Shown: positions 1 through 64,000 of the stretch, piece after piece
Layout of the letters: every line of letters begins with the position of its first letter
Position numbering within the stretch: position 1 is the first letter of the stretch
Assembly (NCBI RefSeq): GCF_003545695.1
Contig: NZ_QUZZ01000003.1
Span: forward strand, 372,001-436,000
DNA: 64,000 nucleotides
DNA from: Taibaiella helva
GTDB lineage: Bacteria; Bacteroidota; Bacteroidia; Chitinophagales; Chitinophagaceae
Direction of reading: 5' to 3'
Notes under the pieces: generated by a model
The model's database searches: none
The model's input: the letters and a program-made list of their open reading frames with translations, nothing else
Told to the model about the DNA's origin: nothing
Position numbers and translations under genes: made by a program

Positions 1-54
1 ACCTGCGCTTATTTTTTAATGCTTCCCCTGTATGAACTGATTTTTCAAATAGTA

Positions 55-62
55 TATCTTTG
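55..62 (+). promoter_or_regulatory. Bacteroidota -7 box (TATCTTTG)
   Basis: The octamer matches the phylum's TAnnTTTG element and sits about 18 bases before the ATG of the small lipoprotein gene. No convincing TTG -33 element is visible at the right distance, so the call is tentative. Confidence 0.4.
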
Positions 63-80
63 TCCGGTAAAACAGATCAT

Positions 81-281
81 ATGAAGAAAATACTGGGCCT
101 TATTATCATTGCTGGTGCAGCTGCTATCGTTTTGCCTTCATGCAAAAAAGACTGGACCTGCGTCTGCACCGATTCCTCCAACAATAAAACCTATGAATTC
201 GAGGTCAGCGATGCCCGTAAGCCGGAGGCCAAGCTGACCTGCGAACGCTTTACCTGGGGCGATAACTGCAAACTGAAATAA
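81..281 (+). CDS. Small Cys-containing lipoprotein, function unknown
   Basis: A 66-residue protein with an N-terminal hydrophobic stretch ending in VLPSC, which reads as a lipobox with Cys21 as the acylated residue, so it is probably an envelope lipoprotein. The mature part is short and has four further cysteines (two as CVC, then one in KLTCER and one in DNCK) that could form disulfides. I chose the ATG over an in-frame TTG seven codons upstream because it gives a clean signal peptide. A TAnnTTTG box lies just upstream. It converges on the gldE-like gene with a shared terminator between them. I do not recognise the family. Confidence 0.7.
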   Translation: MKKILGLIIIAGAAAIVLPSCKKDWTCVCTDSSNNKTYEFEVSDARKPEAKLTCERFTWGDNCKLK

Positions 282-322
282 TACAGTAGTGAATTGGGCA
301 GGCATTGCCGGCTCCGGAAAAC

Positions 323-359
323 AAAGAGGGCTGTCCCAACTGGTTGGACAGCCCTCTTT
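323..359. terminator. Bidirectional intrinsic terminator
   Basis: Perfect 14-base arms (323-336 AAAGAGGGCTGTCC and 346-359) flank a 9-base loop, with A-rich and T-rich ends. It lies between two convergent genes and can serve both. Confidence 0.85.
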
Positions 360-376
360 AATTAAGGTATACCAGG

Positions 377-1687
377 TTACGCCGAGCGTTCCACCTTTAC
401 TCTGCCGATACGGAGCTTGTCGATGGATAAAATTGTAAAGTCAAAATTGTTGTAGCTGATCCTTTCGTTCACGGTAGGGAATTTGCCCGAGATCTCGAGC
501 ACCAGACCCGCCAGGGAATCGCTTTCGCCGCGTACCTCGTCGAAGGTATCGAAGGACAGCCCCATCACCCGGCACATATCGTTGATCAGCATTTTGCCTT
601 CAAAAATATAATTGTCATCGTCGATCTTACGGTAATTCATTTCCTCCTCGTCGAACTCATCGCGGATATCGCCGATGATCTCTTCCATAATATCTTCCAG
701 GGTAACGATACCGGAAGTGCCGCCGAACTCGTCGACTACGATAGCGAAGTGGTTACGCTTCTGCTGGAATTCGTGCAGCAGATCCTCGATCAGCTTTTGC
801 TGGTGGATAAAGTAGGCCGGCCGTATAAGGGAATGCCAGTCGAAATCGTCAATCTCTGTGTAAGGAAGAAAATCTTTAGTATAGACCATGCCCACGATCT
901 CGTCGATATTGGATTTGTACACCGGCATGCGGGAATAGCCGGCCGCCAGCATTTTCTCCCTTACCTTGGGAAAGGTCCAGCTTTCACGTATCGCGCTGAT
1001 ATCCAGACGCGGGTGCATGATCTGCTTTACGGTAATGCTGCCGAATTTCATGATACCCCTGAAAATATCAACTTCTTCTTTGGTGGCAGTATGACCCATG
1101 CTTAGCTCCACTGTTTCCTCAAATTCACGGCTGTCCATATCCAGCAGCTTCTTGCGCGCCTTTTTCTTGTCGCTGTATTCGTTGGAGTCGGTAAGTATGC
1201 TGGCCGCCGGGCGGAAAATGCTGAACATGACCTTGACAATAGGCGCCGAGAACAACGCCAGCCGCACATTGTTCTGCCGGGCATAAACCTTGGGCAGTAT
1301 CTCGCCGAAGAGCAGCAGGAGGAAGGTAATGCCGACCAGGTTGACCACAAAGGACAAATAAGGGTTTTCCAGCGGGGGCAGGAAAATATGGGTCATATAA
1401 TTGGCCGCGATAATGATCGCGATAGCCAGGGTATACTTGGATGCCCTCAGGGTCGACAGCAGCACATCGGGATCGTCCAGCAGCTGGATGGCCTGCCTGG
1501 AGCCGGGCTGCTCCCGGGTCTTCAGGTAGTTGATGTCTTTTACCGTAAGCGTAAAGAATGCCACTTCTGCCCCTGCGGCAATGGCCGCCAGGAACAGCAG
1601 TACCAGTATCAGGATAACAAATCCCGTAACATGGGTCGCAGGCAAAATTACCGGATCCAGGAAAATTGCTGAAAAGGATTCGTGCAT
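377..1687 (-). CDS. gldE: GldE-like CNNM/CorC-family membrane protein
   Basis: A 436-residue membrane protein of the CNNM/CorC (DUF21-CBS-CorC) type. The first 150 or so residues hold several hydrophobic segments and the family motif GEILPK. A pair of CBS domains follows at about 210-335 and includes DEFGGTSGIVTLEDIMEEI, and a CorC/HlyC domain ends the protein. Relatives include Mg/Co efflux proteins and GldE, which supports gliding and T9SS in Flavobacterium. The mutY-ssb-gldE order upstream matches the flavobacterial arrangement and is the main reason for the GldE name. The usual next gene, gldD, is not here; a convergent lipoprotein gene takes its place. Ion transport alone is an equally possible role. 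Confidence 0.8.
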   Translation of the reverse strand: MHESFSAIFLDPVILPATHVTGFVILILVLLFLAAIAAGAEVAFFTLTVKDINYLKTREQPGSRQAIQLLDDPDVLLSTLRASKYTLAIAIIIAANYMTHIFLPPLENPYLSFVVNLVGITFLLLLFGEILPKVYARQNNVRLALFSAPIVKVMFSIFRPAASILTDSNEYSDKKKARKKLLDMDSREFEETVELSMGHTATKEEVDIFRGIMKFGSITVKQIMHPRLDISAIRESWTFPKVREKMLAAGYSRMPVYKSNIDEIVGMVYTKDFLPYTEIDDFDWHSLIRPAYFIHQQKLIEDLLHEFQQKRNHFAIVVDEFGGTSGIVTLEDIMEEIIGDIRDEFDEEEMNYRKIDDDNYIFEGKMLINDMCRVMGLSFDTFDEVRGESDSLAGLVLEISGKFPTVNERISYNNFDFTILSIDKLRIGRVKVERSA

Positions 1688-1758
1688 ATGATCGTTGCGG
1701 TAGCTTGGTGCAATAGCGCAGCAAATATATAAGATTGTCCCGTTATAATGGCGACAAC

Positions 1759-2214
1759 TTAAAAGGGAAGTGTAGCGTTTTCTCCGATATCGTTATCATC
1801 TTTTGAAAAACCAAAATCAATATTGTCTGAAGTTGAGGAAGATTTGACTGCCTCCTGTTGTGTATTGTCGTGCTCTCCGTCCCTGCGTTTTTCCAGCATC
1901 ACCAGGTTCTCTCCCACGATTTCCGTCTGAAAGCGCCGGTTCTTCTCCTTGTCTTCCCAGGTCCTTGTTCTCAGTCGTCCTTCAATGTACACCAGGCTGC
2001 CCTTGTGCAGGTATTTTCCCGCCAGTTCAGCCAGCCCCCTCCATAAAACCACTGTGTGCCATTCCGTTTCCGATACGACATTGCCATTTCTTTCCTTCCG
2101 CATCTCTGTAGTGGCCAGTGGGAATTTAGCAACCGGTATCTCTCCCTCGATGTATTGAATGTCGGGGTCGCGCCCCAGGTTCCCCACTAATGTAACTTTG
2201 TTGACACCTCTCAT
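1759..2214 (-). CDS. ssb: Single-stranded DNA-binding protein
   Basis: A 151-residue SSB. The OB-fold occupies roughly the first 110 residues and starts with the typical RGVNKVTLVGNLGRDPD. A low-complexity Ser/Asp linker follows, and the acidic tail ends in ATLPF, the Bacteroidota version of the C-terminal tip that recruits repair and replication partners. It protects single-stranded DNA in replication, recombination and repair. It lies 50 bases downstream of mutY and 71 upstream of the gldE-like gene, so the three are probably cotranscribed. SSB tails dock onto RecJ and uracil glycosylase in other bacteria, and both of those genes lie within 5 kb. Confidence 0.97.
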   Translation of the reverse strand: MRGVNKVTLVGNLGRDPDIQYIEGEIPVAKFPLATTEMRKERNGNVVSETEWHTVVLWRGLAELAGKYLHKGSLVYIEGRLRTRTWEDKEKNRRFQTEIVGENLVMLEKRRDGEHDNTQQEAVKSSSTSDNIDFGFSKDDNDIGENATLPF

Positions 2215-2264
2215 GTTAAATCAATTTATCTGTTATCAATGACCCTCGTTTTCAGGATGGGAAT

Positions 2265-3344
2265 CTAAAAATACTTTTTTCTGTTAAAAAAAGAAAGAAT
2301 TGTTTTGGGGAATGCATAATTTTTGAGCTGGTCTTTCGGTACCCATATTCCTGTGGTGAGGTGCCCTGGTTTCGTATCAAGGGGAATAAGGTAAAAATCG
2401 CTCACAACCAGCTGGTGCGTAAGGCGCTGCCTGTTCCGGAATACACTTTCTGCCGCATCCGGATGATAACGTTGCAGGGCCTTCCAGGTATCCGTCCCGG
2501 TATAAGGTCCGACGGGCTCGATCAGCAGGAATTCGTACAGGTTTTGCCAGATGTCCTTTGCCGTACGTTGCTGCAGGTAAACCTCCTGTTCGGTATGCAG
2601 CACGAAATAGTGCAGGTGCCGTTCCTTTACCTTCAGCTTCTTGGCTTTGACCGGCAGCTGTGCGACCATTCCCTTCTTCTGGGCAAAGCAGCCCGCCGAC
2701 AAGGGGCAGGCGGTACAGGCAGGTGATTTAGGCTTGCATACCGAAGACCCGAAGTCCATAATAGCCTGGTTAAAGGCAGCAGCTTGCCCCTGAGGCAGCA
2801 GGCGGGTGGCCAGCTCCTGGAATTCCTGCTTGCCGGCCGGGCTGTCGATAGGCGTGCTGATACCGAAATAGCGGGAAAGTACGCGGTACACATTACCATC
2901 CAGCACCGCATAAGGAAGTCCGAAGGCGAAAGAGGCGATCGCTGCCGCAGTATAGCTGCCGATACCTTTCAGGGCCAGGATCTCTTCGTATGTGCCGGGA
3001 AACCGCCCGCCATATTCCCTGCTCAGGATACGGGCCGTATGCAGCAGGTTGCGGCAGCGGTTATAATAGCCCAACCCCTGCCACAGCCGGAATACTTCAT
3101 CCTCCGGCGCAGCTGCGAGCAGGTGTACATCGGGATACTGTGTGGTAAAGCGTTCGTAGTAGGGTAGGGCCTGGTCGGCCCTGGTTTGCTGCAAAATAAC
3201 CTCGGAGAGCCAGATCTTATAGGCGTCCTTTTCATTTTTCCAGGGGAGATCCCTGTTATTCGCCTCAAAATGCCATTGTAGCAGGCGGGTGGTAAAAACC
3301 TTTCCGGCGGCCGCGGTCGGTAACATCGATCGTATTTTAAGCAA
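2265..3344 (-). CDS. mutY: A/G-specific adenine glycosylase MutY
   Basis: A base-excision repair enzyme that removes adenine mispaired with 8-oxoguanine. The N-terminal catalytic half contains the helix-hairpin-helix region LKGIGSYTAAAIASFAFG followed by VLDGNVYRV with the catalytic Asp. The four Cys of the 4Fe-4S cluster follow as C-x6-C-x2-C-x5-C (CKPKSPACTACPLSAGC). The last 130 residues form the NUDIX-like domain that reads 8-oxoG. Length (359) is normal. An internal ATG at 3326 is an alternative start and fits the family N-terminus about as well. It heads the mutY-ssb-gldE unit and has a strong hairpin in its likely leader. Confidence 0.96.
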   Translation of the reverse strand: MLKIRSMLPTAAAGKVFTTRLLQWHFEANNRDLPWKNEKDAYKIWLSEVILQQTRADQALPYYERFTTQYPDVHLLAAAPEDEVFRLWQGLGYYNRCRNLLHTARILSREYGGRFPGTYEEILALKGIGSYTAAAIASFAFGLPYAVLDGNVYRVLSRYFGISTPIDSPAGKQEFQELATRLLPQGQAAAFNQAIMDFGSSVCKPKSPACTACPLSAGCFAQKKGMVAQLPVKAKKLKVKERHLHYFVLHTEQEVYLQQRTAKDIWQNLYEFLLIEPVGPYTGTDTWKALQRYHPDAAESVFRNRQRLTHQLVVSDFYLIPLDTKPGHLTTGIWVPKDQLKNYAFPKTILSFFNRKKYF

Positions 3345-3375
3345 TAAATCTCCCGGTAGATAACGGGATTAAACA

Positions 3376-3403
3376 AAGCAACCGGCCGCTGGGCCGGTTG
3401 CTT
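3376..3403. promoter_or_regulatory. Strong hairpin in the mutY leader
   Basis: Perfect 12-base arms (3376-3387 AAGCAACCGGCC and 3392-3403) enclose a GCTG loop. On the minus strand it is followed by TTTGTTT, so it resembles an intrinsic terminator, but no gene ends here: mutY and the plus-strand gene diverge from this spot. It starts almost exactly where the mutY transcript should begin. Confidence 0.6.
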
Positions 3404-3405
3404 AA

Positions 3406-3413
3406 CAAAGATA
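3406..3413 (-). promoter_or_regulatory. -7 box of the mutY-ssb-gldE unit
   Basis: The minus strand reads TATCTTTG, a full match to TAnnTTTG. Transcription should start near 3400, giving a leader of about 55 bases that opens with the hairpin at 3376-3403. Confidence 0.45.
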
Positions 3414-3470
3414 AGATATTTACCTTAACTTTACCCTTCTTACCATTGTTGATTTAAATCCTTAGCGGTG

Positions 3471-4394
3471 ATGCAGAAAGGAAAGTTTTTTTATGTTCTT
3501 TTAAGTTTGACGGTTATACTTGCCGGACCGGCCGTCTTTGCGCAAAAAGGTACTTCTTCGTTGAGTAAGGAAAGCCAGGAAACGCTGGGACAGCTCGAAG
3601 ATTCCCTGGTCGCGCTGGCCGATTCCATGATCCAGGCGCCGGTGCCCGACGACCGGATTGACTTTTGCGTCCGGTTTACCAAAAAGCTGCGCTCGGCTTT
3701 TGAGATTGCCGGTTCATTTGATTATCCCTTTTCCCGCCTGGCCGGTAAGATACATATTCTCAATGCCGATGATAAAAGCTTCCGCATCTTCAACTGGCTG
3801 ATTGCACCTTCGGAAAATATACGCCGCTATTACGGCGCTATCCAGATGGCCGGCGAAGAGCCGCGCTTTTATCCGCTGAAAGATTTTTCCAGCAACCTGG
3901 AGAAGGATGCGGCAACCACTACCCTGAATGCCGACCATTGGTATGGCTGCGAGTACTACAAAATACTTAGCCAAACCATCGGGGGGCAGAAAGTGTACCT
4001 GCTCTTCGGTTTCAATTCGGCAGCTATGGGCAGCAATAAAAAGCTGATCGATGTGCTGAGCTTTGATCCGCAGGGACCGATGTTCGGCGCGCCGGTATTT
4101 GTAGTGCCCGACGATCGCGGGGAACGCATGACACAGGTCAGCCGGTTTATACTGGAATACAAGAAAGACGCCCAGATCTATCTCAATTACGACGACAGCA
4201 AGAAAATGATATTGTACAGCCGCATCACTTCTGAAATTGCCGATCCCAACCGCAAAAGCACCTATATCCCTACGGGGCAGATCGATGGGCTGAAGCAGGA
4301 AAGCGATGTTTACCGTTTCGTGAAAGATGCGGTACCCGTGCTGAAACTGCAGGATGGCCAGGCGCCTATCGATGGCGTAATGAGCGGCGGCTGA
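3471..4394 (+). CDS. Exported protein of unknown function
   Basis: A 307-residue protein with a signal peptide (MQKGKFFYVLLSLTVILAGPAVFAQ) and no later membrane segment, so it is probably periplasmic or surface-associated. The mature part mixes short beta-rich and charged stretches; I recognise no domain, catalytic motif or sorting tail. An adjacent GTG three bases upstream is a possible alternative start. It is divergent from mutY and followed, after 77 bases, by recJ. The AQ signal cleavage ending is typical of Bacteroidota. Related proteins in the phylum are, as far as I know, only described as hypothetical. Confidence 0.8.
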   Translation: MQKGKFFYVLLSLTVILAGPAVFAQKGTSSLSKESQETLGQLEDSLVALADSMIQAPVPDDRIDFCVRFTKKLRSAFEIAGSFDYPFSRLAGKIHILNADDKSFRIFNWLIAPSENIRRYYGAIQMAGEEPRFYPLKDFSSNLEKDAATTTLNADHWYGCEYYKILSQTIGGQKVYLLFGFNSAAMGSNKKLIDVLSFDPQGPMFGAPVFVVPDDRGERMTQVSRFILEYKKDAQIYLNYDDSKKMILYSRITSEIADPNRKSTYIPTGQIDGLKQESDVYRFVKDAVPVLKLQDGQAPIDGVMSGG

Positions 4395-4471
4395 GCCGGC
4401 GTCCATCCCACTTCCCTATTCTCCTGAAACATCTCCCCGATCTCTAACCCGGCAGGACTGACAAAAACGCT

Positions 4472-6187
4472 ATGACGAAAATATGGAAATTAAAGCAGGT
4501 CGATGAAACAGCCGTTGCCCGTATAGAGAAAGACCTGCGGATCCATCCTGCCCTATGCCGGTTGCTGGCTTTAAGAGGGATCCGGGATTACGACAGTGCA
4601 AAGGCATTCTTCAGACCGTCGCTTGCACACCTTGCCGATCCTTTCCTGATGAAAGGAATGCAAACGGCTGTGCGGCGCATTGAACAAGCCATTGAGCAGG
4701 GCGAAAAGATCATGATCTATGGCGACTATGATGTAGACGGCACTACGGCAGTAGCAGTAGTCTATTCTTTCCTGAAAAAAAACAATCCCGGAATTGACAT
4801 CAGCTACTATGTGCCGCACCGTTACCGCGAAGGCTATGGTATCTCAGCGGCAGGGATCGATTTTGCCGCCGCAGAAGGTATCCAGCTGATGATCACACTG
4901 GATTGCGGGATCAAGTCGGCCGACAAGATCGCCTATGCCGCTTCGAAAGGCATAGAGATCATTATTTGCGATCACCATACGCCCGATGAAGCCCAGCTGC
5001 CAGAGGCCGTGGCGATCCTCAATCCCAAACAATCGGATTGCGCCTATCCTTATAAAGAGCTTAGCGGATGCGGCATCGGCTATAAGCTGATCTGCGCCCT
5101 GGCCGGCCGCGCGGGGCTTCCCGGCGAAGCCACGGAATGCTATCTGGACCTGGTGGCCACCAGCATTGCCGCCGATATTGTGCCTATGGATGGCGAAAAC
5201 CGGGTGCTGGCGTATTATGGTATGCGGCGAGCCAACGAAAAGCCCTGCCTGGCGCTGCAGACCATTAAGGAGATCGCAGGCATGAGCCGCTCGTTCACCA
5301 TTTCCGACCTGGTGTTCATCGTAGCGCCGAGGATCAATGCCGCGGGACGTATGGACGATGCGCGCAAAGCGATAGAGCTCTTTATCGAGGAAGATCCGCA
5401 GCGCTCCCGCGAGCTGGCAGAGATCCTTCATGCCGATAACTTCGACCGGAAGGAAGTGGACAAAAGCATGACGGATGAGGCGCTGGACATCCTGCAGCAG
5501 GATGTCGCAGCAGCCGGCAACCGGTCTACTGTGCTGTTCCGCCCGCACTGGCACAAAGGCGTTGTCGGCATCGTAGCATCGCGGCTGATCGATCATTATT
5601 ACCGCCCCACCATTGTGCTGACCGAATCGAATGGCAAAGTAACGGGCTCAGCCCGCTCTGTAACCGGCTTTAATATTTACGAAGCTATCCACCAGTGCGG
5701 TGACCTGCTGGAAAATTATGGCGGCCATTATTTTGCGGCAGGCATGACGCTGGAGCGCGAAAATCTGGAAGCCTTCAGCCGGAGGTTTGAGCAGGTGGTC
5801 AGCGAAACCATATTGCCGGCCTCTTTGAAGCCAGGGATCGAGATCGATGTGGAAACGCGGCTGAGAGATATTACACCCGGTTTTTACAATATCATACGAC
5901 AGTTCGAGCCTTTCGGGCCAACCAACCTGCGTCCTGTATTCATCAGCCGTGGCGTTACGGATCATAAAGGCTACAGCCGTATTGTAAAGGAGATGCATAT
6001 CCGTTTTGTCGTTTGCCAGGGACCCGACTGCGTGCTTTCCGGCATCGGTTTCGGTATGGCCGACAAATTCGGGATACTGTCATCGGGCCGGCCTTTCGAT
6101 ATTATATATACCGTGGATGAGAACGAATGGAACGGGAATAAAAGCATACAAATGAAGGTCATCGACATCAGGCCTTCCGAACAATAG
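4472..6187 (+). CDS. recJ: Single-stranded-DNA-specific exonuclease RecJ
   Basis: A 5'-to-3' exonuclease on single-stranded DNA used in recombination, mismatch and base-excision repair. The DHH-phosphoesterase metal ligands are present in order: DYDVDGTT with Asp85, Asp87 and Asp89, Asp144 in LDCG, and the CDHHTP motif at 166-171. The DHHA1 domain follows near 350-450 with the family motif [12 protein letters not shown], including GGHYFAAG, and a C-terminal OB-type region completes the protein. Length (571) is standard. It is followed 11 bases later by ung, so the two are likely cotranscribed. Confidence 0.97.
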
Positions 6188-6198
6188 CGCAAATACCA

Positions 6199-6876
6199 AT
6201 GAGTGTAAAAATAGAACCCAGCTGGGCCAAAGTGCTGGCCGCAGAATTTGAGAAAGATTATTTCAAAGGCATTGCCGAATTCCTGAAGGCAGAAAAGGCC
6301 GCCGGAAAGGTTATCTACCCTCCCGGCCCCGAGATATTCAGCGCCTTTAGCCTGACGCCCTTCGGTAATGTCAAAGCCGTGCTGCTGGGGCAGGACCCTT
6401 ACCACGGCCCCGGGCAGGCCCACGGCCTTTGCTTCTCGGTACGCAAAGGTGTCACCATACCACCTTCGCTGGTGAATATGTATAAAGAGCTGAAAGCCGA
6501 CCTGGACATCGATTCTCCCGGGCATGGCTTCCTGGAAGAATGGGCGCAGCAGGGCTTGCTGATGCTGAACGCCTCGCTTACGGTAGAAGCCGGTAAGCCG
6601 ATGTCGCATAGCAAGATCGGCTGGGAGCAGTTTACCGATGCGGTGATCCGGAAAGTATCGGAAGAAAAGGAAGGCGTGGTTTTTCTGCTCTGGGGTAAAT
6701 TTGCCCAGCAGAAGGAAGCGCTGATCGATACCGGCAAGCACTTTGTGCTGAAAGCCGCGCATCCCTCGCCATTCTCTGCCACAGCGGGCTTTTTCGGCTC
6801 AAGGCCTTTCAGCAAAACCAATAAGCTGCTGGAGCAGCAGGGTAAGCAGCCGATAGATTGGCGGCTCACCCCTTAA
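6199..6876 (+). CDS. ung: Uracil-DNA glycosylase
   Basis: A family 1 UDG that removes uracil from DNA. The water-activating motif GQDPYHG is at 64-70 with catalytic Asp66, and the DNA-intercalating loop HPSPFS begins at His188. Length (225) is normal for the family. It sits 11 bases after recJ, and in base-excision repair a glycosylase and RecJ can act in sequence. SSB, whose tail binds Ung in other bacteria, is encoded nearby on the other strand. Confidence 0.97.
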
Positions 6877-6927
6877 ATCTTTTCCTGGTACTTATGGACG
6901 GGAGTGTATTAAACATGCAGATGATCT

Positions 6928-7311
6928 ATGGAAAACGAAAAGCTGAGAATTGATAAGTATCTCTGGTCGATCCGGTTGTTCAAGACAAGAGCGCAGGCAG
7001 CCGACGCCTGCGACAATGGCCGGGTGAAATGGAATGGTAATGCGGTAAAGGCCTCCAAACATGTTCATGTAGGAGAACAGTACGACATACGGACCCCCGA
7101 CCGTAAATGGGTGATCGAGGTAACCGGTTTGCTGCACACGCGGAAAGCTTACGCCGAAGCAATCCAATATTACAAAGACCTTACTCCCCCGGAAGAGCTC
7201 GAGGCGGGCGGCAGCCAGGCTTCCAGCTTCTACACAGGCAAGCGCCTGAGCAAAGTGGGACGGCCAACCAAATTGCAGCGCCGGGATCTTGACCAGTTCC
7301 TTGATAATTAA
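6928..7311 (+). CDS. S4-domain RNA-binding protein, Hsp15-like
   Basis: A 127-residue protein with an N-terminal S4 RNA-binding domain (RIDKYLWSIRLFKTRAQA at the start, then NGRVKWNG). It resembles Hsp15/HslR, which rescues 50S subunits carrying a stranded nascent chain. The C-terminus is basic and ends in a KVGRPTKLQRRDLDQF stretch seen in Bacteroidota members. It lies 51 bases after ung and may share its transcript. The exact substrate cannot be told from sequence; other small S4 proteins act in rRNA modification or regulation. Confidence 0.88.
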   Translation: MENEKLRIDKYLWSIRLFKTRAQAADACDNGRVKWNGNAVKASKHVHVGEQYDIRTPDRKWVIEVTGLLHTRKAYAEAIQYYKDLTPPEELEAGGSQASSFYTGKRLSKVGRPTKLQRRDLDQFLDN

Positions 7312-7434
7312 TTAACCTCTTTTCCAACAACAAAAAAAGGATTCATATCCCAACTTTTTCTCAATAAAACACTATCTTGGTGGATGAACCTGCCGCGATA
7401 ATCAGTGAAAAACGGTGGTATAAGCACAATAAAC

Positions 7435-9687
7435 ATGAAGAGAAATTTATTCACGGGACTGACAGCGGGACTAATGATGCTGGCCGTCACCCACAGCTAC
7501 GGAAGTGATCAGTACTGGAGCAAATTCGACGGCAAAATCGCTCCTTCACGCCTGCCGATGGCAGTTACACCCAAAGAGTACAGCCTCTTTACGCTCAACC
7601 AGGAGGGCATGCGCCAGTTCCTGTTCGGCCTGGGTTCGAGTTATGAGCAGGCCAGGCAGATCCAGCTACCCGGCCCCGGCAATACCTGGCGCAGCTTCCG
7701 TGTATGGAAAACGCCTGCCATGGAGCCGGCGCTTGCGGCGCGTTATCCGGAAATGCAAACCTTTACAGCCGAAGCAACGGACGATCCCGGTGTGACCGCC
7801 AAGCTGGAGTGGACCCTCTTCGGGTTTACCGGCTATGTATTCGACGGCGATAAGACCTATATGATCGATCCGTACAGCAATGCAGCGGATGGCTACTATA
7901 TCGTTTTCCTTCAGAAAGATTTTACCCCTACAGGCGTGCCCAGCGCCCCCTGTGGCGTCGGTCAGGCCTTTGGCCCCTCCGATCACGGCGCCCCGGTTAA
8001 CGTAGGCAGCCAGGAACAGGGTAAAACGGCAGCAAAGACAAATGGAAGTGTGAAACGCTACTACCGCCTGGCCATGTCCTGTACCGGCGAATATGCGCTG
8101 AATGCCGTAGGCCCTACGGCTACGGTGCCGCAGGTGCTCAGCAAGATCATTACCACTGTCAATCGTGTAAATGGTTTTTACGAAAGAGAATTGTCGGTAT
8201 CGATGAAGCTCATCGGTACTACCGACCAGGTGCTTTACGTAAATCCCTCGACAGATCCCTATAACTGTAATACGGCGTTAAACTGTCTTATCGGCGAAGC
8301 GCAAAACAATATCACGGCAGTGATCGGCGCAGCCAACTTCGATATTGGTCACATTCTGTGTACAGCAGGCGGCGGCCTGGCCCAGCTGGCAGCCGTATGC
8401 GGTGGCGGCAAGGCCAGCGGTACCAGCACTTCCTCAGGTCCCGACGATATCCATGTGATCCTGCACGAGATGGGCCACCAGTACGGTTCTGACCATACCT
8501 TCAGCGCAGGTACGGGCGCTTGCTCCGGCAACGGTAATGCGCTGACCGCCTATGAACCCGGCGCCGGTAACTCCGTAATGTCTTACTCCGGCGGCTGTAC
8601 GCCCAACAATACCGGTCCCGGAGCTGATTACTTCCATGTCAGCAGCTTCAGCCAGATCAGCACTTTCCTTGCCGCACAGGGTTCCAGCTGCGGTGAAAGA
8701 GAGAACGCGCTGGTTTCGGTCGTGTCGCTGCCTGCCATTGTCGATACGTACAATATTCCCAGAAATACACCCTTTGAGCTGCTGGCGCCGATAGCGACAG
8801 CGACTTATTCATCCGAGCCGATCCGCTATTCCTGGGAGCAGTACGACCTGGGCAATTTTGAAGGTGTCGAAGCTTCGAATGGCAATGCTGCGGATGGCCC
8901 TATTGTGCGCTCTTATCCTCCTGATCTTTCCAGGACAAGGACTTATCCTGCGGTCGCCAATATCCTGTCTGCTGCCTATACCGCACCCGGCGAGCGTCTG
9001 CCGCAAAAAGAAAGGACTGTGCGCTTTAAGCTTACTGCCCGCAACGTATTCCAGGGATGGGGCAGCTTCAACTTTATTGATAGCGTGCTGCGGCTTAAGG
9101 TTACTGAAAATTCAGGCGATTTCAGGGTTACTGGTCCGAACACCGATGTGACCTGGGATGTAAATGAAAAGGAAGATGTGACCTGGTCGGTAGCAGGTAC
9201 AGACGGCGCGCCGGTAAATTGCAAGCAGGTGAATATCTACCTGTCGCTCGATAACGGCATGACCTTTCCCTACCAGCTGGCTTCCAATGTGCCCAATAAT
9301 GGCAGCTACAAAGTGAAAGTACCCGATGTGGTCACGACCACCGGCAGGATCAAAGTAAAAGGCGCCGGCAACGTTTTCTTCGATATCGGCCAGGGGGCTA
9401 TTACAATTAACGGCAACCCCAACGGTATCCGGGAGCAGCAGCTGGCTGAAAGCCTCTCGTTCTACCCCAATCCCGCAACAGACCGGATCCATGTGCAGCT
9501 GAAAAAGCAGAACGGCAATACCCTGAAAGCGGTAATGTACAATGCCGTAGGCCAAAGAGTATGGGACGGAACGCTATCAGGCAGTACAGATATTCAAACT
9601 ACTGGCTTTGCCCGGGGTAGCTACCTTATCCAGGTGCTGGACGAAAGCACGGGCGCCCGCATGACACAGAAGATTGCCCTGCGATAA
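7435..9687 (+). CDS. Secreted metzincin protease with T9SS sorting tail
   Basis: A 750-residue secreted reprolysin-like (M12B type) metallopeptidase. After a signal peptide ending near ATHSYG comes a propeptide-like region, then the zinc motif HEMGHQYGSDH (His344, Glu345, His348, His354), which fits HExxHxxGxxH, and a Met-turn in NSVMSYSGG. Beta-sandwich regions follow, and the last 75 or so residues form a type A T9SS sorting domain starting at LSFYPNPATD. It should be exported by Sec, moved across the outer membrane by T9SS, and attached or released by PorU, which is encoded in this window. The ATG was chosen because it starts the signal peptide; an upstream GTG at 7405 adds ten unlikely residues. 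Confidence 0.93.
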   Translation: MKRNLFTGLTAGLMMLAVTHSYGSDQYWSKFDGKIAPSRLPMAVTPKEYSLFTLNQEGMRQFLFGLGSSYEQARQIQLPGPGNTWRSFRVWKTPAMEPALAARYPEMQTFTAEATDDPGVTAKLEWTLFGFTGYVFDGDKTYMIDPYSNAADGYYIVFLQKDFTPTGVPSAPCGVGQAFGPSDHGAPVNVGSQEQGKTAAKTNGSVKRYYRLAMSCTGEYALNAVGPTATVPQVLSKIITTVNRVNGFYERELSVSMKLIGTTDQVLYVNPSTDPYNCNTALNCLIGEAQNNITAVIGAANFDIGHILCTAGGGLAQLAAVCGGGKASGTSTSSGPDDIHVILHEMGHQYGSDHTFSAGTGACSGNGNALTAYEPGAGNSVMSYSGGCTPNNTGPGADYFHVSSFSQISTFLAAQGSSCGERENALVSVVSLPAIVDTYNIPRNTPFELLAPIATATYSSEPIRYSWEQYDLGNFEGVEASNGNAADGPIVRSYPPDLSRTRTYPAVANILSAAYTAPGERLPQKERTVRFKLTARNVFQGWGSFNFIDSVLRLKVTENSGDFRVTGPNTDVTWDVNEKEDVTWSVAGTDGAPVNCKQVNIYLSLDNGMTFPYQLASNVPNNGSYKVKVPDVVTTTGRIKVKGAGNVFFDIGQGAITINGNPNGIREQQLAESLSFYPNPATDRIHVQLKKQNGNTLKAVMYNAVGQRVWDGTLSGSTDIQTTGFARGSYLIQVLDESTGARMTQKIALR

Positions 9688-9712
9688 AGCGATAAAGAGA
9701 AATCATTGACCG

Positions 9713-9739
9713 AAAGGCGCTGCAGCATGCAGCGCCTTT
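9713..9739 (+). terminator. Intrinsic terminator after the protease gene
   Basis: Perfect 12-base arms (9713-9724 AAAGGCGCTGCA and 9728-9739) with a 3-base loop and a following T-rich tract. Confidence 0.8.
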
Positions 9740-9895
9740 TTGTTCTGTATGCCGCCGGCACAGCCCCTTTCCTTCGATCCGGAATATTCCCGTTTCAGCA
9801 GCCGATATTCCTGTATAAGCTTCAATGGTGAGGGGCATGGTGGCTATAGCGTTATCTTGCATCTTATAAAACCTCAATCCAATAACCACAATGTT

Positions 9896-10495
9896 ATGAA
9901 GCAAAAATTATTCTTACTGGCCGCAATGCTTCTTACCGCGGGAGCAGTAAAGGCGACCACTACAACGATCAACGCGGCGGGCCTTGTTTTCAATCCGGCA
10001 AGTGTAACGATCACGCTGGGCGATACTGTTAAGTTTGTATACGTAAGCGGCATGGACCATACGACTACCAGCAAGACGATCCCTTCAGGCGCAGCGGCCT
10101 GGGATGCGCCGTTGACCGCCAGCAGCACTACATTTGTCTATGTGCCCACAGTAGCCGGCACTTATGCTTACGTTTGTAAGCCACATGAGTCCCTTGGTAT
10201 GGTGGGTACTTTTACCGTAAATGTACCTGTGGGTATTTCAGATAAAGAGATCGTCAGCACCTTGTTTAATATTTACCCCAACCCGGCGAAGAATGTGCTG
10301 CAGGTGACCCAGAAAGGTATGGCTAAGCCCGCAGCAGCAAGCGTTATGGACGTAAACGGCCGCCAGCTGCTGCAATCGGCGATCACGAACGGCAACATGA
10401 GGCTCGATGTGAGTACCCTGGTAGCCGGCATGTATTTTCTGAACATCAGCCAGGATGGCAAGCACTATATCAGCAAGTTTACTATTGCACGATAA
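9896..10495 (+). CDS. Cupredoxin with T9SS sorting tail
   Basis: A 199-residue secreted blue-copper protein. After a signal peptide (MKQKLFLLAAMLLTAGAVKA) is a plastocyanin-like domain of about 90 residues. All four type 1 copper ligands can be placed: His55 in GMDH, then Cys94-x2-His97-x4-Met102 in CKPHESLGM. From residue 125 on, IYPNPAKNVL begins a type A T9SS sorting domain, so the copper domain should end up on the cell surface or outside. It likely carries electrons or copper. It precedes a YceI gene and a sensor system, and a haem-protein operon lies 4 kb downstream. The upstream 52 codons open to 9740 do not look coding. Confidence 0.92.
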   Translation: MKQKLFLLAAMLLTAGAVKATTTTINAAGLVFNPASVTITLGDTVKFVYVSGMDHTTTSKTIPSGAAAWDAPLTASSTTFVYVPTVAGTYAYVCKPHESLGMVGTFTVNVPVGISDKEIVSTLFNIYPNPAKNVLQVTQKGMAKPAAASVMDVNGRQLLQSAITNGNMRLDVSTLVAGMYFLNISQDGKHYISKFTIAR

Positions 10496-10527
10496 GAAGT
10501 TGTACGTTGATTTGTTTGTTTAGGGAA

Positions 10528-10555
10528 GAAAAGCCATCTATGTCGGATGGCTTTC
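10528..10555 (+). terminator. Intrinsic terminator after the cupredoxin gene
   Basis: Arms around AGCCATC (10532-10538) and GATGGCT (10546-10552), extended by A and T runs. It separates the cupredoxin from the YceI gene. Confidence 0.65.
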
Positions 10556-10595
10556 TTATATTTAAGCACCAAATCTTCTGTCAACCGACCGGCTT

Positions 10596-11147
10596 ATGCT
10601 ACGTGTGCTGCTTTGCCTCTTCCTGTTTCTGCCGCTGGCCGGCTATACCCAAACCGGTATTTATGAAGTGAAATCGGGAGCGGTTCATTTTTTTTCGGAA
10701 GCCCCCAAGGAGCTGATCAGCGCTTCGTCCAAAAAACTGAAAGGGTTTGTGGATGCCGGTCGCAAGACCTTTGCCTTCAAGATCGATATACCTTCCTTCG
10801 TAGGCTTTAATAATCCCCTGCAGCGGGGGCATTTCAACGAAAACTATATGGAAAGCGGGACCTATCCCACGGCTACTTTTAAAGGCAAGATCATCGAGGA
10901 TGCCGACTTCGGAAAAGAGGGCAGCTACGAGCTCAGGGCCAAAGGGAAACTAAACATTCATGGTGTGGAGCAGGAGCGTATTATCAAAGTGATCCTGACC
11001 ATAAAAAGGGGTAAGCTTACAGCAAAAAGCGATTTTACGGTATTGCTTACCGATCACAATATCAAAATTCCAAGGGTGGTGACCGACAAATTATCTCCGG
11101 AAATAAAAGTTACCGTAGAGGCCAGCCTGCAACCTCAAGTCAAATGA
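10596..11147 (+). CDS. YceI-family lipocalin-like protein (first copy)
   Basis: A 183-residue exported protein with a short signal peptide ending GYTQ. The YceI fold is recognised from the strand pattern and the motif HFNENYMESGTYPTATFKG, close to HFNENYMESSKYPKAEYKG in the second YceI gene 5 kb downstream. YceI proteins bind long polyisoprenoids or similar amphiphiles in a barrel and often sit beside cytochromes. The stop overlaps the start of the sensor kinase by four bases (ATGA), which implies translational coupling and suggests the protein feeds or shares the kinase's signal. Confidence 0.92.
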   Translation: MLRVLLCLFLFLPLAGYTQTGIYEVKSGAVHFFSEAPKELISASSKKLKGFVDAGRKTFAFKIDIPSFVGFNNPLQRGHFNENYMESGTYPTATFKGKIIEDADFGKEGSYELRAKGKLNIHGVEQERIIKVILTIKRGKLTAKSDFTVLLTDHNIKIPRVVTDKLSPEIKVTVEASLQPQVK

Positions 11148-14005
11148 TCCTTACCCGATTCCTGCTGATCGTGATCGCCTGCTACGCGCCCCTGGCTGTA
11201 GCGGCGCAGCGTCCTTTTATGCAGGATATATGGCTGAATGAGAATCGGACCCCGCTCAAAGCGAATGTATTGCTGCTCGATAGCAAAGGCTACCTGCTGG
11301 TTGGCACCGACCAGGGCTTGTTCCGTTACAACGGTGCGACCTTCAAATCGCCACGGAGTGCTATAAAAGCCCCCGTAACGGCCCTGGCGCATGATAAAGA
11401 GATCGTGTGGCTGGGCTATAAAGACGGGCGTATCGGTTACCTGGCGACACCCGATTCCATAGCAGAGTATGTTCCGAAGCAGTATAAGCCCGAAGCTGCC
11501 GTTACCGCGATCTGTCCCCGTCCCGACGGCAGCCTCTGGCTGGGTACGGAGGCTGGTATCGTACAGATCCGGCAGGGGCACGTTACTATTATTGGCAGGG
11601 ATGCCGGTCTCAGCGACGATTTTATCTACCAGCTGGTATTCCGCGACGACCATTACCTGATGGCGGGCACCGACCAGGGGATCAATGCTATCCGCTTAAC
11701 GAAGGACGGCAGGGAAATTACCGCCTACTCTTCCGGCGAAGGCCTGCAGGATAATATTGCAAGGGTGGTGGTGAGCACAGGAGCTGCGGGGCAATACTGG
11801 ATCGGCGCACAGCAGGGAGGCTTGTCCTTGTTTGATAGCAGGGCAGGACAATGCCGGAAGCTGAACGTCTCCGGCGGCTGGCAATGGGGACAGGTCAACG
11901 ATATTCTCCCGGTGCCGGGTAACCGCATGTGGGTGGCAACGGAGGACGGCTACCTGCTGGAGCTGATTCTTGTGGGACGCGATTCGGCCAGGGTCAATTC
12001 TTTTGCCCATCCCGATAAAAAAATCAATGACCTGGCGCTCGATCAATCGGGGAATATCTGGTGTGCGACCACAAAGGGGATCAGCCTGGTCACCGCCGAG
12101 TTCCTGGACTATTTTTCATTGAGCACACCTTACAGCCTTACCGGGGTTACCGCCATGTGCTGCGACCGGGACAACCGCCTGTGGCTGGCATTGAAGAACG
12201 ACCTGTATCACATCGATCTTGCCGACGGGATCAAAATGCTGCAGAAAGTCTTTCATGCCGCAGAGCCGGTGAGCGCGCTTTTCTGCGACCAGGCCAATAC
12301 TTTATGGCTGGGCACTTCGGGCGACGGTCTCTGGCGCAAAGAGGGCAATAAAACAACCTTTGAAAAAGTAAAAGCGGTAGCCGGCACCGAGAATATCCTC
12401 AGCATTGCGATATCGGGACAAACACTTTGGGTATCGGGACTGAACGGCGTACAGGAATTTGGAATACGGCCCGAAGGTCTGCGCGCTTTGCGGACACATG
12501 ATAAGATGGCCGGGATCGGCAGCGATTACATCTATCAGCTCTATGCCGATAGCCGGCAACGCCTGTGGATGGCCACCGACGGCGCCGGCGTTTGCCTGCT
12601 CCATAACGGGCAATACCAGCACTGGAATACCTTTAAGAGTGCCAACAGCACCGTGGCCTATACCCTTACCGAAGATGCGGGAGGAGCTATCTGGGCGGGC
12701 ACTTTGTACAAAGATCTTTTCCGGTATGCCGGCGATCAGTGGGAAAATATCCGGAGAAAAGAAGTGCAGGATATTGATGTGAACCTGTCGACAGTCAATG
12801 CGAATGCCACCGGGCAGGTCGTCGCCGTGTACCAGCGCTGTATCGACCTGTGGTACCCCGGCAGCCGCTTCTTCCGTCATTTCAACAGCCGTCACAGTAT
12901 GGGTATGGACAGCACCTCCCGTGTGCTGAATTGCAGTGCGAGAGATACGGCCGGCAATGTTTATGTTCCTTTTGAAAAAGGGATACTCATCTTCAAAAAC
13001 CAAAACGCGGTATATGATATCCGGCCGGGTATTTATATTCTGCGCGTCAGCAACAACTCGAAAGAGGTTGCCACAGGGCACACCGCATTTGCGCCCGATG
13101 AGAATTACCTGAGCTTTTACTTCGACGGTATCAGCTATACCAATCCTGAGCGGCTCAACTATCGTTTCCGCCTGGAAGGCTATAGTGACAACTGGGTCTA
13201 TACCAATGATCCGGTGGCGACCTTTCCTAAACTGCCTGCCGGCACCTTTACCTTCAGGGTACAGGCCTCGCTGAATGGCGGCTTCGACAATGCCAGTGAA
13301 GCAGTTTATACTTTCAGCATCGCCGCACCTATGTGGCGGCGCCCCTGGTTCCTGGTTATAGCCGGGCTAGCGTTTGTCGCTGTCGTTTATGCGCTGATCC
13401 GTTTTCGCGATCGCAAGATGCAGCGCCTGGCCTTGCTTGAGCAGGAAAGGATCTTGTTTGACTACGAGCATCTGAAAGGGCAGGTCAATCCCCATTTCCT
13501 GTTCAACAGCCTGAATACGCTTACCAATCTTATTGAAGAAAATCCCGAAAGCGCTGTACAGTATACCGAGCAGCTGTCCGACCTGTACCGCAATATGCTT
13601 ACCTATCACAACAAAGAGCTAATCTTCCTGGATGAAGAGCTAAAGCTGCTGTCCGCCTATCTTTATATACAGCAAAGCCGTTTTGGCGCAGCCTTGCAGT
13701 TCCGGCAGGAGATTCCCGAAACCTTGAAGATCCGGCGACGGATACCGCCAATGGCCCTGCAATTGCTGGTGGAAAATGCGATCAAGCACAATGTCGTGTC
13801 ATCGTCGCTTCCGCTGGTCATCCATGTCAGCGCTACAGAAGAGGAATTGATCGTAAAGAATGAGATCCATCCTAAGATCAAAACGGAGCCGCAGTCGGGT
13901 ATAGGCTTAGCCAATATCAGCAACCGCTATGCTTTGCTTACCCAGAAAAAGGTATATTACGGAAAGGAGGGTGATCACTGGATCGTCAGGTTGCCGTTGC
14001 TGTAA
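11144..14005 (+). CDS. Beta-propeller sensor histidine kinase, LytS type
   Basis: A 953-residue membrane sensor. After the signal peptide (VAAQ) come many two-component-regulator propeller repeats (for example GSLWLGTEAGIVQ, LWLGTSGDGLWR) to about residue 620, then a Y_Y_Y domain with LNYRFRLEGYSDNW, one transmembrane helix near 730-750, and a His_kinase module with His784 in NPHFLFNSLNTL and an ATP-binding end with IGLANISNRY. The propeller would face the periplasm and the kinase the cytoplasm. Kinases of this sort pair with LytTR regulators, and one follows 26 bases later. It starts inside the last codons of the upstream YceI gene. The ligand is unknown. Confidence 0.93.
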   Translation: MILTRFLLIVIACYAPLAVAAQRPFMQDIWLNENRTPLKANVLLLDSKGYLLVGTDQGLFRYNGATFKSPRSAIKAPVTALAHDKEIVWLGYKDGRIGYLATPDSIAEYVPKQYKPEAAVTAICPRPDGSLWLGTEAGIVQIRQGHVTIIGRDAGLSDDFIYQLVFRDDHYLMAGTDQGINAIRLTKDGREITAYSSGEGLQDNIARVVVSTGAAGQYWIGAQQGGLSLFDSRAGQCRKLNVSGGWQWGQVNDILPVPGNRMWVATEDGYLLELILVGRDSARVNSFAHPDKKINDLALDQSGNIWCATTKGISLVTAEFLDYFSLSTPYSLTGVTAMCCDRDNRLWLALKNDLYHIDLADGIKMLQKVFHAAEPVSALFCDQANTLWLGTSGDGLWRKEGNKTTFEKVKAVAGTENILSIAISGQTLWVSGLNGVQEFGIRPEGLRALRTHDKMAGIGSDYIYQLYADSRQRLWMATDGAGVCLLHNGQYQHWNTFKSANSTVAYTLTEDAGGAIWAGTLYKDLFRYAGDQWENIRRKEVQDIDVNLSTVNANATGQVVAVYQRCIDLWYPGSRFFRHFNSRHSMGMDSTSRVLNCSARDTAGNVYVPFEKGILIFKNQNAVYDIRPGIYILRVSNNSKEVATGHTAFAPDENYLSFYFDGISYTNPERLNYRFRLEGYSDNWVYTNDPVATFPKLPAGTFTFRVQASLNGGFDNASEAVYTFSIAAPMWRRPWFLVIAGLAFVAVVYALIRFRDRKMQRLALLEQERILFDYEHLKGQVNPHFLFNSLNTLTNLIEENPESAVQYTEQLSDLYRNMLTYHNKELIFLDEELKLLSAYLYIQQSRFGAALQFRQEIPETLKIRRRIPPMALQLLVENAIKHNVVSSSLPLVIHVSATEEELIVKNEIHPKIKTEPQSGIGLANISNRYALLTQKKVYYGKEGDHWIVRLPLL

Positions 14006-14031
14006 AAAAGCTGTATTTTAGAGCACAGGAT

Positions 14032-14784
14032 ATGAAAGTATTGATCATAGAGGACGAAGTACCGGCCTATAACCGGCTCAGCAAGCTGATCCAGGAAATG
14101 GCCCCGCTGGCCGATATTACCGGGCAGCTGGACAGTGTTGCTGCTGCCAGCAGCTGGCTGGCTGCCAATACCCTGCCCGATGTTGTCTTTATGGATATAC
14201 ACCTGGCCGACGGCTCCGCATTTGACCTGATGGAACGGGTAAAGCTGGATTGTCCCATCATCTTCACTACGGCTTACGATCAGTACGCGATCGACGCCTT
14301 CAAAGTATCCAGTGTCGATTACCTGCTGAAGCCGGTTAAGCGGGATGACCTGCAGCGGGCTTTCGCCAAGCTGAAGCAGTTCCGGGATATGTTCAAAGTT
14401 AATGCAGTGCCGGCAAGCGCAGCCGATAGCCGGCAGGAATACAAGAAACGTTTCCTGATCCGCTTCGGGGAGCATATCAAAACCCTGAACGTGGAAGAGA
14501 TCGCTTACTTCTTCAGCGAGAACAGGGCCACCTTTGCTCGCAACCACGATGGCCGCAATCTTCCTGTCGACTACAACCTGGACGCGCTGGAGGCTATGCT
14601 CGATCCTGCTCTCTTTTTCCGCATCAACCGACAGTTTCTCATCAGCCTTGAGGCCATCTCCGAGATGAGAACCTATTCCAAAGCCAGGGTGATCGTTACC
14701 CTGAAGCCCCAGGCAACCGAGCAGCCGGTAGTGAGCTCCGAGCGTTCGGCCCATTTCAAGCAATGGCTGGCCGGTGAGCGCTGA
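14032..14784 (+). CDS. LytTR-family response regulator
   Basis: A 250-residue regulator. The receiver domain covers residues 1-120 with phospho-acceptor Asp55 in VFMDIHLADG, a conserved Thr-containing strand (IIFTTAYDQYAIDAF) and the Lys in LLKPV. The C-terminal 100 residues form a LytTR DNA-binding domain (FLIRFGEHIKTLNVEEI at the start, then FFRINRQFLISLEAI). It is the obvious partner of the upstream kinase. Its targets are unknown; the operon that begins 104 bases downstream is the closest candidate. Confidence 0.95.
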   Translation: MKVLIIEDEVPAYNRLSKLIQEMAPLADITGQLDSVAAASSWLAANTLPDVVFMDIHLADGSAFDLMERVKLDCPIIFTTAYDQYAIDAFKVSSVDYLLKPVKRDDLQRAFAKLKQFRDMFKVNAVPASAADSRQEYKKRFLIRFGEHIKTLNVEEIAYFFSENRATFARNHDGRNLPVDYNLDALEAMLDPALFFRINRQFLISLEAISEMRTYSKARVIVTLKPQATEQPVVSSERSAHFKQWLAGER

Positions 14785-14862
14785 TCAGGGGTCCTATTCC
14801 CGTTTCGTTGTTGCATTTTCCCGCTTCATAGCATTAGGCTTTTATGCGGCAGGCTGATGGGA

Positions 14863-14870
14863 TACATTTG
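14863..14870 (+). promoter_or_regulatory. -7 box (TACATTTG) of the redox operon
   Basis: A full match to TAnnTTTG, 18 bases before the OB-fold gene. This gives the five-gene cluster its own promoter apart from the two-component genes. The -33 position holds only a T-rich stretch. Confidence 0.45.
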
Positions 14871-14888
14871 TTTCCTGATCATTTGCCT

Positions 14889-15284
14889 ATGAAGAAGATC
14901 CTTATCATTCTGCTTATCCTTGTGGCTGCCTGTGCGGGCGCCGGCCTGTACCTGTGGAATAAGCCGCATGAGAAGGCAGAAGACCGTAAAGCCATGGTCG
15001 TAACCGCAATGACGCTATCCGGTGCCTTTACGGAGAGTGAGCAAAAGGCAAACAGCATTTACCTCAACCAGGTGCTGGCCGTGAGCGGCACGGTGAGCGA
15101 GGTCAGCAAAAACCAGGATGGCAAGACGGTGATTGTGCTGGCCGGCAGCGATCCCCTGTCCGGCGTGCAGTGCACCATGAGAGAGGATGGTGTAAAGGCT
15201 GCAGCCGGCGACAAGATGACGATAAAAGGATTCTGCAACGGCTATACCCTGGTAGTGCTGCTCAGCGACTGTATTGTTCCCTAA
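14889..15284 (+). CDS. Membrane-anchored OB-fold (tRNA_anti-like) protein
   Basis: A 131-residue protein with one N-terminal membrane anchor (MKKILIILLILVAACAGAG) and a compact domain resembling the tRNA_anti-like OB family of Bacteroidota (AMTLSGAFTESEQKANSIYLNQ, then VSGTVSEV and KGFCNGY). In that family the name reflects fold only; there is no evidence for RNA binding. A cysteine in CTMRED, one in FCNGY and one in SDCIVP may form disulfides outside the membrane. It is the first gene of a tight operon with two cytochrome lipoproteins, a YceI and a DUF5777 barrel. The start at 14844 would add 15 residues before the anchor and is less likely. Confidence 0.85.
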   Translation: MKKILIILLILVAACAGAGLYLWNKPHEKAEDRKAMVVTAMTLSGAFTESEQKANSIYLNQVLAVSGTVSEVSKNQDGKTVIVLAGSDPLSGVQCTMREDGVKAAAGDKMTIKGFCNGYTLVVLLSDCIVP

Positions 15285-15297
15285 AGTCTTCAATGTA

Positions 15298-15717
15298 ATG
15301 AATAGAAAACGCACGACTAGCTTTGCCTGCCTGGCAATGGCCATAGCACTGGGATGTACGCATAGCCCTTCGCCCCGGCCCTCGGACCCCGACCCCGAGC
15401 AGCCGCCCGCAGGTCCCGGTCCTGCAAGCGATCCGGAGCACCCCAGCTTTAAAACGGATATACTGCCGATATTCCTTACCTATTGCAGCGGCTGTCACAA
15501 CCAGACCACCAATAACGAAGGCTTTATATTCGTGAGCTACGAAACCATTACCGCTAAGAAATTTACTCCCGGCGACCCGGGAAATACCAAACTCTACGAA
15601 GCGATTACCGACGATGATGAAGAAGATCGCATGCCCAGGACGCCCAACCCGCGCCTGTCGGCAGAACGCATTACCCTGATCCGCAACTGGATCAGGAACG
15701 GAGCGCCCAACAACTGA
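15298..15717 (+). CDS. Cytochrome c-type lipoprotein with CxxCH
   Basis: A 139-residue lipoprotein: the signal ends ALGC with Cys20 as lipid site, followed by a Pro/Asp-rich spacer. One haem c motif, CSGCH (63-67), lies in FKTDILPIFLTYCSGCH, a form common in Planctomycete- and Bacteroidota-type cytochrome domains, and Met112 in DRMPRTP is a candidate sixth ligand. The C-terminus (LIRNWIRNGAPNN) nearly repeats in the next gene (IVKWVNSGAPNN). It presumably carries electrons at the outer membrane or periplasmic face. It starts 13 bases after the OB-fold gene. Confidence 0.9.
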   Translation: MNRKRTTSFACLAMAIALGCTHSPSPRPSDPDPEQPPAGPGPASDPEHPSFKTDILPIFLTYCSGCHNQTTNNEGFIFVSYETITAKKFTPGDPGNTKLYEAITDDDEEDRMPRTPNPRLSAERITLIRNWIRNGAPNN

Positions 15718-15742
15718 TTCTCTTAAGCAAACAAGATAGCAT

Positions 15743-16123
15743 ATGAAAAAACGGATACTCGCCGCACTCGTGATCCTGACAGGGGCAACCGCCTGCTACA
15801 AAGACAATGCCGAAGATATGTACCCTTCCGGTGGCAACAGCGGTGGTACCTGCGATACCGCCAATGTTACCTTCAGCGGTACCGTCAAGCCGATTATCGA
15901 TGCCAATTGCGCTACCTCAGGTTGTCACTTCGATGCCAGCGTTACCGGTATTGACCTGTTCCACTATAGCGGTGTGGCTGCTGTGGCTAACTCGGGAAAG
16001 CTGGTCTCAGCCATTACGCACGACGGGCAGGCTTCCTTTATGCCCAAAGGCTTGCCCAAGCTCGACGATTGCAGCATAGCCAAGATCGTAAAGTGGGTAA
16101 ACAGCGGCGCACCCAATAATTAA
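15743..16123 (+). CDS. Cytochrome c-like lipoprotein with CX4CH motif
   Basis: A 126-residue lipoprotein (lipobox ATAC, Cys18) related to the preceding gene. The haem site reads C56-ATSG-C61-H62, so four residues separate the cysteines instead of two, and Met100 in FMPKGLPK can serve as the distal ligand. Two more cysteines (37 and 110) may make a disulfide. CATSGCH-type sites occur in other Bacteroidota cytochrome-domain proteins, and CX4CH is known in tetrahaem cytochromes, so haem attachment is likely but not certain. It lies 25 bases downstream of its sister gene. Confidence 0.85.
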   Translation: MKKRILAALVILTGATACYKDNAEDMYPSGGNSGGTCDTANVTFSGTVKPIIDANCATSGCHFDASVTGIDLFHYSGVAAVANSGKLVSAITHDGQASFMPKGLPKLDDCSIAKIVKWVNSGAPNN

Positions 16124-16164
16124 CCTTTGCTTTTGTCCTCACAGAAAACATAAAATCATACAAG

Positions 16165-16716
16165 ATGAATAAAGCAGCAGTAATCGTAGCGATGTTGTGC
16201 CTTCAGGCATCCTTTACGCATGCACAGAAATGGATGACCCGCACCGGTAAGGTTTCCTTCTTTTCCGCCACTTCGGTTGAAAATATTGAGGCCTTTAACA
16301 ATGAAGCAGCCAGCGTGATCGATGCCAGGAGCGGTGATGTCGCCTTTATTGTGCCCATCAAAAGCTTCCGGTTCGATAAGGCGCTGATGCAGGAGCACTT
16401 CAACGAAAACTATATGGAAAGCAGCAAGTATCCCAAAGCAGAATACAAAGGCCGGATCACTAATCTTTCCGACGTGAACTTCAGCAAGGACGGTACTTAC
16501 AACGTGAAGACCACAGGCAAGCTGACCATGCATGGCGTCACTAAAGAAGTGCCTGCCAGCGGCACGATTGTCGTAAAGTCGGGTATGGCCACGGTGAAGT
16601 CCAGGTTTATGGTGGCGCCCGCTGATTTCGGTATCAGGATACCGGCGGTAAGCGCTTCCAAGATCGCTTCTAAAATCGAGATCACGGTAGACAGCGTGCT
16701 GAAAGAAGCCAAATAA
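16165..16716 (+). CDS. YceI-family lipocalin-like protein (second copy)
   Basis: A 183-residue exported protein with a signal peptide ending THAQ and the YceI motif HFNENYMESSKYPKAEYKG. It has the same length as the YceI protein upstream of the sensor kinase and clear resemblance along most of its length, including GKLTMHGVTKE against GKLNIHGVEQE. YceI barrels bind isoprenoid lipids such as quinone-like chains, which fits a place among cytochromes, but the ligand cannot be read from sequence. It follows the CX4CH gene by 41 bases. Confidence 0.92.
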   Translation: MNKAAVIVAMLCLQASFTHAQKWMTRTGKVSFFSATSVENIEAFNNEAASVIDARSGDVAFIVPIKSFRFDKALMQEHFNENYMESSKYPKAEYKGRITNLSDVNFSKDGTYNVKTTGKLTMHGVTKEVPASGTIVVKSGMATVKSRFMVAPADFGIRIPAVSASKIASKIEITVDSVLKEAK

Positions 16717-16788
16717 TTCCCGTAGTTCATTGTCCCGCGCAGCAATGAGCTGCTTCACTCCCCCCAGCAAACAATCATTTGACCGCAT

Positions 16789-17742
16789 ATGAAACGAACC
16801 ACTACGCTTTTCTCTCTTTTATTGCTGCTCCAGCTGTTCCCGCAAGTGGTACAGGCGCAGGAAAAAGATACTACGGCACACGATGGCGACGACCTGATGG
16901 CCATGCTGGCCGATGAACCGGGCGCAGCCAAAAAGGAATACACAATTGCTACCTTTAAAACCACCCGTATTGCCAATGGGCACAGCATTGAGAACGTGGG
17001 CAAAGGCATCCTGGACCTGAGGATCAACCACCGGTTCGGTCAGCTGAATGCGGGTGTTAAGGAGTTCTTTGGCCTGGATAATGCCACCACGCGTATCGGC
17101 CTGGATTACGGCATCACCGATTGGCTGATGGTCGGCATCGGCCGCAGCACCTTTATGAAAGATGTCGACGGCTTTGTAAAAGTGAAGCTGCTGCGGCAAA
17201 CCGAGAACAATGGCATGCCGGTGAGCGTAAGCTATATGGGCGCAGTGTCGGCGCAGGATGTCAAGCTGCTGGAGCAGCCTGAAGGCGCCGATTATCCTTT
17301 CAGCAACCGCGTGGCTTATGTGAACCAGCTACTGATCGCGCGCAAGTTTTCAAACTGGCTTTCGCTGCAGCTGATGCCTACCCATGTTCATTATAACTTC
17401 GTGCAGTTCCGCGACGAGCCCAACGATGTGTTTGCCATGGGCGTAGGCGGACGGATCAAGCTCACCAACCGGATTGCCTTTACCGGTGAATACTATATGC
17501 TGCTGGGCGATAAGATGCGGAATACCCGCAATTCGCTGACGCTTGGATTCGATATCGAGACTGGCGGACACGTATTTCAGCTGATGTTCACCAATTCGAC
17601 CGGTATTACCGAAAGAACAGTGATCGGGCAAACGACGGGAAGATGGGAAAAGGGCGACATCCATTTCGGGTTCAATATCTCCAGGATATTCACCATCGTA
17701 AGGCCGAAGGAATTCAGGAATACGAGAAATAAGATCTGGTAA
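16789..17742 (+). CDS. DUF5777-family outer-membrane beta-barrel
   Basis: A 317-residue protein with a signal peptide (LLQLFPQVVQAQ) and an alternating beta-strand pattern with aromatic belts, ending in a strand-like tail (NISRIFTIVRPKEFRNTRNKIW). It resembles the DUF5777 beta-barrel family of Bacteroidota, including the early motif KTTRIANGHSIENVGKGILD. It is the last gene of the redox operon and is followed by a strong terminator. A barrel beside haem lipoproteins could house or export them; that is an inference from context only. Confidence 0.85.
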   Translation: MKRTTTLFSLLLLLQLFPQVVQAQEKDTTAHDGDDLMAMLADEPGAAKKEYTIATFKTTRIANGHSIENVGKGILDLRINHRFGQLNAGVKEFFGLDNATTRIGLDYGITDWLMVGIGRSTFMKDVDGFVKVKLLRQTENNGMPVSVSYMGAVSAQDVKLLEQPEGADYPFSNRVAYVNQLLIARKFSNWLSLQLMPTHVHYNFVQFRDEPNDVFAMGVGGRIKLTNRIAFTGEYYMLLGDKMRNTRNSLTLGFDIETGGHVFQLMFTNSTGITERTVIGQTTGRWEKGDIHFGFNISRIFTIVRPKEFRNTRNKIW

Positions 17743-17763
17743 TACAGGCGATGGGGATGCCAG

Positions 17764-17798
17764 GGGCTGTCCGGGAGTGTCCGGACAGCCCTTTTTTT
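17764..17798 (+). terminator. Intrinsic terminator of the redox operon
   Basis: Perfect 11-base arms (17764-17774 GGGCTGTCCGG and 17781-17791), a 6-base loop and a run of seven T. Confidence 0.88.
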
Positions 17799-17813
17799 GT
17801 ACGGCCTGGCCGC

Positions 17814-18281
17814 TTATTCCGGCATCGGATCTTCATATGGCTCCATGCGCTGCAGCAGCCCTTCGATATAGTGCAACAGATGGTCTTTGTCGGCGACTGC
17901 CATAGGTGCTACAATGCGACGTAGCGGCTCGGGATAAAAGCCGGCGACATGTGCCAGGCGACGTCCCCATTCTGTAAGGCTGATCTGGTGGCTGCGCTTG
18001 TCGCCTGGCATTGCTTTCCGTTGGATCAATTTTTTTTGTTCCATTGATTTCAGAGCAACGCTCAGCGTAGCCTTGCTCAAACGGAAGGAGGAGGCCAATT
18101 GGTTCAGCTGGCAGTTTCTTTCCCTGAAATGAATATGAATAAGAATATTGACCTGCAGCGGGCTGAGGCCATGCTCTATGGCCTGGGCTTTAAGCAGCTG
18201 CTCCATGAGATGGCTGATACGTTCCAGTCCTGTAACAATGCGGGCTGTAGCATCGTTTGCAGCAAATACCGATCGGGACAT
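17814..18281 (-). CDS. MarR-family transcriptional regulator
   Basis: A 155-residue winged-helix regulator (MSRSVFAAND at the start). The helix-turn-helix is in LNQLASSFRLSKATLSVALK and the wing in GDKRSHQISLTEWG. MarR proteins are dimers that bind palindromes and let go on binding a small ligand or on oxidation; this one has a single Cys (in RNCQLN). It is divergent from a TonB-dependent receptor gene, and two copies of a palindrome lie between them, one on its own promoter. The longer open frame to 18515 runs through those sites and lacks MarR features, so the ATG at 18281 was chosen. Confidence 0.93.
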   Translation of the reverse strand: MSRSVFAANDATARIVTGLERISHLMEQLLKAQAIEHGLSPLQVNILIHIHFRERNCQLNQLASSFRLSKATLSVALKSMEQKKLIQRKAMPGDKRSHQISLTEWGRRLAHVAGFYPEPLRRIVAPMAVADKDHLLHYIEGLLQRMEPYEDPMPE

Positions 18282-18316
18282 GATGTTAATGATTTGTAAA
18301 TGATGTAATATCGGGA

Positions 18317-18324
18317 CAAAGTTA
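18317..18324 (-). promoter_or_regulatory. -7 box (TAACTTTG) of the marR gene
   Basis: The minus strand matches TAnnTTTG fully and overlaps the left end of the first palindrome, so a bound repressor would cover it. Confidence 0.55.
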
Positions 18325-18335
18325 GTAATACTAAC
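18321..18335. promoter_or_regulatory. MarR operator 1 (perfect palindrome)
   Basis: GTTAGTAATACTAAC: 7-base arms are perfectly inverted around one A. It overlaps the marR -7 box, which implies autorepression. Confidence 0.65.
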
Positions 18336-18393
18336 GAAATGGAATAGATAAGGGTTTTGGAAACAGTCCGTGTTTCCGGCTCTGGCAAATAAT

Positions 18394-18408
18394 GTTAGTA
18401 GTACTAAT
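18394..18408. promoter_or_regulatory. MarR operator 2
   Basis: GTTAGTAGTACTAAT shares the TTAGTA/TACTAA arms with operator 1 and differs at only one arm base. The centres are 73 bases apart, close to seven DNA turns, on the side of the receptor gene. Confidence 0.6.
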
Positions 18409-18477
18409 GAAAAGAGGGCATGTACCGGAAAATATTCATGTATGCCGGGCTGCTCCGCCAGGCCTTGCTGCTGGCCA

Positions 18478-18508
18478 TTTTGAGAACAGGCGTAGCGTAT
18501 TACCTTTG
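18478..18508 (+). promoter_or_regulatory. Possible promoter of the TonB-dependent receptor
   Basis: TTTTG at 18478-18482 and TACCTTTG at 18501-18508 are separated by 18 bases and fit the phylum's -33/-7 pattern. Transcription would start right before the ATG at 18516, giving almost no leader. A promoter nearer to operator 2 is also possible. Confidence 0.4.
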
Positions 18509-18515
18509 CCCGCAA

Positions 18516-20522
18516 ATGTCCGCTATGCGATTACAATTTACCTTTCCGCTTGCCCTGGCGTTGCTGGCTGTAACGCCGGCCTTTGCCCAAACGCCGGTAA
18601 ATACCGAAGAAGAACCACAGTATATCAACCCGCTGATGGGTGAAGACGACGAGCTGTACACTACGGGTTCAGCCGATACCGGCGGCGACCGTAAATACTA
18701 TATCCAACCTCTGAACGAGATCACCATCCAGGAAAACCGCCTGCAGATCCCTTTTGCAGAGCAGAACCGCAATATCCGTATCCTGGACCAGAACCTGATC
18801 CGTACATTGCCGGTGAAATCAGTAAATGAGCTGTTGAGCTATGTTTCTGGTGTTGACGTACGCCAGCGTGGCCCCTGGGGCGTTCAGAGCGATATCGGTA
18901 TCGACGGCGGCACTTTCGACCAGACACTGGTGCTCATCAACGGGATCAAGATCAGCGACCCCCAAACCGGTCACAACATGATGAATATCCCGGTACCGCT
19001 GGAAGCGATCGATCGCATCGAGGTGTTGCGCGGCCCCGCGGCCCGTATCTATGGTGTCAATGCGCTTAATGGCGCTATCAATATCATCACCAAAAAGCCG
19101 GAGCGCACCGGCGTTACAACCAATGTATATGCCGGCAGCAGCTTTAACCGCGATAGCAGCGACAACAAGCTGTATGGTGGCTATGGCGTACAGATGACCG
19201 CCAGCCTGGCCGGAGAAAAGGTGCAGCACTATATCGCGCTGAGCCGGGAGCAGGCTTCCGGCTACCGGTACAACACGGCTTTCTACAACAACAAGGTCTT
19301 TTACCAGAACAATATTGAGCTGGGACAAGGCAGCGCCCTGCAATTCCTGGGCGGCTATACCGGTAACGATTTCGGGGCCAACAGCTTTTATTCCGCTCCC
19401 GGCGATAAGGAGTCGAAAGAGAAAGTAGAGACCGGTTTACTGGGCGTGAGCGCTACCGTAAAGGCCAATCCTTACTGGACCATTAAGCCCAGGGTGAGCT
19501 ACCGGTACAACCACGACGATTACATTTACATAAGGCAGAAGCCAGAGGTCTATCATAACCGTCATGAGACGCATGTGATCGATGCCGAACTGAACAATAC
19601 TTTCGAGACAGACCTGGGCATGTTTGGCCTGGGGCTGGAGCTGCGCAACGAGCGGATCAACAGCAGCAGCCTGGGCAACTGGCAACGCAGCAACTACGGT
19701 TTTTTCGGAGAGTACAGCTTTAATAAAGTGAAGAACCTGCTCGTGAACCTGGGCGCCTACGCCAATTATAATTCCGAGTTTGGCTGGCGGGTATTGCCGG
19801 GCATCGATGCCGGTTACCGTATTTACGGAGGCTGGCGGATCTTTGCCAATGCCGGGGCGGGACAACGCCTGCCTACCTATACCGATTGGTATTATAAGGG
19901 ACCGCAAAATATCGGGAACGACCAGCTGCGGCCCGAGTATGCCTACAATGTGGAAGGCGGTGTCAAATACAACGACCGCAGGCTCAATGCTTCGCTGAGC
20001 TACTTTACCCGGCATACCGACGGGTTTATTGATTGGGTGAAAGATACCGTGACGGCGCCCTGGCAGCCGCGCAACTTCAGCCAGATCAACACGCGGGGAA
20101 TTACCTTGTCGGCCGATTACCGCTGGCGCAGCCCCGATGAATCTCAGGCTCCGGTAGCGCTGATCACCGGCCTTTCCTATACCTATCTTGATGCTTCTAT
20201 CAGCGCCGATGCGGCAGCAGGAGATGCGAAGCCGGTTTTATCACAGTATGCGCTGGAGCATTTGCGTCACCAGCTGTGCGCCAACATCAACGCGGAGTTT
20301 TTCCATATGCTTACAGTAACTGTCGCTGCCCGTTACCAGCAGCGGGTAAGCTATAAGGACTACGGCCTTCTCGATGCCCGCATTGCTTATGTGCATCGCC
20401 GTTTCAGCATTTATGCTGACGTAACCAACCTGACTAATGTGCAGTACATTGAAACAGGCGCTGTACCAATGCCCGGCCGCTGGGTAACCCTGGGCCTGAA
20501 ATGGGCCTGGTGGCAGCACTAA
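18516..20522 (+). CDS. TonB-dependent outer-membrane receptor
   Basis: A 668-residue receptor without the N-terminal carboxypeptidase-like domain. The signal peptide ends VTPAFAQ. The plug domain runs from about 85 to 210 with LPVKSVNELLSYVSGVDVR, IDGGTFDQTLVLINGIKI and IDRIEVLRGPAARIYG, and a 22-strand type barrel ends the chain. Layout resembles BtuB/siderophore-type receptors; the ligand is unknown. Starts at 18516 and 18525 both give the signal peptide; the frame is open back to 18420 but that extension reads poorly. Operators for the divergent MarR suggest it is induced by the MarR ligand. Confidence 0.92.
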   Translation: MSAMRLQFTFPLALALLAVTPAFAQTPVNTEEEPQYINPLMGEDDELYTTGSADTGGDRKYYIQPLNEITIQENRLQIPFAEQNRNIRILDQNLIRTLPVKSVNELLSYVSGVDVRQRGPWGVQSDIGIDGGTFDQTLVLINGIKISDPQTGHNMMNIPVPLEAIDRIEVLRGPAARIYGVNALNGAINIITKKPERTGVTTNVYAGSSFNRDSSDNKLYGGYGVQMTASLAGEKVQHYIALSREQASGYRYNTAFYNNKVFYQNNIELGQGSALQFLGGYTGNDFGANSFYSAPGDKESKEKVETGLLGVSATVKANPYWTIKPRVSYRYNHDDYIYIRQKPEVYHNRHETHVIDAELNNTFETDLGMFGLGLELRNERINSSSLGNWQRSNYGFFGEYSFNKVKNLLVNLGAYANYNSEFGWRVLPGIDAGYRIYGGWRIFANAGAGQRLPTYTDWYYKGPQNIGNDQLRPEYAYNVEGGVKYNDRRLNASLSYFTRHTDGFIDWVKDTVTAPWQPRNFSQINTRGITLSADYRWRSPDESQAPVALITGLSYTYLDASISADAAAGDAKPVLSQYALEHLRHQLCANINAEFFHMLTVTVAARYQQRVSYKDYGLLDARIAYVHRRFSIYADVTNLTNVQYIETGAVPMPGRWVTLGLKWAWWQH

Positions 20523-20829
20523 AATAATCATCCAGACACCACTGTATGACCAGATCCGGCCCGTGGCCGGATCTTCTGTTGATGGACAGGATTAATTTTT
20601 AATGACCGGATTATGAAAGGTATGTATTGGCCGGAAGCAGAAAATATGCTTCCGGCCAACACTATTTTCTACTCCGGCGCGTTAGTACCCTGGCGGGTTA
20701 TCTTTGTCTTGCTATTAGGCGCGGCAATTTTTGTACCTTGACAAAGTTTTGCCAGCCACAGAAATTGTATAGCGGTTTTCTTTTTGCAGAGAATAGGATC
20801 TGTCGTTACCAAACAAAACACCCCCGGCG
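20523..20829. other. 307-base intergenic stretch with two hairpins
   Basis: It holds a hairpin at 20552-20574 (arms AGATCCGGCC, 3-base loop; likely terminator of the receptor gene), a second perfect hairpin at 20627-20659 (13-base arms TTGGCCGGAAGCA, 7-base loop) and a TATCTTTG box at 20699-20706 that may drive the DUF72 gene with a leader of over 100 bases. I see no convincing small ORF. Confidence 0.5.
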
Positions 20830-21729
20830 ATGGAATTTGGAAAGGTTACCCAACAAGAATTGGATCAGATTGATTTTTGCTTACCCCCGGATCCTGAGAC
20901 CAACCGGCCGATCCTGGCCAAAGGGAAAGGGAAAACACGTTTTTATATCGGCTGTGCGAAATGGGGAAAAAAGGATTGGGCGGGCGCCATTTATCCTCCC
21001 GGGATAGGCGAGCAGGACCTGCTCCATTACTATTCCCGGCTCTTTAATACCATTGAGTTCAGCGGCTTTTACTACAACCTCCACAGCAGGGAGCAGATCC
21101 TGAAATGGAAAAAGGCCGTCCCACCGGGATTCCTCTTCTGTCCCAAGCTGCCCCAATACATCACCCATGTGCGGCGTCTGAAAGACGTGCAGCGCCAGGT
21201 AGCCGAATTCGTAGACCTGGTTTCCGTTTTCGGCAGGAACCTGGGGCCGGTTTTCCTGATGCCGCATCCGCAGATGCAGCCACAGGAAAGGGATACGCTG
21301 GAAGCCTTTATTGAGAGCGTTCCCTCATCCGTCGACTTGTTCCTGGAATTGCACAATAAAGCCTGGTATCCCTCGGGAAACTATGATGCAAAGCTTTTTC
21401 AATTCCTGAAGCAGAAAAAAAGAGGAACGGTGATCACCGATTCGGCCGTCAGCCCCGAAGCCCTGCATATGCAGCTGAGCCGGCCGGAATGCTATATCCG
21501 CTTTATCGGCAACGCTTTGCATGCTACTGATTACCGCCGTATCGACAATTGGGTGGAACGGATAAAGCAATGGATGGATGCCGGCCTGGAAAAATGCTAT
21601 TTCCTGGTGCACCAGCGTGACGAACGGCATGCCCCGAAGCTGATCCGGTACCTGGTCGAACGGCTGAACAGTCATTGTGGTACAGCGCTGCCCCTACTGC
21701 CTTTGCAGGCGCCTCTTGTGCACAGCTAA
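20830..21729 (+). CDS. DUF72 (YecE-like) TIM-barrel protein
   Basis: A 299-residue cytoplasmic protein of the DUF72 family. It shows the early GCAKWGKKDWAG motif, FNTIEFSGFYY, the FLFCPKLPQYITH strand and the late WVERIKQWMDAGLEKCYFLVHQ. DUF72 proteins have a TIM-barrel fold, and their reaction is not established. There is no signal peptide. It stands alone between two receptor genes and has its own upstream box, so there is no operon context to suggest a role. Confidence 0.92.
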   Translation: MEFGKVTQQELDQIDFCLPPDPETNRPILAKGKGKTRFYIGCAKWGKKDWAGAIYPPGIGEQDLLHYYSRLFNTIEFSGFYYNLHSREQILKWKKAVPPGFLFCPKLPQYITHVRRLKDVQRQVAEFVDLVSVFGRNLGPVFLMPHPQMQPQERDTLEAFIESVPSSVDLFLELHNKAWYPSGNYDAKLFQFLKQKKRGTVITDSAVSPEALHMQLSRPECYIRFIGNALHATDYRRIDNWVERIKQWMDAGLEKCYFLVHQRDERHAPKLIRYLVERLNSHCGTALPLLPLQAPLVHS

Positions 21730-21773
21730 CGATTGCCTTGGATTGGCATTTCTTCAATACGCATTTTCAGGTA

Positions 21774-21787
21774 AAAAACCGGTTTTT
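21774..21787. repeat. 14-base perfect palindrome upstream of the Oar-like gene
   Basis: AAAAACCGGTTTTT has no spacer and so is a poor hairpin; a dimeric DNA-binding protein could use it. It sits about 115 bases before the receptor start. Confidence 0.4.
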
Positions 21788-21899
21788 AAAAGAAAATTAC
21801 ACGTTTCTTTCACAATAGTTAAACAATATCTTAATACGGGCGATAATATAGCCTTAATATGAACGGGAGAATTTTGCAGCATAATCAACAAAATCCATT

Positions 21900-24800
21900 A
21901 TGCGACTTACTTTACGTTCATTGCTTACCCTGCTGTTCCTCTGCGGCGCCTGGATAACCCGGGCGCAGGTAACAACAGCTGGTCTTCACGGCTTTATTAA
22001 GGATAGTGAAAATAAAGGGCTTCCCGGCGCTACTATCAAGGCCGTTCATACGCCCTCAGGTACCACCTACGGAACAATGACGCAAACCGACGGTAACTTC
22101 GTTATCCAGGGTATGCGTCCCGGTGGTCCCTACACAGTGGAAATTACTTATATCGGGATGACCCCGCAAAAAGTAGAAGGTATCGAGCTGAGCCTGGGCG
22201 AAAGCTATACGCTGAACCGCAGCCTGAAAGAAACGGAAGGCGAAGAAATTAAAGAGGTGCAGATCGTAGGTAATAAGAGTGCGATCCTGAACAGCGACCG
22301 TACCGGCGCGGCGACCAATATCAACTCCCGGTCTATCAGCCGCCTGCCCAATGTGAACAGGAGCCTTACCGACCTTACCCGCCTCACGCCGCAATCCAGC
22401 GGTAACATCAGCCCTGCCAGCAGCAGCGGCGGTTTTGCCGGAAGGGACGGCCGCTACAACAATATCCAGATCGACGGCGCCAACTTCAACAACGGTTTCG
22501 GTCTCAGCTCCGATCCGCTGCCCGGAGGGGGCAACCAGCCGATCTCGCTGGATGCGATCGATGAAGTGCAGGTGAATGTGGCGCCCTACGATGTGCGCCA
22601 GAGCGGCTTTACCGGCGCCGGTATCAATGCGGTTACCCGCAGCGGTACCAACGAGCTGAGCGGATCGGCCTACGGGTTTCTCAGGCCAAAGAGCTTTACC
22701 GGCTTAAATGTAGGTAACCAGAAGCTGAAAGAGGATGCCCGTATCTCCAATAAAATTATCGGTGCACGCCTGGGCGGACCTATCATCAAGGATAAGCTCT
22801 TCTTCTTCGCCAATTTCGAATATGAAAACCGCCAGGCCTCGGGAAATACCTGGCTGGCTACGCGTCCCGGTCTTCCGCAAGGTGGTAATGTTACCCGCGT
22901 GTCGGCTGCCGATCTCGATGCCGTTAGTTCCTATCTGAAGTCCAATTACGGCTACGATCCCGGGGCCTATGAAGGATATGCCAACAATTATACCAACAAG
23001 AACACCAAGGCCCTGCTGCGCCTCGATTGGAACATCAACGATAAGCACAAGCTTTCTATACGGTACAACCAGATGAACGGTACCAACGATCAGGGTACCA
23101 ATAACAACTCCGGTCCCAATCCCCGTTCTTCGGCTAACCGTATCAGCAGCGAGTCGATCTCCTTTGAAAACGCCAACTACTCGTTCAAAAATACCGTATA
23201 TTCTGTTGCGGCTGAGTTGAACAGCACCTTTGGTTCCCGCATCAGCAACCAGTTTCTGGCTACCTACAGCCGTATCCAGGATACCCGCGAAACCCCTGGA
23301 AGTATCTTTCCCTTTGTTGATATCTGGCAGGAAGGACGGAACTACATCAGCTTTGGCACCGAGCTGTTTTCGTACAATAATGATGTGATCAACCACAACT
23401 TCAACTTTACCGATAACATTACTTATATCACAGGCCGGCACACCTTCACTGCCGGTGCGAGCTTCCAAACCATGAGCTACGCAAACAGCTACCTGCGTGA
23501 AGGCACTTCTTATTACCGCTACGACTCACTCTCACAGTTCCTTAGCGGCGGCCGTCCTTCCAGCTATGCAGTTACTTATCCTTTCGCCGGAAGCGATGGC
23601 TATGCCAAAGTGAAGTTCGGTCTGGCAGGCGCTTATATACAGGATAAGATTGCTGCTAATGAAAGACTTAACATTACCCTGGGTGTTCGCGCCGACCTGC
23701 CCATCTACCTGGATAAGCCGCCGGCAAATCCTGTTGTAGACACACTGTCCCTGCTGAACAAAGACGGGCAGCCGACACACTATACTACCGCTTCCTGGCC
23801 CAAATCAAAACCCCTGTTCTCTCCCAGGGTTGGCGTGAACTTTGACGTGCTGGGCGATAAGACCTTGCAGCTGAGGGGCGGTACGGGTATCTTTACTGGT
23901 AATATTCCTTTCGTGTGGTTAACCAATATGCCTACCAATGCCGGTGTGCTGCAGAATACCTTTGAGCCGGTAGATAACACGACGCTGAGCCAGATTACCC
24001 ACCTGGAAAAGGATCCGCGCTACTGGGTAGATCACCTGCCCGAGCGCTTTCCGAAGTCGCCGGGTGCCAAAGCGCCGGGTAGCGTAGCCCTTATCGATCC
24101 CGATTTCAAAATGCCCCAGATATGGCGCTCTAATATCGGCGCCGATTACAAGCTGCCAGGTCTGCCCCTGGTTGCCACCCTCGATGTGATCTACAGTAAA
24201 GATATCAACGCCGTCTACCAGTTCAATGCCAACCGCAAAGATGCGCCCCAGCAGCTGGATTATTCCGGCGATCACCGCGACTACTGGGGCGGCAGCAGGA
24301 ATGCTACCTATAACCCCGCTACAGGAACCGTTATTCCAGTGCTGAGCAATACTGGTAAGGGCTATTCCTTTACCTCTTCGATAGGCGTAACGCTCAATCC
24401 TTTCCATGGTTTTGCCGGTAGCCTGTTCTATACTTATACCAATGCCAAGGACATTTCCGGTAACCCGGGTTCAGCAGCGGGTTCGGCCTGGAGCAACAAC
24501 TATGCGGTCAACGATCCCAATGAGCTGCTGATGGGCTGGTCGCAATATGCCGTACCGCATCGCATTGTAGGAACCCTCTCTTACCGCATCGAATACCTGA
24601 ATCACCTGGCCACTACATTCTCCCTGTTTTACCAGGGATCTAACCAGGGTCGCTTTGCTTACACTTACAATGGCGATATCAATGCCGATGGTGTGAGCCT
24701 CGACCTGCTGTACATTCCCAGCAATGCCGCCGATCTGAACTTCGTGCCGATCAAGGATAAGAATGGTAATACCACTTTCAGCGCCGAGCAGCAAAGGCAG

Positions 24801-25253
24801 GCTTACGAGCAGTTTGTGGCCAGCAGCAAAGCGCTTTCTAACAGCAAAGGCGGCTATGTAGAACGCAACAACGGCCTGATGCCCTGGATCAATCGTTTCG
24901 ACTTCCGTTTGCTCCAGGATGTATTTGTTTCCACAGGTAAAAATAACCGCAGGCACACCCTGCAGGTAAGCCTCGATATGATCAATGTAGGCAACCTGCT
25001 GAATAAGAAATGGGGGCTCTACAAGCAGCTGAGCGGTGGTTCCGATTACAACTTCCCCCTGCTTAACGTAGTGGATGCCAACGGAAGGCCGACTTCCGAT
25101 AAGGATTACACGCCCTCCAGCAAGCCTTCCTTCCAGATGATCACGGTGAAGGATGAGGCAGGTAAAACCATACTGCCTTCCGATCCCTTCCGCAACCTGT
25201 TCTCTACCGGCAGCACCTGGGGTATGCAGCTGGGCTTGAGGTACACGTTTTAA
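21900..25253 (+). CDS. Oar-like TonB-dependent receptor
   Basis: A 1117-residue outer-membrane protein. The signal peptide ends ITRAQ. A carboxypeptidase-regulatory-like beta-sandwich covers about 25-110 (TAGLHGFIKDSENKGLPGATI). The plug follows to about 250 with GRDGRYNNIQIDGANFNNGFG and IDEVQVNVAPYDVRQSGF, a pattern typical of the Oar/OmpA-related group. A large barrel ends in the aromatic LRYTF expected for barrel assembly. The substrate is unknown; an Oar protein of Myxococcus is linked to import of a large secreted protease, so peptides or proteins are possible cargo. It has no SusD partner, so a polysaccharide role is less likely. Confidence 0.93.
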   Translation: MRLTLRSLLTLLFLCGAWITRAQVTTAGLHGFIKDSENKGLPGATIKAVHTPSGTTYGTMTQTDGNFVIQGMRPGGPYTVEITYIGMTPQKVEGIELSLGESYTLNRSLKETEGEEIKEVQIVGNKSAILNSDRTGAATNINSRSISRLPNVNRSLTDLTRLTPQSSGNISPASSSGGFAGRDGRYNNIQIDGANFNNGFGLSSDPLPGGGNQPISLDAIDEVQVNVAPYDVRQSGFTGAGINAVTRSGTNELSGSAYGFLRPKSFTGLNVGNQKLKEDARISNKIIGARLGGPIIKDKLFFFANFEYENRQASGNTWLATRPGLPQGGNVTRVSAADLDAVSSYLKSNYGYDPGAYEGYANNYTNKNTKALLRLDWNINDKHKLSIRYNQMNGTNDQGTNNNSGPNPRSSANRISSESISFENANYSFKNTVYSVAAELNSTFGSRISNQFLATYSRIQDTRETPGSIFPFVDIWQEGRNYISFGTELFSYNNDVINHNFNFTDNITYITGRHTFTAGASFQTMSYANSYLREGTSYYRYDSLSQFLSGGRPSSYAVTYPFAGSDGYAKVKFGLAGAYIQDKIAANERLNITLGVRADLPIYLDKPPANPVVDTLSLLNKDGQPTHYTTASWPKSKPLFSPRVGVNFDVLGDKTLQLRGGTGIFTGNIPFVWLTNMPTNAGVLQNTFEPVDNTTLSQITHLEKDPRYWVDHLPERFPKSPGAKAPGSVALIDPDFKMPQIWRSNIGADYKLPGLPLVATLDVIYSKDINAVYQFNANRKDAPQQLDYSGDHRDYWGGSRNATYNPATGTVIPVLSNTGKGYSFTSSIGVTLNPFHGFAGSLFYTYTNAKDISGNPGSAAGSAWSNNYAVNDPNELLMGWSQYAVPHRIVGTLSYRIEYLNHLATTFSLFYQGSNQGRFAYTYNGDINADGVSLDLLYIPSNAADLNFVPIKDKNGNTTFSAEQQRQAYEQFVASSKALSNSKGGYVERNNGLMPWINRFDFRLLQDVFVSTGKNNRRHTLQVSLDMINVGNLLNKKWGLYKQLSGGSDYNFPLLNVVDANGRPTSDKDYTPSSKPSFQMITVKDEAGKTILPSDPFRNLFSTGSTWGMQLGLRYTF

Positions 25254-25276
25254 AGCGCAGATATTGCGATCATAAG

Positions 25277-25310
25277 AAAGCGGCCGGTTTATCCGGCCGC
25301 TTTTCTTTTT
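25277..25310 (+). terminator. Intrinsic terminator of the Oar-like gene
   Basis: Arms AAAGCGGCCGG (25277-25287) and 25293-25303 with a 5-base loop and a T-rich tail. Confidence 0.85.
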
Positions 25311-25407
25311 GTCTTAGGGAAAGCATCTCAATGTTGCTGCAAGGAAAAGGTGCCAGGGATGCTTTCGGGCTTAAGTAATTTCCTGACTATCATTAGCAGG
25401 CGTCTTA

Positions 25408-25629
25408 TCAGGCGCAGCCGCTGGTCGGGCAGTTCTGGGCTCCTGTCGGGCAGTTGCCGCATACGGTTACCGGGTTCTGGGTAATACAGGGGCCGCAGTA
25501 AGAAATGCCTGCTGTATAGCAGAACTGTGAGGCTCCTCCAGCCAGCTGGTTTTGTTCCGGGTTGTCTAATGCAGTAATGGAACGCTTGTTCAGATCGAGC
25601 TTTTTGAGCTGCATGGCCTTCTTTTTCAT
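25408..25629 (-). CDS. Orphan GG-leader, Cys-rich RiPP precursor (class I lanthipeptide-like)
   Basis: A 73-residue peptide. The leader (1-32) has LKKLDLNKRSITAL and ends LAGG, which matches the Bacteroidota class I lanthipeptide/GG-leader precursor pattern. The 41-residue core has seven Cys (core positions 5, 13, 16, 25, 28, 35, 40) and eight Ser/Thr, enough for several lanthionine or disulfide links, with CGPC and CGNC pairs. Cleavage after GG by a C39-type peptidase/exporter would be expected. No dehydratase, cyclase or C39 transporter is in the window, so maturation enzymes must be elsewhere or the gene is a relic. ATG at 25614 is an alternative start. Confidence 0.8.
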   Translation of the reverse strand: MKKKAMQLKKLDLNKRSITALDNPEQNQLAGGASQFCYTAGISYCGPCITQNPVTVCGNCPTGAQNCPTSGCA

Positions 25630-25840
25630 AAGTTTTGATGTTTTTAGGTCATCTCCCTTGTCTTATCCGCCATAAGGAGTTTTCAGCGTTACTGTTGTTG
25701 GTGATGCGTTGTTAAAGCAACAGTATTTCCAAATCTATGATAATCGCTTTGCAGCCCGGACTGCCGTTTGGTGTCGTGTGGGGAATACTTTGTCGCAGGC
25801 CTGTTCCGCTTTGTGGCACGAAAGGAGGAGAAAAGAAAAA

Positions 25841-25866
25841 GGGCTGTCCGGTGATCCGGGCAGCCC
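25841..25866 (-). terminator. Intrinsic terminator of the desaturase gene
   Basis: Inverted arms 25841-25851 and 25856-25866 (GGGCTG and CAGCCC ends, one mismatch) with a T-rich run on the minus strand. Confidence 0.75.
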
Positions 25867-25893
25867 TGCAGTTATTTTAGAAAGAGATCAGCT

Positions 25894-26898
25894 TTATTCC
25901 TGTTCGCTCACCGTCTCCGTGGTTCCTGTTGCTTTCTCTGCCTTTTTCTTGCCCCTGTTGTCGCGGGCCATGCGTGAATACACCGAGATCTTCTTGTCGA
26001 AAAGGAACTGGAACAGCAATACGGTATAAGAAGTGTGATAACCCAAGGTGTTGTAGTATTGTCCGGCAAATTTGCGGATCTTGGGCAGCTTATTCCAGGG
26101 AACGGAAGGGAAATCATGGTGCTCGTTGTGATAGCCTACATTGAGGTTAACGGTATTGAGCGGGCCATAATAGCTTTTGGTTTCCTGGTCGCCATGAGTG
26201 AGGAAGTGTTCCTGTACCCAGCGCGCACCCAGCGGGTGCAGGCCGATGGAAAAAAAGAAGCTGGCCACGAGGTAAACGGTACCCTTTGCACCGAAGAAAT
26301 ACACGACAGCCGCCATGAACGCGATCTGGATGATCCAGTTGACTACAGTCCAGGCGTCGAAGATCTTGATCTCTTTGGTCAGGCGCAGGGGACGCAGGGC
26401 CTGAAACACCGGATAGAAGAGCAGCCACAAGGCTTTGCCTACTGGGGCATTATTGATCAGCTTGGCTTCCCAGCGGAAAGGCATGTCGGCGTCGACGGCT
26501 TCCACGCCCTGGAAAGAGTGATGCTTGAGGTGGTATTTGGTAAAAGAGATCGAACTGGGAAATACCTGCGGCAGATTGGCGATAAGGCTCGCAATGGTGT
26601 TCAGGGTGCGGTTCTTGAACAGCAGGTTGTGAGAGCACTCGTGAACGCATACATAGAGGGTATGGCAAGCGAAGGCGCCTACCAGGTAAGCCACTACGAA
26701 AATCGCCCACCAGGGCATGTCTTTGGTAAAATAAGAGAGGACTACCTGTATGCCTACGCACAGCAGGATAACCAGTAAAGTATAGGGATTCCTTCCGATA
26801 AGGGTCCTGATCTCGGGATGTTTCTGAATGATCTCCTTGGTACGTGCTTTATGTGGTTCAGGGTTGTCCGACCAGCGAAAAGAAGTTAATTTTGCCAT
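25894..26898 (-). CDS. Sphingolipid delta-4 desaturase-like membrane desaturase
   Basis: A 334-residue di-iron membrane desaturase. The three His boxes are complete: HECSH (86-90), HLKHH (123-127) and HNEHH (257-261). The N-terminus, with PHKARTKEIIQKHPEI followed by a hydrophobic region, and the C-terminal SYYGPLNTVNLNVGYHNEHH, HDFPSVP and ISVYSRMAR are closely similar to dihydroceramide delta-4 desaturases (DEGS1 family) of eukaryotes as I recall them. This suggests insertion of a 4,5 double bond in a ceramide, plausible because many Bacteroidota make sphingolipids. A generic acyl-lipid desaturase remains possible. The tail after 315 is Lys/Glu-rich. It has its own terminator. Confidence 0.88.
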   Translation of the reverse strand: MAKLTSFRWSDNPEPHKARTKEIIQKHPEIRTLIGRNPYTLLVILLCVGIQVVLSYFTKDMPWWAIFVVAYLVGAFACHTLYVCVHECSHNLLFKNRTLNTIASLIANLPQVFPSSISFTKYHLKHHSFQGVEAVDADMPFRWEAKLINNAPVGKALWLLFYPVFQALRPLRLTKEIKIFDAWTVVNWIIQIAFMAAVVYFFGAKGTVYLVASFFFSIGLHPLGARWVQEHFLTHGDQETKSYYGPLNTVNLNVGYHNEHHDFPSVPWNKLPKIRKFAGQYYNTLGYHTSYTVLLFQFLFDKKISVYSRMARDNRGKKKAEKATGTTETVSEQE

Positions 26899-26996
26899 CT
26901 CAGTATTCTAGCTAGAAATAATGGGCAAAAGTAATGAATACTTAAGAAATCTGGCTTAGCAATTTCCTATCCTTATATATTAAACTATCGTACACC

Positions 26997-27602
26997 ATGC
27001 GCCGTATCGCCGGATTCTTGTTTCGTTCGTTCCTGCAGGGCTTAGTTATCCTGGGGCCAATTGGCGTTACTGCTTATGCGATCTATTTTGTATTCACCAG
27101 CCTGGACCGGATGGTGCCCTACGTGTCGGAATGGGCTCCGGGCGTGGGCTTTATGATCGTGGTGGTTTTTATCACGTTGGTCGGCTACACGGGTACGCGC
27201 TTCTTTTTCGGGCGCTGGATCGTAGAAGGGTTCAGCTACCTGCTCGAGCATACGCCGGGGATCAAGCATATCTACTCGTCAGTCAAAGATGTGATCGATT
27301 CCTTTGTCGGCGATAAGAAGAAATTCAACAGTCCCGTGTGGGTACGTACCAGCGAGCAGCCCGAAATATGGCGTATCGGCTTTCTTACCCGCCAGGACCT
27401 GGGCGAGTTGGGTATGGGAGACAAAGTGGCCGTATACCTGCCGCATTCCTATGCGATCTCCGGTTGGGTGATCATTGTGGACAGCGATACAATTAAGCCG
27501 GTTGAAGGAATGAATGCCGCTGAAGCGATGAAATTCGCGGTAAGCGGCGGTATTGCCGGCTTGCATGTGCACGAGCATCATCACGAAGAGACCAAGGCAT
27601 AG
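26997..27602 (+). CDS. DUF502 membrane protein
   Basis: A 201-residue protein of the DUF502 family: two N-terminal membrane helices (GLVILGPIGVTAYAIYFVF and FMIVVVFITLVGYTGTRFF), then a soluble part with PGIKHIYSSVKDVIDSF and the conserved VYLPHSYAISGWVIIVD stretch. The C-terminus is His-rich (HVHEHHHEE), which may bind metal or be incidental. Its function is not established in any species to my knowledge. It is divergent from the desaturase with about 100 bases between them. Confidence 0.9.
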   Translation: MRRIAGFLFRSFLQGLVILGPIGVTAYAIYFVFTSLDRMVPYVSEWAPGVGFMIVVVFITLVGYTGTRFFFGRWIVEGFSYLLEHTPGIKHIYSSVKDVIDSFVGDKKKFNSPVWVRTSEQPEIWRIGFLTRQDLGELGMGDKVAVYLPHSYAISGWVIIVDSDTIKPVEGMNAAEAMKFAVSGGIAGLHVHEHHHEETKA

Positions 27603-27681
27603 CTTTCTTTACAGGCAAGCGCGGTGCAAGCAGGGTTTCAGGCCTGCAGGCGCCGCCCTTCGCGCATTACGGATGATAAGA

Positions 27682-28161
27682 TCAATGTTTGTTGAGCAGC
27701 ACGCTGGCATAGGCCATTACCCCTTCTTCCCGGCCTACAAACCCCAGCTGTTCCGTAGTAGTAGCCTTAATAGACACGTCGGTGCGTGGAATGCCCAGGG
27801 TAGTCGCAATGGCATCGATCATTTTGGGGATATGCGGCTTGATCTTCGGCTCCTGCAGGCACACCGTACTGTCGATATTGACAAGCCAGTATCCCTTTTC
27901 CTTTACCATATTGTAGCTCCTGCGCAGCAATACTTTACTGTCAATCCCCTTGTAGCGGACATCTGTATCCGGGAAATGCGTGCCGATGTCTCCCAGGCCT
28001 ACCGCGCCCAGCAGGGCGTCGCAGATGGCATGTAGCAATACATCGGCATCCGAATGACCCACAGCGCCTTTATGATGCTCCAGCTGTATGCCGCCCAGCC
28101 AGAAGGGTATTCCTTCCTGCAGACGGTGAAAATCGATTCCGTTTCCAATACGTAATTGCAT
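27682..28161 (-). CDS. ispF: 2-C-methyl-D-erythritol 2,4-cyclodiphosphate synthase
   Basis: A 159-residue enzyme of the MEP isoprenoid pathway that closes the cyclodiphosphate ring and releases CMP. It begins with the signature GNGIDFHRL, whose Asp and His are metal and substrate ligands, and continues with GHSDADVLLHAICDALLG and GDIGTHFPDTD. The C-terminal half has the usual SIKATTTEQLGF motif. Length is standard. It stands alone with a perfect bidirectional terminator behind its start. The isoprenoids it helps make include quinone side chains and undecaprenyl carriers. Confidence 0.97.
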   Translation of the reverse strand: MQLRIGNGIDFHRLQEGIPFWLGGIQLEHHKGAVGHSDADVLLHAICDALLGAVGLGDIGTHFPDTDVRYKGIDSKVLLRRSYNMVKEKGYWLVNIDSTVCLQEPKIKPHIPKMIDAIATTLGIPRTDVSIKATTTEQLGFVGREEGVMAYASVLLNKH

Positions 28162-28211
28162 GATGATAAATATTCCGTGGATAAAATATGTTATGGTGTA
28201 TGCATGGCAAA

Positions 28212-28260
28212 AATAAAAAAGCCGTTTTTACCGGGCAAATGTAAAAACGGCTTTTTTATT
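28212..28260. terminator. Perfect bidirectional hairpin between ispF and porV
   Basis: Perfect 20-base arms (28212-28231 and 28241-28260) around CGGGCAAAT, each ending in an A/T run. It lies in front of ispF and behind porV, so it most likely ends porV transcripts, with an ispF promoter between it and the gene. Confidence 0.75.
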
Positions 28261-28362
28261 TAAGGGTATCTTCCTTCAGGAAGAGAATTTGGTAAGGTGA
28301 TAGACTATCCGGTACGAAAACAGCCAATTGAATTTTGTCCCAAGCCTATCACCTTAGTCTGC

Positions 28363-29541
28363 TTAGCCTTCTTTTTTCTGGAAGAAGGACTTATCGAAAT
28401 CGAAAAGTAAAGAGAAGCGGAGGGTGTTGGACAGCGGGTTACGCGCTACGCCGGATCCGGAGGGAACCAGGTAAGAGAAGTTCAGGCCGAATACGCTGTA
28501 GCGTACACCCAAACCGCAGGTAAAGTACTGACGATCACCGTTATTCTTGTTTTCATAAAAATAACCGGCACGTACCGCAAACTGATCCTGGTACCAGTAC
28601 TCACCACCTATAGAGATGGTAGTGCCGTAGCCGGGAGGTGCTTTGGTGAAAGAGCCCAGCATGCCGGATACCACGCCGTCATTGGGAATATAACCACCCG
28701 AATCCACGCCGTTCACATCTTTATAGTAACGGGGAGCCGGAACGAGGGCCTTATTCAGATCCAGTGCGGCCGTCACTTTATTGTAAGCATCGATCTTATA
28801 GGTATATGCTGCACCCAGGCCAAGGTTGATCGGCAGGAAGTCGCGCTGGTTTTGCGAATAGCTGATCTTTGAGCCCACATTGGACAATACGGCGCCGGCG
28901 CTGAAGGTACCGCTGCGGTCTTCTGCCATTTCTTTGGTCGAGGTGTAAAAGACGCCTGCGTCTACAGCAAAGGCTTTACCCGGGCTATAAGCGCCGGCCT
29001 CGTTGGGTGCGCCTGCTGCAATGTTGGAACTGATGTAACGCATTGTCGCGCCTACCGAAAGCTGGTTGGAAAGACGGATAGAATAACCAAGGTCGAAGGA
29101 GAACTCCCTGGGCTTACCGCTACCGGCGGGTTGGGCATCGAAAGTCGTATAGTCGATATTACCCAGGTTGAAATAACGCAGAGAGGCGCTGATAGCCTGG
29201 TTGCTTTCCTTCCCGAATTTCTTGTAGGCAGAAAGATAACCCATGAAAACATCGGGAACAAGGTCTTTCAGCCAGGGAGTATAAGTTACGGAAATGCCCA
29301 TATCCTTGGGGCTCATAGCCAGCTTGGCAACATTCCAGTATTGGGCATTTGCGTCAGGAGATAAGGCGATGCCGACATCACCCATAGCGCCGCTGCGGGC
29401 ATCGGGTGAAATGCGTAAAAAGGGTACTGCGGTAGTAATTGCACCAACCCTTCCATCTACTCCGGTTCGTTGTGCGTAAGTTTGGGTACCTATTAAGCCG
29501 GTCAGCATAGTCAGCCCGACAATAGCAAAGCGTTTAGCCAT
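28363..29541 (-). CDS. porV: T9SS outer-membrane shuttle protein PorV
   Basis: A 392-residue outer-membrane beta-barrel matching PorV (LptO), which takes T9SS cargo from the translocon to the PorU sortase. After the signal peptide (TQTYAQ) comes a GRVGAITTAVPFLRISPDARSGAMGDVGIA segment typical of the family (here given in parts: AVPFLRISPDARSGAMGD), then AQYWNVAKLAM and strands to the C-terminal FLF-type end. Length fits. It lies 201 bases downstream of porU, on the same strand but with its own -7 box and a terminator between. It should service the T9SS-tailed proteins in this window. Confidence 0.93.
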   Translation of the reverse strand: MAKRFAIVGLTMLTGLIGTQTYAQRTGVDGRVGAITTAVPFLRISPDARSGAMGDVGIALSPDANAQYWNVAKLAMSPKDMGISVTYTPWLKDLVPDVFMGYLSAYKKFGKESNQAISASLRYFNLGNIDYTTFDAQPAGSGKPREFSFDLGYSIRLSNQLSVGATMRYISSNIAAGAPNEAGAYSPGKAFAVDAGVFYTSTKEMAEDRSGTFSAGAVLSNVGSKISYSQNQRDFLPINLGLGAAYTYKIDAYNKVTAALDLNKALVPAPRYYKDVNGVDSGGYIPNDGVVSGMLGSFTKAPPGYGTTISIGGEYWYQDQFAVRAGYFYENKNNGDRQYFTCGLGVRYSVFGLNFSYLVPSGSGVARNPLSNTLRFSLLFDFDKSFFQKKEG

Positions 29542-29652
29542 TCGTCTTCTTGTTAGTTAATAATATAAGTTTAATGTAGAAGTGTTGCTACAATAGGCTT
29601 TATCAGAAGAGGTTTTGGATTTGACCAATCTTGTTTTGTTAATAACAGGTGG

Positions 29653-29660
29653 CAAAGATA
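29653..29660 (-). promoter_or_regulatory. -7 box (TATCTTTG) of porV
   Basis: Minus-strand full match to TAnnTTTG, about 110 bases before the porV start. Confidence 0.4.
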
Positions 29661-29700
29661 AGGTAAAAATATCCAGATCGCGGATTAATATTATAATAAT

Positions 29701-29725
29701 GACCGGGCAGGGTTTCTGCCCGGTC
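29701..29725 (-). terminator. Intrinsic terminator of porU
   Basis: Perfect 10-base arms (GACCGGGCAG at 29701-29710 and 29716-29725), followed on the minus strand by an A/T-rich run. Confidence 0.75.
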
Positions 29726-29742
29726 ACCGGGCAATGTATCTA

Positions 29743-32700
29743 TTAACGGAGCAACACCAGTTTTTGGTATGCTTTTGCCTTGATTCCTTTAGCGGTTTTT
29801 ACATCCAGGCGGTAAAAGTATACGCCTTTAACCAGGGGTACGCCGCCTTCGCCCAGGCCATCCCAGGTTATTTCCGTACGGTTGCCGGTTGTGGTCAGGT
29901 TCTGCCTGATCACTTTAACCAGCTGGCCGGATGCGGAATAAATAGCCAGGCTTACATCCATATCCTCATTTTCCAGGTTATGCTGGAATACAAAATGGGT
30001 GATGTTGGTCATGGGGTTGGGGTAGTTGTAGAGGTCGCTGATAAAGCCCTTGTCCTGGTTCTTTACCTCAAACACTACGGTGCCTTCGCCGGAGTTGTTA
30101 TAAACATCCCATGCTTTTACACGGATGGTATGCATCCCGTCGGGGAGGTTCCGCAGCTGAAAATTGCGGATATAACCCTTCCTGTAATCGTTGGGCTCGG
30201 TGCTGAAATAGCTGCTGATGGGCATGGGATTCTGAACATCGTCGTCCAGTATCGCAACCATATCATGGCCGATAGAGCTTCCGGAAATGTTGAAGCCGTT
30301 GTCATCGTACATCTTCACAAAGAGCGTCGGGTTGGGTCCGGTTACGCCGCCATTCCTGAACTTGTCGTTGTCTATGAAAGGCTGCACGATGGGCGCATCA
30401 TTGTCTTCACCGGCTTTATCGTTGTAGCCCCCTACCGTGTAGCTGCTGTCGATGCCCGATGCATCAGTTACGTCGCTATTGGCATAATAGCTGATCTTGC
30501 CCTTGCCATAGCTGTAATTGATATCCTTGGGCGCAATAAAACTGGCTGAAAAGTGGCCGCCGGTCACGGTGCCCTGTACATTGGCGACAACAGTGGTCTG
30601 CAGAGGAAAGCTGGCAGTAGTGTTTGGATCGGGGTTTACCGTCTGGACTTTGCGCATTTTATCATAGATAGTCACATATACAACACCATTGAAGTCGTTC
30701 AGCACATTATCGTTCTGGTCTTTCACAAAGCCGCTGAGCACATACCGGCCCAATGCTTTGATGGTATCCGTATCAAATGCGCTGCCGTCCTGTTCCATCT
30801 GGAGCTTTTCGGTAACCACTTTGTGCACGGGCATAGCGATATAGAGGGCAGGGTCGCCCAGCACGGCATATTTGTGGTTGTTCATGGGGTCGTTGATAAA
30901 AGTAGTTTTTCCTGTACGCAGCGCTTCGCCCAGGTTGCGCCATTTCCCTTGTGCGTCTTTACCAAACTGCGCATGCGTGTAGGCAGTATTGAGGCTTTTA
31001 TTGGGACCGGGATAAACCACCTGCGTGGTCGTGATCATGGCGATAGCGCCATATTCGGGGCTTATGGTGAGCTTGGCGCCGGCTGAACGCTGCCCGGGGT
31101 CGTCGAAGCGGCCGAAGTCGCAGGTGGCTGTAACCATTACGGGCAGCTTATCCTTATTTTTCCAGGCATTATAGTCTTCAGAGGTAAGGATAGCTTCGTG
31201 GGCCCAGCGCTCGGGACTACCATGGCCGGTATAGCTGGCGAGCACGGTGCCGGCGGCAATCTGGTCATCTGTTGCTTTATTAGCCGTAGGATAACGGGGT
31301 CCCGCAGGTGTGCTGACCTCGCTCATGGCATCACAATAGATCTTGTACACATTATACACATTAGCCGAATCGTAGAAAAAACGGTTTACTGTTTCGCAGT
31401 CATCAAGGTGGTTCATCGAATTATTCTTCTCGGTAGCCATGTTGTCATGGTCGTCGGCAATATAGGTGACCACATTTTTCCAGGGGCCGAAGGAGGCCGG
31501 GCTGACATAGTGCTTTACCTTGTTGACATAATCCTGAGCTTCCTGGGCAGTATAGGCCGGTATCCTCCCGGTGCCTACATCTACGATATGAAGTGTCGGG
31601 TACAGTAAAGGATCGGCATTGATATCATCATTTTCATCCAGCAGCGCAAAGAAGTCGTCTGAAGAAAAGGCCGAAGTGCTCATCGTGCTGTTATACGTCT
31701 CGTAGGTGGGGACAAAATTGGTGTTGAAGCCGATGCGGTTTTTATAGTCGTAGGAAGCTGCTCCCATAAACAATACGTTCCGGATCATACCGGCTCCGCT
31801 GCTCTGTGCGCGGTTGTAGAACATGCGGACAAAGTTGCGGATACCGCCGATGTCCTGCCCGCCGGAAGAAAACTCATTGTAGATCTGGCCCAGGGGCACC
31901 ACGGCTACGGTTATCCCGTCTTTCTGGCGGTGAAAGTTGGCCAGGTCTTCAGATGCTGCCCTGAACGCTTCCGGCGTTACGATCAGGAAGTCGACCTGAC
32001 TCATGCCGTGCAGGTCCTGGTTGGCCACATTGCCTATAGCAACAGGAGTGCCGTACTGGCTGCCGTCGTATGCGATAAATTCCTTGAGGCTTTTACCAGC
32101 CCTGGAAAAAGTATAGCTGCCGCTGCCCGGGCTGCCCTCCAGGTTGACCGGCGAAAAGGGGTTGGTAATATCCCATACTTTCAGGCTGCCTGGTGCATTC
32201 TGCAGCGTATAAGAAGCGTTTTCGCCTGCCGGAATAGTGGTGCTCTGCCAGGAACGGAAGGCAAGCTGGGGGCCGGAAAATACCGGCTGCCGCTTATAGT
32301 TGAAGCAGACATAGTCAACATAAGCCGCTCCTGTACCGGAGGGGAAGTACTGGAACCTTAAGGGAACCGGGCCGCTGCCTCCCGGAGCGTCGACGGAATC
32401 AAGCCTGGTGCTGGGAAAAATGAGCAGATCTTCATTTGGCGCCTGCCCCAGGATTGATGTGGCTACCGTTACATTATTAAAGCTCATCCTCAGGCTGTTG
32501 CCACTGTTGGTGTTGATATTGCCTACATTGGACCTGATCCTGATCTTGCCAACAGCAGGCCCCAGGTTCACATTCATGGTTTGCGAAGGATTGCTGGTTC
32601 CGATAGAGTTCATTTTATAGCCCCACCACATCTTTCCTATAGAGCCAAGGTTAAAGCTGTCGCTGTCGATCAGGTAGTAGTCGTCGAAGGTGGAAACATT

Positions 32701-33522
32701 GAGCGTTGCCGGCGCTGTGGCAGCTTCGCTGGTAATGCGCTTGCCCGGTCCGAGATCAAAGTTCAGGAAATAATAGCTCTGGTTCTCGTAATAGTTGCTG
32801 GTGTGATTGAAGCTTTGATTCACAGAATCCTTGCTCCATAAGGTGGGGCCATTGGCATAGAACAGTACATAATCGCCGGGAGCGAAGCTGCTGCCGGAGC
32901 TCTGTACCAGGATGGCATTTTCGATCAGGTCCTCGGGCTGATCGTTGGTTACTTTTTCGGGCAATACCGTACCGCCGTTGCCATAAACACGGATATTGGC
33001 CGGGTCGATGCCAGCCGGGTTGATGCCCATGCTTTGCAGGAAATTGTAATCGATCTTGTAAATGCCCCGGGAAGGCACCGCGATCTTGTACCAGGTGCCC
33101 GATGCCAGCACCGAATGCGGCACATCCGTCGGCTTTTGAACAATGTTGCCTGAACCGTCGTCCGTTTCGGTTACCTCCAGGTCGAAGGAGACCAGGCGTT
33201 CCGCGCGACCGTCAACGATACGGTAGGCAGGTATCTGCACAAAAGCCATCATTTGTTTGCGCTCTATACCCGTAAAGATGTCCGGCTCAAAGCCACCGGT
33301 CTTCCTGACGCCGGCAGGTACAGCAGCTACAGGCTCTGTCTTTACGTTAATCAATTTTACAATAGGAGTGCTGTTGTATTTCAGTTGGATCTTCTCCGAT
33401 ACGACGCCCTTATTGGTATTGTAGCTATTAACGGTATGATGGGATACCACTACTTTTTGTTGTGCCGAGAGGCAAAAGGGAACTGCGCCAAGCAACCAAA
33501 CACACAAGAAAAATTTCTTCAT
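29743..33522 (-). CDS. porU: T9SS sortase PorU (C25 peptidase)
   Basis: A 1259-residue gingipain-like (C25) cysteine peptidase that acts as the T9SS sortase: it cuts the sorting tail and attaches cargo at the cell surface. The catalytic pair is visible as His767 in SYTGHGSPERW and Cys801 in VTATCDFGRFDDP, 34 residues apart. The signal peptide ends LSAQ, the N-terminal 450 residues are the large PorU-specific region, and the last 85 residues form its own T9SS-like tail (LYNYPNPMTNITHFVFQ). Length is typical. porV follows, as in other Bacteroidota. Confidence 0.95.
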   Translation of the reverse strand: MKKFFLCVWLLGAVPFCLSAQQKVVVSHHTVNSYNTNKGVVSEKIQLKYNSTPIVKLINVKTEPVAAVPAGVRKTGGFEPDIFTGIERKQMMAFVQIPAYRIVDGRAERLVSFDLEVTETDDGSGNIVQKPTDVPHSVLASGTWYKIAVPSRGIYKIDYNFLQSMGINPAGIDPANIRVYGNGGTVLPEKVTNDQPEDLIENAILVQSSGSSFAPGDYVLFYANGPTLWSKDSVNQSFNHTSNYYENQSYYFLNFDLGPGKRITSEAATAPATLNVSTFDDYYLIDSDSFNLGSIGKMWWGYKMNSIGTSNPSQTMNVNLGPAVGKIRIRSNVGNINTNSGNSLRMSFNNVTVATSILGQAPNEDLLIFPSTRLDSVDAPGGSGPVPLRFQYFPSGTGAAYVDYVCFNYKRQPVFSGPQLAFRSWQSTTIPAGENASYTLQNAPGSLKVWDITNPFSPVNLEGSPGSGSYTFSRAGKSLKEFIAYDGSQYGTPVAIGNVANQDLHGMSQVDFLIVTPEAFRAASEDLANFHRQKDGITVAVVPLGQIYNEFSSGGQDIGGIRNFVRMFYNRAQSSGAGMIRNVLFMGAASYDYKNRIGFNTNFVPTYETYNSTMSTSAFSSDDFFALLDENDDINADPLLYPTLHIVDVGTGRIPAYTAQEAQDYVNKVKHYVSPASFGPWKNVVTYIADDHDNMATEKNNSMNHLDDCETVNRFFYDSANVYNVYKIYCDAMSEVSTPAGPRYPTANKATDDQIAAGTVLASYTGHGSPERWAHEAILTSEDYNAWKNKDKLPVMVTATCDFGRFDDPGQRSAGAKLTISPEYGAIAMITTTQVVYPGPNKSLNTAYTHAQFGKDAQGKWRNLGEALRTGKTTFINDPMNNHKYAVLGDPALYIAMPVHKVVTEKLQMEQDGSAFDTDTIKALGRYVLSGFVKDQNDNVLNDFNGVVYVTIYDKMRKVQTVNPDPNTTASFPLQTTVVANVQGTVTGGHFSASFIAPKDINYSYGKGKISYYANSDVTDASGIDSSYTVGGYNDKAGEDNDAPIVQPFIDNDKFRNGGVTGPNPTLFVKMYDDNGFNISGSSIGHDMVAILDDDVQNPMPISSYFSTEPNDYRKGYIRNFQLRNLPDGMHTIRVKAWDVYNNSGEGTVVFEVKNQDKGFISDLYNYPNPMTNITHFVFQHNLENEDMDVSLAIYSASGQLVKVIRQNLTTTGNRTEITWDGLGEGGVPLVKGVYFYRLDVKTAKGIKAKAYQKLVLLR

Positions 33523-33705
33523 TCTGAAAATTTTAGGATAGTAATCCCGCTCCCGGGTACTATATAACGTAAAATACCAAGCTGTAGTATAGCGAAAAGG
33601 CTACCAAAATTACACGAAAAAAGACAGATTCAGACTCCGGTATCGTGGGGTAGGGAATTGTTATTAACGAAAGGGACCGGCCATCAAGACAAAAGAAGTC
33701 TGTCG

Positions 33706-34893
33706 CTATATCCGGCGCAGCATATTCCTGGACGAGCGCAGCAGCAGCAAAGTCAATACCAGCAGCATCAGTACCATCAGGGCGCCGATGATCCAGGCAT
33801 CTTCCAGGTGGATATGCAGGTCCATTGTATTCAGCCATTGTATCATAACGCAATGAATGCCAAAGGTGATGAGCGCGGCTGCTACTACAGCAGAGCTGAT
33901 CCAGGGAAGGAAGAAACGGTTCAGGATACGGCGCAGGGTGCGCGGCGCATAGCCCAGCTGCTTCATCAGCCGGATATGGCCTGCCGCACGCTGTATTGTG
34001 ATCTCGACAAAAAGGATGAAAGAAAGCAGCGCCATGCCCACCACAATAAGAGCTACCCCACCCACTGAGCTGACGATGGCCTGCACTACGGTGCGTATCC
34101 GGTTCCAGCGCAGCTGCTCTTCGTTGGTCGTATAGCTTCTGGATTTGAGAAAATCAACGAAGGTTTTATCTGAAGGGTCCTGCACCTTAACGACCAGGCG
34201 GGAAGGGTCGGGCGTAGCGCTGTTGCCGTACTTCCGGTTCATTTCTTCCATAAAGCTGCGGGGGACCAGCACCGAGCTGATCCGGTCGGTAAAGCCCACT
34301 ACCCGGGCACGGTATTTTTCTTTTCCCCTGGCGACTTCGATCTCGAAAGGCAGTGCCTTGATCGAGGTTTGTGATAGCTGGGGCAGGCCCTGGCTTAAGG
34401 CAAACCCGTAGTTGTACAGGTTAAGGAAGTCGCTGGACATAATGATTGGCAGCGACGGTTGTCCGGGTTGCCAGGCCCAGTCTTCCGGTAGCACATCCAG
34501 GTACTTGTCTTCGACGGCGCCGAGAAACATTTCTGTATAAAAATGGAGATTGCCGCCCATACTGGCCGATACCGGGAAGCTGTTCGATGTGAGCGCACCT
34601 ACCTCGTTCACGCCTTTTATCTTTTTGAGCTCGCCGATCTCTGTGCCGGAAAACAGGTTCTTTGCCGGGTCCTGCGTCATGCGCTCATTGGTCACCTGTT
34701 TGCCGATCACCAGGTAAGCCGCCATAGTATCTTCTTTGCCTTTGCGGGATAGGATGGCCCTGAAGTCGAACCAGGCCAGCGCCGCAGCGAACAGCAGCAG
34801 CATACCGATGCACAGGGCGGCCCAGGAGCCGTACATGCGTCCTTTCTGCTGGCCGGGTCTTAGTAATTTGAGGATGATCTTGTTCTGCTGCAC
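33706..34893 (-). CDS. FtsX-like ABC transporter permease
   Basis: A 395-residue permease with one helix at the N-terminus, a periplasmic MacB/PCD-like region (about 45-260), and three helices at the C-terminal end (VSSVGGVALIVVGMALLSFILF and after). This single FtsX arrangement suits an MacB/LolE/FtsX type membrane subunit. No ATPase is adjacent, so it would have to work with one encoded elsewhere. It is 40 bases downstream of the M23 peptidase gene on the same strand; FtsX-type permeases often control such peptidases, so a joint role in wall remodelling is possible. Confidence 0.85.
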   Translation of the reverse strand: MQQNKIILKLLRPGQQKGRMYGSWAALCIGMLLLFAAALAWFDFRAILSRKGKEDTMAAYLVIGKQVTNERMTQDPAKNLFSGTEIGELKKIKGVNEVGALTSNSFPVSASMGGNLHFYTEMFLGAVEDKYLDVLPEDWAWQPGQPSLPIIMSSDFLNLYNYGFALSQGLPQLSQTSIKALPFEIEVARGKEKYRARVVGFTDRISSVLVPRSFMEEMNRKYGNSATPDPSRLVVKVQDPSDKTFVDFLKSRSYTTNEEQLRWNRIRTVVQAIVSSVGGVALIVVGMALLSFILFVEITIQRAAGHIRLMKQLGYAPRTLRRILNRFFLPWISSAVVAAALITFGIHCVMIQWLNTMDLHIHLEDAWIIGALMVLMLLVLTLLLLRSSRNMLRRI

Positions 34894-34933
34894 GCGGATA
34901 ATCTTTTGTCAGGAATGGGGAAGTGGCTTAAGC

Positions 34934-36625
34934 TTAGCGGGTAAAGATAAGGCTATACTCCCGGGAATTACCGTTTTCGTCGGCGGCAGTAACGACCAGT
35001 CTGTGTTTTCCCGGAGGGCAATGCTCGTCGAAGATATAAGTATAAGTATTGCCTGCCCTGACGAAGCGCAGCCAGCGGCCATCCAGCTCTGCCCTGAATT
35101 GTTGTACTGAGGTCAGATTGTCGGTTACCTTGAACCTGATTTGTTTAGCTTTGGTCAGCACGGTGTTTTTCTGTAACGGTACGATCAACGGAGCTATAGT
35201 ATCCAGGGCTACGTAATAGTTGCCGAAGGTACGTATGTTGCCTTTGGCCCAGCCATGCTCGAAGCTGACCGCTGCTGCATCCTGCGGGTTATTGCCCGGC
35301 AGCGCCGCGGCTTTTATCCGGTGTATGAATACCAGCTTGCTGCTCAGGTCGAACGGCAGCATCCGGTTCAGTTTGATGGCCAGGCGGGCATTGCTGTGCA
35401 GGGGAATGCGGGTATCCTGCAGCTGCACCACCGCCGAGTAATATTTCGGTGAAGCCTGCTCGCTGTACCGGAAGCAAAGATCGTCGTACAGCGCATCTTC
35501 GCCGGCGTTGAAGGAAAGCGTATGGGTCTTCAGCTCATAGGGTTGGCCTGCTTTCCAGTTTTTGCAGGCCGTGCCTGGCTTGCTCTTCCCTGCGGTAATG
35601 CGTCCCCTGATGTGTGCCGTATTGCCCGCCGCATCGCTGAGCTCGATATGAAGCATATGGGTAAGGCCATCGCTGATGTCGAGTGCACCGTCGGCATCAT
35701 TCAGGAAAGTATAGTTGGCGATACGGTTGCCGGGAACCCGGAACAGGGTCTGGTACCAGCCCTTCTTATCTTCCTTCAGCCGGTAGTCTGCAAAGGCATT
35801 GACATAACGGTTCTCGTCAAAATTAATATCGTTCAGCGCCCAGGAAGCCTGCAATACATCATCGAGGTAAAGCTTCATACTGTACACGCCCAGCGGATTG
35901 GGGCTACCTTCCATAAAATCGTCGGCCAGCACACCCAGGCGTACGTGGGTATCCATTGCCGTGATACCGGGTATCATATAGTTTCCATCCACTTTTAATA
36001 TCGGGTAAAGCACAGGCTGCTGCTCATAAATGCTACCACTGCTGTACACGGCCACGCCTTTAGGCACCGGGGCTTTGGTGTCGTTGATGGGCAGGCCGAA
36101 CAAAGCAGCGTTCAGCACATGCTCGGTACGGGTATCCCTGATCTCGAAATGCAGGTGCGGGCCGGTGCTGCCGCCGGTGGTGCCGGAATAGGCGATCAGT
36201 TGTCCTTTCTTTACCGGGAACTGGCCCGGCTGGAGATAAAAATCGCCGTTCCAGCTTTCCCGCTCATATTGCTGCTGCTGTAAATAGCGCTGCAGCTCGG
36301 GGAAGAAGTCGTTGAGGTGGCCGTAAAGTGTAGTGTAGCCATTGGGATGTGTAATGTAAAGGGCATTGCCATAGCCGGAATGGGAGATAGACATACGGGA
36401 GATGTAGCCTTCCGCTGCAGCGTAAACCTTCAGGTTCTCCTTCTCCATGGTCTTCAGGTCGAGACCGGTATGGAAGTGATTGGGACGGCATTCGCCGAAA
36501 TTGCCTGCCAGCAGGATAGGTATGTCCAGCGGGTTACGGAAATAACCCTGGGGATAGTCTTGCTGCGCCCACAGGGAATGGGACAAGCCTAGGCTCAGGA
36601 AAAATAATGCTAAGTAACATTTCAT
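34934..36625 (-). CDS. M23-family metallopeptidase
   Basis: A 563-residue exported zinc peptidase (LytM/M23) that should cut peptide cross-links in peptidoglycan. The signal peptide ends SLWAQ. The catalytic domain is unusually N-terminal: the first zinc ligands are in NHFHTGLDLKT (His52, Asp56), then TTLYGHLNDF and the HLHFEI motif near 155. The remaining 390 residues are beta-rich and contain LVVTAADENGNS near the end, perhaps a wall- or membrane-binding part. An in-frame TTG two codons upstream is possible but the ATG fits better. It is 40 bases before the FtsX-like permease. Confidence 0.93.
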   Translation of the reverse strand: MKCYLALFFLSLGLSHSLWAQQDYPQGYFRNPLDIPILLAGNFGECRPNHFHTGLDLKTMEKENLKVYAAAEGYISRMSISHSGYGNALYITHPNGYTTLYGHLNDFFPELQRYLQQQQYERESWNGDFYLQPGQFPVKKGQLIAYSGTTGGSTGPHLHFEIRDTRTEHVLNAALFGLPINDTKAPVPKGVAVYSSGSIYEQQPVLYPILKVDGNYMIPGITAMDTHVRLGVLADDFMEGSPNPLGVYSMKLYLDDVLQASWALNDINFDENRYVNAFADYRLKEDKKGWYQTLFRVPGNRIANYTFLNDADGALDISDGLTHMLHIELSDAAGNTAHIRGRITAGKSKPGTACKNWKAGQPYELKTHTLSFNAGEDALYDDLCFRYSEQASPKYYSAVVQLQDTRIPLHSNARLAIKLNRMLPFDLSSKLVFIHRIKAAALPGNNPQDAAAVSFEHGWAKGNIRTFGNYYVALDTIAPLIVPLQKNTVLTKAKQIRFKVTDNLTSVQQFRAELDGRWLRFVRAGNTYTYIFDEHCPPGKHRLVVTAADENGNSREYSLIFTR

Positions 36626-36858
36626 GCTCAAATCTGTTGCCCTTCCGGCATTGCGACCGGGAAGGGCAAATGATGATCTGCAAGATAACTTATTTTAGGT
36701 ACAAATGGGATAGCGATGCTGCCCGGCGCCAGGAGCAACGGGCAATGCCTGCCAGGAAGATGAGCCCGGCTAAGCTGTGGAGGATTCCGGCCATGGTAAC
36801 AGGTTCTGAAGATAAAGATACGCAACAGGAGCTTACCACAGGTAAGTATTGCCGGGTG

Positions 36859-39501
36859 CTAAAACAGTTCTTCCAGGTGCTTCTCCAGCTCGTATTCCGT
36901 AGTGATGAGCACATCGCGGGGCTTGCTGCCCGAAGCGGCGCCTACGATACCGGCGGCTTCCAGCTGGTCCATGATACGGCCGGCGCGGTTGTAGCCCAGG
37001 TTGAATTTCCGTTGCAGCATCGACGTAGAGCCGCTTTGAGAATTGACAACGAGGCGGGCGCATTCTTCAAACATCTTGTCGCGCTTGCTGAGATCTACTG
37101 CTTCCCTTTCCCTTTGCTCTTCTTCGGCGCCTTCGTATTCGGGCAGCTCAAAGGCGGAAGGGTAGCCGGCCTGGCTGCCGATGAACTCTACAATGCGCTC
37201 CACTTCGGGTGTATCCACAAAAGCGCACTGGAGGCGCAGGAGCTCGCTACCATGCGATACCAGCATGTCGCCGCGGCCGATCAGCTGCTCGGCGCCGCCG
37301 GCATCCAGGATGGTGCGGCTGTCCACCTTAGCCGATACCTTGAAGGCCATACGGGCCGGGAAGTTGGCTTTGATGATACCGGTGATCACATTCACCGAAG
37401 GACGCTGCGTGGCAATGATGATGTGAATGCCTACAGCGCGCGCCAGCTGCGCCAGGCGGGCAATCGGCATTTCCACCTCTTTGCCTGCCGTCATAATGAG
37501 ATCCGCAAACTCGTCGATCACCAGCACAATGAAGGGAAGGTACTTGTGCCCGTTGTTGGGGTTAAGCCTGCGGCGGATGAATTTGTCGTTGTATTCTTTA
37601 ATGTTCCTGGCCCCGGCATCTTTCAGCAGCTCGTAGCGGTTGTCCATCTCGATGCAGAGCGCATTCACCGTATTGATCACTTTCTTGGTATCGGTAATGA
37701 TGGGCTCTTCCTCGTTGGGGAGCATGGCCAGGTAATGCTTTTCGATCAGGCGATAAATAGAAAGCTCTACCTTTTTGGGATCGACCATCACAAACTTCAG
37801 CTGCGAAGGATGCTTCTTGTACAGCAGCGATACCAGGATGGCATTAATACCCACCGATTTACCCTGGCCGGTAGCGCCCGCCATCAGCAGGTGCGGCATG
37901 GTCGCCAGGTCTACAATATAGTTCTCGTTGTCGATCTTCTTACCCAAGGCAATAGGCAGACTCATCTTATTGTTGACAAACTTGTCGCTGGCCAGCAGGG
38001 TACGCATCGATACGATCTGCTTATTGGTATTGGGTACTTCGATGCCGATGGTGCCTTTGCCCGGTATCGGTGCAATAATGCGGATGCCCAGGGCTGCGAG
38101 GTTGAGCGCGATATCGTCTTCCAGGTTGCGGATCTTGGAAATACGCACACCTTCGGCCGGAACGATCTCGTACAGGGTTACCGTAGGACCTACCGTAGCC
38201 GTAATCCGCTGGATCTCGATGCCAAAGCTGCGCAGGGTATTGATGATCTGGTTCTTATTCTTTTCCAGCTCTTCCCTGTCGAGGGAGATAGCGCCCTGCT
38301 CTATGTCTTCCAGCAGGTCCAGTGTGGGGAATTTAAAGCTGGGGAGGTCCAGCGCCGGGTCGTAAGGTTCGCCGCTTTGCACCGTGATATGCGCGCCATG
38401 CGCGGGAACAGCTGCAGGCTCTTCAACCGTACGGATCTCGAAGTCCATATCGGCTACGGCCTCTTCTTCCGGCAGCTCTTCCTCTTCTTCATAGCTTTCT
38501 TCCTCGTAGCTTTCCATAGCATCATCCGTTCCCGGCTCGTTCAGCAAGGCTTCTTCCTGTGGTAGCTCCAGGTGGATGCCGTTCTTCTCCTTGCTATTTT
38601 CACGAGCAGAGGGTCGTTCTTCCTGCTTTTCAATGATCGTCATTTCAAAAGGAACGTCATCCTCTTCCTCTTCTTCAAACAGGGGCTCTTCAGCGATGCC
38701 GGCTTTGAGCTTATTGCTGCTGGCGGCCTGGCTGGAGGGTTCCGGCGTCTCCTCTTCTGTTTCCGGCTCGAACGCTGCTGCCGGTACGGTTTGTTGTGGC
38801 GTCGTAGTTGCCGGCTGGAGGTTTCCGGTAAACGGAACATCGGTTACATCCACACGGCGGGCGGGAATAAGGTCGCGGGCTCTTTGCAGCAAGGGCTTGA
38901 TGTCCCACTGGAATACGATAAAGGCAAAGAAGCAAAACACCGTGATCAGCAGGAACAGGCTGCCCGCTTTGCCGAGGAAACCATTGCTCCAGTCGACAAG
39001 GCCATTGCCCAGCGCGCCGCCCAGGGGGAAAGCGCTGTTGGGAAAAACAAAGGAGAGCAGCGGGCAAATGAACAGGAAGCCGAGGGCCATCCAGCGTACC
39101 CATTTCAACGTAGGGATCACCTTGCGGCCATACACCAGGTTGATGCCCCAGGCGCTGAGCCATACCGTGAACAGCAGCGCGGCAATGCCCACGCCGCGAT
39201 ACACCAGCAGGTGCGCAGCAGCAGCGCCCAGGCGGCCGCACCAGTTCTCTACCGGCGATTTGTCGTGGAACAGGAAGTTGAATAAGCCCCGCGAAGAGAT
39301 CAGGTGGTTCTGATCCTGCTGCCAGGTGAGACAATAGCTGATGATAGATAAGGTGAAAAAGCAGCCGATAAGCAGACAGATAAAGCCTGCGGCCAGCCGG
39401 AGGTTCCTTTTCTGGGCTGCCGCCGCTTTGGGGTCTTTACCCGCCGGAGCCGCTTTTTTTGAGCCTGAAGTATTGTTTTTCTTTGTTTTTGGAGCTGCCA
39501 T
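36859..39501 (-). CDS. ftsK: DNA translocase FtsK
   Basis: An 880-residue division-linked DNA pump that moves chromosome ends through the septum and activates dimer resolution. Four or so membrane helices lie in the first 190 residues. A Glu-rich linker spans about 220-400, shorter than in E. coli. The motor has Walker A GATGQGKSVG, Walker B FIVLVIDEFADLI and IIIATQRPSVNVITG. The C-terminal gamma winged helix (SMLQRKFNLGYNRAGRIMDQ) reads polar DNA sequences. The start has a Lys/Ala-rich cytoplasmic tip. A large open frame on the opposite strand is an artefact of its codon use. Confidence 0.97.
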   Translation of the reverse strand: MAAPKTKKNNTSGSKKAAPAGKDPKAAAAQKRNLRLAAGFICLLIGCFFTLSIISYCLTWQQDQNHLISSRGLFNFLFHDKSPVENWCGRLGAAAAHLLVYRGVGIAALLFTVWLSAWGINLVYGRKVIPTLKWVRWMALGFLFICPLLSFVFPNSAFPLGGALGNGLVDWSNGFLGKAGSLFLLITVFCFFAFIVFQWDIKPLLQRARDLIPARRVDVTDVPFTGNLQPATTTPQQTVPAAAFEPETEEETPEPSSQAASSNKLKAGIAEEPLFEEEEEDDVPFEMTIIEKQEERPSARENSKEKNGIHLELPQEEALLNEPGTDDAMESYEEESYEEEEELPEEEAVADMDFEIRTVEEPAAVPAHGAHITVQSGEPYDPALDLPSFKFPTLDLLEDIEQGAISLDREELEKNKNQIINTLRSFGIEIQRITATVGPTVTLYEIVPAEGVRISKIRNLEDDIALNLAALGIRIIAPIPGKGTIGIEVPNTNKQIVSMRTLLASDKFVNNKMSLPIALGKKIDNENYIVDLATMPHLLMAGATGQGKSVGINAILVSLLYKKHPSQLKFVMVDPKKVELSIYRLIEKHYLAMLPNEEEPIITDTKKVINTVNALCIEMDNRYELLKDAGARNIKEYNDKFIRRRLNPNNGHKYLPFIVLVIDEFADLIMTAGKEVEMPIARLAQLARAVGIHIIIATQRPSVNVITGIIKANFPARMAFKVSAKVDSRTILDAGGAEQLIGRGDMLVSHGSELLRLQCAFVDTPEVERIVEFIGSQAGYPSAFELPEYEGAEEEQREREAVDLSKRDKMFEECARLVVNSQSGSTSMLQRKFNLGYNRAGRIMDQLEAAGIVGAASGSKPRDVLITTEYELEKHLEELF

Positions 39502-39630
39502 TTTAAAAAATATGCCGGGAACTATTTTATACAGGGGGAATAATGCCCCGGCAAAATTAACCCTAATTCCTTTGATTATAGATTGAATTAATCCCGCTAT
39601 TGCGGCCCTGTTCCGTGCCTGAAATCCACG

Positions 39631-39638
39631 TAACTTTG
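39631..39638 (+). promoter_or_regulatory. -7 box (TAACTTTG) upstream of the ABC exporter
   Basis: Full TAnnTTTG match about 105 bases before the TTG start, without a clear -33 partner. Confidence 0.3.
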
Positions 39639-39742
39639 CCGGGAATTTTGCGAAAATATCAAATGCCGGCTTGTCCTAAAAACGGCCTTCCAATATTGGC
39701 AAACGTTTAGCGATTACCTGATAGCAATTTAAAAAAATAATC

Positions 39743-41500
39743 TTGGATTCTAAGAAGAGCGGCGGCCTCAATACTTTAAAACGGATTTTTTCTTTTACAC
39801 GTCCTTACAAGGTACGGCTGGTCAGCAGCATTACCCTTGCCATTGTGCTGGCGACCCTGGCGCCGGTACGGCCCTACCTGATCCAGCTTTCCGTTGACCA
39901 CTATATCATCAACGGCCTGCTGCAGAGCCTTATCTGGATCACCGTGATCCAGCTGGGTATCCTGCTGATCGAGACCTTGCTCCGCTTCATCTTTATGTAT
40001 ATTACCAACTGGCTGGGGCAGACGGTGGTGAACGATATGCGGCAGCAGGTGTTCCGGAAGATTATCTACCAGAACCTTTCCTACTTTGATAACACCCCTA
40101 TCGGTACGCTCACCACGCGTACGGTCAACGATATCGAAGCGATCAACGATATCTTTTCCGAAGGGCTTATCTCTATCATAGCTGATGTGCTCACTATTAT
40201 CGCCATTATCGGCATCATGTTCTACACCGACTGGAAGCTGACGCTCGTCAGCCTGGCAGTCTTTCCCCTGCTCATCCTGGCCACTTATTTCTTCAAGGAA
40301 AGCGTCAACAAATCTTTTCACCAGGTGCGCAATGCCGTGGCCCGGCTGAATGCCTTTGTACAGGAGCATATCGCCGGGATGTATGTGGTGCAGGTGTTTG
40401 CCGCGGAAGACAGGGAAGTGAAAAAGTTTACAGAGATCAATAAGGATCACCGCAACGCGAATATCAAAGCCATTTTTGCTTACTCCGTTTTCTTCCCCAT
40501 AGTCGAGATCATCCTGGCGATCTCGATGGGTATGCTGGTGTGGTCGGGGGCTTCGCGTATGCTGGACTACCATGTGACCCAGGGCGTGATCATTGCCTTT
40601 ATCATGTACCTCAACCTGCTTTTCCGCCCGCTGCGTATGCTGGCCGATAAGTTCAACACGCTGCAGATGGGTATGGTGGCGGGTGAGCGCGTGCTGGGTG
40701 TGCTGGACAGCGAGGAGTACCTGCATGGCAACGGCACTTATGCACCCAAAGAGATCCGGGGCAGCGTAAGCTTCGACCATGTGCATTTTGAATACAAGAA
40801 AGATGTGCCGGTACTGCGCGGTATTTCCTTTGACGCGGCTCCGGGCGACACGGTTGCCCTGGTGGGCCATACCGGCGCCGGCAAAACGTCGATCATCAGT
40901 ATCCTGAACCGCCTGTACGAGATCAAGGAAGGAAAAATAATGATCGATGGCCACGATCTGAAGGAATATGATATCGAATCGCTGCGCAGCCGCATCGGTA
41001 TCGTGCTGCAGGATGTATTCCTTTTTTCCGGTTCCATCTACGAGAATATTACGCTGCGGAACGACAGCATATCGCTGGAGCAGGTAAAGGAAACCTGCCG
41101 GCTGCTCGGCATACACGACTTTATCATGCGCCTGCCCGGCGATTATCATTTCAACGTGCGGGAAAGGGGAAATATGCTATCCCAGGGCCAGCGCCAGCTG
41201 CTTTCCTTTGCCAGAGCGCTTTTATATGATCCGGCTATCCTTATTCTCGATGAAGCGACCGCATCGGTCGATACCGAGTCTGAAATACTGATCCAGCAGG
41301 CGATCGACAAGCTGATCTCCGGCCGCACGGCAATTGTCATCGCCCATCGCCTGTCTACCATACGCAAGGCCGACCAGATCATCGTGCTGGACAAAGGACA
41401 GATCATCGAGCAGGGCGATCACGAGCAGCTGCTCGACCTTAAAGGCGTTTACCACAAAATGTACACTACGGCTATGGCTTCCGAGCAGCAGCTGGCCTAA
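39743..41500 (+). CDS. ABC transporter, fused permease and ATPase
   Basis: A 585-residue half-transporter of the MsbA/multidrug exporter type, working as a dimer. Six membrane helices fill about 20-320, followed by an ATPase with Walker A GHTGAGKTS, signature LSQGQRQLLSF, Walker B ILILDEATASVD and the H-loop IVIAHRLST. The substrate is unknown; lipid or drug export is usual. The start appears to be TTG: a stop lies seven codons upstream, no ATG occurs before the first helices, and the reading DSKKSGGLNTLKRIFSFTRPYK is the normal N-terminus. Confidence 0.94.
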   Translation: MDSKKSGGLNTLKRIFSFTRPYKVRLVSSITLAIVLATLAPVRPYLIQLSVDHYIINGLLQSLIWITVIQLGILLIETLLRFIFMYITNWLGQTVVNDMRQQVFRKIIYQNLSYFDNTPIGTLTTRTVNDIEAINDIFSEGLISIIADVLTIIAIIGIMFYTDWKLTLVSLAVFPLLILATYFFKESVNKSFHQVRNAVARLNAFVQEHIAGMYVVQVFAAEDREVKKFTEINKDHRNANIKAIFAYSVFFPIVEIILAISMGMLVWSGASRMLDYHVTQGVIIAFIMYLNLLFRPLRMLADKFNTLQMGMVAGERVLGVLDSEEYLHGNGTYAPKEIRGSVSFDHVHFEYKKDVPVLRGISFDAAPGDTVALVGHTGAGKTSIISILNRLYEIKEGKIMIDGHDLKEYDIESLRSRIGIVLQDVFLFSGSIYENITLRNDSISLEQVKETCRLLGIHDFIMRLPGDYHFNVRERGNMLSQGQRQLLSFARALLYDPAILILDEATASVDTESEILIQQAIDKLISGRTAIVIAHRLSTIRKADQIIVLDKGQIIEQGDHEQLLDLKGVYHKMYTTAMASEQQLA

Positions 41501-41572
41501 GCAGCATGCTGTTTTTTAAATGGGCATAAAGTATATGTAATATAGTAGTACTTTTTATCCTCCCGGCGGTCT

Positions 41573-41580
41573 TATATTTG
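41573..41580 (+). promoter_or_regulatory. -7 box (TATATTTG) of the barrel gene
   Basis: Full TAnnTTTG match, 18 bases before the ATG of the downstream gene. Confidence 0.45.
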
Positions 41581-41597
41581 AGTAACACACCTCTTGG

Positions 41598-42431
41598 ATG
41601 AAAAAGACTATTTTGCTTGCCCTGCTGGGAGGGCTTCTTTGTTTTGCCGGCCGGGCACAAAGTATATTTGACTACGACGATGTGGCAGCCAACGGCGTCA
41701 AAGCAGGTATCCTTGCATCGCTTTCCCTCAATTCCACCGCTCCTATGGTTAAAAAAGGCGATGGTTATTCACATACGGCCAAAGGCGCGCTGAGTACCGT
41801 GCCCAGCCTTGGCGGTTTTATACAGATAGGCCTGGGGCAACGGCTTTCCATCAGGGGTTCTCTTGCCTTCGGTTATAGCTCCTATGCCTATAAATATGCC
41901 AAGACCTTCGACAGCCTTACCGATAATTTTACGCCGATGATCAGCAAGAAATTCGATAAATATACTACGGTCAAGCATGGTTCGGCCTTTGTAATGCCCC
42001 AGATCGACCTGGGCTATCTTTTTGGCCCGTTTAAAAAAGTGTACCTGGTGGAGTTGCGCGGCGGCGTAGGTTTGCATGCTTACCTGGCGCAAAGCAAAGA
42101 TTCAATTGCCAAAGGAGAAGGCAAAGTTACTGATGCCAAAAACCGCTATACCTATCAATATTATAATACCGAGCAGGCTTCCTTTGGCCAGCCCAATACC
42201 TGGGGAAGCGTTACCGGTAATATTTATGTAGGTCTGCGCTGGTACAAGACTACTTCCGATTTCCTGAACCACTTTGCCATAGGCATCCAGGCCGTGTTGC
42301 CCATGTATGTGCAGCAGGTGGGGTATTCCTCATTGGAGTACAAGAATTACGCCTATGAAGTGATCACGAGGGAAAAAGTGGAAATGAGCCTGTTCAGCTT
42401 CGGCATCAGGGCCAGCTACAGCTTCTTATAA
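41598..42431 (+). CDS. Putative outer-membrane beta-barrel protein, function unknown
   Basis: A 277-residue protein with signal peptide (LLGGLLCFAGRAQ) and a strand pattern of alternating polar and apolar residues with Gly/Tyr-rich turns, ending in the aromatic-rich FSFGIRASYSFL. That terminal Leu and the strand periodicity suggest a small outer-membrane barrel of the PorT/OmpW-like kind. I see no specific family motif. It is followed 61 bases later by a DUF4834 gene with its own -7 box and preceded by an ABC exporter. Confidence 0.75.
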   Translation: MKKTILLALLGGLLCFAGRAQSIFDYDDVAANGVKAGILASLSLNSTAPMVKKGDGYSHTAKGALSTVPSLGGFIQIGLGQRLSIRGSLAFGYSSYAYKYAKTFDSLTDNFTPMISKKFDKYTTVKHGSAFVMPQIDLGYLFGPFKKVYLVELRGGVGLHAYLAQSKDSIAKGEGKVTDAKNRYTYQYYNTEQASFGQPNTWGSVTGNIYVGLRWYKTTSDFLNHFAIGIQAVLPMYVQQVGYSSLEYKNYAYEVITREKVEMSLFSFGIRASYSFL

Positions 42432-42480
42432 GGTTTATGTTAAAAGGCCTGCGTCGCAGCCATTTCCCTTCCGATTGCCG

Positions 42481-42488
42481 TAACTTTG
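42481..42488 (+). promoter_or_regulatory. -7 box (TAACTTTG) directly before DUF4834
   Basis: Full TAnnTTTG match ending four bases before the ATG, so the transcript would be leaderless or nearly so. Confidence 0.45.
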
Positions 42489-42492
42489 GGTT

Positions 42493-42705
42493 ATGATTTT
42501 CAGAATTGTTCTTTTCCTGGTCGTTGTTTTCCTGCTGCTCCGTTTTCTCATGCGCTTTGTTCTTCCTATTATGAAGATGACCCGCATGACACACCAGCAT
42601 ATGAATGATATGCGGAAAAAAATGGAGGAAATGCAGCAGGGACAAGGCAGCCGGCCGTCCAAAAGAGTAGACGGCGATTATATCGATTACGAAGAAGTAA
42701 AATAA
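42493..42705 (+). CDS. DUF4834 small membrane protein
   Basis: A 70-residue protein with one N-terminal transmembrane helix (FRIVLFLVVVFLLLRFLM), a Met-rich basic and amphipathic middle that could be a short coiled coil (MNDMRKKMEEMQ), and a conserved acidic end VDGDYIDYEEVK. This matches the DUF4834 family of Bacteroidota, whose function is unknown. The promoter box overlaps the start region, suggesting a leaderless transcript. Confidence 0.85.
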   Translation: MIFRIVLFLVVVFLLLRFLMRFVLPIMKMTRMTHQHMNDMRKKMEEMQQGQGSRPSKRVDGDYIDYEEVK

Positions 42706-42733
42706 AGCCGGAAAATTAAGTTCGACGGTAAAA

Positions 42734-42764
42734 AAACAGCCTGCAATCTATTTGCGGGCTGTTT
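42734..42764. terminator. Bidirectional terminator
   Basis: Arms 42734-42746 (AAACAGCCTGCAA) and 42752-42764 pair with one mismatch; A and T runs flank them. It ends DUF4834 and the convergent sigma factor gene. Confidence 0.8.
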
Positions 42765-42791
42765 GCTTTTTTATAGGATAGCCAGGTGCGC

Positions 42792-43376
42792 TTAGCGCAG
42801 CACCATTTTATATTCATTGATCATTTTGCGCAGGTTAATGAGCGCATAGCGCATACGGCCCAGGGCGGTATTAATGCTCACGCCGGTAATGTCGGAGATC
42901 TCCTTGAAGCTCATATCGCCGTACACACGCATGATCACGACTTCCTTCTGCTCTTCGGGCAGGCGGTCGATAATCTGCTGCACGCTATGTTCCGACTGGC
43001 GGCGGATGATCCGCTCTTCTACATGTTCTTCCTTCAGCGGGAGCAGGGCAAAAAAGTCGGAACCGTCTGATAAGGTGATCTTCACCTGCTGCTTGACCTT
43101 CCGAAAATGGTCGATACACAGGTTGTGCGCAATACGCAAGGCCCAGGGCAGGAATTTGCCTTGCTCCGAATACTTGTTGTTCCGGATATTGTTCACGATC
43201 TTCAGGAAGGTATCCTGAAACAGGTCCTCAGCGATATACTTATCCTTTACCATCAGGTAAATGGAGGTATAGACATTGCTTTGATACCGGTAAACCAACT
43301 CTGTTATTGCTGTTTCGCTTCCGTTACGGAATAAATGTACCAGGTCCTGGTCTGAGTGCTGCTTCAGGCTATTCAT
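42792..43376 (-). CDS. ECF-type RNA polymerase sigma factor
   Basis: A 194-residue sigma factor with region 2 (YRYQSNVYTSIYLMVKDKYIAEDLFQDTF, shown by AEDLFQDTFLKI) and region 4 (RLPEEQKEVVIMRVYGDMSFKEISDITGVSINTALGRM, core VYGDMSFKEISDITGVS). It has no extra domains and no neighbouring anti-sigma factor. Region 2 and 4 alone define the ECF group. The typical partner lipoprotein or FecR-like anti-sigma gene is absent, so its control is unclear. The 276 bases upstream hold no gene I can support and likely include its promoter. Confidence 0.93.
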   Translation of the reverse strand: MNSLKQHSDQDLVHLFRNGSETAITELVYRYQSNVYTSIYLMVKDKYIAEDLFQDTFLKIVNNIRNNKYSEQGKFLPWALRIAHNLCIDHFRKVKQQVKITLSDGSDFFALLPLKEEHVEERIIRRQSEHSVQQIIDRLPEEQKEVVIMRVYGDMSFKEISDITGVSINTALGRMRYALINLRKMINEYKMVLR

Positions 43377-43652
43377 ATAGTTTGTCTACAAAGATTTAAA
43401 CAATAACAGCGTGTGTGCTTACGCCTTGGGATTGATTAAAATGAAAAGTGTAGATAATATGCCTATAAGCGTTGTCGATAAGAAGGTGGCAAATATAGTT
43501 ATTTCCACAAAAGAAAATCAAGATCTCCGCCTGCGAAAATTTAATTTTTCCTTTTGTTAATTGTATAGACGAAGCGCCAGGAAGGCTCGTTGGGTGCTTT
43601 TTGAATATATATTTTTGTTAATCAAAAAAGTTTGACTATGACATTGCAAGGA

Positions 43653-44831
43653 TTAGACTTTTTTGACTTTCCGGAGAGAGAAGTTGGCAATGATGGGATA
43701 ATGGTCTGAAAGATCGACGTCTGGCCTTTTATAGCCCTCGATCTTCAGCATGGCCGGATCGTAGAAAATATAATCGATACGCAGGGTGGGGAAGATATGC
43801 CGGTAGGTACGACCCAGGCCGGTGCCCTTTGTTGCAAAAGCATCCGAAAGCTTTCCTTTAACGGTGGTGTAGGTATAGGAGCCGGGTACATCGTTGAAGT
43901 CGCCGCAGATGATCTGGGGATAATCCATGCGGCGTTTCAGCGAATCGATCCTGTTGGCCAGCATAGCCCTGCTGGCCGCTGCATCGCGCAGCTTGCGCAT
44001 CAGGGATTTGGAGCGGCTTTCGTCCTGGGCATCAATGCCTTTGGCCTTTACATCCGATATATACTCCATTTCCTTCCGGCCAAATCCTACGGAAGTAAGG
44101 TGTACGACATTCAGGTTGAAAATATTGCTGCTGTCGACCACGACCTCCACGCCCAGCATATTATAGGTTTGCCGGAACAGAGGGTAGCGCTGCTGGTTGC
44201 GCAGGGGATATTTTGAAAATATGGCATGGCCGATATTGATCAGCTCATCCTTTCCCGCGGCGCTGGTGATCACGCGCTTGCGCATCTTGTCCTCTTCAGC
44301 AAAAGCGACAAAGGGATAGCCGAGCTGCTGCAGTATTTCCGTATAAGGCTGTGTATTGTCCTGGTCGTCCCAGTAAAATTCCTGCAGGCAAAGGATATCG
44401 GGATTTTCCTCCTTGATCAGCTTCAGTATTCTGGCTTTGGCTGTCTTGTCTTTGGTCCATTCGCCCAGGTCAAACAGGTGTACATTCCAACTCATAACCT
44501 TAAGTCCTTCGGTGCTGGTAGGAGAAATATGGTTGGCGCCAAAGTAATTCAGTCCGAACAATGGCCGTATAAGGCTCCAGCAAAGCAGCAGCGGAACAAG
44601 GGACAGCAGGATACGGATCTTCTTACGGGTAAACAGCCAGGCCAGGATAAAGAAAAGATTGGCCATCACGGCGAAGGAGCAGGTAAAGCTCAGCAAGCTC
44701 AGTACAGTGGGCTTGCCTGCAACATCCGCTATAGAAACCCATTTGCACAGCAGCAGCCATACTGCTGCACCGATATTCAAGATCAGGAGTGTGCTTCTGA
44801 TGATGCGGGAAAGAAGGGAAGGTTTTTTCAA
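43653..44831 (-). CDS. Membrane protein with endonuclease/exonuclease/phosphatase domain
   Basis: A 392-residue protein with three N-terminal helices (to about 100), then an EEP domain facing outward or inward. The EEP motifs are clear: VMSWNVHLFD, ILCLQEF with the metal-binding Glu, ICGDFNDVPGS, and the C-terminal SDHYPI with catalytic Asp-His. Bacteroidota members of this type are probably membrane-tethered nucleases or phosphodiesterases, substrate unknown. It lies 58 bases downstream of the inactive rhomboid gene, in a three-gene minus-strand group. Confidence 0.9.
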   Translation of the reverse strand: MKKPSLLSRIIRSTLLILNIGAAVWLLLCKWVSIADVAGKPTVLSLLSFTCSFAVMANLFFILAWLFTRKKIRILLSLVPLLLCWSLIRPLFGLNYFGANHISPTSTEGLKVMSWNVHLFDLGEWTKDKTAKARILKLIKEENPDILCLQEFYWDDQDNTQPYTEILQQLGYPFVAFAEEDKMRKRVITSAAGKDELINIGHAIFSKYPLRNQQRYPLFRQTYNMLGVEVVVDSSNIFNLNVVHLTSVGFGRKEMEYISDVKAKGIDAQDESRSKSLMRKLRDAAASRAMLANRIDSLKRRMDYPQIICGDFNDVPGSYTYTTVKGKLSDAFATKGTGLGRTYRHIFPTLRIDYIFYDPAMLKIEGYKRPDVDLSDHYPIIANFSLRKVKKV

Positions 44832-44889
44832 AACAGTCGGATGAGGAAAGATAAAAAAACGGACAGGCCAGAACCAGGCGTACGCAGCA

Positions 44890-45816
44890 TCAGTTTTCTT
44901 TGCTGGCTTTCATCAGTTGCTCTTTTTCTTCAGGTGTCAGCGAATCATAACCTTTCTGGTTGATCTTATCCAGCAGCAGGTCGATCGATTCTTCGCGGCT
45001 ACGGGTCTTTTGCTGCAACTGGCGAAAGGTTTCCAGCCTTTTTTTCTGATGCTTTTCCGCGTTGAATTCATCGGGTGTGAACCAGCCCTGGATGCGGCCG
45101 CCAAGATGGTAAAACCAGGCGCCGGGCTTGCTGCCGGTACGCAGCAGGCGGATATAAGCAAATCCTGTAAGACCGCCTGCCCCTGCCAGGATCATCATAT
45201 CATAGCGGTTGGGTGCATAGTTCATCAGGCTCAGCACGAGGTAAATGCAGAGCATTACCCACAGGGGCACGGAGAAGCGGTCGCCAAGGTAGAAGCGGAA
45301 TTTGGGCGCCAGCGTAATGGCCCCTATGGCAAAGCCCATAATAGCGGGCGTAGCGCCCAGCGCGGGACCTGTGTAAATGAGACCGGGCCATATTGCCGTA
45401 GCAGCCAGGTAAAGGCATCCGCCAAGGATATAGCTGAAGAGGAACAGCGGTATAATTTCACGGTAGCCCACCAGCGACTGGATCACAGAACCGAAGCAGT
45501 ACAGCCACAGCATATTGCTGAGCAGGGTAAAAAATCCGGCATGCGCCCAAACGTAAGTCAGCAGTATCCATGGCTTGTGCAGGAAAAGCTGAAAGGGCTG
45601 CAAGCCGATATTAGGGCTGATCACATTATGAAAGGTCACCTTTTGCGCTACATGGTTGATCTCGATCATTTGGTTAGGGCTCAGCACCAGTATAATCACA
45701 TACATGGCATAAGCCAATATGAAGGTGACGGCATTGGCGATAATAAGCTGTATCAATGCATTCTGCCCGTAATTGGACATCAGATTGCTCCGCTGTCTGG
45801 TAAACACTGTTTTCAT
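44890..45816 (-). CDS. Rhomboid-family protein lacking catalytic residues
   Basis: A 308-residue membrane protein of the rhomboid fold with a long C-terminal soluble tail (about 235-308, Lys/Glu-rich). The serine motif, normally G-x-S-G, reads GATP at 154-157, with Thr156 where Ser should be. The catalytic His position reads AGAGGLTGF (about 211-219), so Gly replaces His. The fold marker WAHAGFFTLLSNMLWLYCFG is kept. It is therefore probably an inactive rhomboid that binds or escorts membrane proteins. The active paralogue lies 87 bases upstream. ATG at 45780 is an alternative start. Confidence 0.85.
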   Translation of the reverse strand: MKTVFTRQRSNLMSNYGQNALIQLIIANAVTFILAYAMYVIILVLSPNQMIEINHVAQKVTFHNVISPNIGLQPFQLFLHKPWILLTYVWAHAGFFTLLSNMLWLYCFGSVIQSLVGYREIIPLFLFSYILGGCLYLAATAIWPGLIYTGPALGATPAIMGFAIGAITLAPKFRFYLGDRFSVPLWVMLCIYLVLSLMNYAPNRYDMMILAGAGGLTGFAYIRLLRTGSKPGAWFYHLGGRIQGWFTPDEFNAEKHQKKRLETFRQLQQKTRSREESIDLLLDKINQKGYDSLTPEEKEQLMKASKEN

Positions 45817-45903
45817 AAAGCACCGAGGCGATTCTATAGCAAATTAACAATAATTCGATGAAAACGGTTGCCTCACAACCAATTTAACGATCGCTTTGTC
45901 CTC

Positions 45904-46644
45904 TTAGTATCGCCACATATTGCGGCTGGATAATTTCCAGGCCCGCAGCAGCAGGAAGGCAAAGAGCATGCCGCCCAGGTGCGCAAAGTGGGCTACCTGG
46001 TCTGCAGGGTTATTGCGGAATCCTGAGAAGAGTTCAATAATAGCATAGATTGCTACAAAATATTTAGCACGTAGCGGAATAAAGAAATAGATATAGATCA
46101 TCATATTCGGGAATAAGTACCCGAAAGCGAAAAGGACGCCGAAAATGGCGCCGGAAGCACCGACCATAGGCACAAACAATGGAGCTACCTGAGCGTACAC
46201 ATACTCCTTGTTAGAGTTGAGAAACTGGGTCATAATAGCCTGTTTGTCTACGTTGGTCAGGTTGGCATAAAAGCCAATCTCCTGCGCATTTTCCCAACTG
46301 AATACAAGCATATGGCATAACGCTGCGCCGAGACCGCATACAAAGTAAAAGATAAGAAAGCGTTTGGGGCCAAGTGTGTTTTCAATGAGATTCCCAAACA
46401 TCCACAGGGCGAACATATTGAAGAGAAGGTGTGTTAGGTTGGCGTGCATGAACAAATGCGTCACCACCTGCCAGGGCTTGAACAAAGGGGAACGCCAGTG
46501 AAAAAGCGCCAGGTAATAATCCAGGTCGATGATCCCGGCTTTTTTGAAAACATAAGTAGCGGCAAAAACAAGAACATTAATAATGATCAGGTTTTTGATA
46601 ACCGGCGGAAGGATCTGGAATCCTCCAAGGCGATATTCACTCAT
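45904..46644 (-). CDS. Rhomboid intramembrane serine protease (active type)
   Basis: A 246-residue six-helix rhomboid protease. The catalytic dyad is intact: Ser164 in GASGAIFG and His222 in AHLGGMLFAF. HLFMHANLTHLLFNMFALWMFG carries the usual His/Asn region (here HANLTHLLFNMFALWMFG). It cuts single-pass membrane proteins within the membrane. It is the first gene of a group with an inactive paralogue and an EEP protein. Substrates are unknown. Confidence 0.92.
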   Translation of the reverse strand: MSEYRLGGFQILPPVIKNLIIINVLVFAATYVFKKAGIIDLDYYLALFHWRSPLFKPWQVVTHLFMHANLTHLLFNMFALWMFGNLIENTLGPKRFLIFYFVCGLGAALCHMLVFSWENAQEIGFYANLTNVDKQAIMTQFLNSNKEYVYAQVAPLFVPMVGASGAIFGVLFAFGYLFPNMMIYIYFFIPLRAKYFVAIYAIIELFSGFRNNPADQVAHFAHLGGMLFAFLLLRAWKLSSRNMWRY

Positions 46645-46805
46645 AAGCGCTTGATTGGGTACGGAAAGCCTTTTAGCTCTTCTAAAGAATTCAAAATTAA
46701 GAAAAACGGATTACAACAGGCGTGTTCCCGAATTGTTCGGTCGGGCCGCTATGCATTGTTGTTCGGAAAATCATTGCTTATTTTGCAGCCACTGAGTCAT
46801 AACGC

Positions 46806-47540
46806 ATGAAAGCTTTACTTCTGTCTGCCGGCCTGGGTACACGGCTGAAGCCGTTTACCGATCATCATCCCAAGGCGCTGGCGCCGGTCAACGGCCGCAG
46901 CCTGCTGGAATGGAACATCCGCAACCTGCAGCGTTTCGGTATTTACGATATCGTGGTCAACGTGCATCATTTCGCACAGCAGATCATCGATATACTCGAA
47001 GCCGAAAACGGCTTTGGCAGCCGCATCGAGATATCCGATGAAAGCGATGCTGTGCTGGAGACCGGCGGCGGCCTGGTAAAGGCGGCCCATTTCCTGGCGC
47101 AGGAACCGGAGTTCCTGGTAATGAATGTGGATATCCTTACCAATACAGATATCAGTAAACTGATCGCCCGGCATAAGGCACATCCCTGCTGGGCTACCCT
47201 GGCGATACAGCAGCGCAAGTCGTCCCGCTACTTTATATTCGACGATCAGCTGGTGCTGAAAGGCTGGGAAAATGTGCAGACCGGAGAAGAACGTATTCCC
47301 TCCGGCAAGCGTATACCCTCCTGGTCTTCCTATGCTTTTTCCGGTATCCATGTCATCAGCCCGGTATTGCTGCAGCAGATCCGGCAGCGAGGTAAATTCT
47401 CGCTGGTGGATGTTTATCTCGATCTTTGTGCCTCGGGACAGATCAGGGGCTGGGAGCATACCGGCGACCTGCTCATCGATGTCGGTAAGCCGGAGAGCCT
47501 GGAAAAAGCGGGCGCTTTGTTTGCTGATATTCCTTTTTAA
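46806..47540 (+). CDS. Sugar-phosphate nucleotidyltransferase (MurU/RmlA-like)
   Basis: A 244-residue enzyme with the nucleotidyltransferase start LSAGLGTRLKPFTDHHPKAL, in which GxGTRL-x-PxT-x3-PKxL binds the NTP and sugar phosphate, plus FLVMNVDILTN with the metal Asp and DVGKPESLEKA near the end. It resembles MurNAc-1-phosphate uridylyltransferase and mannose-1-phosphate guanylyltransferases; the exact sugar cannot be fixed. A box-like TATTTTG with upstream TTG lies about 20-50 bases before the start. The aminotransferase gene follows after 22 bases. Confidence 0.9.
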   Translation: MKALLLSAGLGTRLKPFTDHHPKALAPVNGRSLLEWNIRNLQRFGIYDIVVNVHHFAQQIIDILEAENGFGSRIEISDESDAVLETGGGLVKAAHFLAQEPEFLVMNVDILTNTDISKLIARHKAHPCWATLAIQQRKSSRYFIFDDQLVLKGWENVQTGEERIPSGKRIPSWSSYAFSGIHVISPVLLQQIRQRGKFSLVDVYLDLCASGQIRGWEHTGDLLIDVGKPESLEKAGALFADIPF

Positions 47541-47562
47541 TTTAGCGGCTTTTCTTATCTCA

Positions 47563-48768
47563 ATGACCGAAAGACAATTATTCCAGCAACATCTGGCGCC
47601 CACTTCCACAGAGCCTATGGCCTTTCCTGTCAGCCGCGCAAAAGGTGCTTTGCTGTACAACGATACCGGTAAGACCTTTATTGATCTCATCGGGGGCATC
47701 AGCGTATGCAATGTAGGGCATTGCCATCCCAGGGTAGTGGCGGCTATCCGGGCCCAGGCTGCCGAATACCTGCATGTAATGGTGTACGGCGAGGCGGTGC
47801 AAAGCCCCCAGGTGCAGTATGCGGCGCTACTGGCAAAGCATCTGCCCGATACGCTCGATTGCGTGTACTTTACCAATTCGGGAGCCGAGGCCGTCGAAGG
47901 CGCAATGAAGCTGGCCAAGCGGCTTACCGGACGGACAGAGATTATTGCCTGCCACAACAGCTATCACGGCTCGACGCAAGGCGCGCTCAGCCTGCTGGGC
48001 GACGAATACTGGCGCAGCGCCTACCGGCCACTGCTGCCAGGCATCCGGCATATCCGCTACAACAACCAGGAGGATCTGGCGCATATCGACGTGCATACAG
48101 CATGCATTGTGCTGGAAACGGTGCAGGCAGAAGCCGGCGTTATTGCCCCCGATCCCGCCTGGATGCAGGCCCTGAGACAACGCTGCAGCGATACCGGCGC
48201 CCTGCTGGTCCTTGACGAGATACAAGCCGGCTTTGGCCGTACCGGCTCTCTCTGGGCCTTTGAACAATACAATATTATTCCCGATATCCTGTTATTAGGT
48301 AAAGCGCTTGGCGGTGGTATGCCGCTTGGCGCCTTTATTGCCTCCGGCGTGCGCATGCAGGTCCTGGCCGATAAGCCGGTGCTGGGCCATATTACTACCT
48401 TCGGCGGACACCCGGTAAGCTGCGCCGCGGGTAAAGCGGCGCTGGAAGCGCTGCTGGACGAGCAGATGGTCAGAGCGGTACCGGCAAAAGAACGATTGTT
48501 CAGAGACCTGCTGCAGCATAAAACGATAAAGGCATTGCGCAGCCGCGGACTGATGCTGGCCCTGGAGCTGGACAGCTACGAACAGGTAAAAAAGGCGATC
48601 AACTATTGCCTGAATACGCCGGGCGAAACAACTGGCGTCTTTACCGATTGGTTCCTGTTCGCGCCCAATTGTATCCGCCTGGTACCGCCGCTCACCATTT
48701 CTGAGGCGGAAATAAAACAGGCTTGCACTATTTTGTTGGCGGCGCTGGATCAATGTGTTGCAGCATAA
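47563..48768 (+). CDS. Class III PLP-dependent aminotransferase
   Basis: A 401-residue fold-type I enzyme of the ornithine/acetylornithine aminotransferase group. Markers: FTNSGAEAVEGAMKLAKR, the PLP-aspartate in LVLDEIQAGFGRTG (Asp218), and the Schiff-base Lys247 in LLGKALGGGMPLG. The substrate might be acetylornithine, gamma-aminobutyrate or another omega-amine and cannot be told from sequence. The frame is open upstream to 47272 only as an overlap with the preceding gene; the ATG at 47563 fits the family N-terminus. It lies 22 bases after the nucleotidyltransferase gene. Confidence 0.92.
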   Translation: MTERQLFQQHLAPTSTEPMAFPVSRAKGALLYNDTGKTFIDLIGGISVCNVGHCHPRVVAAIRAQAAEYLHVMVYGEAVQSPQVQYAALLAKHLPDTLDCVYFTNSGAEAVEGAMKLAKRLTGRTEIIACHNSYHGSTQGALSLLGDEYWRSAYRPLLPGIRHIRYNNQEDLAHIDVHTACIVLETVQAEAGVIAPDPAWMQALRQRCSDTGALLVLDEIQAGFGRTGSLWAFEQYNIIPDILLLGKALGGGMPLGAFIASGVRMQVLADKPVLGHITTFGGHPVSCAAGKAALEALLDEQMVRAVPAKERLFRDLLQHKTIKALRSRGLMLALELDSYEQVKKAINYCLNTPGETTGVFTDWFLFAPNCIRLVPPLTISEAEIKQACTILLAALDQCVAA

Positions 48769-48883
48769 TTGCGATTGGCAATAACAATTTTTTGGGGAAA
48801 ATTTACCGTCCTTTACTAAACGAATACTTCTGGTCAAGGTCTATATAAGCAGAATGTTCCAATTATTTAAAAATTACACAGCT

Positions 48884-50371
48884 ATGAAAATGCTCAGCAA
48901 CCGGACAGGCGGATGGATTCCTGCTCTCATTTTTGCTGTTCTGATGATAACAACGACAGGATTGACGGTTTCGAAAGTTAATGCTCAGGACTATTACGAT
49001 GACAACTATAGTGATTACGGCGATTACCAGGAGTTCTACGACGATCTTTCGCCTTACGGTCAGTGGCTGAACGACCCCCAGTATGGTTATGTATGGGCGC
49101 CCGGCGTCGATGCCGGCTTCAGGCCTTATTATACCAATGGTCACTGGGTAATGACCGAATATGGTAATATGTGGGTGTCCGATTATCCCTGGGGATGGGC
49201 GCCTTTCCACTACGGACGCTGGGCTCAGAGCGGCATCTACGGCTGGATCTGGATACCGGGCCGGCAATGGGGCCCCGCGTGGGTAAACTGGCGCCAGGGG
49301 GGCGGCTATTACGGATGGGCGCCTATGGGACCCGGCATCAGCATCAATATTTCTTTTGGTTCCGGGTATAACATACCTACACCCTGGTGGACCTTTATCC
49401 CCTGTGGCAACATCTACTCCGGTAACTATTCCCGGTATTATTCTCCGCGCCGTACGGTCAATATTATCAACAATACGACGATCATTAATAACACTTATGT
49501 CGATAACCGTAGCCGGTCCACTTATATTTCCGGTCCGCGCCGTAGTGAAGTAGAGGCTTATACCCGCCAGAGGGTGCCGGTTTATAACGTCAGCAACCGT
49601 ACCCGCGCCGGGGCGGTACAAGTAAGCGGCCGGCAGGTAAACGTGTATCGTCCCACTATCCGTGCGGTGAGCAGCAGCAGGGAAATGCCGGCGCCCCGGC
49701 AGGTGAAGAATGTGGAACGCTCTGTAATCACCAATGCCGGCGGCGGACGTCCGCCAGCCAGAGTAGCAACTCCGGCGGCACGCCAGCAGATGCAGAATGG
49801 CCAGCAGCGTGCTCAACGCGATCCGCAGGCGCAGCAACGGGTTCAGCGCGATCCGCAGATGCAGCAGCAACGTGCACAACAGCAGGTACAGCGTGATCAG
49901 CAACAACAGCAAAGGATTCAGCGCGATCAGCAAATGCAGCAGCAACGTGCACAACAGCAGGTACAGCGTGACCAGCAACAACAGCAACGGATTCAGCGCG
50001 ATCAGCAGATGCAGCAGCAAAGAGTCCAGCAGCAGGCGCAACGCGATCAACAAATGCAAATGCAACGCGAGCAGCAACAGCAGCAAAGGATTCAAAGGGA
50101 TCAGCAAATGCAGATGCAGCGGGCGCAGCAACAACAGGCCCAGCGCGATCAGCAGATGCAGATGCAACGGGCGCAGCAGCAGCAACAAATGCAGCAGCAG
50201 CGGGCGCAGCAACAGCAGATGCAAATGCAACGGACACAGCAACAACAACAAATGCAGCAGCAGCGGGCACAACAGCAGCAAATGCAACGGTCGCAGCAAC
50301 AACAGCAGCAACGGAGTGTGGAACGGGCCCAGCCGCAGCGGGTAGAAAGAGCAGCTCCCCGTGGCCGTTAA
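48884..50371 (+). CDS. DUF6600 (YXWGXW-repeat) protein with Gln/Arg-rich tail
   Basis: A 495-residue exported protein. The signal peptide ends KVNAQ. Residues 30-170 form a Trp/Tyr/Gly-rich DUF6600-like domain with repeats such as YGYVWAPG, WGWAPFHYGRW and YGWIWIPGRQWGPAWV. A Ser/Arg linker follows, then a tail of roughly 190 residues made of Gln, Arg, Met and Ala with a 25-residue period. The tail is strongly basic, probably extended, and could bind nucleic acid or anionic polymer. ATG at 48854 would add ten residues without a better signal. The function of the family is unknown. Confidence 0.85.
   Translation: MKMLSNRTGGWIPALIFAVLMITTTGLTVSKVNAQDYYDDNYSDYGDYQEFYDDLSPYGQWLNDPQYGYVWAPGVDAGFRPYYTNGHWVMTEYGNMWVSDYPWGWAPFHYGRWAQSGIYGWIWIPGRQWGPAWVNWRQGGGYYGWAPMGPGISINISFGSGYNIPTPWWTFIPCGNIYSGNYSRYYSPRRTVNIINNTTIINNTYVDNRSRSTYISGPRRSEVEAYTRQRVPVYNVSNRTRAGAVQVSGRQVNVYRPTIRAVSSSREMPAPRQVKNVERSVITNAGGGRPPARVATPAARQQMQNGQQRAQRDPQAQQRVQRDPQMQQQRAQQQVQRDQQQQQRIQRDQQMQQQRAQQQVQRDQQQQQRIQRDQQMQQQRVQQQAQRDQQMQMQREQQQQQRIQRDQQMQMQRAQQQQAQRDQQMQMQRAQQQQQMQQQRAQQQQMQMQRTQQQQQMQQQRAQQQQMQRSQQQQQQRSVERAQPQRVERAAPRGR
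49797..50330 (+). repeat. Gln/Arg codon repeat array, 75-base period
   Basis: Near-identical 75-base units start at 49861, 49936 and (partly) 50011, with more degenerate copies after. CAG/CAA-rich sequence of this kind is prone to slippage, so the tail length may vary between strains. Confidence 0.8.
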
Positions 50372-50402
50372 ATATTTTGAATTTCCCAGTTGTTTTTAAG
50401 GA

Positions 50403-50422
50403 AAGCGCCTGCCAGGGCGCTT
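50403..50422 (+). terminator. Intrinsic terminator
   Basis: 7-base arms AAGCGCC (50403-50409) and GGCGCTT (50416-50422), then TTCCCTTTTG. Confidence 0.65.
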
Positions 50423-50587
50423 TTCCCTTTTGTTCAAAAAAAAATCAAAGAAATTTTTGAAATGGCTTTGCTTTTCAAAAAGAATATTCTATCATTGTAA
50501 CTCATTTTATACAAGTTAACATTTATCATTGCAGGGAATTTTACATTGCAATTGTTTTGTTCAGCAAAAACAAACTGTTTTTTTATT

Positions 50588-52105
50588 ATGAAAAGAACAC
50601 TATTAGGCTTGAGTATGTTGTGTGTCGGAACAGCGACCATCTTTCCGGCCTGTTCGTCCAAAACGAAGGGCGTTTCGGATAAGACCGGATGGAACTACAA
50701 CGACCCCCGCCTGGGTGGATTCGATGTAGCCAACTACCCCGGCCAACAGACAGGGCCAGGTCTGGTACCTGTTGAGGGTGGACGCTTTACTATGGGGCAG
50801 ACCGAAGAGGACATTACTTATGAGCGTAATAACATCCCGCGCGATGTAACAGTTTCTTCTTTCTATATGGATGAAACGGAGGTAGCCAATGTGCACTACC
50901 GTGAATATATTTACTGGCTGCAGCGGTCTTACGGAGCGGACTATCCTGAAGAAATCAGCAAAGCGCTGCCCGATACGACCGCCTGGCGCGAAGCCCTGGC
51001 TTTCAACGAGCCTTTAGTTACGAATTATTTCCGTCATGCTGCCTATAATAACTATCCTGTAGTGGGTGTGAACTGGTACCAGGCCAACGCTTATTGCAAA
51101 TGGCGTTCAGACAGGGTGAACGAAATGATCCTCATCAAAAATGGCATGCTGAAAAAGAACCAGAACCAGGTAAATGAGGACGTGTTCAATTCTGAAGCTT
51201 ATGTCAGCGGACAATACCTGGGTACACCCGGCCGCAATCAGAAGCGCGACCTGGATCCCAATGGCGCCGGTAAAAGGAACGCCAGTTATGCTGATGGTTA
51301 TATGCTGCCCAACTACCGCCTGCCTACAGAAGCAGAATGGGAATATGCAGCCTACGGCCTGATCGATAAAAACCCTGCTCCCCGCACCAAGCGTCGTCGT
51401 GGTGAAGAAGCGATCACCGATCGTAAAGTATATCCCTGGGGTGACGTACGCAGCACCCGCTACCAGAACCGTGGCAGCTATCGCGGCGAATACCTGGCCA
51501 ACTACAAGCGCAGCAGTGGCGACGCGATGGGTGTAGCCGGCGGCTTGAACGATAATGCCGACAGGCCTGCTCCCGTGTACTCTTACGGCGCCAACGCCTT
51601 CGGTCTGTATAACATGGCTGGTAACGTGAGCGAATGGGTGCTGGATGTATATCGTCCTACCTCGCACCAGGACGTAAACGATCTCAATCCTTTCCGTGGT
51701 AACGAGTTCTACAAAAATACTTATGAGGCTGATGGTACCCTGACCGAAAAAGACAGCCTGGGTAACCTCACTAAAGTCCCCATCGATTCTACTAACCTGA
51801 TCGGCCGCTATGATCGTGCTTACGTTGGTTATGATGCCCGTGCCGTTGAAGATGGTGATACCTTGTCCGGCTTTGTTTACGATTATGGCAGAACTACCCT
51901 GATCAATAATGATAGCCGCGTAATTAAAGGTGCTTCCTGGAACGACCGCGCTTACTGGCTCTCTCCTGGTACCCGCCGTTTCATGCAGGCTAACCATACC
52001 AGCAGCAAAGTAGGTTTCCGCTGTGTGATGGACCGTCTGGGCAGCCCCGGGTTCAACAACGATGCTGGTGGCAATCACTTCGGCAAGCGCAAACGCAGAG
52101 GATAA
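50588..52105 (+). CDS. gldJ: Gliding/T9SS lipoprotein GldJ
   Basis: A 505-residue lipoprotein (FPAC, Cys22) with a formylglycine-generating-enzyme-like (SUMF1) domain. It shows the GldJ-specific opening TGWNYNDPRLGGFDV, then GGRFTMG, DETEVANVHYREYIYW, VVGVNWYQANAYCKW, YRLPTEAEWEYAAYG and AGNVSEWVLDVY. The last part has KGASWNDRAYWLSPGTR. In Flavobacterium, GldJ stabilises the T9SS motor ring and supports gliding. The fold is used without known enzyme activity. The frame upstream to 50546 is not needed. A terminator follows. Confidence 0.93.
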   Translation: MKRTLLGLSMLCVGTATIFPACSSKTKGVSDKTGWNYNDPRLGGFDVANYPGQQTGPGLVPVEGGRFTMGQTEEDITYERNNIPRDVTVSSFYMDETEVANVHYREYIYWLQRSYGADYPEEISKALPDTTAWREALAFNEPLVTNYFRHAAYNNYPVVGVNWYQANAYCKWRSDRVNEMILIKNGMLKKNQNQVNEDVFNSEAYVSGQYLGTPGRNQKRDLDPNGAGKRNASYADGYMLPNYRLPTEAEWEYAAYGLIDKNPAPRTKRRRGEEAITDRKVYPWGDVRSTRYQNRGSYRGEYLANYKRSSGDAMGVAGGLNDNADRPAPVYSYGANAFGLYNMAGNVSEWVLDVYRPTSHQDVNDLNPFRGNEFYKNTYEADGTLTEKDSLGNLTKVPIDSTNLIGRYDRAYVGYDARAVEDGDTLSGFVYDYGRTTLINNDSRVIKGASWNDRAYWLSPGTRRFMQANHTSSKVGFRCVMDRLGSPGFNNDAGGNHFGKRKRRG

Positions 52106-52130
52106 TGTTAGCAACATATAAGTTTAAAGA

Positions 52131-52158
52131 CCCCTTCCATCCAGGAAGGGGCCTTTGT
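52131..52158 (+). terminator. Intrinsic terminator of gldJ
   Basis: 8-base arms CCCCTTCC (52131-52138) and GGAAGGGG (52144-52151) followed by CCTTTGTTTTTT. Confidence 0.75.
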
Positions 52159-52178
52159 TTTTTCAGATCACGAATCTT

Positions 52179-52583
52179 ATGAAACGTTTCAATGTCAGGG
52201 TATATGGAATATGGCGGGAGCAGGGACAGGTGCTGGTCAGCGAGGAGCTGATCCACGGGCAGCAGATCATTAAGTTTCCTGGTGGAGGCCTGGAGTGGGG
52301 CGAAGGTACCCTGGATGGCCTGAAACGGGAATGGATGGAGGAAATGGGCCAGGCTATTCATATCCGCAGCCATTTCTATACGACCGATTTTTTTCAGCCC
52401 TCGGCATGGGATCAGTCGCAGGTGATCAGTATTTACTACCTGGTGGAGCCGCTGAATGCCGTATCTTTACCATACAGGAACGGGCAGGAGCATTTTTATT
52501 TTCTTCCCCTTACCGATGACCTGCCCGGTCTGTTGAGCCTGCCGATCGACAAAGTGGTTGCCGGCCAGCTGCTGGCAATATGA
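52179..52583 (+). CDS. NUDIX hydrolase
   Basis: A 134-residue protein with a complete NUDIX box, G-x5-E-x7-REWMEEMG (GGLEWGEG to EEMG), that binds Mg and hydrolyses a nucleoside diphosphate linked to another group. The substrate is unknown. ATG at 52179 starts the family-like sequence MKRFNVRVYG; an upstream ATG at 52155 adds eight residues. Its last bases overlap the open frame of the next gene, whose real start is 81 bases on. Confidence 0.9.
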   Translation: MKRFNVRVYGIWREQGQVLVSEELIHGQQIIKFPGGGLEWGEGTLDGLKREWMEEMGQAIHIRSHFYTTDFFQPSAWDQSQVISIYYLVEPLNAVSLPYRNGQEHFYFLPLTDDLPGLLSLPIDKVVAGQLLAI

Positions 52584-52663
52584 TCTTTTCTGCAGGGGGC
52601 GTTTCCCTTATGCATACTATAATTATGTCCTTGTCCGTTACAGTGTGTTGGCTGTATTCATTT

Positions 52664-54469
52664 ATGAAATATTGGTATAGGTTCGTTTTACTGATGATCT
52701 CTGTGCTCGGCGTTATGCACGCGGGGGCGCAGCTGCTGCCGCCCAACCGGCCGGAGCAGGATGCCTGTGGCGCTTTGGAAATTTGCGGGAATGGCTTTTA
52801 CAGTCCTTACAGCTATCAGGGCCATGGTGTTGTTTTCGACCTTACATCAACGCCCTGCACTTCACCGGGAGGATCGCCTCCGGGAGCGGGCGAAGATAAT
52901 GCGATGTGGCTGAAGCTGCGGGTAACCGCCTCTGGAACGATCGTATTCACTATAACACCTGTCGATAATTTTGATGATTATGACTGGGCCATGCTGTCTT
53001 TAGGCAATACACCCTGCAGCGCTGTGTCTTCGGCTAATGTGATCCGATGCAATTTCAACAACAATATCCCTATAGGCGGCACGCCACCCAATAATGGGGT
53101 TACGGGGCTAAACAATACTTCTACCATTACTTCAGTACCTGCCGGCTTTTCTGGAAACCCCTATTGCCGCCGGGTAGATGCCGTCGCCGGCGAAGTGTTC
53201 CTGATCATGATCAATAATTTCGGCGCCAATGGTTCTCTGAGCTCAGGGTTCCGTATCGACTTTTCGGGCTCCACAGCGGTCTTCAACGACCAGATCCCAC
53301 CCCGCATGGTCAGCGTCACTTCTTCCTGCTTCACTGCGACAGACGCTACAGTCCAGTTATCTGAACCCATAAAATGCTCGTCCATTGCTGCTAACGGCAG
53401 CGATTTCGCAATACCCGGCGCAACCATCAGCGGCGCTGCCGGCATCAATTGCAATGCCAGCAACCAGGGCTATACTGATAAGATACAGCTGACCTTCAGC
53501 CCACCGCTCAGCGGCGGTGTCTATAGCCTCCAGGCCAGGACCGGCAGTGATGGCAATACCTTGCTGGACCTCTGCGATAATCCGTTGGCGCTGCCGGCTT
53601 CTCTTGTGCTGAATGTGTTTTCCAACAACAGCGTAACGCATACGATAGATACAGCCGGCTGCACATCCGTGATCTATAAGGGTGTGACCTACACACAAAG
53701 CACTGTGCTGCGCGATACCATACGCGGACAGGGTGGCTGCGACAGCATTTACAATGTGACCAATATTAAAGTATATAGTGAGCCGGAGCGTTTTGAAGAG
53801 ACCGTAGGCGATTGCGATACTGTGATCTTCCGCGGAAAGATGTACCTGGAGAATGCTACGGTGACGGACACCTTCCGTAGCCGGCAGGGTTGCGACAGCT
53901 TCCTGCATATCTACAATATTTACGTAGAGCATTTCGAGCTTACGGTAACGGCCGACCCTCCCGAGCCGGTGAAGGGCGACTATGTGCTGTTCACGACCTC
54001 AGCCAATGTGCCTGACTACAGTATTAATGCCTGGTATCCCCGGCATGTGTTTCCCCGCCAGTTCGGGAAAGACCACAGCATCCTGATCCAGGAATCGGAT
54101 ACGGTAAAAGTGATCGGGACCAGCGCGCTCGGTTGCGTGGATACCGCTGTGCTCTATATCAAGGCCGATTCACTGATCCCAGTATTTATCATGCCCAATG
54201 CTTTTTCGCCCAATGGCGACGGGCTTAACGATGTGTTCGAGCCGAAGTTTGTGAACAAGAGCGGCTATGTGGTCAAATCTTTTAAAGTCTTCAACCGCTG
54301 GGGACAGCTGGTGTACCTGGCCGAGGGTACACGCAAAGCTAGCTGGAATGGCTATTACTACAATAAGGACAAGCGCGCGGAGCCCGGAACTTATTTCTAC
54401 TTCATTCGCGTCGAGTTTATTGATGGGACTAAAGAGACGGTTAAGGGCGATGTCACGATCGTGCCTTAA
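52664..54469 (+). CDS. Secreted protein with T9SS type B (CHU_C-like) tail
   Basis: A 601-residue exported protein. The signal peptide ends MHAGAQ. A beta-rich region follows, then a pair of related segments with spaced Cys (about 330-375 and 380-425: CTSVIYKGVTYT and CDTVIFRGKMYL, both ending GCDSIYN/GCDSFLH). The end (FIMPNAFSPNGDGLNDVF, FKVFNRWGQLVY, WNGYY, PGTYFYFIRV) is the gliding-associated type B sorting domain. It is therefore likely T9SS cargo, possibly an adhesin. ATG at 52664 was chosen because it begins the signal peptide. Confidence 0.9.
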   Translation: MKYWYRFVLLMISVLGVMHAGAQLLPPNRPEQDACGALEICGNGFYSPYSYQGHGVVFDLTSTPCTSPGGSPPGAGEDNAMWLKLRVTASGTIVFTITPVDNFDDYDWAMLSLGNTPCSAVSSANVIRCNFNNNIPIGGTPPNNGVTGLNNTSTITSVPAGFSGNPYCRRVDAVAGEVFLIMINNFGANGSLSSGFRIDFSGSTAVFNDQIPPRMVSVTSSCFTATDATVQLSEPIKCSSIAANGSDFAIPGATISGAAGINCNASNQGYTDKIQLTFSPPLSGGVYSLQARTGSDGNTLLDLCDNPLALPASLVLNVFSNNSVTHTIDTAGCTSVIYKGVTYTQSTVLRDTIRGQGGCDSIYNVTNIKVYSEPERFEETVGDCDTVIFRGKMYLENATVTDTFRSRQGCDSFLHIYNIYVEHFELTVTADPPEPVKGDYVLFTTSANVPDYSINAWYPRHVFPRQFGKDHSILIQESDTVKVIGTSALGCVDTAVLYIKADSLIPVFIMPNAFSPNGDGLNDVFEPKFVNKSGYVVKSFKVFNRWGQLVYLAEGTRKASWNGYYYNKDKRAEPGTYFYFIRVEFIDGTKETVKGDVTIVP

Positions 54470-54590
54470 GCGCTATGTCTTGCTTCCTCGTTCGGAAAAA
54501 ATATCAATGTATTTTATCGCGCTTAACATCAATCCGAATGCCGTAATTTTAAGGGCCGGAAGGAATAGCACCTCCGTTGTCTCATCGGGA

Positions 54591-55049
54591 ATGATCAAGA
54601 AAACAGAATTAGCGCTTGTATTGCTGGCCCTGCTCAGCCTGGTGCTGCGTGTCTCTTCCGTGCCGGGAAGCGAATGGATAGCCACAGCAGCCTTTGCCCT
54701 GCTGGCCTTGTACTATCTTGTATTTGCCCGGCGAAGGTTTGATCCCGCTTCCTTGCCTGCGAATGGCGCTGCCTCCCTGTCGTTACAAAGGGAGCCGGCT
54801 TTTCGCAGGATTCTTGCTGTGGCTGCCGGTATTATCTTTTGCATCGCCCTGACAGGTATCCTGTTCGTGCTGAATTACTGGCGGCTGGCTTCTTTTTTCT
54901 GGTGCCTGGGTATGTTCTTTACTGTGCCTGTAGGCGCGCTCGCCCTGGCAAAGCACATGCTGCAGCCCTCTTCCTTCTACCTGTGGCTGGCCATAAGGGC
55001 TGGCGTATTGTTGCTGGCGGGTATAGGCCTGGTGGCTGCGCAGATGTAG
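54591..55049 (+). CDS. Small multi-pass membrane protein, function unknown
   Basis: A 152-residue protein made almost entirely of four to five hydrophobic helices (LALVLLALLSLVLRV, AAFALLALYYLVFA, ILAVAAGIIFCIALTGILFVL, FFWCLGMFFTVPVGALALA, AGVLLLAGIGLVAA). No family motif recognised. A longer open frame to 54267 overlaps the preceding gene and is unlikely. It is convergent with the glucosaminidase gene, separated by a hairpin. Confidence 0.7.
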   Translation: MIKKTELALVLLALLSLVLRVSSVPGSEWIATAAFALLALYYLVFARRRFDPASLPANGAASLSLQREPAFRRILAVAAGIIFCIALTGILFVLNYWRLASFFWCLGMFFTVPVGALALAKHMLQPSSFYLWLAIRAGVLLLAGIGLVAAQM

Positions 55050-55064
55050 GTATTATTAAAAGAA

Positions 55065-55092
55065 AAGCTGCCCGGTTTCCCCTGAGCAGCTT
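55065..55092. terminator. Possible bidirectional terminator
   Basis: Arms AAGCTGC (about 55065-55071) and GCAGCTT (55086-55092), with A/T-rich flanks; weak. Confidence 0.45.
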
Positions 55093-55116
55093 ATGCATGT
55101 AATTCGGTTAGTGTGC

Positions 55117-56856
55117 TTATTTAGCCACTTTGAGCTTCATGCCCGGCTGGATCTTTTTGGCGCCGTGCAATTGCTTGTTCATCTTTTGCAGCTCAGCAAC
55201 GCTGAGGTCGTATTTCTGGGCGATCTCAAACAGGGTTTCTCCTTTGCGCACCGTATGGCTTTTGGCTTTGGCGCGTGCTTTGGATTTTACGGTCTCTTTC
55301 TTCTGACGCTCCGCCTCTTTCCTGCTCGTAACCTTTACTTCTTCTTTCGCGCGGCGGCTTGTTGCTGCCAGCGGTGCCGTGTTGCTGCGTGCAGGCACAG
55401 TAACATCGCTTTCCGTATTGCTGTTCTCATCGTAATGACCCGAAGCTTTCGGCTCAAAATCCCGGTTGGCATAAACGGTCTTGTCCATATGTGCCTTCAG
55501 TTTCTCCAGCGCGGTCATCTTACTTTCATCTTTTGACGGGACCTGGCTGCGGCGTTCTTCGGCCATGGTTTCCTCAACAGGGCGCTCGTTGGCAATGTTT
55601 ACCCTGTCATTGGCTGCGCTGGCCTGTGCTTCGGCTGTGCTCGGTTCCGGATCATCGCCGATGTTCCTTTCCGGGACAGAGTCGGTCTTTTTGCCGGCAG
55701 GCACAAAACCACTGTCGTTGCTGAGTCGGGGTTTGGTCTTCGGAGCATAAGTATTTTTCCCTGGTGTGGTTCCGGCAGCATACAGTTCCGGTTTACTGTC
55801 GGCGCTGGTCTGCAGGTTAAGTACCGTACCCGCAACCGGCTCCTCTCCTTTTTCCAGGTGATTGAGCAGGCGAAGCTGCTGCAGCTGGATCCCTTCCTGC
55901 TGGGCGACCTGGATCAGGCTTTCTCCGTCTTCAACGGAATGGGTCGGGTTCTGGCCGGTTTTGGCTTTGCGTTCAAGGTAGATGAACATATCGGCCTCGA
56001 GCGGCGCATCGGGCAGGTCGTTCAGCTCGAGCAGCTTGGCATAGCGTATCTTGTTCTTGATTGCGTATTCCAGCAGCATGTCGCCTTTTTTACCATAAAA
56101 ACCTTTGATGTTATTTTTAGTGGTTACCCGATAATAATCGGTTACATTACCTGAGGTCTGCTCCTGGTAGCCAGCTCTGTCTACATACAGCTCGTCGGTT
56201 TGTTCTTCGGCCGGAGCGGCATCGCCGGAGCTGTAGCCGTCATTTGACGGGATATGCTCTCCCGCCGCCATTGTTTTCCGGGGCAGGGGCATCGCCTTGG
56301 CCGAGGCCAGCAGAATGTCGCCGTCGTTAGTATGCTCCGCTGCAGCATAAGTATATTCCTGCAGCCGGAAGTCTTCTATCGTTTTGATCAGCTTTTTGGC
56401 GTATTGCGGGTTGGTTGCATAGCCGCAGCGCTTCAGCCCGTAGGCCCAGGCGGCATAGTCGGTAGGCGACAAGGCGAAAAGCGAGCTGTAGCGTTTATTG
56501 TTCTTCAGGAAATCGGAGTGATCCTTGTAGGAATGTGTAGCGGAGGCATACTTGCGGAAGCACTCATCCTTGGCGTCGTCTGTGTAGGCATAGGTTTCCC
56601 CTGCCCAGGTATTCTTGCATTTGATGCCGAAGTGGTTCCGGGCATTCTGGCAAAGCTCGCTGCTGCCTGCTGCGGTTTCAAAAATACCCTGTGCAAGGGT
56701 AATGGAAGCAGGGATGCCGGTGCGACGCTGCTCTTCCATAGCCAGCTCTTTGAACTGGGCGATATAGTCCTGCACCTGCTCGTTGTACGACTTCTGCGCA
56801 AAGCCTTTGAAGGTACAGGCGCTTAAGGTGAGTAAAAAAAAGTACTTGCGGATCAT
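55117..56856 (-). CDS. Glucosaminidase with LysM domains
   Basis: A 579-residue exported peptidoglycan hydrolase. The signal peptide (FFLLTLSACTFKGFAQ) is followed by an N-acetylglucosaminidase domain of the FlgJ/LytG kind at about 30-180 (GIPASITLAQGIFETAAGSSELC, NHFGIKC, AYTDDAKDECFRKY). A first LysM-like segment (THSVEDGESLIQVAQQ) is near 310 and a clear C-terminal LysM (HTVRKGETLFEIAQKY) ends the chain. The Lys/Ser/Pro-rich middle is probably disordered. ATG at 56856 starts the signal peptide; the extension to 56886 is less likely. Confidence 0.93.
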   Translation of the reverse strand: MIRKYFFLLTLSACTFKGFAQKSYNEQVQDYIAQFKELAMEEQRRTGIPASITLAQGIFETAAGSSELCQNARNHFGIKCKNTWAGETYAYTDDAKDECFRKYASATHSYKDHSDFLKNNKRYSSLFALSPTDYAAWAYGLKRCGYATNPQYAKKLIKTIEDFRLQEYTYAAAEHTNDGDILLASAKAMPLPRKTMAAGEHIPSNDGYSSGDAAPAEEQTDELYVDRAGYQEQTSGNVTDYYRVTTKNNIKGFYGKKGDMLLEYAIKNKIRYAKLLELNDLPDAPLEADMFIYLERKAKTGQNPTHSVEDGESLIQVAQQEGIQLQQLRLLNHLEKGEEPVAGTVLNLQTSADSKPELYAAGTTPGKNTYAPKTKPRLSNDSGFVPAGKKTDSVPERNIGDDPEPSTAEAQASAANDRVNIANERPVEETMAEERRSQVPSKDESKMTALEKLKAHMDKTVYANRDFEPKASGHYDENSNTESDVTVPARSNTAPLAATSRRAKEEVKVTSRKEAERQKKETVKSKARAKAKSHTVRKGETLFEIAQKYDLSVAELQKMNKQLHGAKKIQPGMKLKVAK

Positions 56857-56926
56857 AAGATTTTTCTGTTTTGGAAAAATGGCCATGAGGCGCTTTGCTA
56901 AAGCTGGTTAAAGGCTTGGATATCGG

Positions 56927-57574
56927 TTATTTTTTACGGATCAGCATGAGACCGTCGCGAACCGGCATGATAACCTGCTCTACGCGATCGTCTGCTGCGA
57001 TCTTTTTATTGAACTCATGAATATAGGCAGCGGTATTGCTCTGCTGATCTTTGGGCAGGATCACTTCGCCATGGAACAGTACATTGTCGGCGATCATAAA
57101 GCCGCCGCCGGGAATACGGTCGATCAGCAAGTCGAAGTAATGACCGTAATTCTTCTTGTCGGCATCGATGAACACCAGGTTGAAATCCCCTTTGATCTTC
57201 GGGATTACCGTAGCGGCTTCGCCGATATGCTGTACGATGCGGTCCTGCACGCCAGCTTCTTTCCAGTATTTGTCGCGCATCTCCTGCAGGTATGGGTCAA
57301 TATCGACGGTATGCAGCTTGCCACCTGCTTTCAAACCCCTGGCCAGCGATATGGCGGAATAGCCGGTATAAGTGCCCAGCTCCAGCGCCTGGATAGGGGC
57401 GATCATCTGGCTGAGCATTTGCAGCACTACTCCCTGCAGGTGGCCCGAGATCATTTGCGCACCTTTTACGTGAGCATGTGTCTCACGGTTAAGCGAAGCC
57501 TGCACGGTATCTTCGGGTGTTGTATATTGTTCCGCGTAGAAATTGATCGGGTCGGGTGTAATGATGTGTTGCAT
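56927..57574 (-). CDS. SAM-dependent O-methyltransferase
   Basis: A 215-residue class I methyltransferase. It has LELGTYTGYSAISLARGL (SAM binding), VDIDPYLQEM and FVFIDADKKNY-type metal motif (FNLVFIDADKKNYGHYFD), a pattern of the catechol O-methyltransferase (COMT-like) bacterial group. Substrate unknown; divalent metal likely. It follows the glucosaminidase region on the same strand but in front of it, with about 70 bases between the two genes. Confidence 0.92.
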   Translation of the reverse strand: MQHIITPDPINFYAEQYTTPEDTVQASLNRETHAHVKGAQMISGHLQGVVLQMLSQMIAPIQALELGTYTGYSAISLARGLKAGGKLHTVDIDPYLQEMRDKYWKEAGVQDRIVQHIGEAATVIPKIKGDFNLVFIDADKKNYGHYFDLLIDRIPGGGFMIADNVLFHGEVILPKDQQSNTAAYIHEFNKKIAADDRVEQVIMPVRDGLMLIRKK

Positions 57575-57648
57575 AGCTGGGTAATTTATGGGTTATCGTT
57601 ATGCAGTTGGCTTTAGGCTGGTTTCCGGGTGCGGGCAGGGAGAACGGT

Positions 57649-58347
57649 TTAAAAATTCGGTTTCAGCTTATTGTGGGTATAGAACTCGCCAATGTAGTTG
57701 ACCACCTCGTCGGCAGTATCGTATATCTTCACCAGATCGAGATCGCCGGGGCTGATATTGCTTTCTTCTTCCAGCATCACCTTTTTCATCCAGTCGAAAA
57801 GGCCCCCCCAGTAGCTTGTACCCATGCAGACCAGCGGCGTCTGGGTAAATTTACGGGTCTGGATCAGCGTAGCTACTTCGAAGAACTCGTCCATAGTGCC
57901 CCAGCCGCCGGGCATCATCACGAAGCCCTGCGCGTATTTGGTGAACATGACCTTGCGCACAAAGAAGTAATCGAAGTTTAGGTTTTTGTCGTTGTCGATA
58001 TAAGGGTTGAAATGCTGCTCGAAAGGGAGGTCGATATTCAGGCCTACGGATTTGCCGCCTGCAAGGTTGGCGCCTTTATTGGCTGCCTCCATAATGCCCG
58101 GGCCGCCGCCGCTGATGATACCGAATCCTTCCTTGGAGAGTTTCTGGGCTACTTCCACCGCCAGCTCGTAATAGTGGTGTCCGGGCTGTGTGCGGGCCGA
58201 TCCGAAAATGGAAATACAAGGTCCTATTTTGGCCAGCTTCTCAAAACCTTCTACAAATTCGGCCATTATTTTAAAAAGCTGCCAGCTGGAGTGTGCCTGG
58301 GGTTCGGTCCAGTCGCGCAGTTTTATCTTCTGAAGTTGATCTTTCAT
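57649..58347 (-). CDS. LOG-family nucleoside 5'-monophosphate phosphoribohydrolase (TIGR00730)
   Basis: A 232-residue Rossmann-fold protein with the family motifs SGGGPGIMEAANKGA and PGGWGTMDEFFE (the PGGxGTxxE site). Such proteins were long annotated as lysine decarboxylases; several cleave nucleoside or cytokinin monophosphates to base and ribose phosphate. The substrate here is not known. It is on the same strand as the O-methyltransferase with 74 bases between, so coexpression is possible. Confidence 0.93.
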   Translation of the reverse strand: MKDQLQKIKLRDWTEPQAHSSWQLFKIMAEFVEGFEKLAKIGPCISIFGSARTQPGHHYYELAVEVAQKLSKEGFGIISGGGPGIMEAANKGANLAGGKSVGLNIDLPFEQHFNPYIDNDKNLNFDYFFVRKVMFTKYAQGFVMMPGGWGTMDEFFEVATLIQTRKFTQTPLVCMGTSYWGGLFDWMKKVMLEEESNISPGDLDLVKIYDTADEVVNYIGEFYTHNKLKPNF

Positions 58348-58510
58348 TAAGCAATTTAAATACGATCTGCAATCGGCCGGCCTTTGCCAGCGCTTTCGGG
58401 ATGAAGCAAAGATAAGTTTAAATTATTTACGCGCTGTAAGCAAGATGTAAAGGAGATGTTGTGCGCCGGGTCTGCCCGGTCTTGAAGAATATGCTTAATT
58501 TCGCAGCCGC

Positions 58511-59641
58511 ATGGAATTTGAACTTATTGCCCGGGACCCTGAAACCGGGGCGCGGGCTGGTCTGCTGCATACCGACCATGGTACTATCGAAACGCCCATC
58601 TTTATGCCGGTAGGTACTGTGGGCAGCGTAAAAGCGGTAATGCAGGAGCAGCTGGTGGATACCGTAAAAGCCCAGATCATCCTGGGTAATACCTATCACC
58701 TGTATCTGCGGCCCGGAACCGATATCCTGGAGCAGGCCGGAGGCCTTCACCGTTTCAATGGCTGGGACAAGCCTATTCTTACGGATAGCGGCGGCTACCA
58801 GGTCTTTTCCCTTTCCTCCAACCGCAAGCTGAAGGAAGAAGGCGCCCTTTTTCAATCGCATATCGATGGTTCCCGGCATTTGTTCACACCCGAAAATGTA
58901 ATGGATATACAGCGCAGCATCGGGGCCGATATTGTTATGGCCTTTGATGAATGCACTCCCTATCCCTGCGATTACCGCTATGCCCAGCAGTCGATGGAGC
59001 TGACCCACCGCTGGCTGGCACGCTGTATGAAACGGTTCAGCGAGACCGAACCGAAATACGGCTACAGCCAAAGCCTGTTCCCCATCGTGCAGGGCAGCAC
59101 TTATAAAGATCTGAGAACGCAATCGGCCGAGTTTGCCGCCGGGATGGAGGCAGACGGCAATGCGATCGGCGGGCTATCGGTAGGCGAGCCCGAGCAGGAC
59201 ATGTACGAAATGTGTGCGCTGGTCTGCGACATACTGCCACGGGAAAAGCCGCGTTATCTTATGGGCGTGGGCACACCCTGGAATATACTGGAGTGTATTG
59301 GCCTCGGCGTGGATATGTTCGATTGTGTGATGCCGACGCGCAATGGCCGCAACGGGATGCTGTTTACGACAGAAGGTGTGGTCAATATCAAGAACAAGCG
59401 CTGGGCAGATGATTTTTCTCCCATCGATCCCGGACTGGAAGATGGTCCCAGCACTGTATATACAAGAGCTTACCTGCGCCACCTGTTTGCTGCCAGCGAG
59501 ATACTGGGGCTGCAGCTGGCCAGCCTGCAGAACCTCTCATTTTACCTGCACCTGGTGAAGGAAGCGCGCCGGCACATTATTGCCGGCGACTTCGGCGCCT
59601 GGCGCAGGGAAATGCTGGAGATCGTGAAGAGAAGATTATAA
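58511..59641 (+). CDS. tgt: tRNA-guanine transglycosylase
   Basis: A 376-residue enzyme that swaps guanine for preQ1 at the wobble base of GUN tRNAs on the way to queuosine. Catalytic and binding motifs: TDSGGYQVFSL, FDECTPYP, GGLSVGEP, MFDCVMPTRNGRNG. The zinc site near the end is altered: where most enzymes have CxCxxC before YSRAYLHHL, this one has DPGLEDGPSTVYTRAYLRHL with Leu, Asp and Ser at the Cys positions; only the His remains. The same loss is common in Bacteroidota as I recall. The permease gene follows 33 bases on. Confidence 0.95.
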   Translation: MEFELIARDPETGARAGLLHTDHGTIETPIFMPVGTVGSVKAVMQEQLVDTVKAQIILGNTYHLYLRPGTDILEQAGGLHRFNGWDKPILTDSGGYQVFSLSSNRKLKEEGALFQSHIDGSRHLFTPENVMDIQRSIGADIVMAFDECTPYPCDYRYAQQSMELTHRWLARCMKRFSETEPKYGYSQSLFPIVQGSTYKDLRTQSAEFAAGMEADGNAIGGLSVGEPEQDMYEMCALVCDILPREKPRYLMGVGTPWNILECIGLGVDMFDCVMPTRNGRNGMLFTTEGVVNIKNKRWADDFSPIDPGLEDGPSTVYTRAYLRHLFAASEILGLQLASLQNLSFYLHLVKEARRHIIAGDFGAWRREMLEIVKRRL

Positions 59642-59674
59642 TCCCGGCGGCTGCCGGCACGAAACTGTTCCCCT

Positions 59675-60763
59675 TTGCTGAAGCGATACTTTAAAATACT
59701 CGACCTGTTCATCCTGAAGAAGTTCCTGTCGACCTTCTTCTTCGCCATCCTGATACTGGCGGTGATCGCCTGTGTGATCGACTATTCGCAAAAGATCGAC
59801 TATTTTGTAGAAAATAAGGCGCCCACCGGGGAGGTTATTTTTTACTTCGTCAATTTCGTTCCGCACATTACGGCGCTGCTGTTCCCCTTGTTTATTTTTA
59901 TCGCCACCATTTTCTTTACGTCGAAAATGGCTTATAAAACAGAGGTCATCGCTACCCTGGCCGCAGGGGTTTCTTTCCAGCGCTTCCTGCGTCCCTATGT
60001 CATCGGCAGCTTCCTGCTGGGCATCGTTTCTTTGCTGGCCAATCACTGGGTGGTGCCCGAGGCCAATAAGAACATTACCGAATTCCACATCAAATACATC
60101 TGGCCGAAAAAAGTAGCCACGGATAACAATGTGCACCTGAGGCTCAATGCGCACACTTATGTGTACATCGAAGGATACAACTTCAACGACGGCTATGGCC
60201 GCCGTCTTTCCGTTGAAACCGTGGACGGAACTGTGCTGAAGGAGAAGATTATGGCCGACCGCGCGTATTACGACAGCGCCAAAAAAGAATGGCGGCTGAC
60301 CAATGTGCAGGTACGCACCAACAATGGGTTAAAGGAAACGCTTGTGGTGCAGCCCGAGCTGCGGCGCAAATTCCCCTTCTCTCCCCAGGACCTGGACGAC
60401 GACGACCGCAATAAAGAAGCGCTCACCACTCCCGAGCTGATCCGCTATATCGAGCGGGAACGGCAACGCGGCCGCGAGAGCGTTAACTTTTACCTGATCG
60501 AATTACATAAGCGTACGGCCCAGCCCTTTGCCGGTTTCATCCTCACTATCATCGGCGCCTGCATCGCTTCCCGGAAAGTAAGGGGCGGTAGCGGCTTTCA
60601 CCTGGCCATGGGTATTGTAATGAGTGCCTTATATATGCTGTTCATGCAGTTTTCCCAAACCTTCTCCACCAATGCAGGGCTAAATCCGCTGATCGCCATG
60701 TGGATACCCAATGTTATTTTCGGTATTGTGGCTATTTATTTATTCTCCAGGCAAATAAAATAG
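59675..60763 (+). CDS. LptF/LptG-family (YjgP/YjgQ) permease
   Basis: A 362-residue permease of the LPS-export ABC complex, with helices at about 15-35, 55-75, 100-125 and three near the C-terminus, and a periplasmic domain between. It should pair with LptB and another subunit to pull LPS from the inner membrane. The start is TTG: no ATG precedes the first helix (RYFKILDLFILKKFLSTFFF). tgt ends 33 bases upstream and hldD lies nearby, which fits an LPS role. Confidence 0.9.
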   Translation: MLKRYFKILDLFILKKFLSTFFFAILILAVIACVIDYSQKIDYFVENKAPTGEVIFYFVNFVPHITALLFPLFIFIATIFFTSKMAYKTEVIATLAAGVSFQRFLRPYVIGSFLLGIVSLLANHWVVPEANKNITEFHIKYIWPKKVATDNNVHLRLNAHTYVYIEGYNFNDGYGRRLSVETVDGTVLKEKIMADRAYYDSAKKEWRLTNVQVRTNNGLKETLVVQPELRRKFPFSPQDLDDDDRNKEALTTPELIRYIERERQRGRESVNFYLIELHKRTAQPFAGFILTIIGACIASRKVRGGSGFHLAMGIVMSALYMLFMQFSQTFSTNAGLNPLIAMWIPNVIFGIVAIYLFSRQIK

Positions 60764-60796
60764 CCGCGCTCCGCTACTACATTACCTAAAAAGGGC

Positions 60797-60804
60797 TACT
60801 TTTG
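60797..60804 (+). promoter_or_regulatory. -7 box (TACTTTTG) of the His-rich gene
   Basis: Full TAnnTTTG match, 32 bases before the ATG. Confidence 0.45.
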
Positions 60805-60836
60805 CTACCTCTTTTATAAAAGACTTTTTAAAGCAT

Positions 60837-61172
60837 ATGTCGCATCCAGTACAAGCTGAAAAACCCAATATCTCGAGCGCTTCCGCATTGTGGGCAACGC
60901 TGATATTTGTCGGCCTTCTTATTGCCGCTATTAACTTCGTGCAGGCCGAAAGCAAGAGCGAAGGCCATGGCGGCCATGGTGCGGCTACGGAGCAGCATGA
61001 TGGCGCCGCTACGCATGGCGAAGGTCATGATGAGGCCGGCCATGAAGCACAGCAACCTGGCCACGAGGCTGGCGAGCATGCTGCACCCGCTGCTGCCGGT
61101 CATGACAGCGCTGCCGGGCAAGCTCATGAAGCGCCTGCGGAAAAGCCTGCTCACGAAGAGGCGCATCACTAA
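60837..61172 (+). CDS. Membrane-anchored His/Ala-rich protein, possible metal binder
   Basis: A 111-residue protein: a short polar start, one helix (ALWATLIFVGLLIAAINFV, about 17-37) and then a low-complexity tail of about 70 residues rich in His (13), Ala, Glu and Gly, ending EEAHH. No enzymatic motif. A His-rich tail after one membrane anchor could bind zinc, copper or nickel at the membrane surface, but this is inference and low-complexity tails can arise without function. It is followed 20 bases later by hldD. Confidence 0.75.
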   Translation: MSHPVQAEKPNISSASALWATLIFVGLLIAAINFVQAESKSEGHGGHGAATEQHDGAATHGEGHDEAGHEAQQPGHEAGEHAAPAAAGHDSAAGQAHEAPAEKPAHEEAHH

Positions 61173-61192
61173 TTTCATCTATCCATAATACT

Positions 61193-62173
61193 ATGGGAAA
61201 AGAAGATGTCATTGCCATTACCGGCGCCGCCGGCTTTATTGGCAGCTGCATGGTGGCGCATCTCAACCATCTCGGCTTTGAACAGCTGGTGCTGGTAGAC
61301 GATTTCTCGGACGAGAAAAAAGTATATAACCTCAAAGGCAGCAAATACCTGTATAAGGTCCATCGCGAGCAATTCTCTGAATGGCTGAAGACCCACCCGG
61401 ATAAGATCGCAGTGATCTATCACCTGGGCGCCCGTACCGATACTACCGAACCTGATTATGAGGTGTTCCGCAGCCTTAACCTGGAGTATTCCAAAAGCGT
61501 ATGGGAGTATTGTGTAGAGCACAATGTACCCCTGGTCTACGCCTCCTCTGCGGCGACCTACGGCAATGGTGAGCTGGGATATACAGACGATGAAACGCTG
61601 ATCCCTGAGCTGAAGCCTCTCAACGCCTACGGTATTTCCAAAAACGAATTTGATATATGGGCGCTGGAACAGAAACGCCGGCCGCCTTTCTGGGCCGGTC
61701 TCAAGTTCTTCAATGTATACGGGCCAAATGAATACCATAAGGGCCGGATGGCTTCGGTGGTGTTTCATGCTTACCAGCAGATCAAGGAAAGAGGCTATAT
61801 CCGCCTGTTCCGATCTCATAACCCGCAATACAAGGACGGAGAGCAGCTGCGCGATTTCATTTATGTGAAAGACCTGCTGTCGGTGATGAGCTGGCTGATG
61901 GAGCAACATCCTGCCAGTGGTATCTATAACCTGGGTACTGGTAAGGCGCGTACCTTTAATGACCTGGCACATACCCTCTTCTCGGTATTGAATATCCCCG
62001 GCAAGATCGAATACATCGACACGCCCGAAGATATACGGGCCAACTACCAGTATTATACCGAAGCGGATATGAGCAAGCTGAGGGCGGCGGGTTACGACAA
62101 ACCCTTCTTTACACTGGAGCAGGGCATCAGCGATTACCTCGTCCGTTATCTCGAACAAGCCCGCTATTTCTGA
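61193..62173 (+). CDS. hldD: ADP-glyceromanno-heptose 6-epimerase
   Basis: A 326-residue short-chain epimerase that converts ADP-D-glycero-heptose to the L-glycero form for LPS core. It shows the NAD-binding GAAGFIGSCMVAHLN, YASSAATYGNGELGY, and the catalytic Tyr-x3-Lys in NAYGISKNEFD; KFFNVYGPNEYHKG follows. Length is standard. It lies 20 bases after the His-rich gene and may share its transcript. Its presence implies a heptose-containing envelope sugar or a related nucleotide heptose. Confidence 0.94.
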   Translation: MGKEDVIAITGAAGFIGSCMVAHLNHLGFEQLVLVDDFSDEKKVYNLKGSKYLYKVHREQFSEWLKTHPDKIAVIYHLGARTDTTEPDYEVFRSLNLEYSKSVWEYCVEHNVPLVYASSAATYGNGELGYTDDETLIPELKPLNAYGISKNEFDIWALEQKRRPPFWAGLKFFNVYGPNEYHKGRMASVVFHAYQQIKERGYIRLFRSHNPQYKDGEQLRDFIYVKDLLSVMSWLMEQHPASGIYNLGTGKARTFNDLAHTLFSVLNIPGKIEYIDTPEDIRANYQYYTEADMSKLRAAGYDKPFFTLEQGISDYLVRYLEQARYF

Positions 62174-62305
62174 TCTGTTGCATTGAATTACATATAAGCA
62201 ACTATAAAAACAAAGCATGCGACGGAGCTATCCTTACCGGAAGGCTCCATCGCTGTTTTATGGAAATTTGATCCAGCTGCTTCTGTAAGATAAAATAACT
62301 ATCTT

Positions 62306-63148
62306 ATGGAAAGCGAAAACATTCTCAGGGCCGACTATCTCGACCTGATCTTTGCACACCGCAATAAACAGTATGGCGGCTATGAGCTGCGCAAGCATTA
62401 CAACAGCCGTGCGTTGAAGGCGCTCCTTCTTACCTGTGCATTGCTGCTGCTGGGCATCGGTATCCCGGCGCTGCTGGGGAATACCAAACCCTTGCCCGCA
62501 GCTGCGTCCACGGTAGTACGCGAGGTGGAGATCCACAGCATCGATATGCCGGAGCCGCCCGAAGCGCCGAAGCCACCGGAACACAAAGCTGCCGACGCGC
62601 CATCGGTAGCGAATACCATACGGAATACAGAACCGGAGATCGTACCCACTAATGATGTGAAGCCCGATCTCAAGCCGCCAACACGCGACGAGCTGATCGA
62701 CGCGGTTTCGGGGCCGGTGAGCAACCCCGGTAATGGCGGTGATCACCCTGCGACCACTGCGGATAAGCCGGAAGGGCCCGCCGGCAGCGGCGACCGGACG
62801 GGATCGGTAACCGGCAGCGGACCGGGCAAGGAGCAGCCACACGATTTCGTAGAGGAGATGCCGGAGTTTCCCGGTGGCAGGAAAGCGCTGATGGCCTATC
62901 TGAAACAGAACCTCTCTTACCCGGTGGCCGCGCGCAGCGATGGCATCGAAGGAAAAGTCATCATCCGCTTTGTGGTAGATGTTGACGGGAATATAGAAAG
63001 TGCAACGGTGCTCAGGGGTATTGGCGGCGGCTGCGATAAGGAAGCCTTACGCGTGGTCAATGCTATGCCGCGCTGGAAGCCCGGCCGGCAAGGCGGTCAT
63101 CCGGTAAAGGTGTATTTCATGTTGCCCGTCTCTTTCGCCCTGAACTAA
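62306..63148 (+). CDS. Energy transducer TonB
   Basis: A 280-residue TonB. The N-terminus (DYLDLIFAHRNKQYGGYELRK) is the usual Bacteroidota cytoplasmic lead, followed by one membrane helix (ALLLTCALLLLGIGIPALL), a Pro-rich periplasmic spacer (EPPEAPKPPEHK) and a C-terminal TonB domain (EFPGGRKALMAYLKQNLSYP, GKVIIRFVVDVDG, MPRWKPGRQGG). It passes proton-motive energy to TonB-dependent receptors, such as the two in this window. No ExbB/ExbD genes are adjacent. Confidence 0.93.
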   Translation: MESENILRADYLDLIFAHRNKQYGGYELRKHYNSRALKALLLTCALLLLGIGIPALLGNTKPLPAAASTVVREVEIHSIDMPEPPEAPKPPEHKAADAPSVANTIRNTEPEIVPTNDVKPDLKPPTRDELIDAVSGPVSNPGNGGDHPATTADKPEGPAGSGDRTGSVTGSGPGKEQPHDFVEEMPEFPGGRKALMAYLKQNLSYPVAARSDGIEGKVIIRFVVDVDGNIESATVLRGIGGGCDKEALRVVNAMPRWKPGRQGGHPVKVYFMLPVSFALN

Positions 63149-63150
63149 AA

Positions 63151-63194
63151 AGAGAAAGGATATCTCCGGTATTTGCAGGAGATATCCTTTCTCT
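63151..63194. terminator. Strong terminator after tonB
   Basis: Perfect 17-base arms (63151-63167 and 63178-63194) with a 10-base loop; flanks are A and T rich. It ends the tonB gene and perhaps the convergent secreted-protein gene. Confidence 0.85.
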
Positions 63195-63219
63195 ATGAAT
63201 TATAAGCGGCGGCAGTTCG

Positions 63220-63612
63220 CTAGTTGATGCGTACCCATATGGCGCCGGAGGCAATGGGGCCGTTCAGCTGGAAAATATTCAGACCCGGTTGTATGCTGAT
63301 CACGCCATCGGGTGTGCTGGAGCTGCTGTTGTAAATGCTGGCTTTGGCGCCCACCGGCGGGTTGCTGAAAAACAGGGTTACCGTAGCATCATCCTGGATG
63401 GCGTATTGTAATACGCCGGCCCGGGTACCGCCCGCAGCGATATTGCTGAAAGTCACCATGTCGATAGGAGAAGTAAAACTGATGTTCGTCAGGGTTGACG
63501 CCGTGTTGTTCTCAACCCAAAGGTCGCATGCAGAATTCTGAGCTGCAGCTTTGAAGCCGCTAAAGGAAACCAGGGCCAGGAGGAGGAGAGACAGGAAGGT
63601 GGCTTTGCGCAT
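63220..63612 (-). CDS. Small secreted protein of unknown function
   Basis: A 130-residue protein with a signal peptide (MRKATFLSLLLLALVSFSGFKAAAQ) and a beta-rich, Ser/Asn/Thr-rich mature part (DLWVENNTASTLTNISF, VTLFFSNPPVGAKASIYN). I recognise no family. The ATG at 63612 was chosen because it begins the signal peptide; the frame is open to 63714 without support. Confidence 0.75.
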   Translation of the reverse strand: MRKATFLSLLLLALVSFSGFKAAAQNSACDLWVENNTASTLTNISFTSPIDMVTFSNIAAGGTRAGVLQYAIQDDATVTLFFSNPPVGAKASIYNSSSSTPDGVISIQPGLNIFQLNGPIASGAIWVRIN

Positions 63613-63828
63613 TTTGTTTGGTTTTAGTTTGGTTTTAAATAAAGTATTGCTGTGAAGATATCCCATTTGCGTAAAGCCGGGATCAGTGACATCCTGCTCT
63701 TTTTCGGAACACAAAAAGTAAAGAACTGTTTATTTTTTATAGTCAGTTATTTGCAAGGGCGAATAATAATTACCTGCAAAAATTAATGGCATTTACCGGA
63801 AAGAGCTATAGCGTTTAACCTGTAACGC

Positions 63829-64000
63829 TTATGCTGTTTGTACTTTGGTCTGTTGCCCTGGTGCGCCTTCATACTTGACAAAGAACGCGATCCATATCGA
63901 ACGGGAAAGCCGCATGAGGATGGGTTGTATCAATATCGTCACGGCAATATTGATGCCCAGCCACCAGAAGATGCGGTTGTCATGCAGAGAGATACCTACT
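63829..64000 (-). CDS. Partial DUF983 membrane protein (C-terminal end)
   Basis: Only the last 56 or so codons are inside the window; the gene runs off the right edge. The minus-strand reading gives SLHDNRIFWWLGINIAVT, then IQPILMRLSRSIWIAFFVKY and a polar end. This closely resembles the C-terminus of Bacteroidota DUF983 proteins, small membrane proteins with an N-terminal zinc-ribbon-like region and unknown role. The N-terminus is not visible. Confidence 0.75.
   Translation of the reverse strand, partial: VGISLHDNRIFWWLGINIAVTILIQPILMRLSRSIWIAFFVKYEGAPGQQTKVQTA

Follow-up and report, generated by a model that had tools for sequence, protein, structure and literature searches.

The desaturase gene and its surroundings

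The window, by which we mean the whole stretch of 64,000 nucleotides of Taibaiella helva DNA that was analysed, contains a desaturase gene on its minus strand. The gene, its domains and motifs, and two neighbouring genes of the type IX secretion system are placed as follows.

25894-26898, minus strand: DES/DEGS-family desaturase gene, 334 aa, ATG start (open reading frame, Pfam, trees, purifying selection)
26782-26886, minus strand: N-terminal Lipid_DES domain (PF08557), residues 5-39, 53.2 bits against a cut-off of 23
26065-26715, minus strand: FA_desaturase domain (PF00487), residues 62-278, Pfam 1.9e-28
26629-26643, minus strand: first His box, HECSH, residues 86-90, both histidines invariant in the 18-row and 12-row alignments
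26518-26532, minus strand: second His box, HLKHH, residues 123-127, three histidines invariant in both alignments
26116-26130, minus strand: third His box, HNEHH, residues 257-261, all five residues invariant in both alignments
26218-26229, minus strand: GARW, residues 224-227; here the 12-row alignment shows another stretch, with H-F at its end, in DEGS1 and in two DEGS-like bacterial rows
28363-29541, minus strand: PorV, type IX secretion system
29743-33522, minus strand: C25-peptidase protein, type IX secretion system

The 18-row alignment is alignment A1; the 12-row alignment consists of 11 bacterial rows and a provisional sequence of human DEGS1. In the Pfam search of the 334-residue reading frame both domain signals are well above chance (2e-14 for Lipid_DES, 1.9e-28 for FA_desaturase), and an NCBIfam scan of the desaturase returned only matches far below the cut-offs, to other desaturase- or hydroxylase-like families. 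An earlier note on this DNA had claimed three His boxes and quoted further strings from the protein. The boxes are present and intact, and the minus-strand reading frame, for which the note had given no strand, contains PHKARTKEIIQKHPEI, starting at residue 15, SYYGPLNTVNLNVGYHNEHHDFPSVP, starting at 242, and, at residues 304-312, ISVYSRMAR. A profile search of the genome (4.8 Mb, 34 contigs) gives ten FA_desaturase matches and a single Lipid_DES match.

Among the loci listed, the nearest named relatives are Taibaiella chishuiensis (92%) and T. lutea (85%), both Chitinophagaceae. Between the T. chishuiensis gene and that of the window the identity is 80% for DNA and 92% for protein, with dN equal to 0.058 and dS of about 2, which is near saturation. 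The gene is under strong purifying selection, and is kept by selection.

Around the desaturase lie genes for a DUF502 protein, a YgbB-family protein (IspF), PorV, the C25-peptidase protein (which we take, from its place, to be PorU-like), an outer-membrane barrel and a DUF72 protein; no sphingolipid gene adjoins the desaturase in the window. A conserved neighbourhood was considered as a clue to the substrate and set aside: besides the desaturase, no protein cluster occurs in more than 9 of 81 stretches, these being 80 named loci, some of them short, and the window itself.

The AlphaFold2 model, made from a 39-row alignment, is of fair confidence (pLDDT 79.5, pTM 0.81), and is low in the tail and around residues 254-259, where the third His box begins. 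Foldseek searches against the PDB gave loose matches to 8xks_K (6.8e-5), which belongs to a motor complex, and to AlkB (8f6t, 0.07) and SCD1 (6wf2, 0.55), which are iron enzymes and both weak fold matches. A viral structure library returned giant-virus desaturases at 10-14% identity, and a search by sequence found no solved relative at E up to 1. With matches as loose as these, the fold search adds little.

Distribution of the family

The Lipid_DES domain was found in 40 of 395 Bacteroidota genomes, representing 26 of 171 genera, with one match in each genome, and in none of 14 control genomes. In a second phylum it occurs in 6 of 79 genomes, including the genome (G396) that was reached through locus L090, from a record bearing the title candidate division KSB1. 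The named scan confirmed at least 580 loci from at least 597 pattern matches, 80 of which were kept for comparison. The carriers among the matches listed include Taibaiella, Terrimonas, Olivibacter, Pedobacter, Mucilaginibacter, Arachidicoccus, Chitinophaga, Puia and Sediminibacterium.

One locus, L038, comes from a record titled as an Azovibrio restrictus MAG, and encodes a desaturase 77% identical to that of the window. A draw centred on this genome, meant to sample another phylum, brought up members of the window's own phylum over again; we give it no weight as fresh evidence, and the title of the record therefore looks wrong. Carriage by viruses or plasmids was also considered: no case was confirmed in viral contigs, phages had no match, and a cyanobacterial plasmid gave one distant desaturase, 26% identical over 71% of the query.

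Place of the window protein within the family

By BLASTP, the window protein is 38.6% identical over 319 aa (E 3e-76) to human DEGS1, and 37.1% identical over about 320 aa to human DEGS2, the sequences of both human proteins being provisional. On PF08557 the provisional DEGS1 sequence scores 74.3 bits, and thus behaves as a member of the family; by the same measure a bacterial protein of family f24, L002, scores 65.6 bits and the window protein 53.2. Domain order and the three His boxes are common to the window protein and the two human enzymes, and 54 columns are identical in all rows of the 12-row alignment (11 bacterial, and the provisional DEGS1). The provisional DEGS2 sequence, which lies outside both alignments, has HVEHH as its third box, with V replacing N.

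At eight columns the window's branch, represented by six rows, stands apart from DEGS1 and a pair of DEGS-like bacterial proteins; these columns include 226-227, where the branch has R-W and the others have H-F. Both R226 and W227 hold throughout the six rows, and the f24 C and f43 rows share them, while A225 varies. Thus the window protein, which is bacterial and whose activity is a prediction, differs from DEGS1 at 226-227, and in the 12-row alignment its branch departs from DEGS1 beside the conserved E230-H231 pair.

The trees contain two eukaryotic rows only, human DEGS1 and DEGS2, both provisional sequences. In the unrooted tree of 57 rows these two, together with four f24 proteins (L002-L005), are split from all others with support 100/100, so that within the family the window protein falls off the branch that holds eukaryotic DEGS. 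Adding four acyl desaturases of the same genome as an outgroup leaves human DEGS with L002-L005 (99/92) and sets the window's branch apart (94/98); the basal fork of this tree is open and its outgroup branches are very long. A topology that unites the eight f24 rows in a single clade is rejected (p-AU 0.0065, in a test named after the first tree had been seen).

Pairwise identities follow the same division. L002 is 49% identical to the provisional DEGS1, 42% identical to the window protein and at most 46% identical to rows of the window's branch; for L003-L005 the values are 43% to the provisional DEGS1 and about 40% to the window protein. The four proteins are from the same phylum as the window protein, and L002 has the same two Pfam domains, but they branch with human DEGS whereas the window protein does not.

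According to these comparisons of sequence, the window gene belongs to the DES family and sits on one of its bacterial branches, and the eukaryotic enzyme joins another. What the earlier note observed is confirmed, as is its choice of family. The earlier note had proposed a tree as a check and a grouping with general acyl desaturases as the refuting outcome; that outcome is absent, since the protein groups with DEGS and apart from acyl desaturases. Its further claim of a close resemblance to eukaryotic DEGS is unsupported in that form: the protein is a family member, 39% identical to the provisional DEGS1, but among bacterial proteins it is not notably close to the eukaryotic enzyme, a different branch standing nearer to human DEGS. 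Because human DEGS joins that different branch, and because the family is widespread, a eukaryote-like framing is too strong for the window gene. The L002 gene (1495-2442, genome G191), together with L003-L005, makes a better case for exchange between bacteria and eukaryotes than does the gene in the window.

Precursor genes in the genome

The genome has five alpha-oxoamine synthase matches. One is KBL by its equivalog model, one is BioF as judged by eye from its biotin-gene neighbours, and two are serine palmitoyltransferases (SPT) which pass the NCBIfam equivalog at 706 and 731 bits, the cut-off being 640. The higher-scoring SPT lies on the contig of the window.

C27:470587-471792 (the window being C27:372001-436000): SPT, equivalog, with genes for a GNAT protein and then an NAD-epimerase after it

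This row of SPT, GNAT and epimerase is 34.6 kb past the end of the window. Of the genes that the earlier note had suggested seeking in the same genome, SPT is thus present twice above the equivalog cut-off; for ceramide synthase we can offer the GNAT protein adjoining SPT as a candidate, with the epimerase as a candidate reductase, both assigned by role and gene order. The capacity to make dihydroceramide accordingly consists of an SPT identified by equivalog model and of partners that are candidates only. The first SPT paralogue (C31:119586-120764) has a GcvH-like gene upstream, and is not followed by GNAT and epimerase genes.

A similar arrangement occurs in five of the six other carriers covered (G051, G124, G236, G384 and G191), in whose SPT stretches a GNAT gene adjoins SPT and an epimerase gene is present. 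In the sixth, G070, the SPT on contig C4 has neither, and a bCerS-like match on contig C15 directly follows its other SPT match.

In Caulobacter the dihydroceramide route comprises Spt, the acyltransferase bCerS and CerR, which has homology to NDUFA9, according to the part of PMC11087976 that describes it. Set beside that account by description only, the order of SPT, GNAT and epimerase in the window's genome fits the roles given there; the word ‘desaturase’ has no occurrence in the text of the paper.

The fifth alpha-oxoamine synthase match of the genome is a protein like cysteate acyltransferase (CFAT), the entry enzyme of the sulfonolipid (capnine) pathway, with best PDB matches 7u7h (613.7 bits) and 28eh (572.3 bits), versus 226 for SPT; 28eh is named cysteate-C-fatty acyltransferase. 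Those parts of the sulfonolipid literature that were covered assign no desaturase to the capnine/CFAT pathway. Since the genome holds SPT with candidate partners and CFAT as well, the substrate of the desaturase could be dihydroceramide, N-acyl-capnine or both.

Proposed reaction

The best explanation, and one that we consider reasonably probable, is that the window protein, a member of the DES/DEGS family, is a membrane-bound di-iron enzyme, dependent on O2, which oxidises C4-C5 of the long-chain base in an N-acylated sphingoid-type lipid; dihydroceramide is most likely its main substrate, and N-acyl-capnine a second likely one. The product would most likely be a 4,5 double bond. Among the possible reactions we rank desaturation of dihydroceramide as most likely, N-acyl-capnine next, and hydroxylation third.

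The iron-oxo chemistry of the DEGS family suggests how the reaction would proceed. SPT, a GNAT-type ceramide synthase and an epimerase-like reductase would make dihydroceramide; then, in the base of this N-acylated lipid, an iron-oxo species would abstract a hydrogen, and loss of the neighbouring hydrogen would give the 4,5 double bond, whereas rebound would instead give a 4-hydroxyl. A reaction model for bifunctional desaturase/hydroxylase enzymes is given in part of PMC10140171.

We find the ceramide hypothesis plausible, with support from the genome; to judge from its genes, the strain may make animal-like unsaturated sphingolipids. In favour of it stand the Lipid_DES domain, the grouping with DEGS, the invariant histidines, the fold model with its weak matches to iron enzymes, the SPT genes with their gene order, the frequency of SPT in the window's clade, and carriers that have SPT or an SPT-like gene but no CFAT match. 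Against it stand the lack of sphingolipid genes or of any recurring neighbour beside the desaturase, carriers that have no SPT over the cut-off, and the SPT of G070 on contig C4 with neither partner. The computations show the family, the intact boxes, the selection and the genes for SPT and cysteate acyltransferase, from which the di-iron chemistry, the regiochemistry, the substrate and the parts played by GNAT and epimerase are inferred. Within the interpretation of the earlier note, the DEGS grouping and the SPT with its candidate synthase and reductase hold up, but the emphasis on something especially eukaryote-like does not, as the family is widespread in bacteria.

Co-occurrence of the desaturase with SPT and CFAT

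In the counts below, SPT denotes a match over the equivalog cut-off and CFAT a match at 1e-100, and the same-class sample comprises 98 of the 395 genomes, including kin of the same family and order. SPT is present in 18 of the 98 and CFAT in 91. Of the 11 genomes that have both, 9 carry the desaturase; so do 6 of the 80 that have CFAT alone, and none of the 7 that have SPT alone. Put differently, 9 of 15 carriers have SPT, versus 9 of 83 non-carriers (Fisher p 8.6e-5, related genomes being counted separately). Because kin are counted apart in this way, we keep the association of SPT with the desaturase within the class as a hint only. Two other associations were rejected as evidence, since they are uninformative: that with CFAT, given its base rate of 91/98 in the class, and that with a bCerS-like GNAT, which is found in 378 of 395 genomes at 1e-30.

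Outside the class there are 25 carriers, all having an SPT-like match (E 2.7e-143 or better) that is under the equivalog cut-off, as do most genomes there that are without the desaturase; hardly any of the sampled Bacteroidota genomes lacks an SPT-like match. Eight of these carriers, of f24, have a CFAT-like match at 47-50% identity, and 17, of f17, f35 and f43, have no CFAT at 1e-100. Each of the 40 carriers in the phylum sample thus has an SPT-like gene, CFAT or both, which is true of nearly every genome sampled.

A second set consists of 40 carrier genomes, 20 taken from the 31 named rows that fall in the window's clade and 20 from the remaining 48; L034 and L063 are also in the phylum sample, and L073 and L080, outside the clade, share a strain title. 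SPT is present in 16 of 20 genomes in the window's clade (13/13 non-MAG, 3/7 MAG), compared with 18 of 98 in the same-class sample, and in 10 of 20 outside the clade; CFAT is present in 17 of 20 and 18 of 20, respectively. SPT without CFAT is seen in four genomes, two from the window's clade (L058, L045) and two from outside it (L084, L096), and the MAG L039 is the sole genome of the 40 with neither. Carriers that have no SPT over the cut-off number 6 of 15 in the same-class sample and 14 of 40 in the second set. Among the latter, the four from the window's clade are all MAGs, which may be incomplete, and the ten from outside include the isolate Puia dinghuensis. With kinship uncorrected, the counts favour ceramide for the window's clade and are also compatible with sulfonolipids.

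An alternative is that the protein is mainly a sulfonolipid enzyme, which would desaturate the capnoid base of N-acyl-capnine and act on ceramide incidentally. The CFAT-like protein of the window's genome agrees with this, as does the presence of CFAT in all 15 same-class carriers, six of them having no SPT over the cut-off, and the lack of the desaturase in all seven same-class genomes that have SPT but no CFAT. But CFAT is in 91 of 98 genomes of the class, so that its company says little; the 17 carriers of f17, f35 and f43 have an SPT-like gene and no CFAT at 1e-100; L058, L045, L084 and L096 carry the desaturase with SPT and no CFAT match; and some of the seven SPT-only genomes may be anaerobes, from which an O2-dependent enzyme would be absent anyway. 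We regard a mainly sulfonolipid enzyme as unlikely.

The genome of L071, Chitinophaga rupis (G399), has a CFAT-like match with one in-frame TAA at C17:392760-394001. In most same-class CFAT genomes that have no SPT over the cut-off we find a weaker bCerS-like GNAT, at about 1e-53 to 1e-83, and in five none at 1e-30. This weaker GNAT may be the N-acyltransferase of capnine. Weak-only GNAT matches also occur in some genomes with SPT, such as G033 and family f11.

Hydroxylation and acyl desaturation as possible alternatives

Returning to desaturation of an N-acylated sphingoid base as the preferred reading, we consider whether the enzyme might instead be a C4 hydroxylase of the base, or a mixed hydroxylase/desaturase, leading to lipids of the phytosphingosine type. 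The third box of the window protein argues weakly against this, being HNEHH as in the provisional DEGS1 and not HVEHH as in the provisional DEGS2, while the departure of the window's branch from DEGS1 beside E230-H231 argues for it. Mammalian DEGS2 is a bifunctional C4-hydroxylase/desaturase, and DEGS1 does not hydroxylate despite high similarity, according to part of PMC10140171; our analysis found no sequence rule that separates hydroxylase from desaturase. A hydroxylase, pure or mixed, seems to us improbable.

That the protein is an ordinary acyl-lipid or acyl-CoA desaturase, which shares with DEGS its ancestry only, is very improbable: its catalytic domain is the general FA_desaturase, its fold matches are loose and its substrate is a prediction, but it retains the Lipid_DES domain, its closest relatives by BLASTP are not the nine other desaturases of the same genome (best E 3e-5, versus 3e-76 to the provisional DEGS1), and all 40 phylum-sample carriers have the SPT-like gene, CFAT or both that are nearly universal in the sample.

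Relation to known bacterial lipids

A wider proposal, which we advance tentatively and with rather less than even confidence, is that many aerobic Bacteroidota make 4,5-unsaturated ceramides, unsaturated sulfonolipids or both by means of DES enzymes, and that the eukaryotic sphingosine enzyme was exchanged with one bacterial branch. Through a DES family so widespread, bacteria would have a genetic route to lipids that are sphingosine-like, and to unsaturated capnoid ones. It would also provide new proteins in which DEGS chemistry could be studied, and would bear on the origin of the eukaryotic delta-4 desaturase.

Among the matches listed from the open-licence literature (titles and the starts of abstracts, most subscription papers lying outside it), no characterised bacterial DES was found. 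Flavocristamide A has a double bond in its base. This compound is mentioned in a portion of the eLife paper on RIF-1. Sphingosine bases were reported from Bacteroides thetaiotaomicron in 1975, as cited in part of PMC10626005, so that the naming of bases is an unsafe guide. No word beginning ‘desatur’ stands in the text of that review, whose section 2.2 gives dihydroceramides, ceramides, ceramide phospholipids and sulfonolipids as the sphingolipids of bacteria.
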